From: a virus
Direction: 5' to 3' (one strand)
DNA: 64,000 bases
Virus record (IMG/VR): IMGVR_UViG_3300022602_000039
Location: 62,001 to 126,000 of that record
The notes beneath the pieces are model-generated. The model was not told where the DNA came from, did not search any database, and worked only from the letters and a program-made list of their open reading frames with translations. Below are positions 1 to 64,000 of this stretch, piece after piece. Position 1 is the stretch's first letter; every line of letters starts with the position of its first letter. The position numbers and the translations under genes were made by a program.

Positions 1-515
1 CTATCATAGCCTAATTCAAGAAGAACATCTTCAGCCTTTTTACGGAGAGAGCGATGAAGCTTTTTAAGAATCTTAAGAGTGTTCTCTTTATATTCCTTAT
101 CTAAGAAAAAGAGAGCATGACAGCATTCATGTTCAATTGTACTGACGTCAGTATTTGAACCAATTAGATAATAATGATTACTTTCAATTTCTGTTACAAT
201 CTTATTATGGATATTAAGAATAATATCATCATAGATATTATAATCTTCAATTTTGTAATCGTAAAGACTAGCAACAATAGGCCCAGGAATATTAAACCCT
301 CCCCAATCCATAGGGTAGGTAAATGACCCTTCATTCTTCTTCGAATAAACAGCCATTAATTCAATAAGTGTAAATCTCTTTCCACGAATTTGCTTAAACG
401 GCGATTCATAGAATTCTTGTACTCTACAAAAGGTCATAGCAAGATCATACATATCCTCTATCTTACAGAGATAGATACCAGGGTATAGCTTTTTAAGTGA
501 ATATTTGATCTTCAT
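1..515 (-). CDS. HExxH-motif protein, partial (3' end outside window)
   Basis: The frame starts at the ATG at 515 and is open to the left edge, giving at least 171 residues. HECCH at residues 129-133 fits the zinc-binding HExxH motif of metallopeptidase-like proteins. The rest (aromatic-rich, with FTYPMDWGGFNIPG at about 65-78) resembles a widespread uncharacterised phage family rather than a known protease. A TAAATA box lies 5 nt before the start, inside the gap to tRNA-Glu. A second HExxH protein is at 30285-30755. Peptidase activity is inference. The family could equally use the motif for metal binding only. Confidence 0.75.
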   Translation of the reverse strand, partial: MKIKYSLKKLYPGIYLCKIEDMYDLAMTFCRVQEFYESPFKQIRGKRFTLIELMAVYSKKNEGSFTYPMDWGGFNIPGPIVASLYDYKIEDYNIYDDIILNIHNKIVTEIESNHYYLIGSNTDVSTIEHECCHALFFLDKEYKENTLKILKKLHRSLRKKAEDVLLELGYD

Positions 516-519
516 TTTT

Positions 520-525
520 TATTTA
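520..525 (-). promoter_or_regulatory. TAAATA late-promoter-like box
   Basis: TAAATA on the - strand, 5 nt before the start codon at 515. It matches the core of the T4 late promoter TATAAATA. Confidence 0.4.
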
Positions 526-530
526 TTCTT

Positions 531-605
531 TGGCATTCCCGACGGGATTTGAACCCGTGCCAGGTCTGTGAAAGAGACCGGTGCTAACCACTACACTACG
601 GGAAC
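531..605 (-). tRNA. tRNA-Glu (UUC)
   Basis: A cloverleaf is readable on the - strand. The acceptor is GTTCCCG against CGGGAAT with a G1-U72 wobble. The anticodon arm is GGTCT/AGACC with loop CTTTCAC, so the anticodon is UUC. The T-arm is ACGGG/CCCGT with loop TTCAAAT. CCA is encoded at 533-531. 75 nt. Confidence 0.95.
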
Positions 606-607
606 CA

Positions 608-656
608 GAAAAAGACCGGGCGTGAGATAGCTTGCATGTGCAGAGGCCCGCCCGGT
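608..656 (-). terminator. Rho-independent terminator after the DUF932-like gene
   Basis: On the - strand, ACCGGGCG (656-649) pairs with CGCCCGGT (622-615) and is followed by a TCTTTTTC tract. It sits 14 nt after the stop of the gene ending at 670, between it and tRNA-Glu. Confidence 0.75.
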
Positions 657-669
657 TTACTTTACTTAC

Positions 670-1767
670 TTATGCTTCGAGATTAGCAGGAGCAACATCA
701 CGGAACGGATCCGGTGCAACCGCTGCAAAATCAGGTCCCTTGAAGAAGAGATCAGACGCTAGGCGATTGAGCTCCATACGGAAGGCAATATTCTCATCCG
801 TAACATGATGGGTAGCGACATTAGTCAAGTTATTGAACAAGTCATACGCATTAACGTTTGAGTTCGCTGTTGACTGCCAGCGAGTACCCTTCTTAGCAAC
901 ATCAATACCAATAGTCTTATAACGACCCTTGATCTCGTTATCGTTAAACATCTCTACGGCAAGCTCCTTATCAAGATCCATAACAAGCTTACGTGCGTTG
1001 TAGTACTCACGGATAGAAGCGTTATTATCACGTAGACGATTTGCGTTAGCTGAGACTTCTTCACGGAGAACGTCACCGGTCATAAACTTACGAACCTGGG
1101 TATCAAAGGTACGCTGACTGAAGTCTGCACTATCAATGAAGCGCTGGGCCATACGATGAACAGCGGGCATTCCGTTCGAACAAACAAGACGGAGAAGATA
1201 AGGATAGAACTGTGACTTATTCATCGAGAAGTTCATTCCAAAACCACCCTTCCACATATCACGACCATCTCCGAAAACATCAATATCGGAATCTGGATTC
1301 TTGAAGTTAATTCCAATACTAATGTTCATAGGATCGAAGTTAAAATCCCGAAGCTCGAGATTGTTCTCGTTATCCCTCAAAAAGGCCTCAGTATAACGAA
1401 GGCCTGCGGAAAGATCAATCTGACGCTCTTCCTTAATAGGACGGTCAAAGAGATTGACAATCTCATTATTGTGGTTGTTAACAATCGCAGTTACACGCTT
1501 GTTCTTCTTGATGTTCGTAAGAGCATTATGGAGTGGTGCCCACTGGGAGCTGTCATCCTTAATCTCGTTAACAAGCTGATCCTTAACTCCAAGAACTCCG
1601 AGGAGACTCTTAAGAGAATTATTAGCTAGTCGGTTATTGTTGTAGGAGAAGTTATTACCGTTCTTCTCGATGGACTCAATATCCAGAGGTGCGAGGGTGT
1701 AGCCTTGCAACGTCTGGCGAATATCATTGCTCTTGGCAACGAACTTATCTAGTGTTGTTGTACTCAT
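670..1767 (-). CDS. DUF932-like phage protein
   Basis: 365 residues. The central part, with GMNFSMNKSQFYPYLLRLVCSNG at about 175-200 split around the invariant-looking CSNG, resembles the DUF932 / TIGR03299 family found in phages and plasmids, where a (C/S)xNG motif follows a domain of amphipathic strands. Function of the family is unknown. The start is well supported: AAGGAGT lies 5 nt before the ATG. A terminator follows at 608-656, so this looks like a single-gene transcript. GC is somewhat higher than in the surrounding genes, which suggests strong expression. Confidence 0.7.
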   Translation of the reverse strand: MSTTTLDKFVAKSNDIRQTLQGYTLAPLDIESIEKNGNNFSYNNNRLANNSLKSLLGVLGVKDQLVNEIKDDSSQWAPLHNALTNIKKNKRVTAIVNNHNNEIVNLFDRPIKEERQIDLSAGLRYTEAFLRDNENNLELRDFNFDPMNISIGINFKNPDSDIDVFGDGRDMWKGGFGMNFSMNKSQFYPYLLRLVCSNGMPAVHRMAQRFIDSADFSQRTFDTQVRKFMTGDVLREEVSANANRLRDNNASIREYYNARKLVMDLDKELAVEMFNDNEIKGRYKTIGIDVAKKGTRWQSTANSNVNAYDLFNNLTNVATHHVTDENIAFRMELNRLASDLFFKGPDFAAVAPDPFRDVAPANLEA

Positions 1768-1854
1768 GACTCCTTTATATTACGGGCACTCGATTAGGAA
1801 TTCCAGAATTATTTTTAAATTCCGGAAAGTAATTTGTATTTTACTATAAAATCA

Positions 1855-2450
1855 AAGAGAAACCCCTACCACCTGATCAGGGTAGTAGGGGTGAGTTCGA
1901 ACTCTGCTTTCCATTTCTTTATCTCTCTGCATTTTAGGGAGAGCGACTCCTTTCCGGACTTGAGACCGGCAACTGGTAGCATTACTAAAGAAATTTGTGG
2001 TTATTTTTTGAGCTTTATACTAGTATTTGTCTCAATCTTCAACGGGTCTCGGCATGGAGCCAAGCACACCGTCTAATTCCGTGTTTACTAAAGCAAGGGA
2101 TCAAAGCTGTATGTAGGTGTTTGGCTCCCCCTATGAAAATACGTCTACTAACACACCAACGGACAACTCAACGTATCTCTCCCACGAATTATTCCTACAA
2201 CGTGGGAACTTAATTTATGATTACTGGCCTATCGGAGCTAGGAAGTCTATAGCGTCCATCTAAGGATACTACTACCCGCGGCTTCGGACTAGTATTGTTA
2301 CTACCGAGGACTATACGCAGTAATCAAATTATTTTGACCGGGGTGGTTAATCCATCCTGATGCACCGGTTGATAAAGGCCTTTTAGAGCAACCTAGTCGC
2401 GCGCACGTACGGTAGCTCTTTCGATCGAGCCTGCGAACGGTCAAATTTTA
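1855..2450 (+). ncRNA. Candidate large structured non-coding RNA (ROOL/GOLLD-like class)
   Basis: About 600 nt without a credible gene, richer in GC than its flanks and dense in perfect helices. Pairs: 1863-1869/1885-1891 (CCCCTAC/GTAGGGG); GAGT/ACTC 1893-1904; 1923-1928/1938-1943; 1962-1967/2045-2050; 2008-2012/2031-2035 around a palindrome at 2017-2026; 12 bp 2056-2067/2117-2128 with one G-U; 2180-2186/2201-2207; 9 bp 2218-2226/2318-2326 closing a multibranch; 2333-2340/2438-2445; AGAGC/GCTCT near 2385-2419. Two G-U wobbles exist only if the + strand is the RNA. Size, helix density and position beside tRNA genes match ROOL and GOLLD RNAs of phages. I cannot align it to their models, so the class is inference. 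The ends are approximate. Confidence 0.6.
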
Positions 2451-2560
2451 AAATGTACTGTCAAAGATCAATTCTTATTCTCTTAATATATAGTCTATTC
2501 TTGGAACCGGCAACTGAAATCTTCAGTTCGATTCTATATCATGCTAGATTAAATAATAAT

Positions 2561-3415
2561 ATGTTAACTCAATATGAAAAATGGCTCAAGGGCGCTGGAA
2601 AGAGTAACGCTAAAAGATATCAACAAAGATTAAACAATTACAACAATAATCCTAAATTATGTGCGTATTGCAAACATCCTTTAAGCTATGAATTGAGAAA
2701 TAACAAATACTGCGACCATACTTGTTCTGCTTCCTTTACGAATAAAAGTAGATCAGAGTCAGGATATAGTTTAAAAGGAAAAACAAAAGCATCTATTTGC
2801 ACTAAATGTAATAGTACTGTAGAAATAGGTTGTAATGCATCAGCTTTAAGAGCATTATGTACCAAATGTAAATTACAATATGTACGTAAACACTGTAAGC
2901 AATGTAAAAATATATTTTACGGTAGACCAAATAGAAAGACATGTAGTAATGAGTGTGCTAGTTTAGCAAAACGTATAGGGGCTATTAATGGAGGTAAAAA
3001 ATCTGCTGCTATACAATCTCAAATAAGAAGAAGCAAAAATGAAATATATTTTGCTGAACTTTGTAAATTACATTTTACAAATGTTTTAACAAATGAACCT
3101 TTGTTTAACGGTTGGGATGCTGATATTATATTGCCTGATTTTAAAATAGCTATAATGTGGAACGGTGCTTGGCATTATAAACAAATAACAAAAAAGCATT
3201 CTGTAGAACAGGTACAAAATAGAGACAAAATAAAAATAAAAGAAATCGAACAGGCAGGTTATACATCTTATGTAATAAAAGATCTAGGCATTGAAAATAA
3301 AAAATTTGTCATTAATCAATTTAATAAGTTTCTTAAAAATATGGCGGGAGTGGGAATTGAACCCAACGCGCTCTTTCGAGCTGATGCTTATGAGACATCC
3401 GACTTTGTCCTCTAG
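2561..3415 (+). CDS. Homing endonuclease, Vsr/EDxHD-like PD-(D/E)xK nuclease with zinc ribbons
   Basis: 284 residues from the ATG at 2561. The frame is open back to 2453, but that part is low-complexity hydrophobic sequence over a hairpin, so I prefer 2561. Residues about 20-135 hold Cys pairs (CAYC, CDHTC, CTKC, CKQC, CSNEC) typical of zinc-finger DNA-binding modules. The C-terminal 100 residues, with WDADIILPDFKIAIMWNG and AWHYKQ, look like the restriction-fold nuclease of EDxHD/Vsr-like homing enzymes. Codon usage is very AT-rich compared with neighbours. The last 24 codons are antisense to a tRNA gene (3342-3426), which suggests insertion next to or into tRNA DNA. Confidence 0.8.
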   Translation: MLTQYEKWLKGAGKSNAKRYQQRLNNYNNNPKLCAYCKHPLSYELRNNKYCDHTCSASFTNKSRSESGYSLKGKTKASICTKCNSTVEIGCNASALRALCTKCKLQYVRKHCKQCKNIFYGRPNRKTCSNECASLAKRIGAINGGKKSAAIQSQIRRSKNEIYFAELCKLHFTNVLTNEPLFNGWDADIILPDFKIAIMWNGAWHYKQITKKHSVEQVQNRDKIKIKEIEQAGYTSYVIKDLGIENKKFVINQFNKFLKNMAGVGIEPNALFRADAYETSDFVL

Positions 3416-3426
3416 TCTATCCCGCG
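3342..3426 (-). tRNA. Class II tRNA with CAU anticodon (tRNA-Met-like, atypical)
   Basis: Acceptor GCGGGA/TCCCGC; D-stem GACT/AGTC with a GG-containing loop; anticodon stem GATGT/GCATC with loop CTCATAA (CAU); long variable arm GCTC-GAAA-GAGC; T-loop TTCAATT with a T-C mismatch at the stem base. C1 faces C72 unpaired, as in initiator tRNAs. No full CCA is encoded, unlike the other tRNAs here. CAU with a long variable arm is not a normal combination. It overlaps the 3' end of the endonuclease gene on the other strand. It may be a decayed or repurposed Leu/Ser-type tRNA. Confidence 0.65.
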
Positions 3427-3436
3427 ATAAAAATTT

Positions 3437-3501
3437 GTAAGTTCCTTTGTCCTAAAAACTTGAAGCGTCCTTCATTATGTATTAGTTTTGTACGAACTTA
3501 C
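3437..3501. other. Structured hairpin between tRNAs
   Basis: GTAAGTTC 3437-3444 pairs with GAACTTAC 3494-3501. Inside, AAAACT 3455-3460 pairs with AGTTTT 3484-3489 and GAAG 3462-3465 with CTTC 3470-3473. No tRNA fold fits. It could be a processing signal or a decayed tRNA. The rest of 3502-3568 shows only a 10-bp palindrome, GAACCGGTTC. Confidence 0.4.
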
Positions 3502-3568
3502 GACGAACCGGTTCCATACATACAACCTTTCGAACAGCTGTAGAGAGGGTTTTGCCGATTTCTGTAAT

Positions 3569-3643
3569 TGGCACGCCGGGTGGGTAACGCTCCCACATAG
3601 GGCAGTTTTGGAGACTGCTGCATTTCTTGTCTGCCACCGACGC
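3569..3643 (-). tRNA. tRNA-Trp (CCA)-like with aberrant D- and T-loops
   Basis: Acceptor GCGTCGG/CCGGCGT (two G-U), anticodon stem GCAGT/ACTGC with loop CTCCAAA (anticodon CCA), five-nt variable loop, T-stem GTGGG/CCCAC, discriminator G and encoded CCA, 75 nt in all. The stems are intact, but the T-loop is AGCGTTA instead of TTCRANN, and the D-loop GACAAGAAA lacks the GG pair. The usual G18-Psi55 and G19-C56 elbow contacts therefore cannot form. Confidence 0.7.
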
Positions 3644-3665
3644 ATAAATTGTAAAAAGATCAAAT

Positions 3666-3741
3666 TGGAGCCCAGTGTCGGGCTCGAACCGACCACCTGC
3701 TGATTACAAATCAGCTGCTCTACCAAATGAGCTAACCGGGC
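3666..3741 (-). tRNA. tRNA-Thr (UGU)
   Basis: Acceptor GCCCGGT/ACTGGGC, D-arm GCTC/GAGC, anticodon arm GCTGA/TCAGC with loop TTTGTAA (UGU), T-loop TTCGAGC, CCA encoded. 76 nt, canonical. Confidence 0.97.
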
Positions 3742-3787
3742 GTTAATTTATTTATCTATATTAATACCTAGTACCGGAATGGGCAAG

Positions 3788-4150
3788 CTATTTTTCGTAG
3801 TGTTCTTCTTTTAATTTAGCATTCCAAATCTTTGCATCTTCTATAGAGTTTGGATTAATGTTTTTATAATCACCAAGATGACCGATTAGTAAATGACAGA
3901 TAATTCCGTAGCTTGTACTCTCACACAATGTTACAAGATTGTTCGGATCGAGTTCTAATTCTGGATGAAGATGGAATGGTTTAATATGATGTACATTTAA
4001 CTGATGGGTATCACCACATACAACGCATTTTGGATTATTCTTTAAATGTTCTTTACGAACTTTTGCCCATTCGTTAGAACGCTTTGGTCCGCCATTAGGA
4101 ATTTTACCCTTAGCGACATCTAATGCATGATTTAAACGTGTGGAAGCCAT
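3788..4150 (-). CDS. HNH endonuclease
   Basis: 120 residues. The HNH core is CVVCG at about 42-46, then VHHIKPFHLHPELELDPNN and LVTLC, that is the paired CxxC, HH, N and C pattern of HNH nucleases of the ICEA/McrA type. It stands between two tRNA genes, a usual site for free-standing homing endonucleases, but could also be a housekeeping phage nuclease. A TAAGTA box lies 6 nt before the start. No Shine-Dalgarno sequence is visible. Confidence 0.9.
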   Translation of the reverse strand: MASTRLNHALDVAKGKIPNGGPKRSNEWAKVRKEHLKNNPKCVVCGDTHQLNVHHIKPFHLHPELELDPNNLVTLCESTSYGIICHLLIGHLGDYKNINPNSIEDAKIWNAKLKEEHYEK

Positions 4151-4155
4151 GCATA

Positions 4156-4161
4156 TACTTA
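4156..4161 (-). promoter_or_regulatory. TAAGTA late-promoter-like box
   Basis: Variant of the TAAATA box, 6 nt before the HNH start at 4150. Confidence 0.35.
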
Positions 4162-4168
4162 ATAAAAA

Positions 4169-4244
4169 TGGTGGAGGATATCGGGCTCGAACCGATCACC
4201 TATAGCTTGCAAAGCTACCGCTCTACCAGATGAGCTAATCCCCC
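4169..4244 (-). tRNA. tRNA-Ala (UGC)
   Basis: Acceptor GGGGGAT/ATCCTCC, D-stem GCTC/GAGC, anticodon stem GTAGC/GCTAT with loop TTTGCAA (UGC), T-loop TTCGAGC, CCA encoded. 76 nt. Only 11 nt separate it from the 3' end of the tmRNA. Confidence 0.97.
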
Positions 4245-4255
4245 GTAATATAAAA

Positions 4256-4702
4256 TGGTGGAGACGACGGGAATCGAACCCGTGTGTTTATACTGTTCTA
4301 TTTATACTTCTACACGCTTAGATAAACTTCGTACTTTCGTTGACTCCAGGTAACAAGGCGTTATCAACCTATCTATGTTTATAGTCCTACCTATGCAGAT
4401 GAAGAGTCCTGCACGACCCCTTGCACTCAGTTTTCTAAGAATCACAAGACCTTCTAAACCTATTTTTATTTCCAAAAGCTTTAATAGGATTATCTTTTGG
4501 TTCCTTAGGCAGCTAGAAGTGCTGGCTCTTCAAAGCTGGCGAGGATTTCGTCAGCGTTCTCGAGACAATACAATGCTTCCGCAAGGATGGCGTCAGAGTT
4601 ATCTTCTGCGTTTAGTTTTTTAATCAGCTTTTATAGTGGCCAACTGATTAACCACTGCGTGCCGCATAAACTTCGAGTATAAGTCGAAGCCATTACGTCC
4701 CC
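4256..4702 (-). ncRNA. ssrA: tmRNA (transfer-messenger RNA) with a 34-codon tag
   Basis: A one-piece tmRNA of 447 nt. The acceptor is GGGGACG (4702-4696) with CGTCTCC, then ACCA at the 3' end. The T-arm is ACGGG/CCCGT with loop TTCGATT. Pseudoknot PK1 is readable: AGTGG 4656-4652 with CCACT 4639-4635, and TAATCAG 4650-4644 with CTGATTA 4627-4621. The tag frame opens at GCA 4609 and stops at TAA 4507-4505. It begins AEDNSDAILA and ends EEPALLAA. The end ALLAA fits proteolysis tags. Thirty-four residues is long against the usual 10-27. The tag carries two related blocks, NSDAILAEAL and NADEILASFE. The tmRNA rescues stalled ribosomes with host SmpB. Confidence 0.95.
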
Positions 4703-4724
4703 AAAATTATTTATCAAAGAACAA

Positions 4725-5345
4725 TCAGAGTCTATAAAGAACCCAAGTAATTTTACTGTGTAAGTAGGTACTGAGTTTTAATAGACTACTAATCAATTTG
4801 CGATAAGTCTTAGACTTACGTAAAAATCTTACAATTCGACGATGAAGAGTCGCTTCCTTCTTTTTAAGTTCTTTAGCCCATTCAAGATTTTGAATAATAC
4901 GAATTTTTGCAGGTGTCTTTTCAGTTTTAACGAGTTTAATCTCCGTAAGCTTGCCTCTTACAAATTCAGCATCAAACTCTACCCACCAATCATACCCATC
5001 AAGGTCGGTTTCGTCATCAAGAGTATCCGAAAAAATATTAACGTTTGATTTATTGGTAGAAAAATTATGGTAAAAAGTAACTTTACCGGTGTGTTTTGTA
5101 TCAACCCATTTAGAGGATACTTCTTTCAGATATCCTTTGAGGAAGGCCTCTTCGTCATCAACCCATTCACGTTCAACGTGCTTATAGCGAAGTTTACCAG
5201 CTTTAGTAATTTCATAAGTAGCAAGAGTATTTTCCAAATCTTTAGTTTGGAAATCACATTCTTCCCACTTAATATCTTTTAAAGCTTTAAGCTCTTTATT
5301 AAGCGGTAAAGCCTTCTTTACATAAATTGTATCAAACATACCCAT
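4725..5345 (-). CDS. Conserved phage protein of unknown function (MGMFDTI family)
   Basis: 206 residues. It begins MGMFDTIYVKKALPL, a beginning shared by a widespread group of phage hypothetical proteins. The middle is acidic and aromatic (TDLDGYDWWVEF at about 115-126). The last 40 residues are very basic with LRKSKTYRKL. An alternative start at the third codon (5339) leaves a TATAAATC box 8 nt upstream. No catalytic motif is seen. It lies directly upstream of the tmRNA 5' end in the same direction. Confidence 0.6.
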   Translation of the reverse strand: MGMFDTIYVKKALPLNKELKALKDIKWEECDFQTKDLENTLATYEITKAGKLRYKHVEREWVDDEEAFLKGYLKEVSSKWVDTKHTGKVTFYHNFSTNKSNVNIFSDTLDDETDLDGYDWWVEFDAEFVRGKLTEIKLVKTEKTPAKIRIIQNLEWAKELKKKEATLHRRIVRFLRKSKTYRKLISSLLKLSTYLHSKITWVLYRL

Positions 5346-5379
5346 GGATTTATAATATATACTAATTGACCTAATGCAA

Positions 5380-5973
5380 CTATTTCTTTGGATGATAGGT
5401 GTAATTAATGTTAAGAAGTACTCTTCTTGCCACTGTTGTCGGTGTTGTACCTGAATGATAATTCAAACCATTGAAGATAAACAACCTATTTCTCTTTGGT
5501 TCAACCTCAGATTGAATCGTAAAATTAGGAAGCTTTTTTTCCATATATAGTTTTGAATCGCTATAATCATCTGTTGGATCAAATTTTTCATTATATAGAA
5601 TAGTACTACCATCGGAGTCATTCAAATAGAGGAGTGCTGTACGATGACGATGGTCTAAATCAACGTGTGCGCCGTTCAAATAATTTTTATCAGAAGCGGT
5701 ATTCAGTACAATTCTTAAGCGTACAATTTCATTTAAATCTTCACCAGCATTAATTAATGCTTTCTTTGCCATAGGGACAATAATATTATTAGGGTCATAT
5801 GTAACCCTTGTACCGTTGACAACAGTATTCTTCCATCCAATAAGAAAAAAGTTTTCACACTCGTCATCACTGTACACCTTTCTTCCATAATACCATGGAA
5901 ACTCCTCACTCATTACCTCATCGTAGAGCGCTTTAAAATCTTCCTCTGACAAAATATTATCTGTGATACCCAT
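5380..5973 (-). CDS. 2-oxoglutarate/Fe(II)-dependent oxygenase, prolyl-hydroxylase-like
   Basis: 197 residues. The HxD...H iron triad is visible: GAHVDLD (H103, D105) and NYHSGTT (H173), followed by the 2-oxoglutarate-binding Arg at ARRVLL (R183 or R184). The surrounding strands (TALLYLND, RLFIFNGLNYHSG) fit the double-stranded beta-helix of P4H-type oxygenases. Such enzymes are common in large myoviruses; their targets (virion proteins, host proteins or modified bases) are unknown. The gene follows the HAD gene after 21 nt and is probably in its operon. Confidence 0.85.
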   Translation of the reverse strand: MGITDNILSEEDFKALYDEVMSEEFPWYYGRKVYSDDECENFFLIGWKNTVVNGTRVTYDPNNIIVPMAKKALINAGEDLNEIVRLRIVLNTASDKNYLNGAHVDLDHRHRTALLYLNDSDGSTILYNEKFDPTDDYSDSKLYMEKKLPNFTIQSEVEPKRNRLFIFNGLNYHSGTTPTTVARRVLLNINYTYHPKK

Positions 5974-5994
5974 ACAGATAATATAAACTATAGA

Positions 5995-6615
5995 CTACAA
6001 TAATCTACTTAAAACATCGTTTACGTACTGTTCGAACGTTTGCTGCTTACCGTCGATTTGTTCTTTAGCTGCTTGAAGTTCTTTTGTAAGAAATTCCCTA
6101 ACTTGACTTGTAGAATTTAAACTATCTGTACGCATCTCTATGGCAATACCGCCTGCAGCTCTCCATGCCTTAATATATTTTGGAAAGTCATCAATAAGAA
6201 CATTAGGTTTACCGTTTTCATCTTTAGCTACCTGTGTTTTATTGGTAATAAATTGCATCTCGTCTGGAGCAGGATGAAGATGTTTTTGAATCCATTCTCT
6301 TTTACCTGCTTCAGAAGCTGCTTTATCAATACCTGCAGGACAGGAACAAATACTATAACCACCAGCTATCTTTACAACTGTATCCACTATAGCATTTGTT
6401 AGAGGACCGAATGTTGGAAGATCAGCGAAGAATTTTTTAACACCACCATGTTTTTGAAAGAACTCTTTTGCTCTTCCCTCTCTATCTATCCAAATTTGAC
6501 GTGTATGTTCTTTTTCCTCCTCTGTAAGATTCTTATAATGCTTACCCAACATTCCCATAGCAACAGTATCAAAGAGGTTTGCAAGCAAACCATCCATATC
6601 GAGATACACTTTCAT
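5995..6615 (-). CDS. HAD-family 5'(3')-deoxyribonucleotidase-like phosphatase
   Basis: 206 residues. HAD motif I is LDMDGLLAN with D6 (nucleophile) and D8. The late acidic motif is VLIDDFPKYI at about 152-161. Cap and core spacing fit the 5'(3')-deoxyribonucleotidase branch found in many phages, which would adjust deoxynucleotide pools or act as a small-molecule phosphatase. The ATG overlaps the stop of the upstream small gene by one base, so translation is probably coupled. Confidence 0.8.
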   Translation of the reverse strand: MKVYLDMDGLLANLFDTVAMGMLGKHYKNLTEEEKEHTRQIWIDREGRAKEFFQKHGGVKKFFADLPTFGPLTNAIVDTVVKIAGGYSICSCPAGIDKAASEAGKREWIQKHLHPAPDEMQFITNKTQVAKDENGKPNVLIDDFPKYIKAWRAAGGIAIEMRTDSLNSTSQVREFLTKELQAAKEQIDGKQQTFEQYVNDVLSRLL

Positions 6616-6827
6616 TATTTTCTATCCTTTCTATGAGTTCTCTTCCACCACTTACACCACCCATCAGGCTTAATAACACCAAATACCGCAGAACACTTAT
6701 TCGGTGGTCTCCACATTGTACAAACATCACAGCGATGACCGTCAACAGGATGAGCTACATAGCCTGCTTTCTGCTTAGAATGCATGTGCTCGGTAAGCAA
6801 CGACTCAAATATTTTTTTAAAATTCAT
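6615..6827 (-). CDS. Small Cys-rich protein with HiPIP-like motif and capsid-targeting-like N-terminus
   Basis: 70 residues. A four-cysteine pattern, CDVC..14..GWCKWW with KC between, recalls small high-potential iron-sulfur-like or zinc proteins seen in phage virions. The N-terminus MNFKKIFESLLTEH is an amphipathic helix ending in LxE, as in T4 capsid-targeting peptides cleaved by the prohead protease. It shares one base with both neighbouring genes. Metal type is unknown. Confidence 0.65.
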   Translation of the reverse strand: MNFKKIFESLLTEHMHSKQKAGYVAHPVDGHRCDVCTMWRPPNKCSAVFGVIKPDGWCKWWKRTHRKDRK

Positions 6828-7072
6828 TACGGTTTAGATGCTACAACAACAGTAAATCGATAAAGAAAATAACCTTTAAAGTGTCTGTTTACAAAATCTT
6901 TTTTAGAGCTTATTACAAGTTTATTTTCTGTGATTGCAACTTTTTTTGTTTGTTCTTTAAGGTGTTCCTCTGCCTGATCTGACGTTGCAAAATATCCACT
7001 CCATTTAATAATATTACCGTCATATTTTGGTACTGTACCTTCAGGGTCTGGATGAGTATTTAAGAGTGTCAT
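6827..7072 (-). CDS. Hypothetical protein
   Basis: 81 residues, mixed charge, no motif I recognise. The end VNRHFKGYFLYRFTVVVASK suggests paired beta strands. It is the first gene of a four-gene run (to 5380) joined by one-base overlaps. A TAAATA box lies 10 nt before the start. Confidence 0.6.
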   Translation of the reverse strand: MTLLNTHPDPEGTVPKYDGNIIKWSGYFATSDQAEEHLKEQTKKVAITENKLVISSKKDFVNRHFKGYFLYRFTVVVASKP

Positions 7073-7081
7073 GGCGTTAAT

Positions 7082-7087
7082 TATTTA
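7082..7087 (-). promoter_or_regulatory. TAAATA late-promoter-like box
   Basis: On the - strand, 10 nt before the start at 7072; it would drive the run 7072-5380. Confidence 0.45.
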
Positions 7088-7112
7088 ATCTTCTTTTACG
7101 CTTTTCTAAAAA

Positions 7113-7199
7113 TGGTGGGCCGTCTAGGGATCGAACCTAGCGAGTCTTTACGACGTTGGATTTACAGTCCAAACCGCCTCCTTAGCGGTATACCGACCC
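7113..7199 (-). tRNA. tRNA-Tyr (GUA)
   Basis: Class II fold with long variable arm, as expected for bacterial Tyr. Acceptor GGGTCG/CGGCCC with a wobble, D-stem CCGC/GCGG, anticodon stem TTGGA/TCCAA with loop CTGTAAA (GUA), T-arm CTAGG/CCTAG with loop TTCGATC, CCA encoded. 87 nt. Confidence 0.97.
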
Positions 7200-7207
7200 A
7201 TTTAAAA

Positions 7208-7846
7208 TTAACTCCAAAAGAAGTGACGATATTTAACAAGCTGTGTTAAAATTTCTAGATCTTTATCTTGAATAAGCTGTTCTAAGCGGTTTACTTCACC
7301 GTAAAGTTCTTCATATGATTCTTTACGTTTGACCATTTTAAACATCTTTACCTTTCCGTTTTCATCTGTTTCACACGGTACAAACATTTCATCGAGTGGT
7401 CGAAGAGGCGGATAAGCTGCATCCATATCTTTTTCAAGCTTTGGACGCTCAATAGTAATATAATCGTAAGCAGATTCTAGCCATTTGGCAAATTTAACAG
7501 CATGTTCTCCCGTACCCTCCCAGTCTGTGTGGCCGTGGAGGTATTCTGTTTCATAGAAGCTCTTAATAAACTCAAAGTTTACAATCTCAATTAGGTGAGA
7601 AATATCTACCCAGGTACGAGGGATTGCTTTACGAATACGATTGTTTTCCGGTGCAAAGATTGGACGAATCTTATCATAGTAATGCATCTTCCAGCGATAT
7701 GGAAAGATATCCCATGTACTACGGACACCAAAATTATCATCCATAAAGTTCCAAAACTTGTATCTAAAAGACTTATAGTAAGCTTCCATATCTGTATCAT
7801 CACAGCGAAGTGCATGATTACGTGCTTCAAATTTCTCCGGTGTCAT
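7208..7846 (-). CDS. Conserved phage protein of unknown function
   Basis: 212 residues, rich in aromatic residues and acidic-basic pairs (YYKSFRYKFWNFMDDNFG at about 23-40), with a C-terminal coiled-coil-like helix. It resembles a family common in large myoviruses but I know no function. A strong sigma70-type promoter ends 7 nt before the ATG, so this is probably an early gene with a leaderless mRNA. Confidence 0.6.
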   Translation of the reverse strand: MTPEKFEARNHALRCDDTDMEAYYKSFRYKFWNFMDDNFGVRSTWDIFPYRWKMHYYDKIRPIFAPENNRIRKAIPRTWVDISHLIEIVNFEFIKSFYETEYLHGHTDWEGTGEHAVKFAKWLESAYDYITIERPKLEKDMDAAYPPLRPLDEMFVPCETDENGKVKMFKMVKRKESYEELYGEVNRLEQLIQDKDLEILTQLVKYRHFFWS

Positions 7847-7852
7847 GCTATG

Positions 7853-7880
7853 ATTATATAGCTATCACACCTAAAGTCAA
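7853..7880 (-). promoter_or_regulatory. Sigma70-type early promoter
   Basis: TTGACT (7880-7875), 16-nt spacer, TATAAT (7858-7853) on the - strand. The predicted start of transcription falls on the ATG at 7846. Confidence 0.75.
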
Positions 7881-7888
7881 GATAAAAC

Positions 7889-9649
7889 TTAGGACATTGC
7901 TTCCTGACCGATAAGGTTGGCACCAATTGATAAACTGCTACCACCGTTTGTAGTCACAGCAAGTGTAAGAACATCAGGGGTATTGCCGCGAATTGTGTTA
8001 TAGAGCGGGAAGAAGTTTGAAAGATCTTTATCATCAAGATTACTGCCTGGTGATACAAAGAAAGCATATACCACTTCACCACCAGTAAAGCTTGTAGCGT
8101 TATATTCAATTTCAGCAAATGAGTTAAATGAGCTCAAAGAGACCATCGAACGCCAGGTTGGGTTGTTTAATACAATGGGATTAGCAGGTGTTGAAGCAAA
8201 GAGCTCAATGTATGCGGCGTTATTTGTAGAGATTAAAAGATCTTGTGGGAGAATTTGACCACGATTAATTAATCCGATTTGATACGGTGCGCCTGCATAC
8301 GGTATTGGAAATTGTAATGTGCCACCACCGAACGTATTACCTGCAGCCATACCTGAAAGTGAAGCAGGTATAAAGCCGTTCTGAGCTGTAAGAGCATATG
8401 ATGAGAGTCCAGCAACTACATCAACACACGTTAATGAGTATGTTGAGCTCTGATAAATACGCCCGATAGTACCATTTGGATAACCGTTTGTTGTACTTGA
8501 AAGTGTCGGGAAATAAATCTGTAGCCCTGATAAGCCAGCGTTAGCATTAAACGTATTATTAGCAAATGTTAAGACGACAGGACTGCCTACACCGTTTAAT
8601 GTTGATACACCGGTAATTGCACTCAATCCGGTATTCATTGTATATGTATCAACAACTTTAGTACCCATTGTACGGTTTCTAATAGAAAGAACCGGTTGAC
8701 GTACTCTGTTATTTGGTACAGTTACAAAACCTGATGTACCGTAACTGTATGTAAAACCACGTTGAGCATCGCGTTGACCCTCTACAAGGATAGAAACACC
8801 GTAATGCAACATTGTATTTGGTGTACCTACACCTAGGTCTCTTTGTTCATATCGTGCAGGGAGATTACCTGTGCGTGCCCAGGCTTGAGTGAGGGTATTA
8901 CCTGTTCCAATTTCATGAAGAATATATTCTTCACCATTTATTAAAATGCCCCATCTTATTGCACCGGCTCCATACCATGCATACTCCAACCAAATCATTT
9001 GGATCTTCGTCCAATCAAGCTGATACTTTATACCTGAAGGGTCAGACCATTGCGCTAAATCTACTTTATAATCATTCGGTACACTGTTGATGTCGTTTCT
9101 CAAAACAACATACATGCCACTCGGATTATTATAAGATGGTGCTCCCTGTTCAAAGAAAATACCGTTTGCATCATCAAAAAGACCGACTCTTTGATACTGA
9201 CCTGCTACAGCGGTACCAAAATTCATAGCAGTAGCCATAAACATAGCCTTACCAGGTTGGTAACGGTGATATGGGCGACTCTGACGAACAGCTACATCAC
9301 CTAACCCATTAATAGTTAATGCAACTGCACCCTGACCTGGTAGTTGTGTTACAGTGGCGGTACCGTTTGTAAGGTTTTCCCAACGGAGGGGTTGAAGACC
9401 GTATTCAAAATCGGCTTCATATACGTTTTGTGCCTGGGATACCTTAAGCTTATTGACAGCGTCCTTCTGTCTTTTGCTAAAATTTACAGGTAGTGCACCA
9501 TCTGATTGAATATTTGTTAGATAAGAGGCCTGAGCATATAGAGGTACGCTTTTATCGTTTTGTATATTAACAAACGAATTAGTCCAACCCTGGATAGGGG
9601 TTTGTGGTGGTGCTGAAAAGGCAGGTACTGCTGATAAAACGGTAGGCAT
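7889..9649 (-). CDS. Virion structural protein
   Basis: 586 residues, rich in Asn, Thr, Ser and Gly with beta-strand periodicity. The segment at about 125-330 (KAMFMATAMNFG, RVGLFDDANGIFFEQG, KIQMIWLEYAWYGAG) is clearly related to the segment at about 360-560 of the protein at 33100-35457 (VGQYDASDGIYFELSG, MEWTYWMDYIGG). Together they define a shared concanavalin-like virion domain. It is probably a tail, baseplate or head decoration component. A TATAAATA box is 21 nt before the start, one of the longest leaders of the set. Confidence 0.7.
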   Translation of the reverse strand: MPTVLSAVPAFSAPPQTPIQGWTNSFVNIQNDKSVPLYAQASYLTNIQSDGALPVNFSKRQKDAVNKLKVSQAQNVYEADFEYGLQPLRWENLTNGTATVTQLPGQGAVALTINGLGDVAVRQSRPYHRYQPGKAMFMATAMNFGTAVAGQYQRVGLFDDANGIFFEQGAPSYNNPSGMYVVLRNDINSVPNDYKVDLAQWSDPSGIKYQLDWTKIQMIWLEYAWYGAGAIRWGILINGEEYILHEIGTGNTLTQAWARTGNLPARYEQRDLGVGTPNTMLHYGVSILVEGQRDAQRGFTYSYGTSGFVTVPNNRVRQPVLSIRNRTMGTKVVDTYTMNTGLSAITGVSTLNGVGSPVVLTFANNTFNANAGLSGLQIYFPTLSSTTNGYPNGTIGRIYQSSTYSLTCVDVVAGLSSYALTAQNGFIPASLSGMAAGNTFGGGTLQFPIPYAGAPYQIGLINRGQILPQDLLISTNNAAYIELFASTPANPIVLNNPTWRSMVSLSSFNSFAEIEYNATSFTGGEVVYAFFVSPGSNLDDKDLSNFFPLYNTIRGNTPDVLTLAVTTNGGSSLSIGANLIGQEAMS

Positions 9650-9669
9650 AATAAATTAAATTACCAAAT

Positions 9670-9677
9670 TATTTATA
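9670..9677 (-). promoter_or_regulatory. TATAAATA late promoter
   Basis: Perfect T4-type late promoter octamer on the - strand, 21 nt before the virion gene start at 9649. Confidence 0.6.
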
Positions 9678-9702
9678 ATACCATAACAAAATTGCTATAC
9701 TA

Positions 9703-9828
9703 TTAGTATTTTTTTACTAATTTACCTTTTACTTTTATAAAGCCATCGACTTTACCTGTAACTTTTGGAAAGTTTTCTTTGTATTTCTTTTGATCGCTTA
9801 CGCGTGACTTTGATCCTTTGCCTGCCAT
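9703..9828 (-). CDS. Small basic phage protein (MAGKGS family)
   Basis: 41 residues: starts MAGKGSKSRVSDQKKY and ends GKLVKKY. The start MAGKGS followed by a basic stretch is shared by small proteins of many T4-like and other phages. Function unknown; nucleic-acid binding is a guess from charge. Start and stop fit snugly between the RadA-like gene (stop at 9830) and the virion gene. Confidence 0.65.
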   Translation of the reverse strand: MAGKGSKSRVSDQKKYKENFPKVTGKVDGFIKVKGKLVKKY

Positions 9829-9829
9829 A

Positions 9830-10738
9830 TTAGTGATTAGTTATGATTGCTTCTACTTTATTTACCCTCCAACGGCACTTATTGCCACGGAGATTATTCC
9901 GTACAAGTCGACCCTCGGTAGTAAGCTCTCGAAGAAGCCATCCTGCCCTCGAAGCATCTACTTTAAGCTTATCACAGATATCTGTGATAGAAAACTTACC
10001 TTCCATACTAAGAATTTGCTTACGAGCTTCTTCCTTCTTATCAGCCTTCGTAGTTTTACCAGAACCCTGGGTAATCTTTACCGGGGTAAAGTCATAACCC
10101 TTACTAGTAAAAGCACAAGTATAATCGATACCAGGACCGAAACGATTCTTTGCAAAATAGATTCGACGATGACCAGGCTCATCCTCAGAGATTTCAACAA
10201 AGATATTAACATCGACCGCGTACGTCAGAAGATTAGTACCCTTAATGACACCACCTTTCGTCAAATGACAGATAATCAAAACGACACACTCCGTCTCTTT
10301 AGCACGATTAATAAGAGTCTCAATAAACTCCTTCTCCTCCATATTACTCTTATCAACAGCGTGAAACGAATCGATGACAATGACATCAACATCGTTCATA
10401 AGACTGATAATCTTCTTAGCATTCGACTCATTGCAGATACCGACATCTTCGATACCAAGACGCTTACAAGCAAAAGCAACTTGATGAATAGACTCTTCAG
10501 CGGAAACAAAGCCAACCTTATGACCGTTCTTCGTCATTCCATTAAGAATCTGAAGAACCATCGTCGACTTACCAACACCAGCTTTCGACGAAATCGTAGT
10601 TATTGACCCTGGAAGCATTCCACCACCGAACATATCGTCAACCTCGGGGATACCCGACTTGACGCGACGATTATAGATATCAGGAATCTGAACATCTTTG
10701 ACTGCTGTAAACGACGTACTCTGTAGGTTAATTTTCAT
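9830..10738 (-). CDS. RadA/Sms-like RecA-family ATPase
   Basis: 302 residues. Walker A SSKAGVGKST at about 50-59, Walker B VIVIDSFHA, and a RadA/KaiC-type core (GIPEVDDMFGGGMLPGSI before it). The last 70 residues (SITDICDKLKV ... LLRELTTEGRLVRN) form a winged-helix DNA-binding domain. It is shorter than bacterial RadA (about 450) and lacks the N-terminal zinc finger and Lon-like domain. A recombination or helicase-like role is likely; a DnaB-type role is possible. A sigma70-type promoter ends 7 nt before the ATG. Confidence 0.85.
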   Translation of the reverse strand: MKINLQSTSFTAVKDVQIPDIYNRRVKSGIPEVDDMFGGGMLPGSITTISSKAGVGKSTMVLQILNGMTKNGHKVGFVSAEESIHQVAFACKRLGIEDVGICNESNAKKIISLMNDVDVIVIDSFHAVDKSNMEEKEFIETLINRAKETECVVLIICHLTKGGVIKGTNLLTYAVDVNIFVEISEDEPGHRRIYFAKNRFGPGIDYTCAFTSKGYDFTPVKITQGSGKTTKADKKEEARKQILSMEGKFSITDICDKLKVDASRAGWLLRELTTEGRLVRNNLRGNKCRWRVNKVEAIITNH

Positions 10739-10744
10739 ACTATC

Positions 10745-10773
10745 AGTATATTGGAATTCAAAAAGGACTACAA
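10745..10773 (-). promoter_or_regulatory. Sigma70-type early promoter
   Basis: TTGTAG (10773-10768), 17-nt spacer, TATACT (10750-10745) on the - strand. Transcription should start at or next to the ATG at 10738. Confidence 0.65.
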
Positions 10774-10775
10774 GC

Positions 10776-11075
10776 TTATTTTCCGTTTATTTCAAGGGCA
10801 CGCTTAATTGTAGCATCGAGTGGATAGGTGGTATTTTGACCAACATCGAGTAATTGACGCACTTCCATCACCGAATGACCACCCTTTAACAAAGTAAGTG
10901 CATCTCTACAAATATAATGTTTAATGAATTCTTCTTTTGAACCGAATTTCTTTGACTTCTCTTCCAAATACGCACTGTTAGTAGGGCGTGTTTTTCCTGT
11001 AACAATACAGGTCAGGACCGAAGGATCACCGGCAATACTTTTCTTAAATCTAGCGTTAATTTCTGCAGCATTCAT
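10776..11075 (-). CDS. Hypothetical protein, paralogue of the 11777-12340 product
   Basis: 99 residues. TCIVTGKTRPTNSAYLE, KKFGSKEEFIKHYI and the following helix match TCIVTGLERRVSKAGMA, KKFGGPVPFMEHYI of the + strand gene 700 bp away. The two thus share a 60-residue phage domain, probably helical and perhaps nucleic-acid binding. I recognise no named family. Confidence 0.6.
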   Translation of the reverse strand: MNAAEINARFKKSIAGDPSVLTCIVTGKTRPTNSAYLEEKSKKFGSKEEFIKHYICRDALTLLKGGHSVMEVRQLLDVGQNTTYPLDATIKRALEINGK

Positions 11076-11124
11076 TAAAGATAATAGTAGGAAATTTAAA
11101 AAGGAAAGGCAATAAAATAGTTGA

Positions 11125-11163
11125 CAAAAAAAGACCGGCTGCTAAGTAAAAACAGCCGGTCTT
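11125..11163 (-). terminator. Strong rho-independent terminator
   Basis: On the - strand, AAGACCGGCTG (11163-11153) pairs perfectly over 11 bp with CAGCCGGTCTT (11141-11131), then a run of seven T. It ends the transcript of the 64-residue gene stopping at 11181. Confidence 0.9.
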
Positions 11164-11180
11164 CTCATTGTTATACCGAA

Positions 11181-11375
11181 TTAGGCAACGGTAATATCGT
11201 TATTGCGGATGGCGCGCGTAAAATCGCGGCAATCGATCTGCTTGATGCTGCGCTCGAACTGATTGGTCTTCTCGAGGACCTTGGCGCGCTTGACGGTAAA
11301 GCTACCATCGCGGTTACGCTCCATCTTGACGAAGAACGTCTTAGGACGGAGATTCTTGTTTGTGTAGTCGATCAT
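11181..11375 (-). CDS. Small highly expressed phage protein of unknown function
   Basis: 64 residues, basic, with KTFFVKMERNRDGSFTVKRAK suggesting a small beta domain. It has its own promoter, a strong Shine-Dalgarno site (AGGAGGTGAA, 9 nt before the ATG) and a strong terminator, and is more GC-rich than its neighbours. A stand-alone, strongly expressed early gene is a common arrangement for a host-takeover factor, but that is inference. Confidence 0.75.
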   Translation of the reverse strand: MIDYTNKNLRPKTFFVKMERNRDGSFTVKRAKVLEKTNQFERSIKQIDCRDFTRAIRNNDITVA

Positions 11376-11408
11376 TGTTATTTCACCTCCTTTCGTTTCA
11401 TAAAATTC

Positions 11409-11436
11409 ATATTAGATGCGGTAATTAATGTTGCAA
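11409..11436 (-). promoter_or_regulatory. Sigma70-type promoter
   Basis: TTGCAA (11436-11431), 16-nt spacer, TAATAT (11414-11409). It gives a leader of about 26 nt containing the Shine-Dalgarno site of the 64-residue gene. Confidence 0.6.
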
Positions 11437-11456
11437 GAATTACTTTTAAATTACTT

Positions 11457-11702
11457 TCAAAACACATCTCCGTTATCGGAAATCTTTGTATCTTCATAAG
11501 GAGCTACTGAACGTCGATACATCTCAAGCTTGCAGCATTCCAAGGCTCCGATAATATCATTATAGGTTTGATAGCTCTTACCCTTATTATTAAAATACTC
11601 TAAACACAATAGAGTAAGTGCAAAATTTAATTCACCAGGGTTCTCTGCAAAACAGTACCCCTGTAGAAGTTCGGTTCTTTTTTCTTGTTTAATGTAAGGC
11701 AT
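11457..11702 (-). CDS. DUF6899-like phage protein
   Basis: 81 residues. Start MPYIKQEKRTEL, middle GELNFALTLLCLEYF, then NDIIGALECCKLEMYRRSVA and the end PYEDTKISDNGDVF match the pattern of a common small phage family (DUF6899) that often ends PYEDxKxxxNGD. Function unknown. It is helical and probably acts in the early or middle phase. Confidence 0.75.
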   Translation of the reverse strand: MPYIKQEKRTELLQGYCFAENPGELNFALTLLCLEYFNNKGKSYQTYNDIIGALECCKLEMYRRSVAPYEDTKISDNGDVF

Positions 11703-11740
11703 GAGAGCATAATAGATTATATAATTTTACAAATCAACTC

Positions 11741-11768
11741 TTGAAATATTTTTTTTATTCTATAATAT
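11741..11768 (+). promoter_or_regulatory. Sigma70-type promoter
   Basis: TTGAAA 11741-11746, 16-nt spacer, TAATAT 11763-11768 (or TATAAT at 11761 with a 14-nt spacer). It lies 9 nt before the ATG at 11777. Confidence 0.5.
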
Positions 11769-11776
11769 AACCGCAC

Positions 11777-12340
11777 ATGAAGGGAAAGAAATCCAAAAAA
11801 ATTACTAAAAAGCCAACAAAGAAGCCGAAGCAATCGGTTGTCAATGATGGTGTTATAAAGAGTAAGATCATGACCTGCATTGTTACAGGGCTCGAACGCC
11901 GTGTATCGAAAGCTGGTATGGCCAAGGGGATTAAGAAGTTTGGTGGTCCTGTTCCCTTTATGGAGCATTATATTTCCAATGAAGCAAAACGCTTACTTCG
12001 TCAGAGAGTTTCTCCTGAAGAAGTTCAAAAACAATTAAGACCATCGAACAAAAAGCCGTTTTCCATTGATCATCAAGTACTTGCCAGGCTTAAGTTATTA
12101 AAGAAGCCTAGGAACAAGAAAATAACAATGGAAGAGGTAAAACAAATTTCTATTAAATGGATTCCAAAAGAACCTCGTACATACAATAATATTGCAGAGT
12201 ATATTATTGATAATACAAAGAACGGTTCCTGTATTGCTCCTCAACTCTACCTAGACTCCGATCGAGTTTGTGATCATTGTAAGTATACAAAACACTGTCT
12301 CTCAACTGCTAAGATGTTTTCTAAAAAGTATAAAGGTTAA
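11777..12340 (+). CDS. Basic hypothetical protein with CIVTG domain
   Basis: 187 residues. A Lys-rich N-terminus (KKSKKITKKPTKKPK) is followed at about 38-95 by the domain shared with the 99-residue protein at 10776. The C-terminus has VCDHCKYTKHCL, a CxxC...C group that could bind zinc. Charge and cysteines suggest nucleic-acid binding. It is the only + strand gene of this early block. It converges with the next gene and overlaps it by 4 nt at the stop codons. Confidence 0.65.
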   Translation: MKGKKSKKITKKPTKKPKQSVVNDGVIKSKIMTCIVTGLERRVSKAGMAKGIKKFGGPVPFMEHYISNEAKRLLRQRVSPEEVQKQLRPSNKKPFSIDHQVLARLKLLKKPRNKKITMEEVKQISIKWIPKEPRTYNNIAEYIIDNTKNGSCIAPQLYLDSDRVCDHCKYTKHCLSTAKMFSKKYKG

Positions 12341-13464
12341 TATCCTTCGTAACTTTTTGTATACTTTACATGTCGGTAAGTATCATCTGATGTAGTTTTA
12401 ATAACTTTATCGGGTACTTTCTTCTCATACCTCATAACAAAAGTGATAATGATATCACCGATTTCCATGAGAAAAGCTAATAAGAAGCAAACAAGGGCAG
12501 TAATGTCGCCTGATGTTAAAGAGCCAAAAGATACTTTGATAATATTGTCAGATCCTATAATCTTTACGGGGATATAAGACACACTAAGATTAGAGGCAAT
12601 CGAAGATAATAGACTGTTGGCATTTATTACAGCGAGTTCAAGGTCCTTAAAATTTTTAGCATTATTGACTTCCTTTTTGCATATAATTAGTTTATCTCCA
12701 AGTAAAATATTGGATTGTTTGAGTGCCAATAACTTTTCGTTTACTTCCTGATCAATTACATCATTTTGACGTTTGAGTTCAGCCTTTGACTTTTGAATAT
12801 CAATGTCGGATTGTGCTTTTAATTTACGAACTTCAGCTTGAAGTTCTTTAGCTTTAGGTCCATCACCCGCTTTACCGCGAACACCCTCTCGTTCATCTAA
12901 AACAGCCTGATTAGCTTCTTCAACTTGTTTTTGTAAGTCAGAAGATGCATGTAAGAGCGTTTGTTCGGCAGCTGTTTTCTTATCTCTGCCTTCGTTTTGT
13001 ATTAAAAGTTCCTGATCTTGTGCAGATTTTTTACTTTGGATTTCAAATGTTGAGATAGTTTCGGAGATTTGTACTTTACTGCGTTGTAAACTGTCTTGAA
13101 GACCGGTTTCAGAGTAAAACCCCGTAAAATCAAATATTGTAGGGAGTAGACTTAAGAATAAACACAAAGATGCTGCTTTTAACGGAAATTCTTTACGTCC
13201 AAATAGTATAATTTTTACACAATATGGTAAACCAACAACAGCAAAACTTGCTAGCCCTACCAAAAACCAATTCCAAGTAATAAGAATATTGTTTAATGCA
13301 TGAAAAGCAAAGCAATACGCCACAAATATGATAAACCAATATACAATATCAATAGAAATAGCAGCAATTTTACTAAAAGTAGGAAAACCAAAAATAGTTA
13401 AATATTCTGGTAATTTTGTATTATCTGTAATTGGTTCCTTTATAAAGAAATCCTTTATATTCAC
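12337..13464 (-). CDS. Membrane protein with long periplasmic or cytoplasmic coiled coil
   Basis: 375 residues, GTG start. Three or four hydrophobic segments lie at about 35-60, 65-85, 95-112 and 318-342. Between them, residues about 125-270 form a charged coiled coil (SDLQKQVEEANQAVLDEREG and onward). This resembles phage membrane-bound scaffolds of unknown role; superinfection exclusion or membrane remodelling are possible. A TAAATA box ends 6 nt before the GTG, which would then be the first codon of a leaderless mRNA. Confidence 0.65.
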   Translation of the reverse strand: MNIKDFFIKEPITDNTKLPEYLTIFGFPTFSKIAAISIDIVYWFIIFVAYCFAFHALNNILITWNWFLVGLASFAVVGLPYCVKIILFGRKEFPLKAASLCLFLSLLPTIFDFTGFYSETGLQDSLQRSKVQISETISTFEIQSKKSAQDQELLIQNEGRDKKTAAEQTLLHASSDLQKQVEEANQAVLDEREGVRGKAGDGPKAKELQAEVRKLKAQSDIDIQKSKAELKRQNDVIDQEVNEKLLALKQSNILLGDKLIICKKEVNNAKNFKDLELAVINANSLLSSIASNLSVSYIPVKIIGSDNIIKVSFGSLTSGDITALVCFLLAFLMEIGDIIITFVMRYEKKVPDKVIKTTSDDTYRHVKYTKSYEGY

Positions 13465-13469
13465 TCTAA

Positions 13470-13475
13470 TATTTA
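13470..13475 (-). promoter_or_regulatory. TAAATA late-promoter-like box
   Basis: On the - strand, 6 nt before the GTG at 13464. It is back to back with the + strand box at 13503. Confidence 0.5.
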
Positions 13476-13502
13476 ATCTATTGTAACAAAGGTCTTAAGT
13501 GA

Positions 13503-13508
13503 TAAATA
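13503..13508 (+). promoter_or_regulatory. TAAATA late-promoter-like box
   Basis: 13 nt before the ATG at 13521; first box of the + strand fibre run. Confidence 0.5.
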
Positions 13509-13520
13509 ATTATTGTATCG

Positions 13521-15380
13521 ATGTCTACTACAATTACATTATCAGCATTATTAGTTGGTGGAGGCGGTGGCGGCGCCGGTGGTGGTAGTGCTGACAGCAT
13601 TAACTCCGGTGGTGGTGGTGCAGGTGGTGTATTGTTTTCTACATTTAATACTGGTCAAGGACAAATTTACACCATTAATGTTGGTAATGGTGGGAGTGGT
13701 GGTTCGACTGGTATTGGTGGCAGCGGAGGTGATTCTACAATATCATATAACGGTAATATCGTAATATCTAATGATGGTATTACATCATTACATGCTTTTG
13801 GTGGTGGAACTGGTGGTGGTGATTTTATCATAAACGGTTCATCCGGTGGATCAGGCGGTGGTGGTGGTGCGAGTACAACTACTATAGGTATAGGTGGTCA
13901 GGGTACCATAAGTCAAGGGTTCTCTGGTGGTAGCGGGTACTTAGGATCTGTTAATTACGGTGGTGGTGGTGGTGGTGCAGGTCATGTAGGTTATAACGCA
14001 TTGTCGAATAATGGTGGTCAAGGTGGTTTTGGTATTATAAATCCAATACCTGGCTCAACTGTCGGTCAATTATCAGCTGGAAACTATTGGGTAGCTGGCG
14101 GTGGTGGAGGTGGATCAAGTTTTGCGGGGTTACAGATATCATATGGTGGCGCTGGTGGTGGTGGTAACGGTTCACCGAACAGTCCAACGAATGGATTGTC
14201 TGCTACCGGTGGCGGTGGCGGTGGTGCATACAGTGCAACAGGTGGTAGCGGCGGTTCAGGTGTTGTTGTTCTTGTAGTACCAACAGCACAATACTCAGGT
14301 ATCACAACAGGCTCACCAAAAGTAACAGTAGTCGGAACAAATACATTATTGACGTATACAAATAACGGTTCATATACCAGTATATCATTACCGTTGTATA
14401 CACTTACACAAAACGCTAATGCTGGTACATTATTTTTTAATCAAGGCTTTGATATAAACAAAGATATTGTAGTAACTTTTGATTATGCATGTTACGGTAA
14501 TGGTTTTAATGGTAGCGAAGGGTTTAGTGTGTTCTTTACAAGTACCTTGAGTGCATTATCCGGTGGTGGACCAGGACCTGGTTTATGTTATGCTCCTGTA
14601 CAGAACGTTAATTCCGTAACAAGTCAAGTATTAACCTCATTTGGTGGTGTACAAAATGCAGCATTAGGTATTGGGTTTGATATGATGGGGAATTTCGGTA
14701 CTAATTTTTATGGTCTAGATGGATCATCAACACCAATTCCTAATTCAATTTCAATACGCGGTAGTTTTGATACAAAATACAGTCTTTTATACAATAGTGG
14801 TAATTTAAATAGCAATGCATTTCCGTTTCCGTATCTAATATACCAGCAAATTACTATCGCAGATACACCAATTATCTATGATCGTGTAAGAGTACGTATT
14901 ACTGACTTTGGTCAACGAGTTGCTATTGATATAAAGAGACCTACAGATTATACATTTTCAAATTTTGTAAATTACGTGCTTCCAGCTTCCACTTGGTGGC
15001 CGGATACAGTGTATTGCGGTCTTGGCTTTGCAGGTGGTCAAAATATTACAAATTTTAAAATAAAAGACTTAAATGTTAATGGTGTCTTCTTAAGTTCATA
15101 TAGAACTTGGAATTATACGCTTACAGGTATTCTCGGTTCATCATTATTCATTTCACCAAAAACTGGTACATCAACATCAGTATTTTTAAATGTCGGAGAT
15201 ACTATTGATATTTTTAAAGTAGCTTCAACACCGATAACAACCATAGCTAGTAATACTCAGTTATATACTCTGAGTACTAACCAACCATTATCAGGTTTAA
15301 CGGTACCTGCTCTTATTAATATAACTACAGGCGGAACAGCAGGGTTACAGTCTGGAGATCAATACATTATTATTCAGTAA
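13521..15380 (+). CDS. Tail fibre/adhesin: glycine-rich domain plus L-type-lectin-like domain
   Basis: 619 residues. Residues about 10-255 are a polyglycine domain with repeated GGGGGGAGG and GGSGGSG blocks, like the glycine-rich adhesins of T-even-like phages (gp38 type). Residues about 285-510 look like a legume/L-type lectin: GFSVFFTSTL, LGIGFDMMGNFG and YDRVRVRITDFG follow the order of that fold. A short C-terminal beta region follows. The role would be recognition of a host glycan. The GGT repeats in the DNA are coding and are not a separate repeat element. Confidence 0.8.
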   Translation: MSTTITLSALLVGGGGGGAGGGSADSINSGGGGAGGVLFSTFNTGQGQIYTINVGNGGSGGSTGIGGSGGDSTISYNGNIVISNDGITSLHAFGGGTGGGDFIINGSSGGSGGGGGASTTTIGIGGQGTISQGFSGGSGYLGSVNYGGGGGGAGHVGYNALSNNGGQGGFGIINPIPGSTVGQLSAGNYWVAGGGGGGSSFAGLQISYGGAGGGGNGSPNSPTNGLSATGGGGGGAYSATGGSGGSGVVVLVVPTAQYSGITTGSPKVTVVGTNTLLTYTNNGSYTSISLPLYTLTQNANAGTLFFNQGFDINKDIVVTFDYACYGNGFNGSEGFSVFFTSTLSALSGGGPGPGLCYAPVQNVNSVTSQVLTSFGGVQNAALGIGFDMMGNFGTNFYGLDGSSTPIPNSISIRGSFDTKYSLLYNSGNLNSNAFPFPYLIYQQITIADTPIIYDRVRVRITDFGQRVAIDIKRPTDYTFSNFVNYVLPASTWWPDTVYCGLGFAGGQNITNFKIKDLNVNGVFLSSYRTWNYTLTGILGSSLFISPKTGTSTSVFLNVGDTIDIFKVASTPITTIASNTQLYTLSTNQPLSGLTVPALINITTGGTAGLQSGDQYIIIQ

Positions 15381-15409
15381 CATTTTAATGGAAAATGTAT
15401 AGTTTAAAG

Positions 15410-15415
15410 TAAATA
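15410..15415 (+). promoter_or_regulatory. TAAATA late-promoter-like box
   Basis: 11 nt before the ATG at 15426. Confidence 0.45.
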
Positions 15416-15425
15416 TTAGTACAGT

Positions 15426-17930
15426 ATGCCAACCACAGCCGCGACTCTAACCCTAAACGTACCAGCGATTACTGGTTTGCTTGCCGGTGTTACAATTAGT
15501 ACCATAGTTAACCAAATTTCAGCTCTTGGTATTTCACAGGGTACAAGTGCTGTTACGTGTCTTACAGCAAATTCTGCAAATTGGCAAAGTACCTATACTA
15601 CAGTATATGCAAATAGTGCTAATTGGTACAATGGTATCAATAGTATCAATTCTTTTCTTGGTACCACTAGTGGAAATTGGCAGAATACTTTTACAACAGT
15701 TAGTGCAACTAGTGCTACTTGGCAGAGAACAACTAGTAATTTTACTCTTTCAAGTCCTTTATGGAATTCAACATATACAACGGTAAGTGCAGGGTCTGGT
15801 GTATGGGCGCAGGGTGCTAATTCAACAGCAACAGTTATTGCCAATAGTGGTTATTGGCAGAATGCCTACGTAACTGTTAGTGCAAATCAAGGTGCCTGGG
15901 GATTAAATGCCGGTGGTATTAGAGGTCCGTATTCTGTTATTAGTACAGGTACAATTCTTCCTGTTAGCGGTACCCCGACTGTATGCCTTAATGTAGGTAA
16001 TTATAATAATATACTTGGTGGATTGAGTGGTACAAACAGTGGTAACTACAATTCGTTAGTTGGTGGTTACCGTAATTTTCTTTCAGGTGGTAATTTTAAT
16101 TATATTGGTACCGGTGGTTTAAATTCTATCGGTGGATTTAGTACAACAACAGTTTTAACCGGTCGTATTTACGATAATCAGCTTGGTGGTACATCAGTGC
16201 TATCCGGTAATGGTAGTTGTATGAGAATATATGATACCCAGGGTGGTAATTTCTCATCACAGTATTCTGTTAACGATGTTGTCACTGTAACATATACAAC
16301 AAATACACTTCCATATCTAACAGCTGCTAATACACCTTCAACCTGTGGTATAATACAGGCTGTTTCACCAACAAATAATAACTTTTTAGGTTATGTGGTT
16401 GTAAAGGGTGTAGGTGGTTGTTCATTAGATCTTAGTACTAGTACTAATACAAGTATAAGTGCGACAGGATTTGTAATGTCTAATCGTTCGTATAATGCAG
16501 GGTCTGTAGGTAGTATAGTTAATGGTGGTTATCTCAATACAGCTTCTGGTAATTATAGTACAGTTGGTGGTGGTCTCTTTAACTACGCTTTAAGTGGTGC
16601 TACTATTGGTGGTGGTGCACGAAATTCCGCAATAACGAATTCATTTATTGGTGGTGGTTGTGGTAATTGGAGTAATACACCGGGTTCAGTAATTGCTGCA
16701 GGCAGCTTTAACAAGACAGGTGGTAATCCAACATATACATCTACTGGTACCCTATCAACAAATGGTGCTTGTACTGTAGTTCAATTTACAAATATTAATG
16801 GAGTAAGTGCATTTAATGCCTTTGATCCAGTAACTGTAGTATCAGTCGGTACGAATGGCTTGTCTGCCGGATCAGTTTCAACAGCAACAGTTGTCGGTCG
16901 TTTACCTAATACACCTGGTATTATTGTAACCGGTAATTATAGCACAGCTTCATGTGTTGCTGTATGGGATCGAATTGTTAATAGTAATAGCTCGTTTAAT
17001 ACTGTAGGTGGTGGTGTATTAAATACAGCGACAGGTGGTGGTAGTGTGGTTGCCGGTGGTAGTTGTAATACAGCTTCAGGTAATTATTCATCTATTCTTG
17101 GCGGTGTTAATAATAGCGCCAATAGTCTAGCAAATACTGTTATCTTAGGTTCCAATATTACAGCCTTATCATCAAATTACGCGTATGTAAATAATTTGAG
17201 TTCACAGGGTACAGTAAATTCACTTTTTATTAATTCGCTTAGTACAGTTAATATTGGCAATAGTCTTTCTGTACAGGTTGCAGCAAGTGCAAGTCCAATT
17301 CTAAATTTTGATTCACGTTATTCTACAGTATCAGGTGCAATTAATAAAATTAATCTCTGGGGTGGATTTTACGGTTTCGGTATTGCACCTAGCGAAGTAT
17401 CATATGTCGGTAGCAATCATATATTTTATCCGTATCCTTCAAATACATCTATAAGCGCTGTGTCCGCTGCAATGATTATTTCTAGTACTGGTCAAGTCGG
17501 TATTGGTAATAATGTCTGGAGCACCACAAATCAACCTAGCCCGTCAGCTCAATTAACTGTAGTTGGTAACGTAAGTGCGGCTGGTAATATTACTGCAACC
17601 GGTAATGTTTATGGTGGTACAGGTATTACTTCAATAGCTGGTACAACATATACAATTCAGTTATCAGATAACGGTGGTATGATCGCTTCGACAAATACAG
17701 GAGCAGGCTTGACAGCAACAGTTGTTGGTACAAATTACCCGGTTGGATTTAACGTTGCGATTATGCAATTAGGTGGCTCTACAACAACTGGCCGTATTGC
17801 AGTATCTGGATCAAGTTTAACAATTAACCAAGCGAGCGGCTACTTTAAGACAAGAACTCAATATTCAACAGCAACTCTAATGTATTTTGGTGCACCAGGT
17901 TGGGTATTATTCGGTGATCTTGCACTTTAA
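15426..17930 (+). CDS. Tail fibre with YadA-head-like repeats
   Basis: 834 residues. The N-terminal 170 have near-repeats of NSANWxxxxTTVxAxSATW, a coiled fibre pattern. Residues about 190-590 carry YadA-head-like units (SGNYNSLVGGYRNFLSG, STVGGGLFNYALSG, SIIGGVNNSAN-type), as in trimeric autotransporters and phage side fibres. The C-terminal 150 residues (from about 680) form a globular tip of the kind repeated in large marine and freshwater phages. A homotrimeric fibre is likely. It is followed after only 5 nt by the next fibre gene. Confidence 0.8.
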   Translation: MPTTAATLTLNVPAITGLLAGVTISTIVNQISALGISQGTSAVTCLTANSANWQSTYTTVYANSANWYNGINSINSFLGTTSGNWQNTFTTVSATSATWQRTTSNFTLSSPLWNSTYTTVSAGSGVWAQGANSTATVIANSGYWQNAYVTVSANQGAWGLNAGGIRGPYSVISTGTILPVSGTPTVCLNVGNYNNILGGLSGTNSGNYNSLVGGYRNFLSGGNFNYIGTGGLNSIGGFSTTTVLTGRIYDNQLGGTSVLSGNGSCMRIYDTQGGNFSSQYSVNDVVTVTYTTNTLPYLTAANTPSTCGIIQAVSPTNNNFLGYVVVKGVGGCSLDLSTSTNTSISATGFVMSNRSYNAGSVGSIVNGGYLNTASGNYSTVGGGLFNYALSGATIGGGARNSAITNSFIGGGCGNWSNTPGSVIAAGSFNKTGGNPTYTSTGTLSTNGACTVVQFTNINGVSAFNAFDPVTVVSVGTNGLSAGSVSTATVVGRLPNTPGIIVTGNYSTASCVAVWDRIVNSNSSFNTVGGGVLNTATGGGSVVAGGSCNTASGNYSSILGGVNNSANSLANTVILGSNITALSSNYAYVNNLSSQGTVNSLFINSLSTVNIGNSLSVQVAASASPILNFDSRYSTVSGAINKINLWGGFYGFGIAPSEVSYVGSNHIFYPYPSNTSISAVSAAMIISSTGQVGIGNNVWSTTNQPSPSAQLTVVGNVSAAGNITATGNVYGGTGITSIAGTTYTIQLSDNGGMIASTNTGAGLTATVVGTNYPVGFNVAIMQLGGSTTTGRIAVSGSSLTINQASGYFKTRTQYSTATLMYFGAPGWVLFGDLAL

Positions 17931-17935
17931 TTTTT

Positions 17936-18805
17936 ATGTTCATTACACGAACAGGTACAGATGGTTATCTGAATAGCCCGCAATCACCGGTTAGTGCATA
18001 TAATGTACAATACCTCATTGTAGGAGGCGGTGGTGGCGGTGGTGCAGGTGTAGGAGGTCAAGCTTTAGGCGGTGGCGGTGGTGGCGGTGGTGTGCTTAAT
18101 GGTACTATGTCCATCAATCATTTATCTCAATATTATGTAAACGTTGGTACAGGTGGTGGAGATACCGCGGGTGGCTTAAACTCATCATTTAATCAAATTA
18201 TAGCATCTGGTGGCGGCTCTGGTGGTACTATTAACTCTTCTGGTATACCTATACTTGCTACGAACGGTGGTTCAGGTGGTGGTGGTAGCGGTCAGGGAGG
18301 TACGCCACCACCTGGTGCATCAGGTGTAACCGGACAAGGCAACGCCGGTGGTTCCGGTGGTGGTGCATCAGCGTATGGTGGAGGCGGTGGCGGTGGTGCA
18401 GGAAGTGTGGGTATCGGTGGTACCGGTTCTGCTGGTGGCAACGGTGGTAATGGTATTGCTTCCTCTATAACCGGTTCTTCAGTAGTATATAGCGGTGGCG
18501 GTGGTGGTGGTGCTTATTCAACATATCCTGCTGGTGCTGGTGGTTCCGGTGGTGGTGGTAATGGTGCGAATAATAACGGTGCTGGGTCTGCTGGTACTAA
18601 TGGTCTTGGTGGCGGTGGTGGTGGATCTTCTGAATACGGTTCAACCAGCTTTAACGCCGGTGGTAGCGGTGGTTCTGGTATTGTTGTTATATCATATCCA
18701 AACGCAAGTCAAATTGCTTCCGGTGGTAACATTACCTCTTATACAAACTCCGGTAGTACATTTTGGGTTCATTCGTTTACCGCTAACGGTTATTTTATAG
18801 CATAA
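17936..18805 (+). CDS. Glycine-rich tail fibre tip/adhesin
   Basis: 289 residues, of which about 30-255 are glycine-rich (GGGGGGGAGVGG, GGSGGGASAYGGGG). The C-terminus GGSGIVVISYPNASQ...GYFIA is the usual closing module of phage glycine-rich domains. It is homologous in build to the N-terminal half of the 13521-15380 protein. No promoter box or Shine-Dalgarno site precedes it and it lies 5 nt after the fibre gene, so coupled translation and a fibre-adhesin pair are likely. Confidence 0.75.
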   Translation: MFITRTGTDGYLNSPQSPVSAYNVQYLIVGGGGGGGAGVGGQALGGGGGGGGVLNGTMSINHLSQYYVNVGTGGGDTAGGLNSSFNQIIASGGGSGGTINSSGIPILATNGGSGGGGSGQGGTPPPGASGVTGQGNAGGSGGGASAYGGGGGGGAGSVGIGGTGSAGGNGGNGIASSITGSSVVYSGGGGGGAYSTYPAGAGGSGGGGNGANNNGAGSAGTNGLGGGGGGSSEYGSTSFNAGGSGGSGIVVISYPNASQIASGGNITSYTNSGSTFWVHSFTANGYFIA

Positions 18806-18834
18806 ACAAACCGTTGAACAGCCATATATTTTGT

Positions 18835-18840
18835 TAAATA
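18835..18840 (+). promoter_or_regulatory. TAAATA late-promoter-like box
   Basis: 7 nt before the GTG at 18847. An ATG at 18842 meets a stop after two codons, and the box places the transcript start at the GTG. Confidence 0.5.
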
Positions 18841-18846
18841 TATGCA

Positions 18847-19497
18847 GTGAGAACATATTTAGTACAGTTATCTAGTAATCAGAATATTGGTGTTCCAGGT
18901 CTTATTGATTCCTTAACATTTAATACCAATCTTACTGCTTTTACAGGTGGTCCTATTGATGGTCAATATTTTAGTACATCTACTGCTAGCTATGCAAATA
19001 CAGCAAACGATGGATCGTTCTTTCCATGGAAGTTTATAATACAAACATTTACAACTAATTTACCGCCACTTGTTTTAAAGGGACCATATACTTTTGTATT
19101 CTCAACATCTGCACTCGATTCCACACAATTTGGTATTCTTAAGGTATTATACGATTTCGGGGATGGAACCCATCGTACTGTAAGTTACCCAGCAGGTAAT
19201 AGTTTTAGCGGTATAGCGTTAATTGAACAGCCTGGTGATGTTATTGTTCAAAATGATTATTACCCGTTAAGTCTAAGTGGTACAACATATACACCATCTG
19301 TTACAGTTATTAACGGTAATCTTGTAAATTTTGTTTATAATTTAACAGCAACATTCTTCCCGTCTTCAATATATGAGCTAAATGACATACATCTTATTAA
19401 TAGTTTGTCTGTAGGTGCTAGCTCAACAGAGCTTCTCAATATATTTGAAACTCGATCACCGAATTATATTACCCATGCACTAACATTAAGTGCATAA
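18847..19497 (+). CDS. Virion protein of unknown role
   Basis: 216 residues, GTG start. Beta-rich with QLSSNQNIGVPGLIDSL at the start and a middle segment resembling PKD-like beta sandwiches: LKVLYDFGDGTHRTVSYP at about 100-117 has the YDFGDGT motif of PKD domains. It is likely an accessory tail or fibre protein. The start choice rests on the TAAATA box and on the absence of an ATG in frame nearby. Confidence 0.65.
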   Translation: MRTYLVQLSSNQNIGVPGLIDSLTFNTNLTAFTGGPIDGQYFSTSTASYANTANDGSFFPWKFIIQTFTTNLPPLVLKGPYTFVFSTSALDSTQFGILKVLYDFGDGTHRTVSYPAGNSFSGIALIEQPGDVIVQNDYYPLSLSGTTYTPSVTVINGNLVNFVYNLTATFFPSSIYELNDIHLINSLSVGASSTELLNIFETRSPNYITHALTLSA

Positions 19498-19500
19498 ATA
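19495..19500 (+). promoter_or_regulatory. TAAATA late-promoter-like box
   Basis: 10 nt before the ATG at 19510; it overlaps the stop codon of the preceding gene. Confidence 0.5.
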
Positions 19501-19509
19501 TTAATAATC

Positions 19510-22500
19510 ATGGATGTAGTTTCTGTTAATCCGACTAATTTTATTGGGCTGTCTTCATCGTATGTGTCTGATAAAACTGTGTCCCTAAATCAGAGTATGT
19601 ATTTTACAGAGCAAGGGTATAATTTGCCATTTACTGAAATTTATGCTGATTTAAAAGATACAAAAACTAATAATTATTCAAATCTTTATCTTACCCGTTA
19701 TGATACTTTAACATCAAACGCATTCATTGAACCGTTGGAAGATTTACCAGTAAGAGGATTTAGTACATACCTTGCTACATACAATACACCAAATATTGAC
19801 GATAACACACTCTTCTTAGTTACTCAAGAGCCTCCCATTACTGTAAGTACAGCGGGTATAGCGCTCTCAGGTGTATATAATAATTTAGATAATAGAAGTT
19901 TCTTTGAAGTATTATTTTTAGATAATACTTTATGTAAAGTGATTCATAGTAAGAGTGGTGTTAATCGATATCTTACAGCTGATTCCGGGCGTCTGTTATT
20001 TGAATTTGATAACGGTCAGGATAGTTTAGGTGCTATTAGTTCGCAAATCTTTAACTACATATACGATCCTGCTAGTAATATTTTAGTACTTGCAAAAAGT
20101 ATACTTGATAATTCCAACAATTATATTTGTGAATATGTTGGGTATACAGAAAGTACATATTCACCTAATAATATACCGTCTGTTGTTGTACAAGGAGCTG
20201 CATTAACGTTCTTTAAACCTGTGCAAGGCGGTAATACACCGTACCCCCCAAATGCAATTCTTAGATGCACACCACAACCTGGACCTATAGCAGATACTCT
20301 CTTGTATGATGCTTGGGTTAGCTATCAACGCGATTTTAAGACTAACACACAAGATATTAATCCAAATAAAAGTGTACCGTACGTTAATACAAACTTACTT
20401 GTTAATAATGAGTATAGTAATATTAACAAGGATAATACACTTAATATTAATATTCTATCTCTTAAGAATACAACAACACCTGAAAATTTACAAAGTCGTA
20501 ATAATCCGTTTCAAGCATATCGTTCTCTTTACTTCAATGAAGATGATGTAAGTTCAAGACAGTATAATAATCTCTTTACTGGTTCAAATCAGGAATATGG
20601 TAACGACAATATTAGTATAGGGTATGAATCCTATACATCACAATTAACTCTACCTGCTGACAAAACAACATACTTTCATACACCACAAACTCTCTACCCG
20701 TACGTAAAGATAAATGTAGCTGATGCCGGTTTTATTGAAGCGGGTGCTATAGCTGGTGATCACCCAATGAAAGCAGATAAGATTTTCAAAAAACTTGCAT
20801 CTGCTAAATATACATCACCGTTTGGTCAAGTTTCAGATGAAACATCCGGTACATTTTTATGTAGTTGGTTATCAGGTGGTCTTGATGCTAATTCGTTACC
20901 TATTTGGGTTGATAGATATTATAACCCTTCTTCAATAACATATATAACAGCACTAACCGGAGCTCCGGTTAATTATACAACCACATTTAATAAACTAATC
21001 AATGCAGTATCTGGAACAAATAATGTAACAGTATTTGATAAGCCATCTGATTTAGTTCTTGAGCCAGGTGCTTATTATGCTTATCAGCATATTGGTAATA
21101 ATTATATAAATCAATACATAAATTCCTTTACACCATTTTTAGTAGATGACACCTTTTCGGCTTACCTTAATTATAAAAAACAAAATGTTCTTACACCTGG
21201 TATAACCGCAAATGAATTTAATTTTAATGGTTCAAATTTTACAATTAGTAATTCATTATCTGCAATAGATGAATCGAGTCAATTTACTTTGTCTTTCTAC
21301 GGTGATAGTCAAAACTGGCAACAACCACTTGGGTATCAACTAGTAGGTAATTTTGTTCATGATGGTTTTGGTATCTTTAATACAAATATCGTAACACCTA
21401 CATTATATGTAATGAGTACAACTGGTATGAGTATTCTTAATACAAGTTTAGTACCTCTTAAGACCATACCATATACTTCTCAACCTCTAGGGTTTATGCG
21501 TTTAGAGGGAATGAGAGATTATTATGGTATGTTCAGTGATGGTACATTTAGAAGATTTAATATATCTGATATATCTCTTAGCATTACATCTAATCCGACA
21601 TTAACCGGTATGTTGAGTTATGATTATACTGATCGTTTTGGATATATCTTATGTGAAAACAACGGTATAGCTAATGTATTAGAAGCTGATTTAAATCAAA
21701 CAACACTTACAGATATTACCACAGCTTATAATCTATTTGTTTATACACCAGGTGGTAATCTTAATGACTCGAATACAATTACTCTACACAATAATCTATT
21801 ATATTTTACATACGGTTATCAAGCACGTTTAAGAGACAATATTATATACTTTTTATCACCGGATTATACTGCACTTCTTCGTTGGGATACAACTTTATCC
21901 ACAGTGACCACAGCTTTTCAATCTCGTTCTAAGATAGCAGATTATAATATTGATTTTAACGGTAATATATGGTTAATTGATAGTACAAACGGTTATTATA
22001 GTTTTACTTCAACAAGAAACCCATTGGTTTCTGGTACTATTCCAAATAACTCCACTAAACCTATTATCTATAATTTTGTAGGTGATGGCGTTACCACGAC
22101 ATTTACACTAACAGGTACTGGTTATTCACAAAATCCAAGCGATTATACAATTAACTATGCTTACACAACCACATTAAGCTCGGTTTCATCAGTTACTGAT
22201 TCTGTCGGTAATGTTATACGTACATTATCCTATACCTCAACACAATATAATAGCAGTACATACATTTCAGGTACTGAATTTTATATTGACGGTAATCAAA
22301 TTATTTTTTATACAGCACCAAGTAACGGGTATGCATTATCAGGTGCTACTACCTTACCAATTGACACATTTAATAATGCACGTATTAATTTTATTAGTGA
22401 ATATACACCAGTTGGACTCTATCAGGCAGTTCTTTTAACGCGTTCAGGTTATGATCCTTTAACATTATCTGCAAGTAATCAATTTACAATTCTATCCTTA

Positions 22501-23232
22501 ACAGGTGTTCCGATATTAACCTCAGTATATGATAATAACTTCGTTTCTGATAATAGTCTTACGAATGATGATTATCTTGCCACTCAAGTTAATGCAATTT
22601 ACGGTAATTCAAATTTAAACGTTAAGGCAGTACTAACTAATGTGTATAACAATCTCGATAATTTGACAGTAGAGATTATTACATCATTATCTGGCGTAGA
22701 CCCAGGTCCCCATCACTTTGCCGTGCGCTTTGATAGCTACCACGGTGAAATGACTCTTTTTATTGACGGTCAAGATGTCGGTAATGCATATTTTGAACCA
22801 AGAAAGTATAAATTTAGTAATTTAATTAACCGACCATTTATGTTCGGTACAACAACATACAAAAATAATATTCCGTTGTATCAATACCTTCAAAAACAGT
22901 CATATCTTGTTAATGGTCTTAATATAAGCAAGTATAACATTTACAGTAAGCCATTGAATGATTATGATATTAAATTTCTTGCGCGCCAGGGCATGAATAT
23001 ACAGGATATTAACGTTAATATACCTTGTGGTCGTAGAAATTATGTAGAAGAAATTGAACGCTACTTTAAAGCAACAGTTCCAGGTTCAAAGTCTACTCTT
23101 TATAATTTAAACATTACAAATACAGGTATTACTGATAAATCACTGCAGCAGGCTCTAGCTACAAGAATTTTAGCTGAACTCAAAGATACAGCTCCAGCTT
23201 ACTCTCAGATAAATAGTATTAACTGGATTTAA
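19510..23232 (+). CDS. Large baseplate/tail virion protein with LamG-like domain
   Basis: 1240 residues, the longest gene in the window. The N-terminal 600 residues are beta-rich and match no family I know. About 640-870 has propeller-like repeats (FGIFNTNIVTPTLYVMSTTG, GNIWLIDSTNGYYSFTS). About 1060-1150 is LamG/concanavalin-like: HHFAVRFDSYHGEMTLFIDG and YNIYSKPLNDYDIKFLARQG. The C-terminal 80 residues are helical and may be the attachment point. It pairs with the following 627-residue protein, which also carries a propeller. Confidence 0.7.
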   Translation: MDVVSVNPTNFIGLSSSYVSDKTVSLNQSMYFTEQGYNLPFTEIYADLKDTKTNNYSNLYLTRYDTLTSNAFIEPLEDLPVRGFSTYLATYNTPNIDDNTLFLVTQEPPITVSTAGIALSGVYNNLDNRSFFEVLFLDNTLCKVIHSKSGVNRYLTADSGRLLFEFDNGQDSLGAISSQIFNYIYDPASNILVLAKSILDNSNNYICEYVGYTESTYSPNNIPSVVVQGAALTFFKPVQGGNTPYPPNAILRCTPQPGPIADTLLYDAWVSYQRDFKTNTQDINPNKSVPYVNTNLLVNNEYSNINKDNTLNINILSLKNTTTPENLQSRNNPFQAYRSLYFNEDDVSSRQYNNLFTGSNQEYGNDNISIGYESYTSQLTLPADKTTYFHTPQTLYPYVKINVADAGFIEAGAIAGDHPMKADKIFKKLASAKYTSPFGQVSDETSGTFLCSWLSGGLDANSLPIWVDRYYNPSSITYITALTGAPVNYTTTFNKLINAVSGTNNVTVFDKPSDLVLEPGAYYAYQHIGNNYINQYINSFTPFLVDDTFSAYLNYKKQNVLTPGITANEFNFNGSNFTISNSLSAIDESSQFTLSFYGDSQNWQQPLGYQLVGNFVHDGFGIFNTNIVTPTLYVMSTTGMSILNTSLVPLKTIPYTSQPLGFMRLEGMRDYYGMFSDGTFRRFNISDISLSITSNPTLTGMLSYDYTDRFGYILCENNGIANVLEADLNQTTLTDITTAYNLFVYTPGGNLNDSNTITLHNNLLYFTYGYQARLRDNIIYFLSPDYTALLRWDTTLSTVTTAFQSRSKIADYNIDFNGNIWLIDSTNGYYSFTSTRNPLVSGTIPNNSTKPIIYNFVGDGVTTTFTLTGTGYSQNPSDYTINYAYTTTLSSVSSVTDSVGNVIRTLSYTSTQYNSSTYISGTEFYIDGNQIIFYTAPSNGYALSGATTLPIDTFNNARINFISEYTPVGLYQAVLLTRSGYDPLTLSASNQFTILSLTGVPILTSVYDNNFVSDNSLTNDDYLATQVNAIYGNSNLNVKAVLTNVYNNLDNLTVEIITSLSGVDPGPHHFAVRFDSYHGEMTLFIDGQDVGNAYFEPRKYKFSNLINRPFMFGTTTYKNNIPLYQYLQKQSYLVNGLNISKYNIYSKPLNDYDIKFLARQGMNIQDINVNIPCGRRNYVEEIERYFKATVPGSKSTLYNLNITNTGITDKSLQQALATRILAELKDTAPAYSQINSINWI

Positions 23233-23237
23233 TTAAC

Positions 23238-25121
23238 ATGAATATAGCCGATATTGCAAGTGGAGTTGGTACAGTGTATGATCGTACACTTCATACCTCT
23301 CTACTATTGCCGCATTCAGGCTTTGATGCAATAGCTATCGCACAAAACGATGTTGTTACTTCAGCAGTTATTAATAACGCTATTAGTAAATTGTATGATA
23401 ATTTTATTCAGCTGTATCGTTATAGTAACGTAGCATCAAACGTTATTCCAATTTCATCAATTGGCTTTATAGGTGCACTACCTAACGTACCACCTACATA
23501 TAATACTATTACTAGTACACAGGTAATAACATCTTATACAGTTACTGTTAGTTCCACGTTCAATCCATCTACAAGAACACAAGTTTATGCAACAACTGCT
23601 TACGGTAATGTAGTTGAAAATTCAGTATTAATACCAGTTTTACAGCAAAATGGAACCACATATATAACATATCTCTCTACCGTATATTATACCACTACAA
23701 CAAGTACAACTGTATCTGCCATAACAGCAATTGTACCTAGTACATCACTTAAATGGTATACAACATCTAACTTTTTAAGTAGTAGTCAATTTTTATCACT
23801 TTCTACAACACAATATAGTAATCTCGATAATATTGTTACAATCACAGGTGGTATTAATTATCAAGTTACACCTAACAAATACGTTTTATTTGCTTCTACA
23901 GGAACTGATTTAATAGCATTAACAGGTGATACCGGATTGAGTAATATTTCAGTAGCGTTAAGCACAAACACTACAGCAATTTTTTCAAATGTAGGTTTTT
24001 CTGGTATTAATAAATTAATAATTGATCCAGATACAAACCACCTTTATGTTCTCGATTTAAGTGCTAATCTCATTCATAAATTTGATGCATCGGGGTTTCT
24101 TACAAGCGATAATGTTCTTAACAATAAGCTTGTATACATAAAGAGTATTGGTGGCTTTGGTAATTATGATGCCGCTAGTTTGTTTAATAATCCACAAAGT
24201 ATTACCATTAACGGTTCTAATTTTTATGTTTTAGATTCGGGTAATAGTTGTATTAAGCAGTATGATACAAATTTTAACTGGATAACGACACATAGACTTT
24301 TTAGAGATTTTTTTAATAATTATCCAATTGATCTAACAACCGACGGTTACGGTAACATTTATGTATTAACAAATAATAATTTAATTATACAATATAATAG
24401 TGATTTTAGTAAGAAAGTTATAACAACACTACCAACATTATTCAATGCGAATGAATATTATACAGGTCTAACAACCTCTACGGTCAATACAGACATATTT
24501 TATTTGACTTCAAATTTAAATGTATATAAAAAATTCTTTAGTTCAATTAATGATACTATTGGTAAATATCTGCTCTATCGTTTTAATGTCACAAATGGAG
24601 AAAATATAGCATCCTTTACTTCACTTTTAAATGCTGTTGGTAGTGATACAAATGCTATTTTCAGTACATATAACGGTGCAGGTAAATTTGGATTTTATGC
24701 AGATAATATTAATCTTAACACCGTCCTTGTAACCGATAATTTCGATGTATATCCGTTAAGTTCAATTCAGATTGATACTAATGAGTATGTGCAGAATTGG
24801 GTCTTTAATAAGGCAATTGCTAAGCTTATTGTTAATCATACAAGATTACGCAATTTAATCTATACGAGATTTTTATATGAACCAGATGATAACGGTGTGC
24901 TAGTATATAATGGTACTCGCTATCTGACACCTAATGAAGTTAATAATGTTACGTTTGATCAATATCTTACAAACTTCATTGGTTGCAATGAAATTTTTCA
25001 AAATGTAATTGTTAATCGTGGATTGAAAGCTGTATTTGATGCACAGTCTTCAATATTTGATATACTTCAATTGGATGTTCAAACTGCTCCTAATTTAAAT
25101 ATACCAGTATATATCAATTGA
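23238..25121 (+). CDS. Virion protein with NHL-like beta-propeller
   Basis: 627 residues. Repeats at about 250-400 have the NHL/SMP-30 pattern: INKLIIDPDTNHLYVLDLSA, NPQSITINGSNFYVLDSGNS and PIDLTTDGYGNIYVLTNNN. The N-terminus and the helical C-terminus (about 515-620) resemble neither fibre shaft nor enzyme. Five nt separate it from the 1240-residue gene, so the two are probably made together and assemble together in the baseplate. Binding to a sugar or protein receptor through the propeller is inference. Confidence 0.7.
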   Translation: MNIADIASGVGTVYDRTLHTSLLLPHSGFDAIAIAQNDVVTSAVINNAISKLYDNFIQLYRYSNVASNVIPISSIGFIGALPNVPPTYNTITSTQVITSYTVTVSSTFNPSTRTQVYATTAYGNVVENSVLIPVLQQNGTTYITYLSTVYYTTTTSTTVSAITAIVPSTSLKWYTTSNFLSSSQFLSLSTTQYSNLDNIVTITGGINYQVTPNKYVLFASTGTDLIALTGDTGLSNISVALSTNTTAIFSNVGFSGINKLIIDPDTNHLYVLDLSANLIHKFDASGFLTSDNVLNNKLVYIKSIGGFGNYDAASLFNNPQSITINGSNFYVLDSGNSCIKQYDTNFNWITTHRLFRDFFNNYPIDLTTDGYGNIYVLTNNNLIIQYNSDFSKKVITTLPTLFNANEYYTGLTTSTVNTDIFYLTSNLNVYKKFFSSINDTIGKYLLYRFNVTNGENIASFTSLLNAVGSDTNAIFSTYNGAGKFGFYADNINLNTVLVTDNFDVYPLSSIQIDTNEYVQNWVFNKAIAKLIVNHTRLRNLIYTRFLYEPDDNGVLVYNGTRYLTPNEVNNVTFDQYLTNFIGCNEIFQNVIVNRGLKAVFDAQSSIFDILQLDVQTAPNLNIPVYIN

Positions 25122-25138
25122 TAATCCAATTTTTACAA

Positions 25139-25144
25139 TAAATA
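25139..25144 (+). promoter_or_regulatory. TAAATA late-promoter-like box
   Basis: 7 nt before the ATG at 25151. Confidence 0.5.
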
Positions 25145-25150
25145 ATTGCA

Positions 25151-25585
25151 ATGGCTAACGTATCAATAGTTAAAGTTAAAGTAAGACGCGGAACTGATGC
25201 TCAGCGCAGACAGATCACACTTGATCAAGGTGAGTTAGGTTTTACAACTGATTTTCAGCGCTTTTTTGTAGGTGACGGTGCAACTGTTGGTGGTGTTAGT
25301 CCAGCTATCAAATTTTATACAGTAAATCAACAAGCACTATCTGCTCTTGCACCAAGTCAAACACCTGTGCAGTTAGGTGATGTTGTATATGATACATACT
25401 CGTCCTGTTTCTTTACATTAACCGGTACACAAAATAATACGTGGACAAGTTATCAAATATTACCAATTTTAACTCTAAAAAACGCTCGTACAATTTTACC
25501 ACAATCTTCAAACGGTGGTGGTGGTTTACCGACAGGTACACTCTTTATTAATTTAACCGGTGGTAACACCTTATCAGTAATCTAA
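25151..25585 (+). CDS. Short fibre protein with Mtd-type N-terminal domain
   Basis: 144 residues. Residues about 8-45, with RRGTDAQRRQITLDQGELGF and FFVGDGATVGG, match the N-terminal domain of major-tropism-determinant-like fibres, which anchors fibres to the baseplate. The remaining part is a short beta region. It precedes a longer protein with the same N-terminal domain by one base, so this looks like a duplicated fibre pair. Confidence 0.75.
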   Translation: MANVSIVKVKVRRGTDAQRRQITLDQGELGFTTDFQRFFVGDGATVGGVSPAIKFYTVNQQALSALAPSQTPVQLGDVVYDTYSSCFFTLTGTQNNTWTSYQILPILTLKNARTILPQSSNGGGGLPTGTLFINLTGGNTLSVI

Positions 25586-25586
25586 T

Positions 25587-27170
25587 ATGGCTATTACAGT
25601 AACAACAGATACTATTGTTAAGCTAATTGTTCGTAGTGGAACAAATAGTGATCGTATAGGTATTATTTTATCACAAGGTGAGCTCGGCTATGCCACTGAT
25701 ACCAAAAGATTATTTGCAGGTGATGGATTAACAGCTGGTGGTAACCCGGCTGGTGTTTACAATTATGGTATTGTACCAGGTAATACACTTAATAATTATC
25801 TACCACCACAAACCCAGGTTGGTGATATAATTTCAGACGGTACAACAATTTATACATACACAAGTGCAAGTGGATGGACAGCTGCATCATTTAATCCTAG
25901 TACACAATTTGATAATCAAACAATTGTTTTCTTAAACAATAAATGGCAGTTAAATTCATCGTTTCTTTCTGGTGGTTCGGCGTATGTAAGCGCCATATCT
26001 GCAGTACAAGCTTGTAGTGGTGCATGGGGGTATTCGAGCTTACTTTGTCAACCAACAAATACAGTATTAGGTAATACAACTAATACATGCGCTTACGCAC
26101 AGAATATAACAGTAAGTCCTGGTCAATTTGTTGGTAATTCAAATAGTACACTTGGTGCTATTAATATCTGTGGTTGTGGTGGTCTACAGACAAATGGTGC
26201 TCTCGCAAATACTTTCTATATAGATGGTTCACCGCTACAGAATCAATTAACTAATCTCACTACAACTGTAGCAACAGCTACAGGGGATATTGCCGATATT
26301 GGTACACAGTTCTATGCTGATACAAGTTTTGTGTATTCAATAAATACATATTACGGTACAACAGGTATTACTAATTTATGGCAAAACATATTTGCCGATC
26401 AAAGCTGCAGACCTTTACGACTTGCAGTAAAGACAGGCTCGAGAAGCCGTATTGTAAAAGTAGAAGCACGTGTAAATTATCATAGTTACGCACATTACGC
26501 ACAAATCTACACACGCCTTGGTATCTTCCCTACATTAGTCCCAACATATCAGGATATGACTACATGGAGAGGTGTTAATGGCACATTCCCAAATCTTGCA
26601 ACACCATTTACAGCATATACTCCTAGTACTGTTCCATCCGATGTATTAGATGTGGTCGCTGTCGGTGGGCCATATGCTGAATGGCATTCAATTCCAGCGC
26701 ATCTTAGTACATACTATACTATTCCTGCTAATACCACAGTAATTTTTGGTGTGCAGTCTTTCATTCAAGATGCAGCTTTTGAAGCCAGTGGTTATAGCTT
26801 TGTAGAAATAAACGGATGGGGTGCTGGTAATTATAATGATGGTTATAACCCTGGTGGTGGATATACAAGAAATCAAGTAGGCTTTACAAGCAACCTCGGT
26901 GCTGGTGCAAACCCGACAAATCTACCTGCATACGCTGGTTGGTATGCCTGGGGTCAACCGCCAACCGTCATTAATGGTGTACCTGTATATAATGGTGCTC
27001 CTGGATCATCACCTGCATATCCACAAACACAGCAAGGTATTAGCAATACAACTGCTAATAATCCTTTCTTAGATACTACCGGTATAAGTCCTACAAATGG
27101 TAGTTTGTTCCCATCAAATCAATGGGGTGTTAAAAATACATCTTATATAAGAGCTGTTTTTATTAACTAA
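25587..27170 (+). CDS. Tail fibre with Mtd-type N-terminal domain
   Basis: 527 residues. The N-terminus (VRSGTNSDRIGIILSQGELG and LFAGDGLTAGG) repeats the anchoring domain of the gene before it. The middle has ACSGAWGYSS-type fibre repeats like those in the 834-residue fibre. The C-terminal 270 residues form a separate beta-rich head (SRSRIVKVEARVNYHSYAHY onward) that is probably the receptor-binding part. The stop shares a base with the start of the next gene. Confidence 0.75.
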   Translation: MAITVTTDTIVKLIVRSGTNSDRIGIILSQGELGYATDTKRLFAGDGLTAGGNPAGVYNYGIVPGNTLNNYLPPQTQVGDIISDGTTIYTYTSASGWTAASFNPSTQFDNQTIVFLNNKWQLNSSFLSGGSAYVSAISAVQACSGAWGYSSLLCQPTNTVLGNTTNTCAYAQNITVSPGQFVGNSNSTLGAINICGCGGLQTNGALANTFYIDGSPLQNQLTNLTTTVATATGDIADIGTQFYADTSFVYSINTYYGTTGITNLWQNIFADQSCRPLRLAVKTGSRSRIVKVEARVNYHSYAHYAQIYTRLGIFPTLVPTYQDMTTWRGVNGTFPNLATPFTAYTPSTVPSDVLDVVAVGGPYAEWHSIPAHLSTYYTIPANTTVIFGVQSFIQDAAFEASGYSFVEINGWGAGNYNDGYNPGGGYTRNQVGFTSNLGAGANPTNLPAYAGWYAWGQPPTVINGVPVYNGAPGSSPAYPQTQQGISNTTANNPFLDTTGISPTNGSLFPSNQWGVKNTSYIRAVFIN

Positions 27171-27454
27171 TGTTTGATAAAGTTTTATTTTTTCTTTGTA
27201 TAAGTTTAGGTTTGTCGTATATGTGGAGCTTTTCCACAATATTCGCACCGGTTCGTAAATTTGTATCTACTATCCCCTACATACATGTACCCTTACTGTG
27301 TCCTGAATGCAGTTCATTTTGGTTTGGTCTCTTTTCTTCTTTTTTATACAACCCGGTAGCATTGTGCATAAACATTGGGATTATTTCAAATATACTGTGT
27401 GGAGTTATAACGTATTTTTTTGCTTCAGTTTTATATAAAAAGCTGTTTTTGTAA
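27170..27454 (+). CDS. Small membrane protein, DUF1360-like
   Basis: 94 residues, three hydrophobic segments, and LLCPECSSFWFGLFSSFLY, a CxxC followed by FWxG that is typical of the DUF1360 family found in phages. It is probably an inner-membrane protein. The role is unknown. It overlaps the fibre stop by one base and may be translationally coupled. Confidence 0.65.
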   Translation: MFDKVLFFLCISLGLSYMWSFSTIFAPVRKFVSTIPYIHVPLLCPECSSFWFGLFSSFLYNPVALCINIGIISNILCGVITYFFASVLYKKLFL

Positions 27455-27460
27455 TAAATA
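27455..27460 (+). promoter_or_regulatory. TAAATA late-promoter-like box
   Basis: 8 nt before the ATG at 27468. Confidence 0.5.
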
Positions 27461-27467
27461 TTAGTAT

Positions 27468-27914
27468 ATGCCATCACCTGAATATCAAGACAACCCAACA
27501 GTTGCTTACAATTTTGAACAATTAGAGAGCGGTAAGTTTATTACACTTTTTGGTGATAGTCGTTTCCCACCTGTATCAGTTATAAATTTGGTTGATTACG
27601 TTGATACAACTCAAGCATTTCCAAATAATTCCATAACAAATGCAACTACAGCGGTTACAATCTATCCAAAGGCTGCTGTATTAACGTACAGTGTCAATCA
27701 AGGTGATTCCTCAGGTCTTGGTATCCCACAGTATGATTATGTGCAGTTTACACTCGGCTCTGGTACCATCCTATCTGGTTCACCTATTAATACACAGTAT
27801 TACGTTAATGGTCCAACAGGTACAATGATTGCTGCTGTTTCCACGGGTTATACAAGTTTAGGTTCTGTATCATCAATATGGAAGTACTTCCAGCTTTCAG
27901 CTTATAGCTATTAA
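27468..27914 (+). CDS. Virion protein sharing the N-terminal domain of the 785-residue protein
   Basis: 148 residues. GKFITLFGDSRFPPVSVINL, DTTQAFPNN and VTIYPKAAVLTYSVN correspond to GKFIQLTDNTSFPAVSVTRV, DTTQAFPQS and VDIYPKYATLNYVVN of the protein at 33100-35457. It looks like a stand-alone copy of that assembly domain and may be a partner or spacer in the same structure. Confidence 0.65.
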   Translation: MPSPEYQDNPTVAYNFEQLESGKFITLFGDSRFPPVSVINLVDYVDTTQAFPNNSITNATTAVTIYPKAAVLTYSVNQGDSSGLGIPQYDYVQFTLGSGTILSGSPINTQYYVNGPTGTMIAAVSTGYTSLGSVSSIWKYFQLSAYSY

Positions 27915-27916
27915 TT

Positions 27917-28087
27917 ATGGCAAATACTAAAGAGACGGTTACCCACGGTGGTGCTGCAGATACAGAGACGGTTACACAAAAAGCACAAGCACATCAAACA
28001 TCGACCGTAAGAAAAGCAGTTACTCAAACACGCCCTGCTGTTAATCAAGCAGAAACTCTTGTACGAACACTCTTCCCTAAGCAATAA
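27917..28087 (+). CDS. Small hydrophilic protein
   Basis: 56 residues, Thr- and Ala-rich, with two related blocks (KETVTHGGAADTETVTQ) and no hydrophobic segment. The ATG follows the previous stop by 2 nt. It is not recognised. It could be a small virion or lysis-region protein. Confidence 0.5.
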   Translation: MANTKETVTHGGAADTETVTQKAQAHQTSTVRKAVTQTRPAVNQAETLVRTLFPKQ

Positions 28088-28124
28088 GAGTTGATTTTTA
28101 AAACTGCGCTATGTAATTATATAC

Positions 28125-28712
28125 ATGAAGCGCATTCTCATACTCGCAGGAGTCGTGGCTCTATTAGCCTCCTGCACATATTATACTGAAAAGCAATCTG
28201 AAGCTCTCAGTCAGAACGTATATGCAACATCTGATTCCCTAATTAAGAAGCGTGTTGATCTTGCTTATTATTATTCAAACGAAACAACAAAGCTTGTAAA
28301 GCTACCAAAGCATAGAATACCTATTCAATCAGTATTTGAAGCTGATAAGGTTGTAAAAAATTCACCAAACAAAGGTAAAACAGCTGTTGTACTTGTACCG
28401 GATCAATATAAAGATGAAAAGGTAGTAGTGGTCGGTTCTGCTGATTACCAAGAATTGCTTAAGAATCGCGCAATCAATGCCCAGCTTAAGAAGGATAATG
28501 AGAATTTATTAAAAGACAATAAGAATACGGTAGATGAGCTTAATCATCAAAAGCAAATGAAAGATACAATTATTAAGAACGCTGAAACCCTACAATTGCG
28601 TGTTTATAAGTTGGAAGCATCTAATCTACGTAAAAGTATTGCTATCATAGCGTTAGTTGGTCTCATTTTGGGCTATATCTGGTTGAGAGCCAGTAGGTTC
28701 CTCTTATTTTAA
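28125..28712 (+). CDS. Candidate unimolecular spanin (outer-membrane lipoprotein with C-terminal TM helix)
   Basis: 195 residues. The N-terminus MKRILILAGVVALLASC is a signal peptide with lipobox LLAS-C (lipidated C17). The middle, about 85-165, is a charged coiled coil (KKDNENLLKDNKNTVDELNH). About 169-187 is a single TM helix followed by a short tail with two Arg. A lipid anchor at one end and an inner-membrane helix at the other is the architecture of u-spanins such as T1 gp11, which fuse the two membranes in the last step of lysis. Location just before holin-like and endolysin genes supports this. Confidence 0.7.
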   Translation: MKRILILAGVVALLASCTYYTEKQSEALSQNVYATSDSLIKKRVDLAYYYSNETTKLVKLPKHRIPIQSVFEADKVVKNSPNKGKTAVVLVPDQYKDEKVVVVGSADYQELLKNRAINAQLKKDNENLLKDNKNTVDELNHQKQMKDTIIKNAETLQLRVYKLEASNLRKSIAIIALVGLILGYIWLRASRFLLF

Positions 28713-28733
28713 AGTAAAAATAACATTGTACCA

Positions 28734-28739
28734 TAAATA
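28734..28739 (+). promoter_or_regulatory. TAAATA late-promoter-like box
   Basis: 6 nt before the ATG at 28745. Confidence 0.5.
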
Positions 28740-28744
28740 TTATT

Positions 28745-28972
28745 ATGGACAATCTTATACAAAATATTGAATCCACATTAAGTAATACAGTTTCAGCTAT
28801 TGAGCCTAAGGTTCAAAAAGCAGTGACTGTTGTTACACCTAAATTAAATACAGCTGCCTCTATTGTCTCCAATATTGTTGGGGTATTCTTTGATTGGGTT
28901 GCAACTCATCCAAAGACATCCTTGGTTATTGCCATCTTTATCATGGGATTCCTTTGCGGAATTCTTTTTTAA
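28745..28972 (+). CDS. Small single-TM protein of the lysis region
   Basis: 75 residues. An amphipathic N-terminal two-thirds is followed by one TM helix (TSLVIAIFIMGFLCGILF) at the very C-terminus. It may be a pinholin-like or accessory lysis protein, or a virion membrane protein. The position between spanin and endolysin favours lysis. Confidence 0.6.
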   Translation: MDNLIQNIESTLSNTVSAIEPKVQKAVTVVTPKLNTAASIVSNIVGVFFDWVATHPKTSLVIAIFIMGFLCGILF

Positions 28973-28975
28973 GCG

Positions 28976-29089
28976 ATGCATTACGAATATCGTCCACACT
29001 CAAACTATCCCTTCTACGCTATCTGTTTATATAGCTTACTCTTAGGTATATTAATAGGTCACTGTGTACTTTTCTATATACACGGATAA
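28976..29089 (+). CDS. Tiny single-TM protein
   Basis: 37 residues, with an aromatic N-terminus MHYEYRPHSNYPF and one TM helix (AICLYSLLLGILIGHCVLFY). It starts 3 nt after the previous stop. The size fits a small holin-type or accessory membrane peptide. Not recognised. Confidence 0.5.
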   Translation: MHYEYRPHSNYPFYAICLYSLLLGILIGHCVLFYIHG

Positions 29090-29092
29090 GTA
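29087..29092 (+). promoter_or_regulatory. TAAGTA late-promoter-like box
   Basis: Variant box overlapping the preceding stop codon, 9 nt before the ATG at 29101. Confidence 0.35.
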
Positions 29093-29100
29093 TTTGTATA

Positions 29101-29484
29101 ATGTCACAGGAAAGAAAACTATTTACAAAAGAAAAATTTTGTGAAGGTAATCGTCAAAAATGGTTGATTGTCTTTCTTGTGTATTTGTCCTTGTTAATGG
29201 GGTTAGATGCCTTTCATCTCTTAAAAGATGTAACTCCATATCTTACTTTCTTAACGTTTTTGGCTGGAGCATTTATACTTGGATATTCAGGCACAGAAAC
29301 TATGAAGTTGTTTAGAGCAAACTCAACTACAGATAATCAAAATATAACTCAAGACGTAAATCAGAATCTAAATCAAAATACCACTAAAGAGATTAAAGAA
29401 ACAAAAGATATTAATATTAATGAACAAACTTTAACAAATAACGCTAAAGAAGGCGACTACAATATACAGGAGGTAAGTATATGA
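29101..29484 (+). CDS. Holin candidate (two TM helices)
   Basis: 127 residues. Two TM segments lie at about 22-40 and 46-63 (LIVFLVYLSLLMGL; LTFLTFLAGAFILGY), followed by a long hydrophilic Asn/Thr-rich tail. It overlaps the endolysin gene by 4 nt (ATGA), the usual holin-endolysin arrangement. The family is not identifiable by eye. The hydrophilic tail is longer than in most small holins. Confidence 0.6.
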   Translation: MSQERKLFTKEKFCEGNRQKWLIVFLVYLSLLMGLDAFHLLKDVTPYLTFLTFLAGAFILGYSGTETMKLFRANSTTDNQNITQDVNQNLNQNTTKEIKETKDININEQTLTNNAKEGDYNIQEVSI

Positions 29485-30092
29485 AACAACCATCTTCAAG
29501 CGCATTAAATTTAATTCTTGAATATGAAGTCGGTGGTGGTCGTTCGTATTATGACAAGTATCTCAGTCATCCAACTTGGCCTGGTGGTGCTTCTGGTACA
29601 ACTTTAGGTATTGGTGTAGATTGCGGTTATTATACGCCAGATGAACTCGCTAAGATATTTCATTTCTTATCTTCAGTTCAACTTGAAGTTATAAAGGGTG
29701 CTTCTGGTAAAACTGGTCAGGCAGGTAAAGCGTATGTAAAGGAAATACAGCCGCTCAACATTACAGTTACCTGGGATCAGGCATTGAGTATATTTGATAG
29801 TTTAACATGGCCTAAATTTGCAAAACTCGCTGAACATGCATTCCCTGGACTCGATCAGCTATGTGATAATGCCTACGGAGCCCTTGTTTCTCTTGTGTTT
29901 AACCGTGGTACTAGTATGAATGGTGATAGTCGACTTGAAATGAGGAATATTAGGGATCTCGTACCTAAGAAGGATTATAAAGGTATTGCTGAACAACTCA
30001 GAAGTATGAAGAGAATTTGGGCTGGTAAGGGTCTCGATGGTTTAATGACAAGACGTGAAGCTGAGGCTAAACTAGTTGAAAGCTGTATATGA
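29481..30092 (+). CDS. Endolysin, muramidase (pesticin/T4-lysozyme-like)
   Basis: 203 residues. EYEVGGGRSYYDKYLSHPTW with PGGASGTTLGIGVDCGYYT follows the pattern of pesticin- and T4-type lysozymes, with the catalytic Glu early in the chain and an Asp/Thr after it. The later NAYGALVSLVFNRG also fits glycoside hydrolase 24-type folds. It has no signal peptide, so it needs a holin. The start has a good Shine-Dalgarno site (AGGAGG, 5 nt upstream). It cleaves peptidoglycan glycan strands. Confidence 0.85.
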   Translation: MKQPSSSALNLILEYEVGGGRSYYDKYLSHPTWPGGASGTTLGIGVDCGYYTPDELAKIFHFLSSVQLEVIKGASGKTGQAGKAYVKEIQPLNITVTWDQALSIFDSLTWPKFAKLAEHAFPGLDQLCDNAYGALVSLVFNRGTSMNGDSRLEMRNIRDLVPKKDYKGIAEQLRSMKRIWAGKGLDGLMTRREAEAKLVESCI

Positions 30093-30298
30093 GCATATAC
30101 GATGAATTCTTCAATTTAGAGGGTCCGTGTCCCGAGTCAATTGAAAATTGCATGGAACTACGCGCTCAATATCAGATAGAAGTCAATAAACTAACGGCTG
30201 ATAATAACTGTAATGGTTGTCAGGCAATGAATCTTAAAGCAGAGTATCAAGGTAAAGTATGGAAGGCGTATATGAACTCTTTAATCATACGTGCTTAA
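30089..30298 (+). CDS. Hypothetical protein, Cys-containing
   Basis: 69 residues with Cys at CPES, NCME and NNCNGCQ. Helical and acidic, no named family. It overlaps the endolysin stop by 4 nt (ATGA), so it belongs to the lysis operon, and its 3' end overlaps the convergent gene by 14 nt. Confidence 0.55.
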   Translation: MSIYDEFFNLEGPCPESIENCMELRAQYQIEVNKLTADNNCNGCQAMNLKAEYQGKVWKAYMNSLIIRA

Positions 30299-30755
30299 AG
30301 GCCTTGTAATATTTACAAAATTTAGATAGGTGTAATTTTGAAAAACGTCTAGCATCTACTTCATGTTCGTTTCTAAAGTACGCATGTCTGTTTAAATCTA
30401 CGTCCTCTTGATTATATGATAATTCAGTATGACTTACTTTGTAGATTCTACTTTGCATCCAATGTCTAAACTCGTGAAGATAGTGTTCAAATAATGCACG
30501 TTCCTTCTTTTTATATGATTTAGCTTTTCCATCGGGTTCATCACATAGATAAATCTTGTTTGAGTAAAACATATAACCACTCTCCTCAGAACCAAAGTCA
30601 ATCTGTACGGTTAAGGTAATATTCCTTGTAATAGCACCAGGTTCTACTTCGGCAAATAACATCGAAGTAGCGGCTCCTAGGGCTTTCATATCGTAATTAT
30701 GTTCTCTAAACCATATTTCAGATTTTGGAGTAGGTTTTAGAGTAAAGATATACAT
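30285..30755 (-). CDS. HExxH-motif protein, putative metallopeptidase-like
   Basis: 156 residues. HEFRH at residues 94-98 in HYLHEFRHWMQSRIY fits HExxH. Downstream, YNQEDVDLNRHAYFRNEHEVDA holds further His and Glu that could be the third ligand (gluzincin-like). Such proteins in phages are usually annotated only as hypothetical. It is alone on the - strand within a + strand block. Activity is inference. Confidence 0.65.
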   Translation of the reverse strand: MYIFTLKPTPKSEIWFREHNYDMKALGAATSMLFAEVEPGAITRNITLTVQIDFGSEESGYMFYSNKIYLCDEPDGKAKSYKKKERALFEHYLHEFRHWMQSRIYKVSHTELSYNQEDVDLNRHAYFRNEHEVDARRFSKLHLSKFCKYYKAFKHV

Positions 30756-30800
30756 AAGAAGTTGAATTTAGTGTATCTAGATCATAATATAATAATACAT

Positions 30801-30992
30801 ATGCAAGAAAACGCAAGTGAAGAATTTGTAACAGAACTTACAATAGGAGATCTTAAGAACATTGTCATTTTAATCAATGCTGTAAAGGATAAAAACCTTG
30901 TAAGTGAGAATGATACCGAAGTTCTTAGTAAAATAAGCGATAAAATTACTGTATTTTTGACGTCTGTTAACGAGTCCCTCCTTATTTCATGA
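30801..30992 (+). CDS. Small hypothetical protein
   Basis: 63 residues from ATG 30801 (MQENASEEFVTEL). The frame is open to a TTG at 30762, which would add 13 hydrophobic residues and nearly abut the divergent gene. Helical, acidic then hydrophobic. Not recognised. Confidence 0.45.
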   Translation: MQENASEEFVTELTIGDLKNIVILINAVKDKNLVSENDTEVLSKISDKITVFLTSVNESLLIS

Positions 30993-31027
30993 GGGTTCCC
31001 ACGGGATAATATGTCCATAATATTGAA

Positions 31028-31033
31028 TAAATA
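31028..31033 (+). promoter_or_regulatory. TAAATA late-promoter-like box
   Basis: 10 nt before the ATG at 31043. Confidence 0.45.
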
Positions 31034-31042
31034 TTATGGTAC

Positions 31043-31264
31043 ATGTCAGTTTCTAAAATTGTTACTTCTTTATGTGAGGAATTCACAGATACTATTCTTG
31101 TAGATCATACCAAGAATAGTATCATTATTAATGTCAAAAAACAATGGTTTAAATCATTGAATATGCGTTTAAGATCTTTGAACTTTAAACTTGTACATAA
31201 AACAACCATTAAAACGGGCTATACTTGTACATATGTTTTAGATGATACAGAAGAAAATGATTGA
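31043..31264 (+). CDS. Small hypothetical protein
   Basis: 73 residues, alternating strands (TILVDHTKNSIIINVKKQW; TGYTCTYVLDD) of a small alpha-beta fold. No family recognised. It precedes the RecB-like nuclease by 30 nt. Confidence 0.5.
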   Translation: MSVSKIVTSLCEEFTDTILVDHTKNSIIINVKKQWFKSLNMRLRSLNFKLVHKTTIKTGYTCTYVLDDTEEND

Positions 31265-31294
31265 TTTCTGTATAAAAGCATTTAATATCAGTAA

Positions 31295-32008
31295 ATGCTC
31301 GTATTTGATCCAGTAGCTCACTCTTATAAAAACGAATTTACAGGAGAATTTTATAATTCTGTAACAAGAGTTATTCACAAATACAAGAAACCCTTTGATG
31401 CTGATACTGCAGCTAGTAGAGTTGCTAAGAGAGAAGGTATTACAAAGGAAGAAGTCAAGGAAAGATGGAAGAAAGACAATGATAAGAGCAAGGATTACGG
31501 TACTGAGTTTCATGCTGTTATTGAAAGGTACCTTAAAACTGGTACTTTTGATCCTGAGTATACAATTTTTATTCAAGCCTTCTTGGATCTTGATATAGTT
31601 AGCAAGAAAGATGATCTTCTTGTTGAGCATCAGGTGTATTCACACGAGTTTAAACTTGCTGGTACTTCAGATCTTATTCGTGAAGAGAAAAACGGTGGGT
31701 TTAGTGTATTTGATCTTAAGACAAATAAGAAGTTTAACATGTTTAACCCTTATAACGAGTATCTTTTACATCCTTTGGATCATTTAACAGCTAGTGAGTA
31801 CTCAATTTATAGTCTTCAGCTTTCAACATATGCTTATATGTATCAAAACATTACCGGTAAACGTGTAAACAGTATCGGTGTCTTTTATTATGATAGGAAT
31901 ACTGAAAAATTTTCATATTATCCAATGTCATATAAGAAGTATGATGTTTTAGCAATGCTTAATCACTATAAAAATCATGAACTTCATCGATCAAATCATT
32001 CAGAATAG
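31295..32008 (+). CDS. PD-(D/E)xK nuclease, RecB/Cas4-like
   Basis: 237 residues. The RecB-family motifs are in order: GTEFHAVIE at about 69-77, EHQVYSHEFKLAGTSDLI at about 110-127 (the D), FDLKTNKKF at about 138-146 (DxK) and YSLQLSTYAYMY at about 170-181 (QxxxY). This is the single-domain exonuclease type common in phages, acting on DNA ends in recombination or host DNA breakdown. Its last 32 nt overlap the next gene in another frame. Confidence 0.85.
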   Translation: MLVFDPVAHSYKNEFTGEFYNSVTRVIHKYKKPFDADTAASRVAKREGITKEEVKERWKKDNDKSKDYGTEFHAVIERYLKTGTFDPEYTIFIQAFLDLDIVSKKDDLLVEHQVYSHEFKLAGTSDLIREEKNGGFSVFDLKTNKKFNMFNPYNEYLLHPLDHLTASEYSIYSLQLSTYAYMYQNITGKRVNSIGVFYYDRNTEKFSYYPMSYKKYDVLAMLNHYKNHELHRSNHSE

Positions 32009-32444
32009 TCAGGTTAAAGAAGCTAAGCTTTTTGGTCCGTCAAAAAAGGCTGCCGAACGCCCTGAAACAGGAATTACCATTCAAACTCCTGCAGCTTTTC
32101 ATGTTATTAAGGATTGTGCCACTCTAGCTAACAAGTATTTACCACATTATGTTTTTGGAACATATGCTAACCCATTTGAAGTATTAAAAGGCAAATTTAA
32201 ACGTGAAGATATTCAAGAATTTGTAACAGCTGCTATGGCTGATATTGTACTCAATCAATTAATGATTTTAATCCTTGAGAAAATTCGTAAGTCACCCTAT
32301 ATGCCTGAAGTTTCAACTACTGTGTCGGTAGAAGCTAATAATTCAGCTGATCCTTATGGTGATTATGAATCTGCTAGTACTACAGTACAGACAAATAAGC
32401 AGCTTGATCCAGTTTCTTTGCTTTGTATTGCTTTTGGAGTATAA
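31977..32444 (+). CDS. Hypothetical protein
   Basis: 155 residues. N-terminus MNFIDQIIQNSQVKEAKLFG, then a mostly helical body and a Ser/Thr-rich tail. No family recognised. The ATG is 32 nt inside the nuclease gene, suggesting coupled translation. The N-terminus weakly recalls the capsid-targeting-like peptides listed elsewhere here, but lacks a clear LxE site. Confidence 0.5.
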   Translation: MNFIDQIIQNSQVKEAKLFGPSKKAAERPETGITIQTPAAFHVIKDCATLANKYLPHYVFGTYANPFEVLKGKFKREDIQEFVTAAMADIVLNQLMILILEKIRKSPYMPEVSTTVSVEANNSADPYGDYESASTTVQTNKQLDPVSLLCIAFGV

Positions 32445-32447
32445 ATA
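32442..32447 (+). promoter_or_regulatory. TAAATA late-promoter-like box
   Basis: 13 nt before the ATG at 32460; it overlaps the preceding stop codon. Confidence 0.4.
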
Positions 32448-32459
32448 TCTTTAATATTA

Positions 32460-32819
32460 ATGAAATTATTCGGTCCATTTTTAAGCATACAGAATCAGAT
32501 CCGTATATATCACTGGCAGACTGAGAGTTACGCCCAGCACAAGGCTTTTGATAAGACATACAACCAGTTAGGTGATCTTATTGATACATTTGTAGAGATT
32601 TATATGGGTAAATATGGTCGTTCAAAAGCTAAGTTTACTTACAATATTGAATTACAGAATATTGATAACAATTATATGTCCGTAATTGATTCGTATGTAG
32701 ATTTTCTCATTGGACTCAATGAGGAGCTTGATCAGGTTAATGACTCCGATCTTCTTAACGTTAGAGACGAAATGCTTGGTGTCTTTAACCGCTTAAAGTA
32801 TCTTTTAACTTTAAGTTAG
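32460..32819 (+). CDS. DUF5856-like, ferritin/Dps-like four-helix protein
   Basis: 119 residues. QIRIYHWQTESYAQHKAFD and the following QLGDLIDTFVEIYMGKYGR match a phage family (DUF5856) with the H-W-x-T...H pattern of Dps-like helical bundles. Its role is unknown. DNA or metal protection as in Dps has been suggested by fold only. Confidence 0.7.
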   Translation: MKLFGPFLSIQNQIRIYHWQTESYAQHKAFDKTYNQLGDLIDTFVEIYMGKYGRSKAKFTYNIELQNIDNNYMSVIDSYVDFLIGLNEELDQVNDSDLLNVRDEMLGVFNRLKYLLTLS

Positions 32820-32886
32820 GTTTTTTTAAAAATTGTTTGTACTTTTATACAAAAAAATAATTTTTAAAGACTAATTAATTAGAGGT

Positions 32887-33096
32887 ATGACCCAACTCCT
32901 TCGTGTCTTTAAAAAGTTCACCAATAGAATTTTTGGTGTTAAGGAGTCAGAGCTTTCTTCTGTTATTGAATTAAATTCAATCCCTAGAGAAACTGTGGTT
33001 CTTAAGACACGCACACAATTAATTGCTGAGGGTAAGGGAGCTCATCTCCCTAAGCGTCACCGTCACCCTGCCCCAACTCTTAATAAGCACAATTAA
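32887..33096 (+). CDS. Small basic protein
   Basis: 69 residues ending in a His/Lys/Pro-rich tail (HLPKRHRHPAPTLNKHN). Not recognised. The 67-nt gap before it contains an imperfect AT-rich inverted repeat that could act as a weak terminator. It converges on the - strand virion gene 3 nt away. Confidence 0.5.
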   Translation: MTQLLRVFKKFTNRIFGVKESELSSVIELNSIPRETVVLKTRTQLIAEGKGAHLPKRHRHPAPTLNKHN

Positions 33097-33099
33097 GCT

Positions 33100-35457
33100 T
33101 TAGAGTGCTTCTAAGAAGTTTATTGCACCGTATAGTGTGGAGTTACTCTGACCTGCATTAAGCAATGTAGCACATAATACAATAGTATCTGGTTTAGTCA
33201 GATCAACGTTTGTACCTAAGTTTAAGAAGTTTAAGGCCTGCTGTACATTGGTAGTTGATGCGCCACCGGCAAAGAATCCACTAAAAAGTGTTATACCACC
33301 GGTTACTTGATTGGCAGTTGTTGAATAAACAATACCTTGTGATGCTTTACCGACATTTGTCACTGCTGTTGTACCGGTTATTATTGGATTAAGTACTAAT
33401 CTGTAATAATACGCAGGTTGATTACCAGCAGTATTGTTTCCAGTCTCCAGTATTTGAATATCCTGAACTTGGAGATCACCTCTATTATAAGGTTCGCCTG
33501 GTCTCAGGCTTACACCAATTAATGGATATTCATTACCCGTTGTTTTTAAGAAAGCCTGACCTGATGCATTATATGCTGTACCAAATCCCGGATTTAAAGA
33601 AACCTCTGCTTCAACGTCAACAGCTTCTGAAGCAAGAGTTAAGAAAGGTAAAGAGGTTTGAGTTTGGGTATTAAAAATTTCATATCTTAACGGTGAACAA
33701 GGTTCACTAACAAATTGAGTACCAAGGGTTCCACCTGTACTATAGGTATGAAGAAGAATGGCACCTTGACTAGGGGAGGCAATAACAAATCGTACCCTAC
33801 TTGTCCTACCACCAATATAGTCCATCCAATACGTCCATTCCATGTTCCAGGGAGTTTGAGAAGTAGTAATAGTTCTACCTACCGGTAGACCACCAGACGG
33901 GTAATATGTATATGTAGCAGTTAAAGCTGTTGGTGAAACACCTGCAAGAAATACTATACCGTTATAATTGGCATCACCACCAATATTTACCTTTGTTCCA
34001 ACTTTATAGAGACTTGTTAAGTCAACACCGTTTGTATCATAAACAACATTCCAGACCGGAGCATAATTAGCATTTGCCTGAACCTGGGTTATAGAAACGG
34101 CTGAAAGATTGGCTGCTGTAACAGCCGGTGAGAACATATTAATCTGTGAAGGCCCGGTACCATCTAATTTATCATTACTAAAGTTTGTACTATTTGTTCT
34201 ATCTTCAATAATAGTTCCATCTGGTAATGATCTACGAACGACAACATTAAAGTTAGATCCCGATAATTCAAAATATATACCATCGGATGCATCATATTGA
34301 CCCACTCTCTTTACAACACCAGTTTGATATCCTGACCAATTCATTGTAAAGAAAATTTGATGACCGACACCTGGGCGATATTTGAAGTAACGTCTTGTCT
34401 GTCTTATGGCTGACCCTGTTGAGCTTAAACCAGGTGTCATGGTAACGTTACCGATAGCTGGAACAAATTGACTCTGAGCACTAAGCCCGACAAATTGTTC
34501 AGCGTATCTTAAATCACCATCCTTATCGACGGCTGCCTGATACCACCATTGATTGGTATTCGCTGCTGTACGAACTCTACCGAGTGGGTCAACTTGGAGG
34601 GTATCTGCGTATTTTGTTAAAACAGGTAAAGCACTAGTATTGACAATCTGTGATGATACTGTATTTACGACAGTTGAGGTAACTGTATTTGTTACAGTTA
34701 CAGTACCGGAGACCGGTAGGGTTTGTGTCGTATTAATTGGTACAGGGTTACCAATGTCGTTAGATACTTCAATCTGAGAGTTTATAACAGATACCGGTAA
34801 AGTTTGTGTTGTACTAATTGCAATCGTATTTGTAATAAAGCCGGATATTGGTAAAATACCGCTAGTACTAGCTATATTAAAAGATGAAACAGGGTTTAAG
34901 ACGGTAGCACTTAACGTAGTAACAGGATTAAGTATATTGACATTACCAGATACCGGTATGACTGATGATGAACTAATAGCTACAGTATTGGAAATAGCGA
35001 TCGGATTCTTAATCGTGGCACTTAATGCAAAAACTGTAGCAAGATAGTTATTATTAAACGCAATAACAGCAGTTAATGTATCAAAAGTATTCCATTCCGT
35101 CGCGACAACAGCAGGATTAATAACATTAATAATCTGATTATCAATATCCTGGGCTATAGCGTTAAGTGCAGACGTACTAATGTTTACTGTACCTGCACTT
35201 AATGTTGGTACTGGAAAATCAGCTGCATTTACAACGTAATTGAGTGTTGCATATTTCGGGTAAATATCAACTGTTGTTAATGACTGTGATTGTAAGCTCT
35301 GTGGAAAAGCTTGAGTTGTATCTGGGTGTTCAACTCTAGTTACTGAAACAGCAGGAAATGATGTATTATCGGTAAGCTGAATAAACTTACCGTATTCTGC
35401 TGTTTGATAGTTAGAAACTACATTTACATTATAAGAACTTACCGCTGGTAGAGACAT
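33100..35457 (-). CDS. Virion structural protein, two shared domains
   Basis: 785 residues. The N-terminal 90 residues match the 148-residue protein at 27468. About 100-290 is a repetitive stalk of alternating VIPVSGNVNI and TQTLPVSV units, rich in Thr and Val. About 330-590 is the domain shared with the 586-residue protein at 7889. The C-terminal 200 are a separate beta domain. This looks like a trimeric fibre or collar protein that joins two assembly domains by a beta stalk. Confidence 0.7.
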   Translation of the reverse strand: MSLPAVSSYNVNVVSNYQTAEYGKFIQLTDNTSFPAVSVTRVEHPDTTQAFPQSLQSQSLTTVDIYPKYATLNYVVNAADFPVPTLSAGTVNISTSALNAIAQDIDNQIINVINPAVVATEWNTFDTLTAVIAFNNNYLATVFALSATIKNPIAISNTVAISSSSVIPVSGNVNILNPVTTLSATVLNPVSSFNIASTSGILPISGFITNTIAISTTQTLPVSVINSQIEVSNDIGNPVPINTTQTLPVSGTVTVTNTVTSTVVNTVSSQIVNTSALPVLTKYADTLQVDPLGRVRTAANTNQWWYQAAVDKDGDLRYAEQFVGLSAQSQFVPAIGNVTMTPGLSSTGSAIRQTRRYFKYRPGVGHQIFFTMNWSGYQTGVVKRVGQYDASDGIYFELSGSNFNVVVRRSLPDGTIIEDRTNSTNFSNDKLDGTGPSQINMFSPAVTAANLSAVSITQVQANANYAPVWNVVYDTNGVDLTSLYKVGTKVNIGGDANYNGIVFLAGVSPTALTATYTYYPSGGLPVGRTITTSQTPWNMEWTYWMDYIGGRTSRVRFVIASPSQGAILLHTYSTGGTLGTQFVSEPCSPLRYEIFNTQTQTSLPFLTLASEAVDVEAEVSLNPGFGTAYNASGQAFLKTTGNEYPLIGVSLRPGEPYNRGDLQVQDIQILETGNNTAGNQPAYYYRLVLNPIITGTTAVTNVGKASQGIVYSTTANQVTGGITLFSGFFAGGASTTNVQQALNFLNLGTNVDLTKPDTIVLCATLLNAGQSNSTLYGAINFLEAL

Positions 35458-35465
35458 ATCTTAGT

Positions 35466-35473
35466 TATTTATA
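35466..35473 (-). promoter_or_regulatory. TATAAATA late promoter
   Basis: Perfect octamer on the - strand, 9 nt before the ATG at 35457. Confidence 0.6.
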
Positions 35474-35493
35474 GCAAAAAACGCGATTTTATA

Positions 35494-38400
35494 CTATAAT
35501 GCAATGTAAGAAATATCGTCCTGCTGTGTAAGATATGCTGTGAAGTTAATACCGGATTGCGCTAACAAGAAGCTTGTTAATACTTCAGATGTAAAGGTAA
35601 ATGTTGAGTCATCTGTATCAATATAACCAAATGTATTGCCAAGAATACTATATTGACCAAGATTTGGTAATACAATAGTAGAACTTAGCCCATATGTACC
35701 GAAGTTTTGGTGTAATGTATCACTTGTAGGCTTATAGAATGTTGTTGAGAGAACAGTTAAAACACCGTTAATATACCTAAACTTTGTATTAATCGTGTAG
35801 AATGCATTAGCAGCGTCCTTACAGAGGTAAGTCAAGTCGTATATATTTGTAAGATTATTAAATGTTAATATTGGTTTTTCAACTTCAATAATATTAAGAT
35901 TTTCACCAATATTTGTACTTGAGAGTGAGTATTGTGTAACAGCACTCAACGGTAGATTTGCATCGGCTGTATATGGATAGAGTTGTAAGAAGTTTGGTGA
36001 ATTTAAATTGACAACATATATTTTTGGATATATTGTCTTAAGGTTTGTGGCACTTAATGGATCTACACCATTAACTATAGACGTATAGAGTTTTGTCTGA
36101 CAGACAATTATCTGTTTATTAGTTTCATCAAACCATGCATTAGAGAATTTTTCAAGATTTGGTGAATATCCACGATATAGATAGCTGTATGTAACTGAAC
36201 CGGGAACTGAGTTATTAATATAATTAAATCTTATCTTATCAAAGATAAGATGATTTGAAGTCTCAATTTGTATTACATCGTAATATACATCAAAATTAAT
36301 GCACTCATTATTAATTTCATTACCAATAGTGTTAATAGTACCTGTTGTAGTATCGTAAGCGCTTATTGTTGTATATTTTGTATATACAGAACTTAAAGCA
36401 GCAGAGAATGGAGCAATTAACGAGCTGTCAGGTGTACGGCAATATAGATTACCGTTAACAAGATTACGGGACTGGTATAAGGAAAGATCTATATTCTCGC
36501 CTGTTAATGAAAAATCAATAGTAGAACTTAAACCAGGTAATCTAACTGGTATGAAATTATTTTGTTCAGTATAATCGTAGATATACTGTGGTGGTGTTAG
36601 CGGGTCATAGTTAGTTATTAATGTATTATTACTGTCATAGTAATCTACAAGGAACCAATAACCATCATATACTGTAACTCCGGATGTAGAGTAAGCAAAA
36701 GTAGCGCTCAAGCTTGTTCCACTCACAGTTGGTACACCTGCAGATATATAACTAACTAACGAACCACTATACGCCGGTTGACCAGTATTAGTAAGACCGC
36801 CTTCCAATAAAGTCCCATAATATAGACCGTATAGATTTGGATTATAACTAGTAAAGTCGCTTTCTGAGTCAATCCATGTTGTATTATTTGCGCTAACAAA
36901 TGTTTCACCGTCAGCTACGGTAATAATAAACGCAGAACTTACATAATCAGGAGTAAATGCTTCAAAATTAAAGCCGTATGATTGAATTCTAATTGTAGCT
37001 GGTGATCCACTTAGCGGATTAAGATAACCGCAATTAATAGGGTTTGTTGTAAGAGTACTATTAAAGGTGCTATTATCTAATACAAGATCAGTAATAGATG
37101 GTGTTGGTATCTCTGGACTTGAAAGCGGAGCTTTAATTGTATTTGTAGGCTTATAAAGACCGTATTGATTACCGTATATATCAGTCTTAAAATCAAATAG
37201 AGTTGAATCTACAGTAAGTAGCTCTTGTGTACGTTGTGCTAGAGGATATTCACTTATAGGTGTTAATGGATATACATCAATATTATTCCATATACTGTCT
37301 AACCCGCCTGTAAAGAAATCTTGATAATCAGTATATCTTGAGATACCAGCATTTGAGTAATCTAATGTCTGTTCACGTGATTGATAACTTCTAAATAACT
37401 GATAATAAGGTTTTGTATCTACATCACCAAAGCGATACTGGTTTGAAAAATCAACCTTGTTAAAATAATTCTTTTCAAAAAACGTAAGTGGTGTTACAAA
37501 ATTTTGTTTTGTATTACTTGTAACATTACCATATTTTGTAGGATCAGGAAAGTAATATACAGTGTTTGGCGTTAAGTTAGCCAAATTAATAGAAGCGGCA
37601 AAATTAAAATTGGTAAAGTGTAGTAAACCAATTTTATCGGGCTTAAAGAACAATCCCATCTCTTTACCTGTTTCTAAGAATTCTTGACTCGGTATAGCGG
37701 CAATAGTTGGGAAGCGCTTATTAAGAACATTTGCAAACTCACTATCAGCTGCAAACAACTGACCGGATGTATATGTAGTAAGTGTTGAATCAGTTATTAC
37801 ATAATAAAAATCAGCACCAATATACTTTTGTTGTTCAATAATTTGTGTATTAAGATTTAAATCTTTTACGTTGTTAGTATTGACTGCATTAATGAACTCA
37901 CTGTCCTTTAAGAGATTGAGCTGTGAGGGTTGTACAGCAGGATTAATTGCTAATTGATTGCCAAGTTGTGAAGTAAATATTGGGTACTGACGGATTGCAT
38001 TAACAATACTTTGATTAAAGTCTAACGTTAAGAACGGGTCAACAGGTACTTGATTTGCTTTAAAATATTTGCTACGCAAATCACCATACGCATCATATGC
38101 AGATGCAGGCAGTGTGGGGTTAACATCAAAATAATCAGGTGTTAGATCGTAAATGTCTTCAATATCTAACACCATATTGTTTCTAATAGAAGAAACAGAT
38201 AGATTGAGTGTTGTAATGGTTGTAGTTAAATCCTGTGATTGAAGGGCATTTGATATTGTATTATACAATAGCGTTTTAATACCGATATTTGAGCCTTTTA
38301 AATTATATTGTGTTGTAGCTGTCTGTGCTGTTTCACGTAATGTTGTATAGTATAAACAAACATCTTTAATCTTCTTTGAAAAGAATGGTACAGCGATTGC

Positions 38401-38733
38401 GAGATCTCTTGAATTTGTAAAATCTAGATTGCTTAGATAACGCTGTTCATCAACAGTAGCGTAGTTAATTATAATTTCGTTAATTAAATTAACATACAAA
38501 TATTGTACGGCATTTGAGAGCTCTTCCTGTGAGGAGCCCTTTACTGTATACCAATTAGTAAGGTATTGCTGGTAGAGCGAAAGCGATCCCTCTGGTGTTG
38601 TATATGTGGCTTTGTTGTATGGTAGCCACTGAAGAAAACTTAACGGCTGTGTACGATCTACAGCATTAGTAGCATTAACACCCAATACTGTAATTGAGTT
38701 AAAGGTTATAAGCTGTGCCGTAGATGCTGCCAT
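35494..38733 (-). CDS. Large virion protein, probably baseplate
   Basis: 1079 residues. The first 230 residues are helical with a conserved-looking start (LQWLPYNKATYTTPEGSLSL), a pattern of large phage virion proteins. The rest is beta-rich, ending in a propeller- or lectin-like region. It lies immediately downstream of the gp15-like gene, 13 nt after its stop, so a role in tail or baseplate assembly is likely. I know no closer assignment. A TAAATA box is 7 nt before the start, within the end of the gp15 gene. Confidence 0.65.
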   Translation of the reverse strand: MAASTAQLITFNSITVLGVNATNAVDRTQPLSFLQWLPYNKATYTTPEGSLSLYQQYLTNWYTVKGSSQEELSNAVQYLYVNLINEIIINYATVDEQRYLSNLDFTNSRDLAIAVPFFSKKIKDVCLYYTTLRETAQTATTQYNLKGSNIGIKTLLYNTISNALQSQDLTTTITTLNLSVSSIRNNMVLDIEDIYDLTPDYFDVNPTLPASAYDAYGDLRSKYFKANQVPVDPFLTLDFNQSIVNAIRQYPIFTSQLGNQLAINPAVQPSQLNLLKDSEFINAVNTNNVKDLNLNTQIIEQQKYIGADFYYVITDSTLTTYTSGQLFAADSEFANVLNKRFPTIAAIPSQEFLETGKEMGLFFKPDKIGLLHFTNFNFAASINLANLTPNTVYYFPDPTKYGNVTSNTKQNFVTPLTFFEKNYFNKVDFSNQYRFGDVDTKPYYQLFRSYQSREQTLDYSNAGISRYTDYQDFFTGGLDSIWNNIDVYPLTPISEYPLAQRTQELLTVDSTLFDFKTDIYGNQYGLYKPTNTIKAPLSSPEIPTPSITDLVLDNSTFNSTLTTNPINCGYLNPLSGSPATIRIQSYGFNFEAFTPDYVSSAFIITVADGETFVSANNTTWIDSESDFTSYNPNLYGLYYGTLLEGGLTNTGQPAYSGSLVSYISAGVPTVSGTSLSATFAYSTSGVTVYDGYWFLVDYYDSNNTLITNYDPLTPPQYIYDYTEQNNFIPVRLPGLSSTIDFSLTGENIDLSLYQSRNLVNGNLYCRTPDSSLIAPFSAALSSVYTKYTTISAYDTTTGTINTIGNEINNECINFDVYYDVIQIETSNHLIFDKIRFNYINNSVPGSVTYSYLYRGYSPNLEKFSNAWFDETNKQIIVCQTKLYTSIVNGVDPLSATNLKTIYPKIYVVNLNSPNFLQLYPYTADANLPLSAVTQYSLSSTNIGENLNIIEVEKPILTFNNLTNIYDLTYLCKDAANAFYTINTKFRYINGVLTVLSTTFYKPTSDTLHQNFGTYGLSSTIVLPNLGQYSILGNTFGYIDTDDSTFTFTSEVLTSFLLAQSGINFTAYLTQQDDISYIAL

Positions 38734-38739
38734 ATTTTA

Positions 38740-38745
38740 TATTTA
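38740..38745 (-). promoter_or_regulatory. TAAATA late-promoter-like box
   Basis: On the - strand, 7 nt before the ATG at 38733. Confidence 0.5.
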
Positions 38746-38746
38746 A

Positions 38747-39589
38747 TTAGAATAACTGAATATAGGCAGGCACGTTAGCTCCCTGTTGTGTATAGAACGC
38801 ATTAGATATCTGTGGGTTAGCAGAGATGGATACAGTTTCATTTTGATTTATTAATCCAGATGATAATGCAGGTACGTAATTGTTTTGTGCTGTAAGTTCA
38901 GCAACGGAAGTAACAAGAGCAACATTATGGAAGTTATTATTAATATAGAAGATATTTCCAACATCATCTTGTGCTGCAGGGAATAACCAGCCTTTGATAG
39001 TAAAAGTTGTATCTCCTGTTACCTTATATTTTTCAGATGCATTAATATCGGTAGGATACGTAAGGTTAATCGTGCCATCCCAAAGGACCTCGCTTCGAAT
39101 TTCCTGAGGTATAGCAAATCCACCATTAACTAGATCTTCAGGGACCTTCCAGGATAAAATAATATATGGATTATTGTAGGGTACAAAGTTCGATATAATT
39201 TGATCCATATCGCTCTGAAACTTTGTTAATATTGACATAGCAACTGTAATATTAACAGGAACAGGTGAATTATAATGTGTTGTTGTTGAAAGTCCTGTAG
39301 AATCGCTTATACCTTTTGAATAGTAATAGCCGTCGAGCTTATTAAAGACACGATTTAAATCACGTGTTACTGATGTAATGTGTACAGATACAACTGGAAC
39401 AGTGATATTCTGAGCTAAATTTACAATATCATATATAACTCTCTGTTTTGGAGAATATACATAACGAACCTGTACCTTATTTACAGCGTTACGGTTTTTA
39501 TCGTATCTTTTAATAATGATATCATCAAAAGCAGCTACGAATTGAGTTATTAAATCCTTAATCTCAAAGTGATAAGCTTGATTTTTAAT
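38747..39589 (-). CDS. Tail sheath stabilizer/completion protein, T4 gp15-like, AUU start
   Basis: 280 residues if read from ATT 39589. No ATG occurs in frame until 39238, which would remove the first 117 residues. The sequence aligns with T4 gp15: FEIKDLITQFVAAFDDIIIKR against FRRYATLMGDLFSNIQIKR, then SPVPVNITVAMSILTKFQSD and DMDQIISNFVPYNNP against DMFQIVEQILPYFQP. From ATT to IIIKR is 28 residues, the same as from Met1 to IQIKR in gp15. AAGGAGG lies 8 nt before the ATT. gp15 caps the tail tube and sheath before head joining. The GIY-YIG gene ends 3 nt inside this start, so it may have changed the start codon. Confidence 0.8.
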   Translation of the reverse strand: MKNQAYHFEIKDLITQFVAAFDDIIIKRYDKNRNAVNKVQVRYVYSPKQRVIYDIVNLAQNITVPVVSVHITSVTRDLNRVFNKLDGYYYSKGISDSTGLSTTTHYNSPVPVNITVAMSILTKFQSDMDQIISNFVPYNNPYIILSWKVPEDLVNGGFAIPQEIRSEVLWDGTINLTYPTDINASEKYKVTGDTTFTIKGWLFPAAQDDVGNIFYINNNFHNVALVTSVAELTAQNNYVPALSSGLINQNETVSISANPQISNAFYTQQGANVPAYIQLF

Positions 39590-40397
39590 AGGATGGTCCT
39601 CCTTTATGAATAAAATTAAATCCTAAATCTGCAGGTATAGTTAATGATGTTGCGCCCAGTTGTTGTAATACTGGATTTAGTTTTATCATATGATTATTTA
39701 ATGTTACGTGTGAGTTCTTGCATAACCTACTTAAGGTGGGTTTTGATATGTTGTTATTAGCAGCGGCTTCACTTAGTGTTTCATACATACCACATGGTGT
39801 ACACCAAAACCCTTTCCACGAATTGTTACATATTCCTTTCGATGCTTTTTTACGTATAACGCTCATTTTTTTGCAGAATTCTGTAGATCGAGATACACCC
39901 GTTCTTGCTATCCGCATTTTGCTTCTGCTAATGGGTGTAGCTTGGTGTTTTCTTATTAATATATTGTGTATAACAAGAGTGTGTCTTACCCTCTCCATAC
40001 AAATATTGTATTTGATTGCAATATCCTTAATACTATTAAATTTTAAATAATCGCTAATTATTTTATTTTGTATTTCTGGAGCAATATATTTTTTACCTCT
40101 TTTAACACCTGTATTACCACCTGAACCGCCTTCAGCAATATTATAATTACCGTATTGCTTAATATACTCTCGCTCTTTTTGATCGACTATTTTATTATTT
40201 ACCTTTTCTAATATCCTATATGTAAAGCTATGCCAACCGTATTTTAGAATAGCGTCATAAAGAAGGGATTTTGTTTTTCTTGTAGATCTTTTACAATCAT
40301 AGAGATGTCGTTCTATTCTTTTTGCTAAGCTTGTTTTAGTTTTACCAATATAATGTTTATTTGTAACAGTACATGTTATTTGATAAATATACGCCAT
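39585..40397 (-). CDS. GIY-YIG homing endonuclease
   Basis: 270 residues. The N-terminus MAYIYQITCTVTNKHYIGKT holds the GIY..YIG motifs (YIYQI, HYIGKT), with the catalytic Arg in KRIERH and Glu in EREYIKQYG. The C-terminus has a helix-turn-helix pattern (TLSEAAANNNISKPTLSRLC), a DNA-binding NUMOD-type repeat. It sits upstream of the gp15-like gene and overlaps its start region by five bases. A TAAATA box is 6 nt before the start. Codon usage is AT-rich, as in the other endonucleases here. Confidence 0.9.
   Translation of the reverse strand: MAYIYQITCTVTNKHYIGKTKTSLAKRIERHLYDCKRSTRKTKSLLYDAILKYGWHSFTYRILEKVNNKIVDQKEREYIKQYGNYNIAEGGSGGNTGVKRGKKYIAPEIQNKIISDYLKFNSIKDIAIKYNICMERVRHTLVIHNILIRKHQATPISRSKMRIARTGVSRSTEFCKKMSVIRKKASKGICNNSWKGFWCTPCGMYETLSEAAANNNISKPTLSRLCKNSHVTLNNHMIKLNPVLQQLGATSLTIPADLGFNFIHKGGPSY
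39598..39604 (-). promoter_or_regulatory. Shine-Dalgarno site that decides the gp15-like start
   Basis: AAGGAGG on the - strand, inside the last codons of the GIY-YIG gene and 8 nt before ATT 39589. No other start codon follows at a suitable distance. Confidence 0.7.
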
Positions 40398-40402
40398 ACA
40401 TA

Positions 40403-40408
40403 TATTTA
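40403..40408 (-). promoter_or_regulatory. TAAATA late-promoter-like box
   Basis: 6 nt before the GIY-YIG start at 40397; it may be the original late promoter of the gp15-like gene. Confidence 0.45.
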
Positions 40409-40436
40409 TCTTTTATTTCAAGATAATATAACAGAA

Positions 40437-42071
40437 TTAATGAATGCGCTCTATAAAGTGTTTTGGTAGCTTGTTCTTTGATCTGGTTACTACATTAAAG
40501 AAGTTTCCATCAAGGATATATGTGCTGGAATGATCGTCCTTACTCCTGGTAGATCTACCTGCAGCTTGAACAACAGCGTTTAACATTTTATTCTCATACC
40601 ACTCTTTATCTATATCGAATAGATGCTTAATACGCTTAGATCCAAGAGGCAAAAACGGTAGTTTTACTATTATCTGAAAGCGCGCTAAATCATCTTTAAG
40701 ATCTATACCATATACCATAGAAGGTGATACAAGAACGGTAGGATCCTTAGTTTCCATATGTTGCTTAAGAATATCTTCATTGGTAGTGTTTGTATCTCTA
40801 AAGAGAAGTCTACTGCTATTTACTCTATTACGTACAAATTCGGTAATTTCAAAAGAATGTGTATGAATAATTCCTTTGTCGTTCTTATGATGTTCGAGTA
40901 TTTGTTTTATTTGTTCACAAATTCCAGGTAACACATTCTTTAAATTTTTATAATTCGGTTTATGTGTAGTCGATACATAAATTGGTGATTTTTTAGCATC
41001 AAAACTACTGCCAATCTCAATATATTCATAATCCTTAATACCTAAAGATTTTGCAAAGTTTTTATGATCAATAATAGTCGCCGAAAGTAATACTATCTTA
41101 TCTGCAAACTTAAAAATACTATCTGTTAAGAAGTCAGCTCTTAGTGGTGTAATTAATACATGTTTTGAATCAATCTCTACAACATATTCACCTTTATCCC
41201 ATAACGATACTAATGATGTTAATGAGCGATGAAGATTTTTCAAATAACCATATTTGATTTGCTCACTGTTTGATAGCGCTACGGGTTTGCTTTTATTCGT
41301 AGCCTTAGCAGATAGAATCTCTATCTCTTCATTTAGCGTAATAATTAAATCCGTTACCCAATTAAGGGCACGTTGCTGGTTATCAGTAACTAGCGTTGTG
41401 TGTTTAATATTGTAATTATCGAGTTTCTCATAAACAACTTCAGCTGAAAATTGTCTAATAAGCTCATCTTCGAGTTCTGAAGCCTCATCACATACTATAA
41501 AGTTTTTACGCTTTACATGATCAGGTAAGGATAGGAACATTTTATAGTTTAAGGCAGCAAATGGTGCAAGTAAAGCTTGGTTTCTTGCATTATAGTAATG
41601 GCAGCGATTAACTGACCAGCATTGATCTTTAAGCTTAGGAGCAAAGGTACAGGGTGCTAATTCTGTATCAAAATTATCATCAATATCACATCTATAATTG
41701 GTTTTACCCTTAAGAATAGATGTATCATTAAAGAGATTATAATATTGATCTTGTAATGTCTTCGTTATTGTAAGAGCAAACGTACCAAATGCTGGTTCTT
41801 GTGTACATTCATACCCATACGAATAACCACCATCAAATTCTTTCTTGTATGCGTCATAACTCTCAATGAGTCTTACAAATTCATCTGAAGGCTTATTACT
41901 TAAATTAGCAAGAGTTTTTGCTATAAATGATTTTCCGGATCCTGTAGGAGCACAGCATACGACAATCTTCTTATTCGACTTAAAAGCCTTTTCAATATCG
42001 TTTAAAAGCTTAACTTGACCTGAAGATGGTGTAAATCCTATAGGAAAATTATCAGTATATGTATTCAGCAC
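40437..42071 (-). CDS. DinG/XPD-type superfamily 2 helicase with Fe-S cluster cysteines
   Basis: 544 residues. Walker A APTGSGKS at 41-48; motif II CDEAS in NFIVCDEASELEDEL; motif VI QAAGRSTRS near the C-terminus. Between I and II, four Cys (YRCD, APCTF, DQCWS, NRCHYY) are spaced as in the iron-sulfur domain of XPD/DinG. It is a 5'-3' helicase for repair, recombination or replication, shorter than E. coli DinG (716). No promoter box was seen upstream; it follows the 115-residue gene by 17 nt. Confidence 0.85.
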   Translation of the reverse strand: MLNTYTDNFPIGFTPSSGQVKLLNDIEKAFKSNKKIVVCCAPTGSGKSFIAKTLANLSNKPSDEFVRLIESYDAYKKEFDGGYSYGYECTQEPAFGTFALTITKTLQDQYYNLFNDTSILKGKTNYRCDIDDNFDTELAPCTFAPKLKDQCWSVNRCHYYNARNQALLAPFAALNYKMFLSLPDHVKRKNFIVCDEASELEDELIRQFSAEVVYEKLDNYNIKHTTLVTDNQQRALNWVTDLIITLNEEIEILSAKATNKSKPVALSNSEQIKYGYLKNLHRSLTSLVSLWDKGEYVVEIDSKHVLITPLRADFLTDSIFKFADKIVLLSATIIDHKNFAKSLGIKDYEYIEIGSSFDAKKSPIYVSTTHKPNYKNLKNVLPGICEQIKQILEHHKNDKGIIHTHSFEITEFVRNRVNSSRLLFRDTNTTNEDILKQHMETKDPTVLVSPSMVYGIDLKDDLARFQIIVKLPFLPLGSKRIKHLFDIDKEWYENKMLNAVVQAAGRSTRSKDDHSSTYILDGNFFNVVTRSKNKLPKHFIERIH

Positions 42072-42088
42072 ACCTTGATTATAGCTGC

Positions 42089-42436
42089 TTAATTAGCTAT
42101 TACAACCATCTTTTTATTAAACAACTTTGAAGGTCGATTCAGTGTTATCTTTTTAGAAGCTTGAGCGATATTTTCATTACCGAGACAAAAGCTTTCAAGC
42201 GTATAATCAAACTCTAAGCTACTGACTGTAATATTTGTTGTAAAGGGATACGGTATTTCGTAGATATAGCGTTTATTACCACGGTCTGGTGTAGTAAGAG
42301 TGAAGACGCAAAAGAAGTCTTTAACAGAGAACAGGATAAGTTTACCGGTTTTAACTGTCTTATTATCAATATTAAAAGAAATATCTCTAAGAAGAAATGG
42401 TTTAATAAGTTGTTCTATGTTTTCTACAGATGTCAT
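42089..42436 (-). CDS. Hypothetical protein
   Basis: 115 residues, beta-rich (GKLILFSVKDFFCVFTLTTP; YIYEIPYPF). No motif recognised. It overlaps the upstream gene by 4 nt (ATGA) and is part of the run 44181-40437. Confidence 0.5.
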   Translation of the reverse strand: MTSVENIEQLIKPFLLRDISFNIDNKTVKTGKLILFSVKDFFCVFTLTTPDRGNKRYIYEIPYPFTTNITVSSLEFDYTLESFCLGNENIAQASKKITLNRPSKLFNKKMVVIAN

Positions 42437-42816
42437 GAGTTCATGAAGTTAATTTTTTGTGCTGCGTTCATTCCAACAAGCTTTTCATTAAAAAATTTCC
42501 AAAATTCTTTATTAGCAGGTATTACCTGAATTAAGTCACATGCTGCCATATTAATACAACGATAATCTTGCATAAAAATATCCCATGTAATTACAAGATT
42601 CTTAGCAGTCGGATCAAATTTAGGCATTCTAATAGCGCGTTTATAGTTGAGCGCAAGTATTCCCTCAGTGCTACCTAGTAAAGATAGTGAGTTCGTGCAC
42701 AACATACGCCTGGTAGCCGGTGCACCGGGCTTCGGTCGTTTGCGTAAAAACTTAATTTCTGCTACGTTGTTTAGCAGAAGACTTTTTATTGTGGACAGCG
42801 ACGCTTTCATTTTCAT
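42433..42816 (-). CDS. SH3-fold/WYL_2-type phage protein
   Basis: 127 residues. LLLNNVAEIKFLRKRPKPG, RRMLCTNSLSLLGSTEG, NLVITWDIFMQDYRCINM and EFWKFFNEKL match a phage family (WYL_2 / SH3 beta-barrel) common in T4-like phages. Function is unknown. DNA or protein binding is plausible from the fold. Its first 65 nt overlap the end of the GroES-like gene in another frame, an unusually long overlap. Confidence 0.75.
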   Translation of the reverse strand: MKMKASLSTIKSLLLNNVAEIKFLRKRPKPGAPATRRMLCTNSLSLLGSTEGILALNYKRAIRMPKFDPTAKNLVITWDIFMQDYRCINMAACDLIQVIPANKEFWKFFNEKLVGMNAAQKINFMNS

Positions 42817-43219
42817 CAGTTCTCATGGAACAAATACCGAAAATACGTTGCTCGTTAAGAAATATACCTCTCTTGAGAGTTCCGTATCCATCTACATCAA
42901 GATTAGCAACCGGTACACCCAAGTTATTAGGGAAACATACATAGTCATTAACCTTTGCGTGCTTGACATTAGGTCCTGCGAGGATTACTTGACCAATTCT
43001 CCATGCCTTCGTATCTGTATTAACAGGAACATGGAGTCCATTACGGATGATACTTGTACCATCTGTTGATTCATCCACAAACGTACAGAGAAGAATGTCA
43101 TCAAGTACTTGTTTTAAATTATATCCATAGAAAACAGAATTAAAAGAATTCTTTGGAAGTGAAGAAAAGTCAATTAAGCTTTTCGGAACGGGACCTAGCA
43201 TGTCAATATCGGCTACCAT
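42752..43219 (-). CDS. GroES-like co-chaperonin candidate
   Basis: 155 residues. About 60-132 follows the Cpn10 barrel: GLHVPVNTDTKAWRIGQVIL, AGPNVKHAKVNDYVCFPNN and FLNEQRIFGI. T4 gp31 is such a phage co-chaperonin that replaces GroES for folding the capsid protein. The N-terminal 55 residues and basic C-terminus (SAKQRSRN) are extra. I could not verify the mobile loop that contacts GroEL (about DILLCTFVDESTDGTSIIR). Confidence 0.6.
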   Translation of the reverse strand: MVADIDMLGPVPKSLIDFSSLPKNSFNSVFYGYNLKQVLDDILLCTFVDESTDGTSIIRNGLHVPVNTDTKAWRIGQVILAGPNVKHAKVNDYVCFPNNLGVPVANLDVDGYGTLKRGIFLNEQRIFGICSMRTDENESVAVHNKKSSAKQRSRN

Positions 43220-43225
43220 ATACGT

Positions 43226-43597
43226 TTAATTAAGTTCTTTATTTAAAAAGGCAATATATTCTGTAATTTCTCGTTCAGAGAGTTCAAGATTACGTGCTAA
43301 TGGCTTTATACTCTCATCTTGTTCCTTCTTATTTTCCTTTACTTTCTTTATATACGATATCTTCTTAAAAGGTACCTTTGGAAAAATTGCCATAAACAAA
43401 CTATAAAGATCTTTCTTATTATCAAATACACCGAGATACTTGTTGAGTATATTAGAGTGCTTTGCTACAAGCGGAGAGTGCATACTCAACCAACGGTTAA
43501 CAATGTATGGTTGAAACTCGGATTCCTGATCTACTGTAGTGAGTTTATCATTCTTCTTAAAGAAGAGGATATCACCTATAAAATCAAAAACTGTCAT
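43226..43597 (-). CDS. Clamp-loader small subunit-like (T4 gp62-like candidate)
   Basis: 123 residues. FQPYIVNRWLSMHSPLVAKH, SNILNKYLGVFDNKKDLYSL and FPKVPFKKISYIKK resemble the short helical proteins annotated as clamp-loader subunits in T4-like marine phages (pattern pfxINrwLS...aN.lN). T4 gp62 works with gp44 to load the sliding clamp, which also activates late transcription. The resemblance is moderate, and no gp44 gene lies within the window. Confidence 0.45.
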   Translation of the reverse strand: MTVFDFIGDILFFKKNDKLTTVDQESEFQPYIVNRWLSMHSPLVAKHSNILNKYLGVFDNKKDLYSLFMAIFPKVPFKKISYIKKVKENKKEQDESIKPLARNLELSEREITEYIAFLNKELN

Positions 43598-44181
43598 TAA
43601 CTAATGACTTTTGTAGTAGCAAGAAAGATATCCTCTACCATTGCATAAAATAGCTCAATAACATCTTTCATGAATTGCTCGGCTTCTGTATTGCCAAGCT
43701 TAGTGGAGTAAGCAAATGCTGGTGCTCTTTTACCAGCCTCAATATTAATACCAGTATGACCCAGGGCGACGTTATTCTTTGAATACGTAATGCTCACACT
43801 ACATTTACCTTTCATCTGAGTAACACCACCCTGGGTGTGTTCCTTATGGACAATAAGATCATCACCATCGACCTCGATAGGTGCTCTAAGGTATTTTGCA
43901 CTTAGAATATTAGCAATCTGTGTATTCAATAAACGCTGGAACGATACAGCGCCAAAAGGATCGAGATTTGGGATCTCCCAACAGAAATTAATTGCATCGT
44001 CGCTATAGATGTAATCGGCATTAAGAATGTCCTCGTTATCAATCATGCCTTCAGCTTCTACCTTCATAGGAGCTCTAAATGCTACAATGTTACCGATCGG
44101 TAATGTATTCTTGCGAAAATGTTTATAAGCAAAGCGGGAGTGAATGAGATCACCGTCATAGATAGGCACATTAATAATCAT
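43597..44181 (-). CDS. DUF366-like protein
   Basis: 194 residues. YDGDLIHSRFAYKHFRKNTL, IGNIVAFRAPMKVEAEGMID, NEDILNADYIYSDD and FQRLLNTQIANIL follow the DUF366 pattern, a family with a ligase-like fold and no known substrate. The gene shares its stop base with the next start. It is a rare gene in phages, and I cannot propose a function. Confidence 0.65.
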   Translation of the reverse strand: MIINVPIYDGDLIHSRFAYKHFRKNTLPIGNIVAFRAPMKVEAEGMIDNEDILNADYIYSDDAINFCWEIPNLDPFGAVSFQRLLNTQIANILSAKYLRAPIEVDGDDLIVHKEHTQGGVTQMKGKCSVSITYSKNNVALGHTGINIEAGKRAPAFAYSTKLGNTEAEQFMKDVIELFYAMVEDIFLATTKVIS

Positions 44182-44214
44182 ATTACATATAATATAACAT
44201 CAATAATTTAAGAT

Positions 44215-45309
44215 TCAAGCATTATTAAGTATGTTTCTGCTTAGAGTTAATAATTTTTGTATCTCTTCCTTAATATGATATTTTGTACATGCATAGTCAT
44301 AACATGCTTTTGTATTAAAGTTGTACTGTGTTATTGCAGATGCGAGTTCATCGATATTATTTGAGCAAAACCCTACTGCCGGATATTCTACAAGCTCCTG
44401 TACAGCACCATATGTTGAGCCTATTACGGGTGTTCCTTTTGATAGTGCTTCTATATTTGTTCTACCAAATGCTTCAGATGTTTTTGTAAGCATTGCAAAA
44501 AGTTTAGCGTTTTTGAATGCATCAATGTGTTCTTTACCTCGATGAAGGGCTCCTTTAAATTCAAAATTAGATATTGTTTTAGATAAATTAGTAAGCTCAT
44601 ATGCTAGGCTATCATCACCGGATCCATAAGCTATAAATTGCTCGGTAGGTAACCTCTTTGCTAATTCAATAAAGACATCAAGGCCTTTACCTTCATATCC
44701 CCATCCTAAACCTGCTACCCACAAGATATAATCTTGTTTATTTTCCTGAAAATCAAATTCTGAATCATCTAGGCCTACATGAAACCACGTACTACGCTCT
44801 TTTACACTAGCTATTGTATAATTGCTTGCAGCATCTTTAAACGTTAAATCATATATAAATTTTGAAATAAATCTATACGTTATATTATGGTGTGCTATAA
44901 ATTTATGGTTTTCCCAGGGGCCAGAATCTTGCATTGTTGTTATAACAGGAATATTAAGATCTTTTAAAATGAGTGCAGACCAATGTCCAACAGACCAAAT
45001 TATATCAGGCTTTATATCAGAAGCCTTAATAATGTCCATAGCAGCTGCAGCAAAATTTGTAGGGTATATATTTGATATATTCATAGGAATATATTCGGTT
45101 TCAATTATATTAAACCCGTATGTGTTGGTTAATTCTCTTTGCTCTGAGATCTTAGGAACAATAACAGTAAACGATACAGTATCTCTAAAATGTCTGTGTA
45201 GGCCTTTGCATAAATTTTCTATGGAAGCTTCGATACCGCCATACCCGGTGTTTGGAAACTGCTGATAATTACAGCTACCAATAATACATACTTTGAGTTT
45301 ATCGTTCAT
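44215..45309 (-). CDS. Glycosyltransferase family 4-like
   Basis: 364 residues, two Rossmann halves. Start VCIIGSCNYQQFPNTGYGG, C-terminal ILWVAGLGWGYEGKGLDVFI and the E-x7-E pattern in EAFGRTNIEALSKGTPVIGS are GT4 (GT-B) signatures. It would transfer a sugar from a nucleotide donor. It is the last gene of a block of overlapping sugar genes from 53402 and overlaps the exostosin-like gene by 11 nt. Confidence 0.85.
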   Translation of the reverse strand: MNDKLKVCIIGSCNYQQFPNTGYGGIEASIENLCKGLHRHFRDTVSFTVIVPKISEQRELTNTYGFNIIETEYIPMNISNIYPTNFAAAAMDIIKASDIKPDIIWSVGHWSALILKDLNIPVITTMQDSGPWENHKFIAHHNITYRFISKFIYDLTFKDAASNYTIASVKERSTWFHVGLDDSEFDFQENKQDYILWVAGLGWGYEGKGLDVFIELAKRLPTEQFIAYGSGDDSLAYELTNLSKTISNFEFKGALHRGKEHIDAFKNAKLFAMLTKTSEAFGRTNIEALSKGTPVIGSTYGAVQELVEYPAVGFCSNNIDELASAITQYNFNTKACYDYACTKYHIKEEIQKLLTLSRNILNNA

Positions 45310-46093
45310 ATCTATTGATGATGTTATTCCAGTAATTTATAGATAGCATATCAGAGCCATCAGAAGGCAGATGATAATTATCTAAAAGCTCTTGAGTCAG
45401 GTCATTAAAATCATCAACTTGAATAATTGGGAGTTTCCAATCATTATATATGTAATTTTTTATTACAATCGGTATGCAACCTACATATAATGCTTCCCAC
45501 GTACGGTGACAATCAATACCGTTACCCGGTGGTGATATTACAAATTTATGTTGTGACATTTTAGTAATATATTCATTAAACGGTACATTAGTATCGTGTG
45601 TAAATTTTATTTCTTTGTCTTTAAGAGTTGATATAATATTATTTCTAGATATATTTGTATTATTCCAATTGCAATATATATTACCTATCTTAGGTATTGA
45701 CCTCAATGTGTTAATATTTTCCGCAAACCAGTTAGTCATATATTGCGGTTCATAATAAGGATCAGCATGCGTTTTAACTCCGAGAGGTAGTGCAATTAAA
45801 TCGGTATGTACAACTGTTGGATTAATAGCATACCATTTTTTAATACAACTTGGTTTCTTATTCCATCGCTCAGCGTCAATTGGATAATCACTATGATGTG
45901 TTACTAAAATATATTCATTATTTGAATGTTTAATTTGATCAAACAAGTAATCAATAAAATCTGTTTTGCAAAAGATAGTAGCATTACGTGCTAGCAAATC
46001 CGGTGTTACGTACTTACCGTACGGTGGTATTACAGAAAAATGACAAATGCTTTCATAATTATATGCATTTAAAACATTTTTTATGTTGTACAC
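45299..46093 (-). CDS. Exostosin-like glycosyltransferase
   Basis: 264 residues. MSQHKFVISPPGNGIDCHRT, WEALYVGCIPIVIKN and the following acidic segment fit the GT47/exostosin-type C-terminal domain. It is shorter than eukaryotic exostosins, but such short forms are common in bacteria and phages. Donor and acceptor are unknown. Confidence 0.8.
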   Translation of the reverse strand: MYNIKNVLNAYNYESICHFSVIPPYGKYVTPDLLARNATIFCKTDFIDYLFDQIKHSNNEYILVTHHSDYPIDAERWNKKPSCIKKWYAINPTVVHTDLIALPLGVKTHADPYYEPQYMTNWFAENINTLRSIPKIGNIYCNWNNTNISRNNIISTLKDKEIKFTHDTNVPFNEYITKMSQHKFVISPPGNGIDCHRTWEALYVGCIPIVIKNYIYNDWKLPIIQVDDFNDLTQELLDNYHLPSDGSDMLSINYWNNIINRYER

Positions 46094-46097
46094 GACA

Positions 46098-46661
46098 TTA
46101 TTCGAGTACTACTAATCCAGTACCGCTCCAGTGACCAAGATGTGTTAGATCATATTTTGGTTCATTAATTTTATTCCAAAAATCTTTCATTGGATCATTT
46201 AAGTGTATATCATCTAATAGAAGTAATCCCTTATAGTTTATACTTAAAAGATGATTATAGAAAATATTTTCATATGACCCATCGTGATCTACATCGAGAA
46301 AGATTATTGGTGATGTAATAAGATCAGAGTCTTGTGTTGAATCACCAAGATAGTACTCAACATTTTCAAGTACAGGATTTTGTGGTAATATTTTTATAAT
46401 ATCGTATGATTTAACTCTATTGGTTTTATTATACGCTAGCGATATTGCTGAGCGACACTCGTTTGTACCAATATCAAATATAATTTGGTTGTCTATAAAT
46501 GTCGATATCATCATAAGCAGTTTGTAATGCTCACGACCGCTATGTGTTCTTAAATGATAGTACGACGAATCAAAATTAATAAGCTCATCAATATAAGATG
46601 TATCTAAATTATCTATATCGCTATTTTTTAGATTAGTTATTTTTTCAATTAATGTATTCAT
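46098..46661 (-). CDS. Class I SAM-dependent methyltransferase-like
   Basis: 187 residues from ATG 46661, which overlaps the upstream stop as ATGA; an earlier ATG at 46718 would run 60 nt into that gene. SAM-binding motif FDIGTNECRSAISLAY at about 60-75, then IIFLDVDHDGSYEN and LLLLDDIHLND, a beta-hairpin of sugar- or cephalosporin-type methyltransferases (MT24 class). It is probably an O-methyltransferase of the sugar cluster. Confidence 0.7.
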   Translation of the reverse strand: MNTLIEKITNLKNSDIDNLDTSYIDELINFDSSYYHLRTHSGREHYKLLMMISTFIDNQIIFDIGTNECRSAISLAYNKTNRVKSYDIIKILPQNPVLENVEYYLGDSTQDSDLITSPIIFLDVDHDGSYENIFYNHLLSINYKGLLLLDDIHLNDPMKDFWNKINEPKYDLTHLGHWSGTGLVVLE

Positions 46662-47419
46662 ATTGTTGTAATTCCTGTACCGTTCATGTTCATGTGTTGA
46701 TGTGAGTATGCATCCCATTCGTGAATGACGTTCATTTGCTTCAATGGTAGATTACACGACGTCAAATAAAATCCCCACATTCTTTCAACTAAACCACATA
46801 ACCGATGTGGACAATGATTCATAATACCCCATCTATTAGATTTTAATATATCTTCAATATCCTCATGATAGGTATAAAGAAAATTTGCAAATTTATTAAA
46901 CACAGCAATCGGTGTCACACTTAACGCTTCGCTTATCCACGTACCACCCCAAATACGGTTGCTATCAATAACCATATCTAAGCGCTCACTCATAAACTTG
47001 CATATTTCATCAACTTCATTTCTTAAAAATGATAATTGTTCATATGTTCTCATTTTTTGATAAAAAATTATATTAGGATCTTCTTCAAGCTCAAGTCGCA
47101 TATCATTAATAGCATTTGAGTTAAATTTAACATCATAATGCATAATGCCAACATGTGTAGTGTTTTGTAGTAGTTCTGGGTTTTTTAATAAATGAACCAT
47201 ACTACCATATTCATAATATTGCTTTGATTGATAGCTATAATCATTCCACGGAAGTTCCCATTCATTAATTGTTTGTTTTATCTGCTGCGTAATATCCTTT
47301 GCTATCTTCTTTTGTACACAGTAGCATGTAATAGCATTTAATTCATCATAATCCAATTCGTTAACGACTCTATCAAGAAGACGGTCGTATGTTACAAGGA
47401 ATATATTAATATTAACCAT
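46658..47419 (-). CDS. Glycosyltransferase-like protein (DUF4422-like candidate)
   Basis: 253 residues from ATG 47419, one base after the previous stop. Start INIFLVTYDRLLDRVVNELD, middle NTTHVGIMHYDVKFN and RIWGGTWISEALSVTPI. The H-x-D and W-containing segments recall GT-A folds with low similarity to known families. The neighbours support a sugar role. I cannot see a clear DxD donor motif. Confidence 0.5.
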   Translation of the reverse strand: MVNINIFLVTYDRLLDRVVNELDYDELNAITCYCVQKKIAKDITQQIKQTINEWELPWNDYSYQSKQYYEYGSMVHLLKNPELLQNTTHVGIMHYDVKFNSNAINDMRLELEEDPNIIFYQKMRTYEQLSFLRNEVDEICKFMSERLDMVIDSNRIWGGTWISEALSVTPIAVFNKFANFLYTYHEDIEDILKSNRWGIMNHCPHRLCGLVERMWGFYLTSCNLPLKQMNVIHEWDAYSHQHMNMNGTGITTI

Positions 47420-47420
47420 A

Positions 47421-47960
47421 TTAACGTAAGACTTGTATGACGAACGTAGGGCATCCATCGCGTGTTAATGCAACAATACGCTGGCCGTAGCTACGACAGA
47501 AATAATCAACTGCTGCAGCAATTTGCGTATTTAAAATATAATCATGCCCAGCTAAAATACCGCCAACTTTTATTTTCTGAAAAGATAACTTAAGATCTGA
47601 TAAAACAGCTTCATAAGAATGGTCTGCGTCAACATATATCATGTCGAGACTATTATCCTCCTGAGCTTCTAAGAACGCTGTACTAGTACTACGTATAATT
47701 TTAACATTTGTTGTATTGTTATATTTTTCTACAAGGCCGTTGTATACAGCCTCCATATCATTAACAGTAATATGATTATTACCGTCTTTATCCCCTGATC
47801 CGTAACTACCTTCCCAAATATCTACAAGAGTGAGCTGATTCGGTGACATTCGATTATATAATTCTTCTGCAAATTCGCCTTTAAAGACACCAAGCTCAAC
47901 AATATTGAGATTCTTAGGAAGCGCTTCAATTAAATCATTTCGTGTTTCAAATATTTTCAT
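47421..47960 (-). CDS. Class I SAM-dependent methyltransferase (MT24/TylF-like)
   Basis: 179 residues. IVELGVFKGEFAEELYN (motif I), LTLVDIWEG, SLDMIYVDADHSYEAVLSDL and LAGHDY are the signatures of small-sugar and macrolide-type O-methyltransferases. It is a second methyltransferase in the sugar block and probably modifies a glycan hydroxyl. Confidence 0.85.
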   Translation of the reverse strand: MKIFETRNDLIEALPKNLNIVELGVFKGEFAEELYNRMSPNQLTLVDIWEGSYGSGDKDGNNHITVNDMEAVYNGLVEKYNNTTNVKIIRSTSTAFLEAQEDNSLDMIYVDADHSYEAVLSDLKLSFQKIKVGGILAGHDYILNTQIAAAVDYFCRSYGQRIVALTRDGCPTFVIQVLR

Positions 47961-47962
47961 AA

Positions 47963-48910
47963 TTAATTTTTAATAAAGACCTTGTTAAATTTTTGTATTA
48001 CTTTTTCAGGTAAGAATTCATTTAATGTAGGGTATGATATATTATATGAGCTAAAATTCATAATTATACTATAAAGTTCATCTTCATCTTTATAATATAA
48101 ACCATCTGCACCTAATAAACTGTAGTGGTTTTTCTCTTCAGATTGACTGTATGTAATTACAGGTTTATTTTTGCTCATGAATTCGAGTACTGTAAGACCA
48201 AACGTTTCACCGCGCATACGTGCATGCAATAATGCGTCACATGTATTAATAAACATTACTTTATTCATTAATGACGCTGTTCCGTTTGTAAAAATAACTC
48301 TCGGATGATCAATAAACTTGTATGTATTACAGAAAATAAAATATATGTTTGGATTTGTATTTATAACGTTATTAATAACATTTGCAGCAAACGGTATATC
48401 AAACGTCTCTAAACCACCGTACCTACCAAATACAATTGCATCCTTTGGTATATTTAACGCTGTACGATAATTGTCATCTGTAATAGGTAGGTTAACCATA
48501 TGCGGTACATACGGTAATGACCCGTTGCTACAATGATTGCTTAGCCATTCAGAAACATATGCATATACATCACCATGTTTTTCAGCTATACTACATGGAA
48601 ACACAGCATGCACCGCTGTCTTAACTCCCTTAGGTAATCTACCGTCATTATCGCCTGCCTTTATTGTATAAAATAAATCTACTTGTTCTTGTTTAACAAT
48701 GGTATCTAAATCGCTAAAATTATTATATGGCAGTAATTCAAACTCAGCTTTAAATTTTTTAATTACAGATAATTCGTTTTTATGGTCTGTGTTGTTATAA
48801 GATATACAACAATTATAATTAAAATTTTTCTTTAGAAAAAAAGCATAATCATAAAGTGCAACAGTTGTACCTCGTAAGCCAAGAAAATTATCGTGAAGAA
48901 TTATCTTCAT
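47963..48910 (-). CDS. Glycosyltransferase, GT-B type
   Basis: 315 residues. VFGRYGGLETFDIPFAANVI and RMRGETFGLTVLEFMSKNKP with VITY form the donor half of a GT4-like enzyme (E-x7-E). The acceptor half, LHDNFLGLRGTTVALYDYAF, is short. It overlaps its upstream neighbour by 4 nt. Confidence 0.8.
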   Translation of the reverse strand: MKIILHDNFLGLRGTTVALYDYAFFLKKNFNYNCCISYNNTDHKNELSVIKKFKAEFELLPYNNFSDLDTIVKQEQVDLFYTIKAGDNDGRLPKGVKTAVHAVFPCSIAEKHGDVYAYVSEWLSNHCSNGSLPYVPHMVNLPITDDNYRTALNIPKDAIVFGRYGGLETFDIPFAANVINNVINTNPNIYFIFCNTYKFIDHPRVIFTNGTASLMNKVMFINTCDALLHARMRGETFGLTVLEFMSKNKPVITYSQSEEKNHYSLLGADGLYYKDEDELYSIIMNFSSYNISYPTLNEFLPEKVIQKFNKVFIKN

Positions 48911-49749
48911 AATGAATTTATAAACTTAAGCAAACTGCTTGCGCGTTTCTTAAACGTATGCTTTGTTACTGCAAAATTATACCCTGCAGTTGCAACTGTC
49001 TCAACCAACGCGTTGTCTTGTTCAAGTGTACGAACAATATCAACGGCATCCTCTACTGAATCATAAATAAAACAATTTTCACCATCTTTAAATCCTAATT
49101 CTTCATATTGATCATTTTCATCAGTTAACAAGACTGTCTTGCATCCCATTGTTTCGAAGTTACGATAATTTACATCATTGGATATATTTTTATTAAGTTG
49201 AATTTTATATGAATTAATAGCATCAATCATATGCTGACCTCGTACATCAATATCTAAATGTAACGGAATAAACGTACTAATAAACGAAAAGAACGGCATA
49301 CGATTAACATAATTGCCACAGAATCCAACTAGGTATTTCTTTTCAGTATTATTTGGTTTAATAAAGTCATCATCGTAACAATTTGGAAACCATAAACTTT
49401 CGTTATCACAGAAATGCTTTGTAGCTTGTAATGTGTAGTTGTATTTACCTTCAGTAAAAACATTGCGATAGTAATCATATCCACGAACATGACTATCAAT
49501 TGCCCATAAAAACTTTACTGGCTTATTAAAATTTGCTAAATTAGGCATCCATCCTGTGTCATAATTTTCAAGATTAATAATAACATCATACGTATTGTAA
49601 TCAGGTACTGTTTCAAAGTTATCATGGCCTAATCCCCAAACATCACACTCTACACCGTTGTAAATAAGTGCCCGTTGCATGCTATTGCACTCACGTAAAT
49701 GCTTACTTACTTCGTGTCTTCCGTTTTCTTGTATAATTAAAATCTTCAT
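48907..49749 (-). CDS. CgeB-like glycosyltransferase
   Basis: 280 residues. NYRNFETMGCKTVLLTDEND, GFKDGENCFIYDSVEDAVDI and FKKRASSLLKFI match the C-terminal domain of CgeB-type glycosyltransferases (Glyco_trans_1_2). The N-terminal half is a Rossmann-like acceptor domain. It overlaps the preceding gene by one base. Confidence 0.8.
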   Translation of the reverse strand: MKILIIQENGRHEVSKHLRECNSMQRALIYNGVECDVWGLGHDNFETVPDYNTYDVIINLENYDTGWMPNLANFNKPVKFLWAIDSHVRGYDYYRNVFTEGKYNYTLQATKHFCDNESLWFPNCYDDDFIKPNNTEKKYLVGFCGNYVNRMPFFSFISTFIPLHLDIDVRGQHMIDAINSYKIQLNKNISNDVNYRNFETMGCKTVLLTDENDQYEELGFKDGENCFIYDSVEDAVDIVRTLEQDNALVETVATAGYNFAVTKHTFKKRASSLLKFINSL

Positions 49750-50474
49750 TAAAATACTCCTCTATGATGCCAGAATAGCTGCGGATATGGGCGTTGCAAG
49801 TGATTACCCCACTCAGATGGTTCTGGATACAACTTTATTTTATGTTTAATAGCCATCAATGATAAAATTGATTGATCATGTCTGTGATCTTTAAATTCAG
49901 GTAAATTATCTTTAGTTATATTTGGTAGATCAGTGATTATGTTTTCGTTTTCACAATACTGCATATATTCTTCAATAAATTGATTGGTGTATTCATTCTT
50001 TTTATAGAATTGATATGATCCATCTACTTGCGGTGTATCATAATACTGATCCCCATCAAGATCCATTAATACAAATGTATCTCTTTTCGTCCAAAGTCTA
50101 TTTGTATGTACCTGCCCATAAGGATTACCATCTCTGTTATCAAACAATATAATGTCGCGTGTTTGACATTCATTAAAGATATAATTCAAATTATTAACAA
50201 TCGTGTTACCGCTATCAATATATGCAATAATATCACCATCATTAGCAATATCAAACGTTTGTTTTAATATTGCAGCTTTCCACATCCAGTAGCCATACCC
50301 GCGGGTATTATTATTAAGAATTTCTTGATGACGAGCAACAAAGCTTGGGTCAAGATTATTTGAGTTATAAGAGATGTAATGTGTAAATCCGTTTCTGATA
50401 GCACTTTCATTTAGAGCGCATTGTGACCTTAACCATTTATCGCTAGTAGCAAAAGATATAAGAATTTTATTCAT
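49749..50474 (-). CDS. Glycosyltransferase-like, probable GT-A
   Basis: 241 residues. ISFATSDKWLRSQCALNESA, GYWMWKAAILKQTFDIANDG, DIIAYIDSGNTIV and FKDHRHDQSILSLMAI contain the W-K and D-x-S...H-x-Q patterns of a GT-A-like group seen in capsule clusters. No separate DxD is visible. It ends in WHHRG, a common end of this group. Confidence 0.65.
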   Translation of the reverse strand: MNKILISFATSDKWLRSQCALNESAIRNGFTHYISYNSNNLDPSFVARHQEILNNNTRGYGYWMWKAAILKQTFDIANDGDIIAYIDSGNTIVNNLNYIFNECQTRDIILFDNRDGNPYGQVHTNRLWTKRDTFVLMDLDGDQYYDTPQVDGSYQFYKKNEYTNQFIEEYMQYCENENIITDLPNITKDNLPEFKDHRHDQSILSLMAIKHKIKLYPEPSEWGNHLQRPYPQLFWHHRGVF

Positions 50475-51139
50475 TGAAAATTATTTTTACTTCTTTCTTG
50501 AAAAGTAATTCTATCGACACTCTCAAGCTTATCATTGCGTATATACAATTCATCAGGTTGTTCATTAACAATACTGTATTGTACATGTTTTATTAATATT
50601 TCATCAAAATATTGTACCTTGTTAAGCGCTTTTGATACGAGTGTAAATTCGGTATCACAATATAATGATTGATACGCAGGGTGGTAGATGTAATTAAAGC
50701 GCTCGTAATATTTTTTACCAATAATTACTAGAGTATTAAGCTTGTCTCCCTGAAAGCCATCATTGTACCATAAAACACCATCGGTATCTGGAAAATATTC
50801 ATTCATTTTGCTCTTTATATTGACATCGTAACCTGGTAATACAGGCTCCATATCATCTGATGCTAGTAATAGAATATCAAAGTCAGTATTACTGTCAATA
50901 TCAGCATTAACTGCTTCAATTTTTGATTTACTGTGACCAAAGTAGTATTTTAAATTTGGATAGCTGTCAAGTTTTGTACGCACATCATCATTGTTCATTG
51001 TTAGATCGTCATAATCACATGAAACAATAAACATAAAATTCATATCACGCAAGTACAAATAGTACTTGTCAAGCATTTGAAAAAATTTATCCGGTCTATT
51101 TCTAGTTGGAAATTTTATTAGCAGTTTTAAATTTTTCAT
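50471..51139 (-). CDS. Glycosyltransferase family 2-like
   Basis: 222 residues from ATG 51139 (MKNLKLLIKFPTRNRP). LIKFPTRNRPDKFFQMLDKY at the start and FDILLLASDDMEPVLPGYD (the D-D donor site) are GT2 marks. It overlaps the gene upstream by 38 nt if that gene's stop is at 51102, so the coding there is dual-frame. Confidence 0.7.
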   Translation of the reverse strand: MKNLKLLIKFPTRNRPDKFFQMLDKYYLYLRDMNFMFIVSCDYDDLTMNNDDVRTKLDSYPNLKYYFGHSKSKIEAVNADIDSNTDFDILLLASDDMEPVLPGYDVNIKSKMNEYFPDTDGVLWYNDGFQGDKLNTLVIIGKKYYERFNYIYHPAYQSLYCDTEFTLVSKALNKVQYFDEILIKHVQYSIVNEQPDELYIRNDKLESVDRITFQERSKNNFQ

Positions 51140-51851
51140 ACTCTTGGTTTCTACCTTGTGTATCATGACTATCTAATGCTTGATGTTTCAAGCAATGCGG
51201 ATTAATAAATCCAAAGTTTTTCCTTCTATAAAAACAATATACAGATAAGAATCTTTCCAAGTTATGACCCGACATACGATCGTTGTTTAAGAACAAAAGA
51301 AAATTCTTAGTAAACTCATCATTAAAAAATTCGGCTACAAATTCTCGCTTGAATGCCATGTTATTTGTTGCCATCCAGTGTTTATCCTTTGCAGGTAATC
51401 CTGTTATATTATTTTGTACAAGATATTGTACTACTAAGGAGTTAAAAATACTACCATCTAAGAAGCATGATGTTGTTTCAAACGCATCAGTACCGTATAC
51501 ATTTTTATCTTCTAAAAAGATATTTTGTATCATTGTATCAATTGCATCCTTATCGGTAAAATTTGTATCATACTCTAAGAAAAATACATAATCATATTTT
51601 GCTGGTATAATATCATTATGAGCTGCAGCATACCATGCTGTATAAGCAAGATAATTCTTATGGTCTTCTATATTGTTAGCGAGTCTATCACATTGAATAA
51701 TCTTATCTGATGTATAATCATTACTATGTTTACCAACAAGAAGATAGTTATAGTGTTTTAGATGACTATACTTACCATCTTGTTCAAATCTGTTAATTAT
51801 CTCCGGATCGTGTACTACGATTGAAAATAATATTCTATCATTATATTGCAT
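51102..51851 (-). CDS. Glycosyltransferase-like protein
   Basis: 249 residues. DRILFSIVVHDPEIINRFEQ at the start, YVFFLEYDTNFTDKDAIDTM with an E-x-D at the place of a donor motif, and MATNNMAFKREFVAEF. It resembles GT-A enzymes from capsule clusters, but I know no exact family. It overlaps the genes on both sides. Confidence 0.6.
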   Translation of the reverse strand: MQYNDRILFSIVVHDPEIINRFEQDGKYSHLKHYNYLLVGKHSNDYTSDKIIQCDRLANNIEDHKNYLAYTAWYAAAHNDIIPAKYDYVFFLEYDTNFTDKDAIDTMIQNIFLEDKNVYGTDAFETTSCFLDGSIFNSLVVQYLVQNNITGLPAKDKHWMATNNMAFKREFVAEFFNDEFTKNFLLFLNNDRMSGHNLERFLSVYCFYRRKNFGFINPHCLKHQALDSHDTQGRNQEYEKFKTANKISN

Positions 51852-52572
51852 TTATTTTTATATCCTTATAGGTTGAAATTTCTAGCTGATACATTCTTTC
51901 AATAAATTTACCGTACTTGTATAATTCGGCATTATTGTGAGTGGCAGTTGTATCTACGTCAATATTACCGTCAGCACTACCATATTTCAACGTACGCCAT
52001 GACATACCTTCATAATGTTTATAATATAAGTCCTGCAATACAACATTACCGATTCTTAATTTTGCTTTGCGTACATCTTCAAAAAAACTTGCGCCAACAT
52101 CGTAAATCTTACTACCATCGCGCTTTATCTGCCTGTCATAGTCATAAAATTTAATGTTATTATCTTTAATATGCTTAACGTTAATGAAGCAATGCCATGG
52201 ATGTACTCTATTATAGAGTGCTTTACCTCCCCTATCACCGCATACCTCACCCATTAGTGTAAGATCCATTTGCTGAACTTCATCAAGCTTATCTTGATGG
52301 TTTTTTAAGAAGATAATATCAGTATCAACAAGTAGCATATAGTCAGTTTTACAATTCTCTATAAGAAGATCGACTGATGGAGAGTGTAATCCTCCTTGAT
52401 TGCGAATAAATGGTACATTGTTATCTGTTAATAGCTTAACGGTATCTTCATTTGTTGAATTTTCACAAATTAATACATTTGTTGTATCGTGATGCTTAAA
52501 AAACGATCTAAGCATTGTAATCGTTACATCAGGTGTATTATATGAACACGAGGCGAGGGTTATGTTTTTCAT
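51841..52572 (-). CDS. Glycosyltransferase family 2
   Basis: 243 residues. TLASCSYNTPDVTITMLRSF is the typical GT2 start, YMLLVDTDIIFLKN holds the DxD donor-metal motif (DTD), and the C-terminal half is the acceptor side. It starts 4 nt within the end of the preceding gene. Confidence 0.85.
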   Translation of the reverse strand: MKNITLASCSYNTPDVTITMLRSFFKHHDTTNVLICENSTNEDTVKLLTDNNVPFIRNQGGLHSPSVDLLIENCKTDYMLLVDTDIIFLKNHQDKLDEVQQMDLTLMGEVCGDRGGKALYNRVHPWHCFINVKHIKDNNIKFYDYDRQIKRDGSKIYDVGASFFEDVRKAKLRIGNVVLQDLYYKHYEGMSWRTLKYGSADGNIDVDTTATHNNAELYKYGKFIERMYQLEISTYKDIKINAI

Positions 52573-53402
52573 TTCTGTTTTAATTTCTTTAAAATTGTAA
52601 TGACATCTTCTTGTCTTGTATCAGATGCTTGAGCAGGATAGTGACCGTGTTTTACTCTATACTTTTCTGCATTTAATTGCACATTCTTCATCCATGCATC
52701 TGTATTTTTAGATGTAGTACTATTATTAATAGCGTCTGCTTGAGGTGTAATCAATTTGTGGCTATTTGCTAGATCTGCAAACCACCAAAACGGTGGGTGG
52801 TAGCCTGCTTTAATAATATTGTATGTGTGATCAACATGCTCCCAGGCATTTGTATAATTTTCATCAATATAACCAACTTTATCTAAAACTTCCCTTGTAA
52901 AGAAGGAGAACGTTCCAGTACAATGTTGATATAACGCTATTTGACAATCTTTGTAATCGATTATAACTCTAGGGTTAGGTTCTGATTCCTCGTCTAGTAA
53001 ATGCCTGTTATGAAGATCAAAGTTTCTTATTGTTTGCTTGCGATTAAATGGTGATCCAGGTCCAAAGTTAAAATGATGTATACCGGATTTAATACTCGCG
53101 TTAATATACTGTTTAAACACTGTTTGATCAAGGATTAACATATCGTCCTCAATGAGGAATATGTAATCACAGTCTTTCTCTACCAAATAACGCAAAGCTT
53201 TGTTTTTTGATTTACCAACACCGAGATTTGTACTGTTGTTAATATGTGCAACATGGCTTATATCAATTTCTGTTATCTCTTTCCCATCATTTATTATGAT
53301 TAATTCATCAAGATCATTACTTTGAGATAATGTATCTAAAAGAGCCTTTAGATACTGAGGACGATTACAAGTAATAATTCCAAGTCCAATTTTAGTATCC
53401 AT
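52569..53402 (-). CDS. Glycosyltransferase family 2
   Basis: 277 residues from ATG 53402 (MDTKIGLGIITCNRPQYLKA). Earlier ATGs at 53414, 53426 and 53444 exist, and the last would overlap the divergent fibre gene. IITCNRPQYLKALLDTLSQS, ELIIINDGKEITEI and YIFLIEDDMLILD (EDD) are GT2 marks. It heads the 9-kb sugar operon, which runs leftward with overlaps throughout. I see no clear promoter for it. Confidence 0.8.
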   Translation of the reverse strand: MDTKIGLGIITCNRPQYLKALLDTLSQSNDLDELIIINDGKEITEIDISHVAHINNSTNLGVGKSKNKALRYLVEKDCDYIFLIEDDMLILDQTVFKQYINASIKSGIHHFNFGPGSPFNRKQTIRNFDLHNRHLLDEESEPNPRVIIDYKDCQIALYQHCTGTFSFFTREVLDKVGYIDENYTNAWEHVDHTYNIIKAGYHPPFWWFADLANSHKLITPQADAINNSTTSKNTDAWMKNVQLNAEKYRVKHGHYPAQASDTRQEDVITILKKLKQK

Positions 53403-53425
53403 AGTTGTATTCATGTATTTTAACA

Positions 53426-53431
53426 TAAATA
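53426..53431 (+). promoter_or_regulatory. TAAATA late-promoter-like box
   Basis: 7 nt before the ATG at 53438. Confidence 0.5.
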
Positions 53432-53437
53432 TTCTAA

Positions 53438-54379
53438 ATGGCAATTACACCAACCAATAGTAATACAGTCAGTATATTAACTCTTCCATCAGCACAACTC
53501 GCTGTAGGATCAGATCTTTTAGTACTTCAGACAACGAATGGTACCCAAACTATTACGTTTGATAAGTTTAACGTTGTAAAGACTGATGTAACGGGTAGTG
53601 CTACTGTTACCAATAATCTCTCTGTAACAAATACGGGTATTTTTAATAGTATAGTTGTCAATAATCTTTCTGCGGCGAGTGTATATACAGCAGCAGGTCC
53701 AGGTACAACATTACCTAGTGGTTTTTATAATCAATTTACAATTCATAATGGCATTATTCTTAGTGCTGCGTCAAATATACAAAATGACCCTACTTATAAT
53801 CAACTTTATAATGTTGATATACCAAACCTAATAAAAGGTTTAATAAACAACTCAGGTCTTACACCTGTTATTGAAAGAAGTGGTAATGTTTTAATTCCAA
53901 CTGGTTTAACATCTTATCAAGTAACGCTTGATAAGTTTTTTGCAAGCACACCAAACAATTTAATTGCTGCAGGTAATATTACACCTGCTCACATAACACT
54001 AGCTACTGACTTTATCCCTACAACAGGTACATCAAGTATCTTCAACTTAACATCATTGCAAAGCTTAACAGCTCTTGTAGCACTATCAGGTGTTAATAGT
54101 GGTTATCTTGCGTCAATTGGTGGTACTACAGGTTTATCAACGTTAATGAGTTCATTAACAAGTCCAGCTGCAATTAGTTTACTTACTGGTAATAATACTG
54201 CTACAATTCCAAGCTTTGTACAAGCAGCTGTAGTACCAACATCAATTACATCTACAAGAAGTTCAGATGGGACAGGTACAGCACTAACATTTACGGTTAG
54301 TATAGGTGTACCTCAGACAGTACCTGTTACTGTATACTGGAGACTTGCAGTTATTGTACCGCTACAACAAAACGCTTAA
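53438..54379 (+). CDS. Fibre or virion protein
   Basis: 313 residues, Ser/Thr/Val-rich, with SGSATVTNNLSVTN-type fibre repeats at about 45-75 and a globular C-terminal part. It resembles the tail fibre proteins at 13521-27170 in composition. Exact role unknown. It converges with a - strand gene and overlaps it by 4 nt. Confidence 0.65.
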   Translation: MAITPTNSNTVSILTLPSAQLAVGSDLLVLQTTNGTQTITFDKFNVVKTDVTGSATVTNNLSVTNTGIFNSIVVNNLSAASVYTAAGPGTTLPSGFYNQFTIHNGIILSAASNIQNDPTYNQLYNVDIPNLIKGLINNSGLTPVIERSGNVLIPTGLTSYQVTLDKFFASTPNNLIAAGNITPAHITLATDFIPTTGTSSIFNLTSLQSLTALVALSGVNSGYLASIGGTTGLSTLMSSLTSPAAISLLTGNNTATIPSFVQAAVVPTSITSTRSSDGTGTALTFTVSIGVPQTVPVTVYWRLAVIVPLQQNA

Positions 54380-54612
54380 AAGCGTGAATGAAAAAATAAT
54401 AGCGCTTTAGCTATTCCTTGATTAACTTGCTTAGCACTCATTCCATTTTGCTCAATTAAGCGCTGACGTTCTGCCTTAAAACATTCAATAAACTCCTTAG
54501 AAAGCATTCCCTTTAACTTTTTAGGGTAAAAAATTCTCTTACGTACATCAATACGATTTGGCATTTCCAAATCTTCCAAAATTAACTTAAAATGTTTATT
54601 AAAACTATCCAC
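54376..54612 (-). CDS. Small protein with capsid-targeting-like N-terminus
   Basis: 78 residues. N-terminus MDSFNKHFKLILEDLEMP has an amphipathic helix and ILE, fitting the (I/L)xE cut site of T4 internal proteins. The remainder is basic (DVRKRIFYPKKLKGMLSKEF) and helical, as expected of a DNA-associated internal protein. Four nt separate it from the NadR-like gene. Confidence 0.6.
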   Translation of the reverse strand: MDSFNKHFKLILEDLEMPNRIDVRKRIFYPKKLKGMLSKEFIECFKAERQRLIEQNGMSAKQVNQGIAKALLFFHSRF

Positions 54613-54616
54613 ACCA

Positions 54617-55360
54617 TTATTTAGGCGGCGGAACTATAATATTACCTTTAAACTTCTCCCATTCTTCGTCTTCTAGCTTAATTTCTTGATGGTCTCTTAA
54701 GAGTTTTTCAATAAGATCTAGATTTTCAGTATTCAGTACACTGTTTTCATCATTAACCAATTCACCTTGATCATCAAGGTATAAGCGTATCATCTCTATA
54801 CGTTCTTCTGGTGTGCCAAATATCTCAATAATAGGCGGTCTATCTTCCTTTGGAAAGAATGGTGATGTACCGGTTCTAAAGTATTGATGTGATAATGCTT
54901 TGAAGATATTATCAATTTCGTTAATAAAATTGTAATCAACTTCACGATTTTCTCTTGGAATAGGAATAACAGGAGCAGCTTTTGTGATAGGAAGATAAAA
55001 AATAATATCAAGCTTATGCATACTCTCCTGTACTAAGGGTAAGCACTCTTTTATAAAATCTGCGTCAATATCAGATGTACCTTTTTCTTCAGCCCATAAT
55101 GAATAAACAATATTATCTAATGGACAGCGATCAAAAATAACCTTATCACCTTCTCTGTAACTATTAAGATCCTTAACTAGTTCTTTTAAAATGGTTTTTT
55201 GTGTCTTCTTATTAGTTTCCTTATTAATAGGGAGCTTTTTCTTTCTTACAGCCTTACGATAACCCGATTCATGAGCTTTATAAGCAGGCCACGTTTTAAC
55301 AATATCATTAACAAGGGTTGTTTTGCCCTGACAAGCTGATCCTACAATTGCAATTCTCAT
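54617..55360 (-). CDS. NadR-like P-loop kinase (AAA_28)
   Basis: 247 residues. Walker A GSACQGKTT at 7-15; VIFDRCPLDNIVYSLWA holds the DRxPxD pattern of the NadR kinase/Ttd14 group; IIFYLPITKAAPVIPI follows. It could phosphorylate nicotinamide riboside or another nucleoside. An NMN-adenylyltransferase-like gene lies at 62958-63557, so an NAD salvage pair is possible. Confidence 0.75.
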   Translation of the reverse strand: MRIAIVGSACQGKTTLVNDIVKTWPAYKAHESGYRKAVRKKKLPINKETNKKTQKTILKELVKDLNSYREGDKVIFDRCPLDNIVYSLWAEEKGTSDIDADFIKECLPLVQESMHKLDIIFYLPITKAAPVIPIPRENREVDYNFINEIDNIFKALSHQYFRTGTSPFFPKEDRPPIIEIFGTPEERIEMIRLYLDDQGELVNDENSVLNTENLDLIEKLLRDHQEIKLEDEEWEKFKGNIIVPPPK

Positions 55361-55367
55361 TTAGCTT

Positions 55368-55373
55368 TATTTA
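55368..55373 (-). promoter_or_regulatory. TAAATA late-promoter-like box
   Basis: 8 nt before the NadR-like start at 55360. Confidence 0.45.
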
Positions 55374-55391
55374 GACCTTGATGTTTATAAA

Positions 55392-56225
55392 TCAAACACC
55401 TGTTGCACGATCCCAGGCGCTAATATGTAGACGTGTTAGCCCACGATAGCCGTATTTTTTTGCCATCTCGAGTACAAAGCGTGTTCTTTCATGATAATCC
55501 TCCTGACTGTCGAGACCTGGCATCATACAAATTCTTTCAAACGGTATTTCAAAAGGTTTAACAAAATCGTTAATAATTTCCTTAAAATCATCCTCTGTAC
55601 TCACAACAAATTTAAATGAATAATTCTCATGTTCCATAATACGCTTGAGTGCGTCAGGTACGATGCGGCGATCACGCTCCATGCCAGAATTTGCAAGCTT
55701 CACAGAGCAGTTAATTTGATTTAACTGATTGAATAAATAATCTTCAATATAAATTGAACCGTTTGTTTCAATTTCACTATAAGATGAAATTGCACCATAT
55801 TGTAGTTTAAAGTTATATAAAAAGTTTGAAATTGCTTTTTGATGTTTAGGGATAGTTGGCTCACCGCCTGTCCATATCATATGAATTCTACCTGTACGTA
55901 TCCATTCAAAAATACCTTGCTCGTTCCATGAATCAATAAGCTCCTTAAAGCTCGTATGCGCACCTTTAAGCCAAACAGGTGCAGAATCGCATGTCCATGT
56001 TGCAATACCTTGTTGATGTAAGTCACCGACAATGTTACCACCAGGTATATATCCCTCTGTTTCATTTACTTGTCTCTTAAGTTCAACTATAGCCTTACCA
56101 CTAAATCCGCAGGCAAGATTACAATTTTTTAATCTTATAAAGTATGCCGGTATACCAGTACTAATACCTTCGCATTGTACAGAATAAAAGTGCTCAGATA
56201 GCTCAAACGTATTATTATCACTCAT
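55392..56225 (-). CDS. queE: 7-carboxy-7-deazaguanine synthase, radical SAM, with split cluster motif
   Basis: 277 residues. QueE start EHFYSVQCEGISTGIPAYFI; radical-SAM cysteines C35 and C39 in KNCNLACGF; the third Cys appears at C79 in TWTCDSAPVW. The usual Cx3Cx2C is thus opened by an insert of about 38 residues to Cx3Cx39C. MIWTGGEPTIPK and the later YSEIETNGS are the QueE-type S-adenosylmethionine and substrate regions. It converts 6-carboxytetrahydropterin to CDG in the preQ0/queuosine pathway, with FolE and QueD in the same window. Confidence 0.85.
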   Translation of the reverse strand: MSDNNTFELSEHFYSVQCEGISTGIPAYFIRLKNCNLACGFSGKAIVELKRQVNETEGYIPGGNIVGDLHQQGIATWTCDSAPVWLKGAHTSFKELIDSWNEQGIFEWIRTGRIHMIWTGGEPTIPKHQKAISNFLYNFKLQYGAISSYSEIETNGSIYIEDYLFNQLNQINCSVKLANSGMERDRRIVPDALKRIMEHENYSFKFVVSTEDDFKEIINDFVKPFEIPFERICMMPGLDSQEDYHERTRFVLEMAKKYGYRGLTRLHISAWDRATGV

Positions 56226-56290
56226 TAAGACAAATTATATGATATAATTTCTATTTTTCAACACTAAAGAAAAAAACCATACATATTACA

Positions 56291-56296
56291 TAAATA
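56291..56296 (+). promoter_or_regulatory. TAAATA late-promoter-like box
   Basis: 6 nt before the ATG at 56302. Confidence 0.5.
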
Positions 56297-56301
56297 TTAA
56301 T

Positions 56302-56964
56302 ATGACATATAGTGGGTTTGTATATATTTGGTATGATAGGCATAATTGTATGTTTTATGTTGGTTCACATAAAGGTAGTGTAGAGGATTCTTATATTTGT
56401 TCAAGTAAACGCATGTTAAGGGCTTTCAATAGACGGCCGGGTGATTTTAAACGACGTATATTGAAATATGTGTTGAGAGCAGATGATATATTATTTTGGG
56501 AGCAATATTATTTGGATATGATACAAGATAAAGAATTACTTTATAATGGTAGTAAGTATTATAATGTGAAGCGAACTGCAGCAGGAGGTAATACAACTGC
56601 TCATTTACCAAATCGAGATGAGATTATTGAACGCAGATACGGTAAAAAACATAGTGATGCTATAAAGTGTGCTATTAAAAATAGAAGTAAGGAACGAAAA
56701 GCTTTACATCAACAAAGACGTAAGGCATCATTACATAAGCTATATAAGGATCCGAGCTATAGCAATTATCAGGATAAACCGTTTAAAGTTTATATTAACG
56801 ATAATTTTTATAAACAATATAGAAATAAAAAACAGTTTATTTCAGAACATCATTGTGATAGATCTAATTTCATACAAAATTTTAATAAAGGTATATGGAT
56901 AATTAAACAAAAACGAAATCACAATTTCAATGTTGGTGACGTTATTGGGTTTGAATTTATATAG
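56302..56964 (+). CDS. GIY-YIG homing endonuclease
   Basis: 220 residues. GFVYIWYDRHNCMFYVGSHK carries the GIY..YVG motifs, and FWEQYYLDM the catalytic Glu. Basic, Lys/Arg/His-rich C-terminal half (about 110-200) for DNA binding. AT-rich coding. It lies between QueE and the phoH-like gene, a typical insertion between conserved genes. It is distantly related to the 270-residue GIY-YIG at 39585. Confidence 0.85.
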   Translation: MTYSGFVYIWYDRHNCMFYVGSHKGSVEDSYICSSKRMLRAFNRRPGDFKRRILKYVLRADDILFWEQYYLDMIQDKELLYNGSKYYNVKRTAAGGNTTAHLPNRDEIIERRYGKKHSDAIKCAIKNRSKERKALHQQRRKASLHKLYKDPSYSNYQDKPFKVYINDNFYKQYRNKKQFISEHHCDRSNFIQNFNKGIWIIKQKRNHNFNVGDVIGFEFI

Positions 56965-57007
56965 TAATAATGTTTTTTACCTTACGTAAATCAAGGCTCA
57001 AATTGAT

Positions 57008-57013
57008 TAAATA
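57008..57013 (+). promoter_or_regulatory. TAAATA late-promoter-like box
   Basis: 8 nt before the ATG at 57021. Confidence 0.45.
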
Positions 57014-57020
57014 ATTGTAG

Positions 57021-57815
57021 ATGAAAAAGAAGAAGGCTGCGAAAGTAGCCCCACCATCGGGTGCCATCTCGGTTGAAAAACCAGCTGACACATCACTATA
57101 TGTAGCCCAAAGAGAGAAAATTGATTTTACTCTCAACGTCAAAGAGCTTCCTTGGACGGACAAACAGAAGGAGATTATTAATCTCTTTTTAGATAAGGAT
57201 ACAAAATTAATGATCCTTAAAGGTCCAGCTGGTACATCTAAGACGATTCTTTCCATGTATCTAGGATTACAGCTTCTTAATATGAAGAAAGTATCAGATA
57301 TTGTTCTCGTACGTTCAGCTGTTGAGAGTTCTGATTCAAAGCTTGGTTATCTCCCTGGTGATATCAATGAGAAGGTTAATGTATATATGACACCTTTTAA
57401 TGAAAAGTTTTCAGAGCTTATCATTCAACCTCACATTCATCGTTTACACAAGGATAATAGAATAACAATTTGTCCAATTAACTTTGCACGTGGTTTACAC
57501 TTTGCTGTAAAGTTTATCTGCTGTGATGAAAGTCAAAACTTAACAGTAAGAGAATTACAAACTTTATTCACACGTATGGGTGAATTTAGTAAAATGATTA
57601 TCTGTGGTGATCCAGACCAATCGGATCTTCCACATGGTAAATCAGGTTTTAATTCTGTTTATAAAGCATTTGATAATGATAATGCAAAATCCCACGGTGT
57701 ACATTGTGTAGAGTTAACTGAAGATCACATTGTACGTTCAGCACTCTGTAGATATGTAACACATGTCTTTAAAGACATTATGCATTCTACAATGTCTGTT
57801 AAGCAGCACCCATAG
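57021..57815 (+). CDS. phoH: PhoH-like ATPase
   Basis: 264 residues. Walker A GPAGTSKT at about 66-73, KLGYLPGDINEKVN, Walker B FICCDESQNLT, and MIICGDPDQSDLP are the PhoH signatures. The Lys/Ala-rich N-terminus precedes the core. PhoH is common in large marine phages; its function is an RNA-linked or nucleotide-linked ATPase not yet defined. It overlaps the convergent gene by 17 nt. Confidence 0.9.
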   Translation: MKKKKAAKVAPPSGAISVEKPADTSLYVAQREKIDFTLNVKELPWTDKQKEIINLFLDKDTKLMILKGPAGTSKTILSMYLGLQLLNMKKVSDIVLVRSAVESSDSKLGYLPGDINEKVNVYMTPFNEKFSELIIQPHIHRLHKDNRITICPINFARGLHFAVKFICCDESQNLTVRELQTLFTRMGEFSKMIICGDPDQSDLPHGKSGFNSVYKAFDNDNAKSHGVHCVELTEDHIVRSALCRYVTHVFKDIMHSTMSVKQHP

Positions 57816-58215
57816 CCTTTAGTTCAGCTAAGGCAGCTAGGATATTATCCTGAGCTTGTTGAATATCATTAGATGTCTGATCTTTTGGTAAAACAAGCTC
57901 AGGTGTTTTAACCTTATCCACACCCGGTTCACCTTCAAAGTTGTGTTCTTGGGCAATCTTTGATAATGTTTGATTGAGCATTTGTTGCATAGGATCAGGT
58001 GGTCTCTGATCTATAAGAGCAGAAAGATTAATATTTGATCCTAATAAACCTTTTGTATCGATAGCACCTTTATTCTGTACCTGAGATTTATATATGTTTG
58101 TTATATCTCCTGTTGGATCAAAGCTTGATACATTTTCACTCTGTACAACAAACTTTGGTTTGAGATAATCGCTTATCTCACCACCGTATATCTGTTGTAG
58201 ATGCTCAGCATTCAT
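57799..58215 (-). CDS. Hypothetical virion-like protein
   Basis: 138 residues from ATG 58215, which overlaps the QueD stop as TAATG; an earlier ATG at 58227 lies inside that gene. Helical and rich in Asn/Gln, with MNAEHLQQIYGGEISDYLKP at the start and a C-terminal coiled helix. Not recognised. Coupled to QueD by position. Confidence 0.5.
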   Translation of the reverse strand: MNAEHLQQIYGGEISDYLKPKFVVQSENVSSFDPTGDITNIYKSQVQNKGAIDTKGLLGSNINLSALIDQRPPDPMQQMLNQTLSKIAQEHNFEGEPGVDKVKTPELVLPKDQTSNDIQQAQDNILAALAELKAMGAA

Positions 58216-58904
58216 TAGGCACCCCAACTAGTACCGCCAAATGGATTAGACCAACCTTTGGTTACCGATCCAGGTCCTACAGTTACTCCTTTTGGTGGTT
58301 CAGGTAAGGGTTGAATTTCAATAGGAGCTGGTGTTTCCGTTGGCTGTACGTTAACTTCAACAGTAGAAGGTATGTTAACTGTTTCTGTTGTAGCAGCTGC
58401 AGTAACAGGATCAGTTGTTGTATATGTGCTAGGCTGAGTAAAACTTGTTGAATATACAATTGGTTTTGGCTTACTGTAGATAGCAGAATTCGCTTCGTGT
58501 TCAAATACCTCAACTTTCTCCACCCAGCAACGATCACCGTAATTCTCTTTGAGCCAATTTGCTGCAGCATTAAAACAATACTCAGCTGTCTTCTCTATAC
58601 CGACAGCGTCAACAATACGAAGATCACAACCTCCCATATTGTGTAAGTGTTGAAATATTTCAAGAAGAGGGTCATCTTTAGCTACACACAATGTATGATC
58701 AAATTGATTTTGAAGTTGTGCTTTTAAAGTTTTAAGGCTTGCAAAGTCAACAACCCAGTTTTTCTCGTCTAAGGATGACGCTGCGAAATAAAACTTTGCA
58801 AGTAATTGATAACCGTGAATTTTTGAACAATGTGATGTAGCTCTCCATTGTCTAAATGCGCAGGATCCGAGCTCAATAAGCTTAGTAGATTGGTAATTAC
58901 TCAT
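58215..58904 (-). CDS. queD: QueD-like 6-carboxytetrahydropterin synthase with C-terminal extension
   Basis: 229 residues. RATSHCSKIHGYQLLAKF (H25, C26, H30, but Tyr32 in place of the usual second His of HGH), then WVVDFASLK, FDHTLCVA and VEVFEHEANSA, are the PTPS/QueD motifs. The family member in phages is often this HGY form. The Pro/Thr-rich C-terminus (about 140-229) is extra. It makes CPH4 from dihydroneopterin triphosphate, the product of FolE. A sigma70 promoter ends 9 nt before the ATG. Confidence 0.8.
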   Translation of the reverse strand: MSNYQSTKLIELGSCAFRQWRATSHCSKIHGYQLLAKFYFAASSLDEKNWVVDFASLKTLKAQLQNQFDHTLCVAKDDPLLEIFQHLHNMGGCDLRIVDAVGIEKTAEYCFNAAANWLKENYGDRCWVEKVEVFEHEANSAIYSKPKPIVYSTSFTQPSTYTTTDPVTAAATTETVNIPSTVEVNVQPTETPAPIEIQPLPEPPKGVTVGPGSVTKGWSNPFGGTSWGA

Positions 58905-58912
58905 ATATGTAA

Positions 58913-58941
58913 ATTATAACTGACAGTTGAGAGAAAATCAA
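58913..58941 (-). promoter_or_regulatory. Sigma70-type early promoter of queD
   Basis: TTGATT (58941-58936), 17-nt spacer, TATAAT (58918-58913), 9 nt before the ATG at 58904. It is embedded in one arm of the structured element 58922-59050. Confidence 0.7.
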
Positions 58942-59050
58942 CTATAGACGGAAAAAGTATAGTGGTTGCCTTTGGCTCCCCAAACCCCGATGCGTTCGCT
59001 CACATCCAAATCTAAGAATACTTAATCACCGTCAAAAAATTGCAACTGTC
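58922..59050 (-). ncRNA. Candidate small structured RNA / 3'-UTR element
   Basis: The 129-nt gap folds on itself: GACAGTTG 58922-58929 with CAACTGTC 59043-59050; GACGG 58947-58951 with CCGTC 59029-59033; AAGTAT 58955-58960 with ATACTT 59018-59023; TTTGG 58971-58975 with CCAAA 58980-58984; GATG 58989-58992 with CATC 59003-59006. The helices nest into a three-way junction. It starts within the stop codon of the 59-residue gene, and no T-run follows. The strand is not decided by wobble pairs. It may be a stable 3' end, a small RNA or a control element. Confidence 0.5.
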
Positions 59051-59229
59051 TAGATGAAAGTTTTTAAAATACGATCGACTGCCTCATTAAAACTTTCATT
59101 TATACTAGCTGCTATTATACGAGCCTGAGCCTTCTTTCTTGTTACAGACTTTCCAGGCATACACTTTTTATTACCATGTTTCTTACAAACTTTATAACCA
59201 CTCTTGACTTTTCTTATATTGTATGGCAT
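59050..59229 (-). CDS. Small basic phage protein
   Basis: 59 residues from ATG 59229 (MPYNIRKVKSGYKVCKKHGN), which is 5 nt after the upstream stop; the ATG at 59256 would overlap that gene. The MPYxIRKV start with C-x-K-H-x-N-K-K-C is a common small protein type in phages, perhaps zinc-binding. The C-terminus NESFNEAVDRILKTFI resembles the amphipathic helix found N-terminally in neighbouring genes. Confidence 0.6.
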   Translation of the reverse strand: MPYNIRKVKSGYKVCKKHGNKKCMPGKSVTRKKAQARIIAASINESFNEAVDRILKTFI

Positions 59230-59233
59230 AATA

Positions 59234-60448
59234 TTACTTGATTGCACCTGGGCCATTGTATTTAGCCCAATATCCTAATAATTCTTGAAATGCTTCTTGA
59301 TCTCTTAACCCGAGAGTTGATTTAATGTCATTATTTGTTTTAGCACGTGATAGGAGGTTTATTTGCTGATCAGTAACATCAAATTTATCTTTTACTTCAT
59401 CGTGCTTTAATGTAGCAATAATTTCATTTACAAATTCTGTAAATTTATCATCACTTATATCTGTATTAATAATCCATGAACCCGTAGTAACTTTATGTAA
59501 GCCAACATCAACCGGCCATTTATTTTTCTTAACTTCAGGCTCAGGAATCTGGTTACCGTTTAGATAGTATAGAATCTCTGAACGTACATTACCAGTATCC
59601 ACTACTACAATTTTATCAACAGGTAAACCTTTCTGTAATGGTGCAATAGTTACAATGGCTTTACCATCCTTTACATTACCCTGTACATTTGAAACAGCGG
59701 CCGCCGTTTCGATATTACCTTTTAACGGTAACTGAATTTTAACCTTGTCACGTACACTTAAATCCTTACCGTCAGGTGGGCGTTCAAGCTTCTTAAGAGC
59801 ATCCTTTATATTCTGATCTTTAATTGTCTTGTATAAAGAGGCCATTGAATTACCTAAACCTTCAATAGCAGCACCGCCTTTCTTGCCTACAAATGCACCA
59901 TATAATTTACCAACACCCTTAACAATATTTGAAGGTTTAATGGCAGCCTTTACTCCCATTTTTGTAGCTGTTGCAGCCTGACTTAGAAGATTGCTAAATA
60001 CACCCTCATTAACTGTATCTCCTTTATCTGCAATAAATGATCGATACAAAACTTTCAACTCGTCATCAGTTAAACCAACTTGCTTTAAAATAGCTTCAAC
60101 TTCCTCTATTGTAGGAGCGTTTAATAGAATTTCAGCTTCCGGGGTTGATGTATCAAGTTCACATACAGTACAAATATATTCCTTAAAGGCTCTCAATGCT
60201 TCTGACTCCTCATCAGACATTAACATTTGTAAAAATTGCTGAGGTATATCCATCACTGATGATACACCATCCGGTGACATAACAAGAACTCTTGGTACAT
60301 CGCCAGTTTCTGCTAGGATATAACCTTCATAACCATCGCATTGTGAGAGATCTTCTGTTTGATATACAAGACTTGGATCTACTTTGATACGGACTCTCTT
60401 AAGAGCAGTTTGTTTTAGGCTATTCTCAATTATTAATTCGTACTTCAC
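59234..60448 (-). CDS. Large basic virion-associated or internal protein candidate
   Basis: 404 residues from GTG 60448 (the TTG at 60454 lies next to the TAAATA box). The N-terminus KYELIIENSLKQ has an (I)xE site like capsid-targeting peptides. Residues about 135-250 are Lys-rich helices (GVFSNLLSQAATATKMGVKA, ALKKLERPPDGKD), and the rest alternates strands. Not recognised. A candidate internal virion protein, by its N-terminus and basic middle only. Confidence 0.45.
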   Translation of the reverse strand: MKYELIIENSLKQTALKRVRIKVDPSLVYQTEDLSQCDGYEGYILAETGDVPRVLVMSPDGVSSVMDIPQQFLQMLMSDEESEALRAFKEYICTVCELDTSTPEAEILLNAPTIEEVEAILKQVGLTDDELKVLYRSFIADKGDTVNEGVFSNLLSQAATATKMGVKAAIKPSNIVKGVGKLYGAFVGKKGGAAIEGLGNSMASLYKTIKDQNIKDALKKLERPPDGKDLSVRDKVKIQLPLKGNIETAAAVSNVQGNVKDGKAIVTIAPLQKGLPVDKIVVVDTGNVRSEILYYLNGNQIPEPEVKKNKWPVDVGLHKVTTGSWIINTDISDDKFTEFVNEIIATLKHDEVKDKFDVTDQQINLLSRAKTNNDIKSTLGLRDQEAFQELLGYWAKYNGPGAIK

Positions 60449-60454
60449 TACCAA

Positions 60455-60460
60455 TATTTA
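60455..60460 (-). promoter_or_regulatory. TAAATA late-promoter-like box
   Basis: 7 nt before the GTG at 60448. Confidence 0.45.
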
Positions 60461-60463
60461 TTG

Positions 60464-60491
60464 TTGAAAGCAGAAAATTAGGTGGTATAAT
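60464..60491 (+). promoter_or_regulatory. Sigma70-type early promoter, extended -10, of folE
   Basis: TTGAAA 60464-60469, 16-nt spacer, TGGTATAAT ending at 60491 (extended -10 TGn). Transcription would start near the second ATG (60498). Confidence 0.7.
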
Positions 60492-61148
60492 ATGGGTATG
60501 TCTGAATATACAAAAGAAGTAAAGCTCAAAGAAGCTAACGGAAATCATCCACGTACTGCTGAAGAGAAGCAGGCTATCATTGAAAAAGCAGCTGCTGCAT
60601 ACGAAGTATATCTCGATGCACTTGGCTTTGATTGGCGTAATGATCCAAATAGTACTGGTACTCCTAAGAGAGTAGCAAAGGCATTTGTAAATGATCTAGC
60701 TGCAGGTTGTTATGAGAATCCACCAAACATTACATCGTTCCCTTCTAACGGATATGACGGTATGGTATTCCAAGGTGGTATTCCTGTTAAGTCAATGTGC
60801 AGCCACCACCACCTTGCCTTTACCGGTGTAGCACACGTTGCTTATATTCCATCTCAGGAAGGTCGTGTTATTGGGCTTTCAAAGCTTAATCGTATTGTTG
60901 AGCATTACGCACGCCGGCCGCAGATTCAGGAAGGTCTCACGGTTCAAATTCATAACGCGATTAATGAGGTATGTGAATTGAATCAAGGTGTAGCTGTAAT
61001 GGTGAGTGCTACCCATACCTGTGCTTGTCTTCGTGGTATTAAGCACGATGGTTGTGAGATGAAAACATCTAAGCTTAGCGGTGACTTCCTAGAGGATGCA
61101 GCAGCACGCGCTGAGTTTTATGATTTCGTAAAGAATATGCGGAGTTAA
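60492..61148 (+). CDS. folE: GTP cyclohydrolase I
   Basis: 218 residues, starting at ATG 60492; ATG 60498 (third codon) is the better start by promoter position. VKSMCSHHHLAFTGVAHVAY and CACLRGIKHDG hold the zinc ligands (Cys, His, Cys) and active-site His of FolE. Length and order are those of the bacterial enzyme. It makes dihydroneopterin triphosphate from GTP, the first step to 7-deazaguanine and folate. Together with QueD and QueE it points to preQ0 for DNA modification. Confidence 0.95.
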   Translation: MGMSEYTKEVKLKEANGNHPRTAEEKQAIIEKAAAAYEVYLDALGFDWRNDPNSTGTPKRVAKAFVNDLAAGCYENPPNITSFPSNGYDGMVFQGGIPVKSMCSHHHLAFTGVAHVAYIPSQEGRVIGLSKLNRIVEHYARRPQIQEGLTVQIHNAINEVCELNQGVAVMVSATHTCACLRGIKHDGCEMKTSKLSGDFLEDAAARAEFYDFVKNMRS

Positions 61149-61573
61149 TCTCCCTGCTTTACATCAATAAGAGCGTTTATCTTTTTGACAAACGGCTCAC
61201 CGATTAACACCGGCTGATCATTTTGAGCTCGATCTGCGAGACTGAATGTGACGCCGGTGTAATGTTTTCCTTGTATAGTAAAATTAAGCTCAACTGTTGG
61301 TCGTGATTCTATATTACCGCTTCCAATATTAATATCTACACTGCCTGTCATCGGTAAAGTTAAGCGTTTATCCCTAACTGTTGTAAATGTTACTTCATGA
61401 CCATGATGTTCAATATCTAATCCAAGAAGTACATTATAGGCTTCATTACCACTATCAATCTTTGCTTCTACTTCACCGATACCTTCGATATCAATAATTT
61501 CGGTAACACCCAACACTGGTCTGCTTGGATGGCCTGCTGATCTACTTTCAACAAATTCTTTAAATGATTTCAT
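61145..61573 (-). CDS. Retropepsin-like aspartic protease/RimB-type protein with capsid-targeting-like N-terminus
   Basis: 142 residues from ATG 61573; the frame is open to 61699, but that overlaps the next gene. N-terminus MKSFKEFVESRS is close to the T4 internal-protein targeting peptide (MKTYQEFIAEA). VEAKIDSGNEAYNVLLGLDI contains a D-S-G active-site-like loop, and QPVLIGEPFVKKINALIDV the second-half strand of COG4067/RimB-type proteins. Protease activity is unproven. It ends the - strand cargo-like cluster, converging with folE by 4 nt. Confidence 0.6.
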   Translation of the reverse strand: MKSFKEFVESRSAGHPSRPVLGVTEIIDIEGIGEVEAKIDSGNEAYNVLLGLDIEHHGHEVTFTTVRDKRLTLPMTGSVDINIGSGNIESRPTVELNFTIQGKHYTGVTFSLADRAQNDQPVLIGEPFVKKINALIDVKQGD

Positions 61574-61577
61574 AATG

Positions 61578-61826
61578 TTATTTTTTCTTCCAGGATATTC
61601 GTTTTGAACCTTTTTTAAGTCTCTTTCTACTATTACACATTGCTTTTGTCGGACGACAAGCTGGATAGCTTTTACGCTTTTCACCTTTCTGTCTACCACA
61701 TGGTTTACCTGTCTTACAATCTACCCAGCCATGGCCGTGATTGCGAGAAAACCAACCGTGAAGACCTTGCTTTTTTTCTTTTGAAAAATCTTCAATAAGT
61801 ATTTGTACGAGGTTATTAAATTTCAT
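61578..61826 (-). CDS. DUF5872-like basic protein with capsid-targeting-like N-terminus
   Basis: 82 residues. N-terminus MKFNNLVQILIEDFSKEKK with ILIE (IxE cut). GLHGWFSRNHGHGWVDCKTG, GKPCGRQKGEKRKSYPACRP and a Cys/Lys/Arg-rich end are characteristic of a small basic phage family (DUF5872). Highly basic with four Cys, so DNA or metal binding is likely. Overlaps the gene upstream by ATGA. Confidence 0.7.
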   Translation of the reverse strand: MKFNNLVQILIEDFSKEKKQGLHGWFSRNHGHGWVDCKTGKPCGRQKGEKRKSYPACRPTKAMCNSRKRLKKGSKRISWKKK

Positions 61827-61975
61827 TTCTTTTTCCAGATTTTACCCTGACGGCACTTAACAACAGCTCCTGACTTATACGCAGAAGTTTTTTTACCGTA
61901 GACAGAGTCAGCTCTTCTTAAGCAACGATCTCTCTTAACTTTCTTTTCTACAAAAAATTGTTTAAATGTTAGCAT
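61823..61975 (-). CDS. Small basic Cys protein with capsid-targeting-like N-terminus
   Basis: 50 residues. N-terminus MLTFKQFFVEKKVKRDRCLR; then SVYGKKTSAYKSGAVVKCRQ and a C-terminal GKIWKKK. This RC...YG...SAYKSGAVVKCR pattern is a widespread tiny phage family. It overlaps both neighbours (ATGA downstream, 7 nt upstream). Confidence 0.65.
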   Translation of the reverse strand: MLTFKQFFVEKKVKRDRCLRRADSVYGKKTSAYKSGAVVKCRQGKIWKKK

Positions 61976-62280
61976 TTCCATCTCCTTCTTGCTGCACATC
62001 CACGTGTATTTTTACCAGCACAACCTCCAGCTGGAATCCAAGCCTTACTACGGGAGCAAAAACTCTTTCTACGCTTTGATGCTTTAGATCCTCTCTTAAC
62101 TTTACCAGTAACTGGAGCCTTAAGATGTGAGCCGGTAGCTCTATTATATTTTGCTCTACCTTTGGCAGTTAACCCACCGCCGCGTTTTACTGAAAGTTTT
62201 TCACCACGTCTAACAGATAAGCTAGGCGCTTTCTTTTCATTTAGGACTTCTATAAAGCGTGATTCAAATAGACATGACAT
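61969..62280 (-). CDS. DUF6321-like basic protein with capsid-targeting-like N-terminus
   Basis: 103 residues. N-terminus MSCLFESRFIEVLNEKK (LNE fits LxE). Then SVKRGGGLTAKGRAKYNRAT, GSHLKAPVTGKVKRGSKASK and RRKSFCSRS, which match the DUF6321 family of phage basic proteins. Its charge suggests DNA association. A TAAATA box 6 nt before the ATG heads this four-gene - strand operon. Confidence 0.75.
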   Translation of the reverse strand: MSCLFESRFIEVLNEKKAPSLSVRRGEKLSVKRGGGLTAKGRAKYNRATGSHLKAPVTGKVKRGSKASKRRKSFCSRSKAWIPAGGCAGKNTRGCAARRRWKC

Positions 62281-62285
62281 ACAAT

Positions 62286-62291
62286 TATTTA
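62286..62291 (-). promoter_or_regulatory. TAAATA late-promoter-like box
   Basis: 6 nt before the ATG at 62280; forms a divergent pair with the box at 62305. Confidence 0.5.
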
Positions 62292-62304
62292 TGCACCTAA
62301 AGAC

Positions 62305-62310
62305 TAAATA
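62305..62310 (+). promoter_or_regulatory. TAAATA late-promoter-like box
   Basis: 8 nt before the ATG at 62318. Confidence 0.5.
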
Positions 62311-62317
62311 ATTATGT

Positions 62318-62956
62318 ATGTTTGCAAAGGACTTTAATCTTTTAAACGAGATCTATAATCAACGTATCTATAAAGAAGGTACAGAAATGGGCAGTATTCT
62401 CGATGGGGTTGATGCATATGGTAATAACGGTGCAGTTAACCAAGCTCCTATGAGAGTATGCTTAAAGTGTAAGCAATCAAAGCCAAAATGTTCATGCGAG
62501 GCAAGTGAAGAAGATGATATGGTGTTTGCTGATAAGCCAGCACACAGTGGTTATGATCATGAAGATATTGAAGATCACCGTGATTCTCATGAAACAAATG
62601 GTTATATGGCTAAGCAGCAATGCTTTAGAATCGCTAAGATGGCAGCTATGTTACATGAGCTCGTTAAGGATGAAGAAGAATTAGAGCCATGGATTGCTGC
62701 TAAAATTACACAATCTTTTGACGATTTAAATGCTGTATTTGCTTATAAAGATTATGAGCAATACAGAGATGAAGTAGAGGGGCATACTCAAGAAGTTGAA
62801 GAGGGTACAGAACAAGATTTTATCGATAGTATCAATCGTGGTGGTAGCAATATTGTTAATCAGATCAGACGTACTGTACGTCATGAATCAACAGAGACAA
62901 TTGAAAAGGTTCTCTTAGAGTGTGTTAAAGCACTTGAAGCTAAGAAGAAAAAATAA
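62318..62956 (+). CDS. Acidic protein with capsid-targeting-like N-terminus and Cys cluster
   Basis: 212 residues. N-terminus MFAKDFNLLNEIYNQ (LNE cut). CLKCKQSKPKCSC at about 48-60 is a compact zinc-binding-like cluster, followed by an acidic His-rich stretch and a helical half (about 100-205). Not recognised. The ATG at 62314 is out of frame and ends at once. Convergent with the next gene 1 nt away. Confidence 0.6.
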   Translation: MFAKDFNLLNEIYNQRIYKEGTEMGSILDGVDAYGNNGAVNQAPMRVCLKCKQSKPKCSCEASEEDDMVFADKPAHSGYDHEDIEDHRDSHETNGYMAKQQCFRIAKMAAMLHELVKDEEELEPWIAAKITQSFDDLNAVFAYKDYEQYRDEVEGHTQEVEEGTEQDFIDSINRGGSNIVNQIRRTVRHESTETIEKVLLECVKALEAKKKK

Positions 62957-62957
62957 G

Positions 62958-63557
62958 TTATTTAAAAATAGCTAAAAACTTATTAACATCTACCCCGACA
63001 GGGATATTATCCTTTACTGTAGCTATATCACCTTTGATAATAGCTTTTCTTAAATCGGTTGCTGAAATTTCCTTACTGTTATTCTGCTTTGCCTTAATAA
63101 TTGGAGGTATACCAACTCTAAAACCTTTAGGAAGTTTATCAGGGTTCTTTTGAAAATAATTCTCAAAAGCAAAAGAACGAGCCTCGTCACCACCTTTATC
63201 AGAAGCACCCATACCAAAAATTAAATTTTTGTATTCTTCTCTTCTTGGATCACTCATTAAAAATTCAAATGCTGCTTGCATCGGATTATTATATTCTGTT
63301 GATTCAACCTGAACTTTATTAAGCCTACTAACACCGTATAAATCAAAAACTTTAAGAGACTGTTCACGTGTAATACCGTCACGTTCCTTTGGACCAATTA
63401 ATACAATAACCTTTTCTACTTGCGGATTATTGTTATAACTTGCAATTAAATGCATATGACCAGCTGTCGGTGGCTTGAATCCACCAGGAATTAAAACAAT
63501 AAATTTATTATTATTAATAGACTCAAGAACAAGCTGCACGTAACGATCAAATTTCAT
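62958..63557 (-). CDS. Cytidylyltransferase-like/NMN adenylyltransferase-like protein with capsid-targeting-like N-terminus
   Basis: 199 residues. N-terminus MKFDRYVQLVLESINNN. Nucleotidyltransferase motifs: IPGGFKPPTAGHMHLIASYN (T-x-GH) and KEISATDLRKAI (ISxTxxR), with FGMGASDKGGDEAR between. Fits the NMNAT-type family. It could join the NadR-like kinase (54617) in NAD salvage. The targeting-like N-terminus would place it inside the head. Confidence 0.75.
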   Translation of the reverse strand: MKFDRYVQLVLESINNNKFIVLIPGGFKPPTAGHMHLIASYNNNPQVEKVIVLIGPKERDGITREQSLKVFDLYGVSRLNKVQVESTEYNNPMQAAFEFLMSDPRREEYKNLIFGMGASDKGGDEARSFAFENYFQKNPDKLPKGFRVGIPPIIKAKQNNSKEISATDLRKAIIKGDIATVKDNIPVGVDVNKFLAIFK

Positions 63558-63559
63558 AA

Positions 63560-64000
63560 TTAACTACCCCATGTTGCACCTAAATTTGGTGAAGGTACAT
63601 CTGCAATTGATCGATTAGAACCCTGCATAGTTTGATTACCAATTAAGTTATTAACACCATTTCTTGAATTAGCTAAGTAATCGTTTGAAGCTGGTATAAT
63701 AGGCCCTACATCTTCATTATCTTGCTCTTTTGCAAACTTACCCTGCTCCTTACCAATAATAAAGTCACCTGTAAATTTGATAGGAATACCAACCGGCTTA
63801 CCCTTATACATTAAATTACGTACAACAATACCTTCGTGAGCACCAACATGACCGATTTCAGATTGTAAAGCATTCTTTAAGATTTGACCCATTAAGATTG
63901 TAGCCTGTACGAATACAGCACCGTCAACAGCTTGCTTAATAACAACATCATTGCTATCCTTGATTGCTGTATTTAACGGAATACGACCTGCTACAATATC
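63560..64000 (-). CDS. Hypothetical protein, partial (5' end outside window)
   Basis: The frame is open from the right edge to the stop at 63560, at least 146 residues; the ATG at 63892 is only internal. HEGIVVRNLMYKGKPVGIPI recalls the motif V region of ligase- or DUF6267-like phage proteins, with a following KFTGDFII. The C-terminus is Asn/Gly/Pro-rich. Family assignment is uncertain without the rest of the gene. Confidence 0.5.
   Translation of the reverse strand, partial: DIVAGRIPLNTAIKDSNDVVIKQAVDGAVFVQATILMGQILKNALQSEIGHVGAHEGIVVRNLMYKGKPVGIPIKFTGDFIIGKEQGKFAKEQDNEDVGPIIPASNDYLANSRNGVNNLIGNQTMQGSNRSIADVPSPNLGATWGS

Follow-up and report, generated by a model that had tools for sequence, protein, structure and literature searches.

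Does this phage gene really encode a tmRNA with a tag of 34 codons, and what could so long a tag be for? The window, as we call the whole stretch of 64,000 nucleotides analysed here, belongs to a large freshwater phage, in an IMG/VR record of 130,033 bases that encodes virion structural proteins, a phage DNA helicase and a ribonucleotide reductase. An initial annotation had placed in it a tmRNA with PK1, canonical acceptor and T-arm, and a tag with two similar, seemingly duplicated acidic blocks and a degradation-type end. The kind of RNA is known but its message is new: we are dealing with a real, conserved and phage-restricted long-tag variant of tmRNA.

The gene (Table 1) is a complete one-piece tmRNA with encoded CCA. 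RF00023 aligns with it over the entire model (positions 1-374 of 374) with 111 bits and an E value of 1.6e-42 at a cut-off of 47, which makes the coordinates and strand given initially exact; in the relatives L007-L011 the score is 114.8 bits. From the combined scan that had been suggested only this Rfam part is positive, whereas ARAGORN calls no tmRNA at this place. The landmarks named initially are present. The acceptor GGGGACG/CGTCTCC forms seven of seven pairs including G3-U70, the alanine identity pair, and both G3-U70 and the full set of seven pairs are kept in 36/36 family members, with compensated changes such as GGGCGTG/CACGTCC. The PK1 stems of the window are AGTGGT/GCCACT and TAATCAGTT/AGCTGATTA, and the first stem (S1) occurs among 36 sequences in the compensatory variants AGTGG/CCACT, AGAGG/CCTCT, CGAGG/CCTCG and AGTAG/CTACT. 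From PK1 to the resume codon there are 11 nt in the window and 9-12 nt in nearly all family members; the exceptions are L372 with 15 nt, where the search had found a shorter second stem, and the most divergent pair L375/L376, in which PK1 was not convincingly placed. The region of PK2-PK4 is spanned by the RF00023 alignment but with low posterior and insertions, and some family members are without encoded CCA or show odd T-loops. The gene lies in a cluster of tRNA genes, with tRNA-Ala 11 nt downstream. An open reading frame of 82 aa (4375-4623, +), which overlaps the tag in antisense, is coincidental and regarded as spurious.

Table 1. Coordinates of the features discussed (positions refer to the window unless another stretch or record is named).
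Feature	Position	Strand	Evidence
tmRNA (ssrA) gene, 447 nt	4256..4702	(-)	RF00023 full length
Tag frame, 34 codons + UAA, AEDNSDAILAEALYCLENADEILASFEEPALLAA	4505..4609	(-)	family alignments, coding constraint
UAAAC directly 5' of resume codon	4610..4614	(-)	A at -4 in 91/91 family members
PK1, ending 11 nt before resume codon	4621..4656	(-)	compensatory stem changes over 36 sequences
Acceptor stem 5' strand GGGGACG	4696..4702	(-)	7/7 pairs, G3-U70
T-arm ACGGG-TTCGATT-CCCGT, acceptor 3' strand CGTCTCC and ACCA end	4256..4283	(-)	RF00023, pairing
tRNA-Ala (UGC), in tRNA cluster	4169..4244	(-)	ARAGORN and Rfam scans
HNH endonuclease	3788..4150	(-)	
Glycosyltransferases	44215..48910		
ClpC, 820 aa, same record, outside window	G000:C1:35195-37654 (L041:15192-17654)	(-)	
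APS kinase, same record	L041:5451-6005	(-)	
Sulfotransferase-like protein, same record	L042:11845-12663	(+)	
Intron-bearing tmRNA, L012	3477-4158		
Intron-bearing tmRNA, L015	~3298-3915	(-)	
Intron-bearing tmRNA, L377			
T-loop intron locus, L505	1343-1577		

Typical short ssrA tags mostly comprise 8-27 aa. Here, translation from the resume codon GCA at 4609 gives 34 residues (codons 4609-4508, stop 4507-4505), and 78 relatives have 32-35, which confirms the frame proposed initially and its unusual length. In 99 ARAGORN-called tmRNAs from IMG/VR, a set for comparison only since it was picked by a generic 5' pattern and is biased to ordinary tmRNAs, the tags measure 8-31 aa with a mode of 10, and 10 aa is also the commonest length in the tmRNA database (PMC11915505).

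This length depends on the choice of the resume codon. If translation resumed at codon 11 (GAA), the first ten codons would stay untranslated and a tag of 24 residues (EAEYIFNN...LAA) would result. ARAGORN, which finds 34 of the 91 family loci, in most of them starts the tag exactly there, i.e. ten codons late, and in many relatives codon 11 is preceded by a UAG(C)U-like context. In the window, however, this context reads UUGCG and has no A at -4. In the tmRNA of E. coli the distance from PK1 to the resume codon is 12 nt and the critical base is A86 at -4, investigated together with U85 (PMC2481249); UAGUC of E. coli and UAAAC of the window occupy the equivalent position and have this critical A in common. 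It is missing at 23 of 85 late sites, that of the window among them, but at none of the 91 early ones, and the late site lies ~40 nt from PK1 as compared with ~10 nt for the early one. Moreover, codons 2-10 show a pN/pS of 0.30 in the tag frame versus 1.04 and 1.89 in the other two frames. A late start is hence very improbable, and on this comparative evidence the long frame stands. It survives both objections foreseen in the initial annotation, a later resume codon and a frame artefact, the latter being rejected because relatives keep the frame and the coding constraint acts at the peptide level. As ARAGORN overlooks most of these genes or gives their tags a wrong start, annotations based on it would lack them or show incorrect tags.

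A scan with a tag profile detected 103 IMG/VR stretches that encode relatives of the tag. Among the best 80 of the 103 loci 78 could be parsed; they contain 47 distinct tags of 32-35 aa, with the end LAA in 71 of the 78, and all 20 relatives tested match RF00023. The scan demanded residues 11-18, so conservation at these positions is partly due to selection of the sequences, but with exactly these residues left out the family pN/pS is 0.26 compared with 0.92 for shuffled columns. Positions 19-23 and 33-35, which were free in the search pattern, are conserved, whereas 24-26 and 31-32 are variable. Relatives reached via a neighbouring gene or via DNA outside the tag keep the long tag as well. 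Between the window and L007 the tag differs by two synonymous and no replacement changes; in another group L019 and L015 share the 35 residues AKTKVSAILAKVKKAANTITEFCLCDEMAPLAIAA with seven synonymous and no replacement differences, and more distant phages have clearly homologous tags of 33-35 aa. The comparison of related phages that had been called for thus reveals a long tag that changes mainly synonymously, a pattern pointing to selection on the peptide itself.

In the collections covered the tag is restricted to phages. The same profile gave 41 pattern matches in 84,980 bacterial and archaeal species genomes, none of which was confirmed. With the low-complexity filter on, blastn and tblastn of 50,697 phage records returned no full-length relative of the tmRNA and none of the tag, and tblastn of known plasmids was blank, though close records may be lacking in the sets searched by tblastn. 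A scan of neighbouring genes for a host or prophage found none, annotated phage proteins are at best distantly related, matches of the tag to solved proteins are at chance level (E 3.2 and up) and no description of this tag family was found in the literature searched. Phage tmRNAs as such are well documented, with 402 cases in 18,146 phage genomes (PMC9004378) and 79 unique sequences (PMC11915505). Those of Bacillus phage G and the mycobacteriophages, like the one described here, are carried by the phage and probably use the host SmpB. Conserved in more than 100 phage contigs and not detected in the bacterial genomes of the set covered, the tag gives the impression of a signal that phages have made for a purpose of their own, in accordance with the phage-specific signal considered in the initial annotation.

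Tags of type 1 follow the order A-E-D-N-T-S-D-L-L-A-E-A-E-Y-I-F-N-N-A-D-E-F-L, then a segment in which both sequence and length vary and positions 27-29 are acidic, and finally LAA. The conserved module (consensus AEDNTSDLLAEAEYIFNNADEFL) is acidic and predicted to be helical; for the 34-residue peptide AlphaFold (9 rows) proposes helices at 5-17 and 19-26 with a mean pLDDT of 81.5, which is suggestive only. The acidic blocks DNSDAILA and ENADEILA had looked as if duplicated. In the window their likeness reaches p=0.017, but in relatives p ranges from 0.06 to 0.94, and internal duplication is not supported since the repeat is not kept. The supposed degradation-type end was borne out as LAA-type. 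A few tags terminate in LEA or ELV, which are poor ends for ClpX, so degradation may not be universal.

Compared with the bacterial one-piece tmRNA (RF00023), the likeness comprises the covariance match, the G3-U70 acceptor, PK1, the resume context and the LAA-type end; the modal tag of the former has 10 aa, in contrast with 32-35 aa in the phage family, where the conserved acidic helical module is inserted between resume codon and LAA. The E. coli tag AANDENYALAA, on which SspB and ClpX act (PMC3985003), also combines an upstream docking part with a C-terminal LAA. In the phage tags the presumed docking part appears to be larger (~23 residues) and acidic-helical, and the linker longer and variable. 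In Mycoplasma, Lon is reported to read an extended tmRNA tag (Gur and Sauer 2008; Ge and Karzai 2009, as cited in PMC11986505 and PMC3985003), a precedent for a long tag with multipartite contact to a particular protease. Mycoplasma tags end in AFA and belong to hosts without ClpXP, while the phage tag ends in LAA and was found only in phages.

Taken together, the gene probably produces a working one-piece tmRNA that is run by host SmpB and appends a bipartite tag of the phage lineage's own, in which LAA-dependent degradation is combined with docking of the module. The sequences themselves show the gene, its fold, the resume point, the tag length, selection on the peptide, the pattern of module and terminus, a distribution restricted to phages in the sets covered and the lack of SmpB in phage records; from there we infer activity, the use of host SmpB, degradation and docking. 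No SmpB was detected in 36 related phage records, although the bacterial controls were, and the phage tmRNA, if it works, must therefore use that of the host. The host would charge it with alanine, and host SmpB together with EF-Tu would load it onto ribosomes stalled during infection. Resumption at GCA would then add 34 C-terminal residues, in the order acidic conserved helical module, variable acidic linker and an LAA end as read by ClpX/ClpA. Most likely the product would be degraded by a host Clp protease via LAA, whereas the module may dock on a second partner (an adaptor or protease subunit of host or phage) that would determine the destination of tagged proteins or how quickly they reach it. 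Docking module plus degron is the best reading by analogy with SspB/ClpX and the Mycoplasma Lon tag. More speculatively, and with some doubt, a separate tagging code may have evolved in large freshwater phages, with the 23-residue helical module docking on a dedicated adaptor or leading to a virus-specific destination; rescued unfinished proteins would then bear a viral instead of the host label during infection.

Other origins and functions of the tag have to be weighed against this reading. Bacterial-like phage tmRNAs are frequent (PMC9004378), and the gene might have been captured from a host whose own tmRNA bears the same long tag, but with 0 of 41 pattern matches confirmed in the 84,980 genomes this is hardly credible. 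The tag might also be mainly inert or protective, if the phage needed only ribosome release and the length slowed or avoided host degradation of phage proteins. The ends LEA or LELV of some family members would fit, yet the strong selection on the peptide and the prevalence of LAA (71/78) speak for a degron and against inert sequence, so we consider this explanation unlikely.

A dedicated phage pair, in which the long tag is read by a phage ClpC-type ATPase together with host ClpP, seems similarly improbable, even though the record carrying the tmRNA encodes a full-length ClpC, which made it the obvious candidate for the change of protease with tag length considered in the initial annotation. 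This protein of 820 aa has two Clp_N domains, UVR and both AAA domains, shows an MGF loop at the ClpP-docking position and scores 830 bits to ClpC of B. subtilis. In G005 and G006 a ClpC ~84% identical to it accompanies the same tag; in G015, G016 and G019 ClpC goes with related tags, but the latter three are no independent support because they were found through ClpC. When 22 records of 64-226 kb were selected by their tag, ClpC turned up in a single one (G171), which is why it is not the general partner of the tag and its coupling with the tag was rejected as a general rule; in the records G129, G146 and G098 (84, 64 and 112 kb) the tag is long but ClpC is lacking. Furthermore, ClpP is absent from 14 records; the record of the window has none, and an association of tmRNA and ClpC in large phages gave no clear link when set against an RNR-selected control. 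Since the phage records are fragments, gene absences carry little weight in short ones.

Close relatives exchange their tags. A second long type with 35 aa, a basic first half and the end ...LAIAA/LALAA occurs in L019, L015, L017, L018, L373 and L377, i.e. in phages whose tmRNA flanks resemble those of the window. Identity between the window and L373 is 0.92 across PK3-4 and 0.43 in the tag; for L007 and L019 the values are 0.92 and 0.44. Within one lineage an acidic tag (charge -9) has been exchanged for a basic-to-neutral one (+2), and according to these comparisons the tag cassettes recombine independently of the structural parts. The swap of the acidic module for the basic one (AKTKVSAILAKVKKAANTITEFC...) would be a switch of partner. 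In phages we have a tag family of about three times the usual length that is selected as peptide and was not found in bacteria in the sets searched. It opens to testing the question whether a phage tmRNA serves ribosome release only or controls the fate of the tagged protein, and it offers a natural test case for the way in which AAA+ proteases are directed by the length of a tag and by a docking module upstream.

Some further tags differ from this scheme. In L375 and L376 (records G102 and G098), which belong to helicase-related phages, the acidic tag of 33 aa AEDTFDMAMSLEEADAILAAANFEDSTATLELV ends in LELV and not in LAA. In other large viral records with Clp-type ATPases there are tmRNAs whose tags also seem to be long (~20-26 aa, e.g. 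GNNSTHIFNQYPLVGNTQTQYAVAA) and have other C-terminal ends (L348, L349, L352, L353, L355, L358-L361 from records G020, G032, G054, G043, G058, G033, G057, G046 and G041).

The T-loop of these tmRNAs is variable too. In several relatives (Table 1) it is interrupted by a group I intron, which is inserted behind GGGTTCGAU at what is known as the main subsite (position 7 of PMC11915505) and measures 206 nt in L012, L015 and L377. L012 corresponds to the L007 tmRNA plus the intron, a presence/absence polymorphism in one phage lineage. Many long-tag tmRNAs replace UUCRANU by non-canonical T-loops, either of 8 nt (UAUCGUAU/G/A on an ACGGC- or UCGGC-type stem; UAUCGUAU-like loops in L504, L506, L516, L517, L519, L521, L528, L531, L535, L536 and others) or GGCAGAU/A (GGCAGA in L463, L481 and L511). 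Such odd alleles possibly confer immunity, either against the T-loop intron or against integration. Adjoining the window tmRNA, between tRNA-Ala and tRNA-Thr, an HNH endonuclease is encoded, perhaps a free-standing homing enzyme with a link to the intron that relatives carry in their tmRNA. Finally, genes for an APS kinase and for a sulfotransferase-like protein lie in the record of the window; sulfation of surface or virion sugars is a possible role, and the window contains glycosyltransferases.
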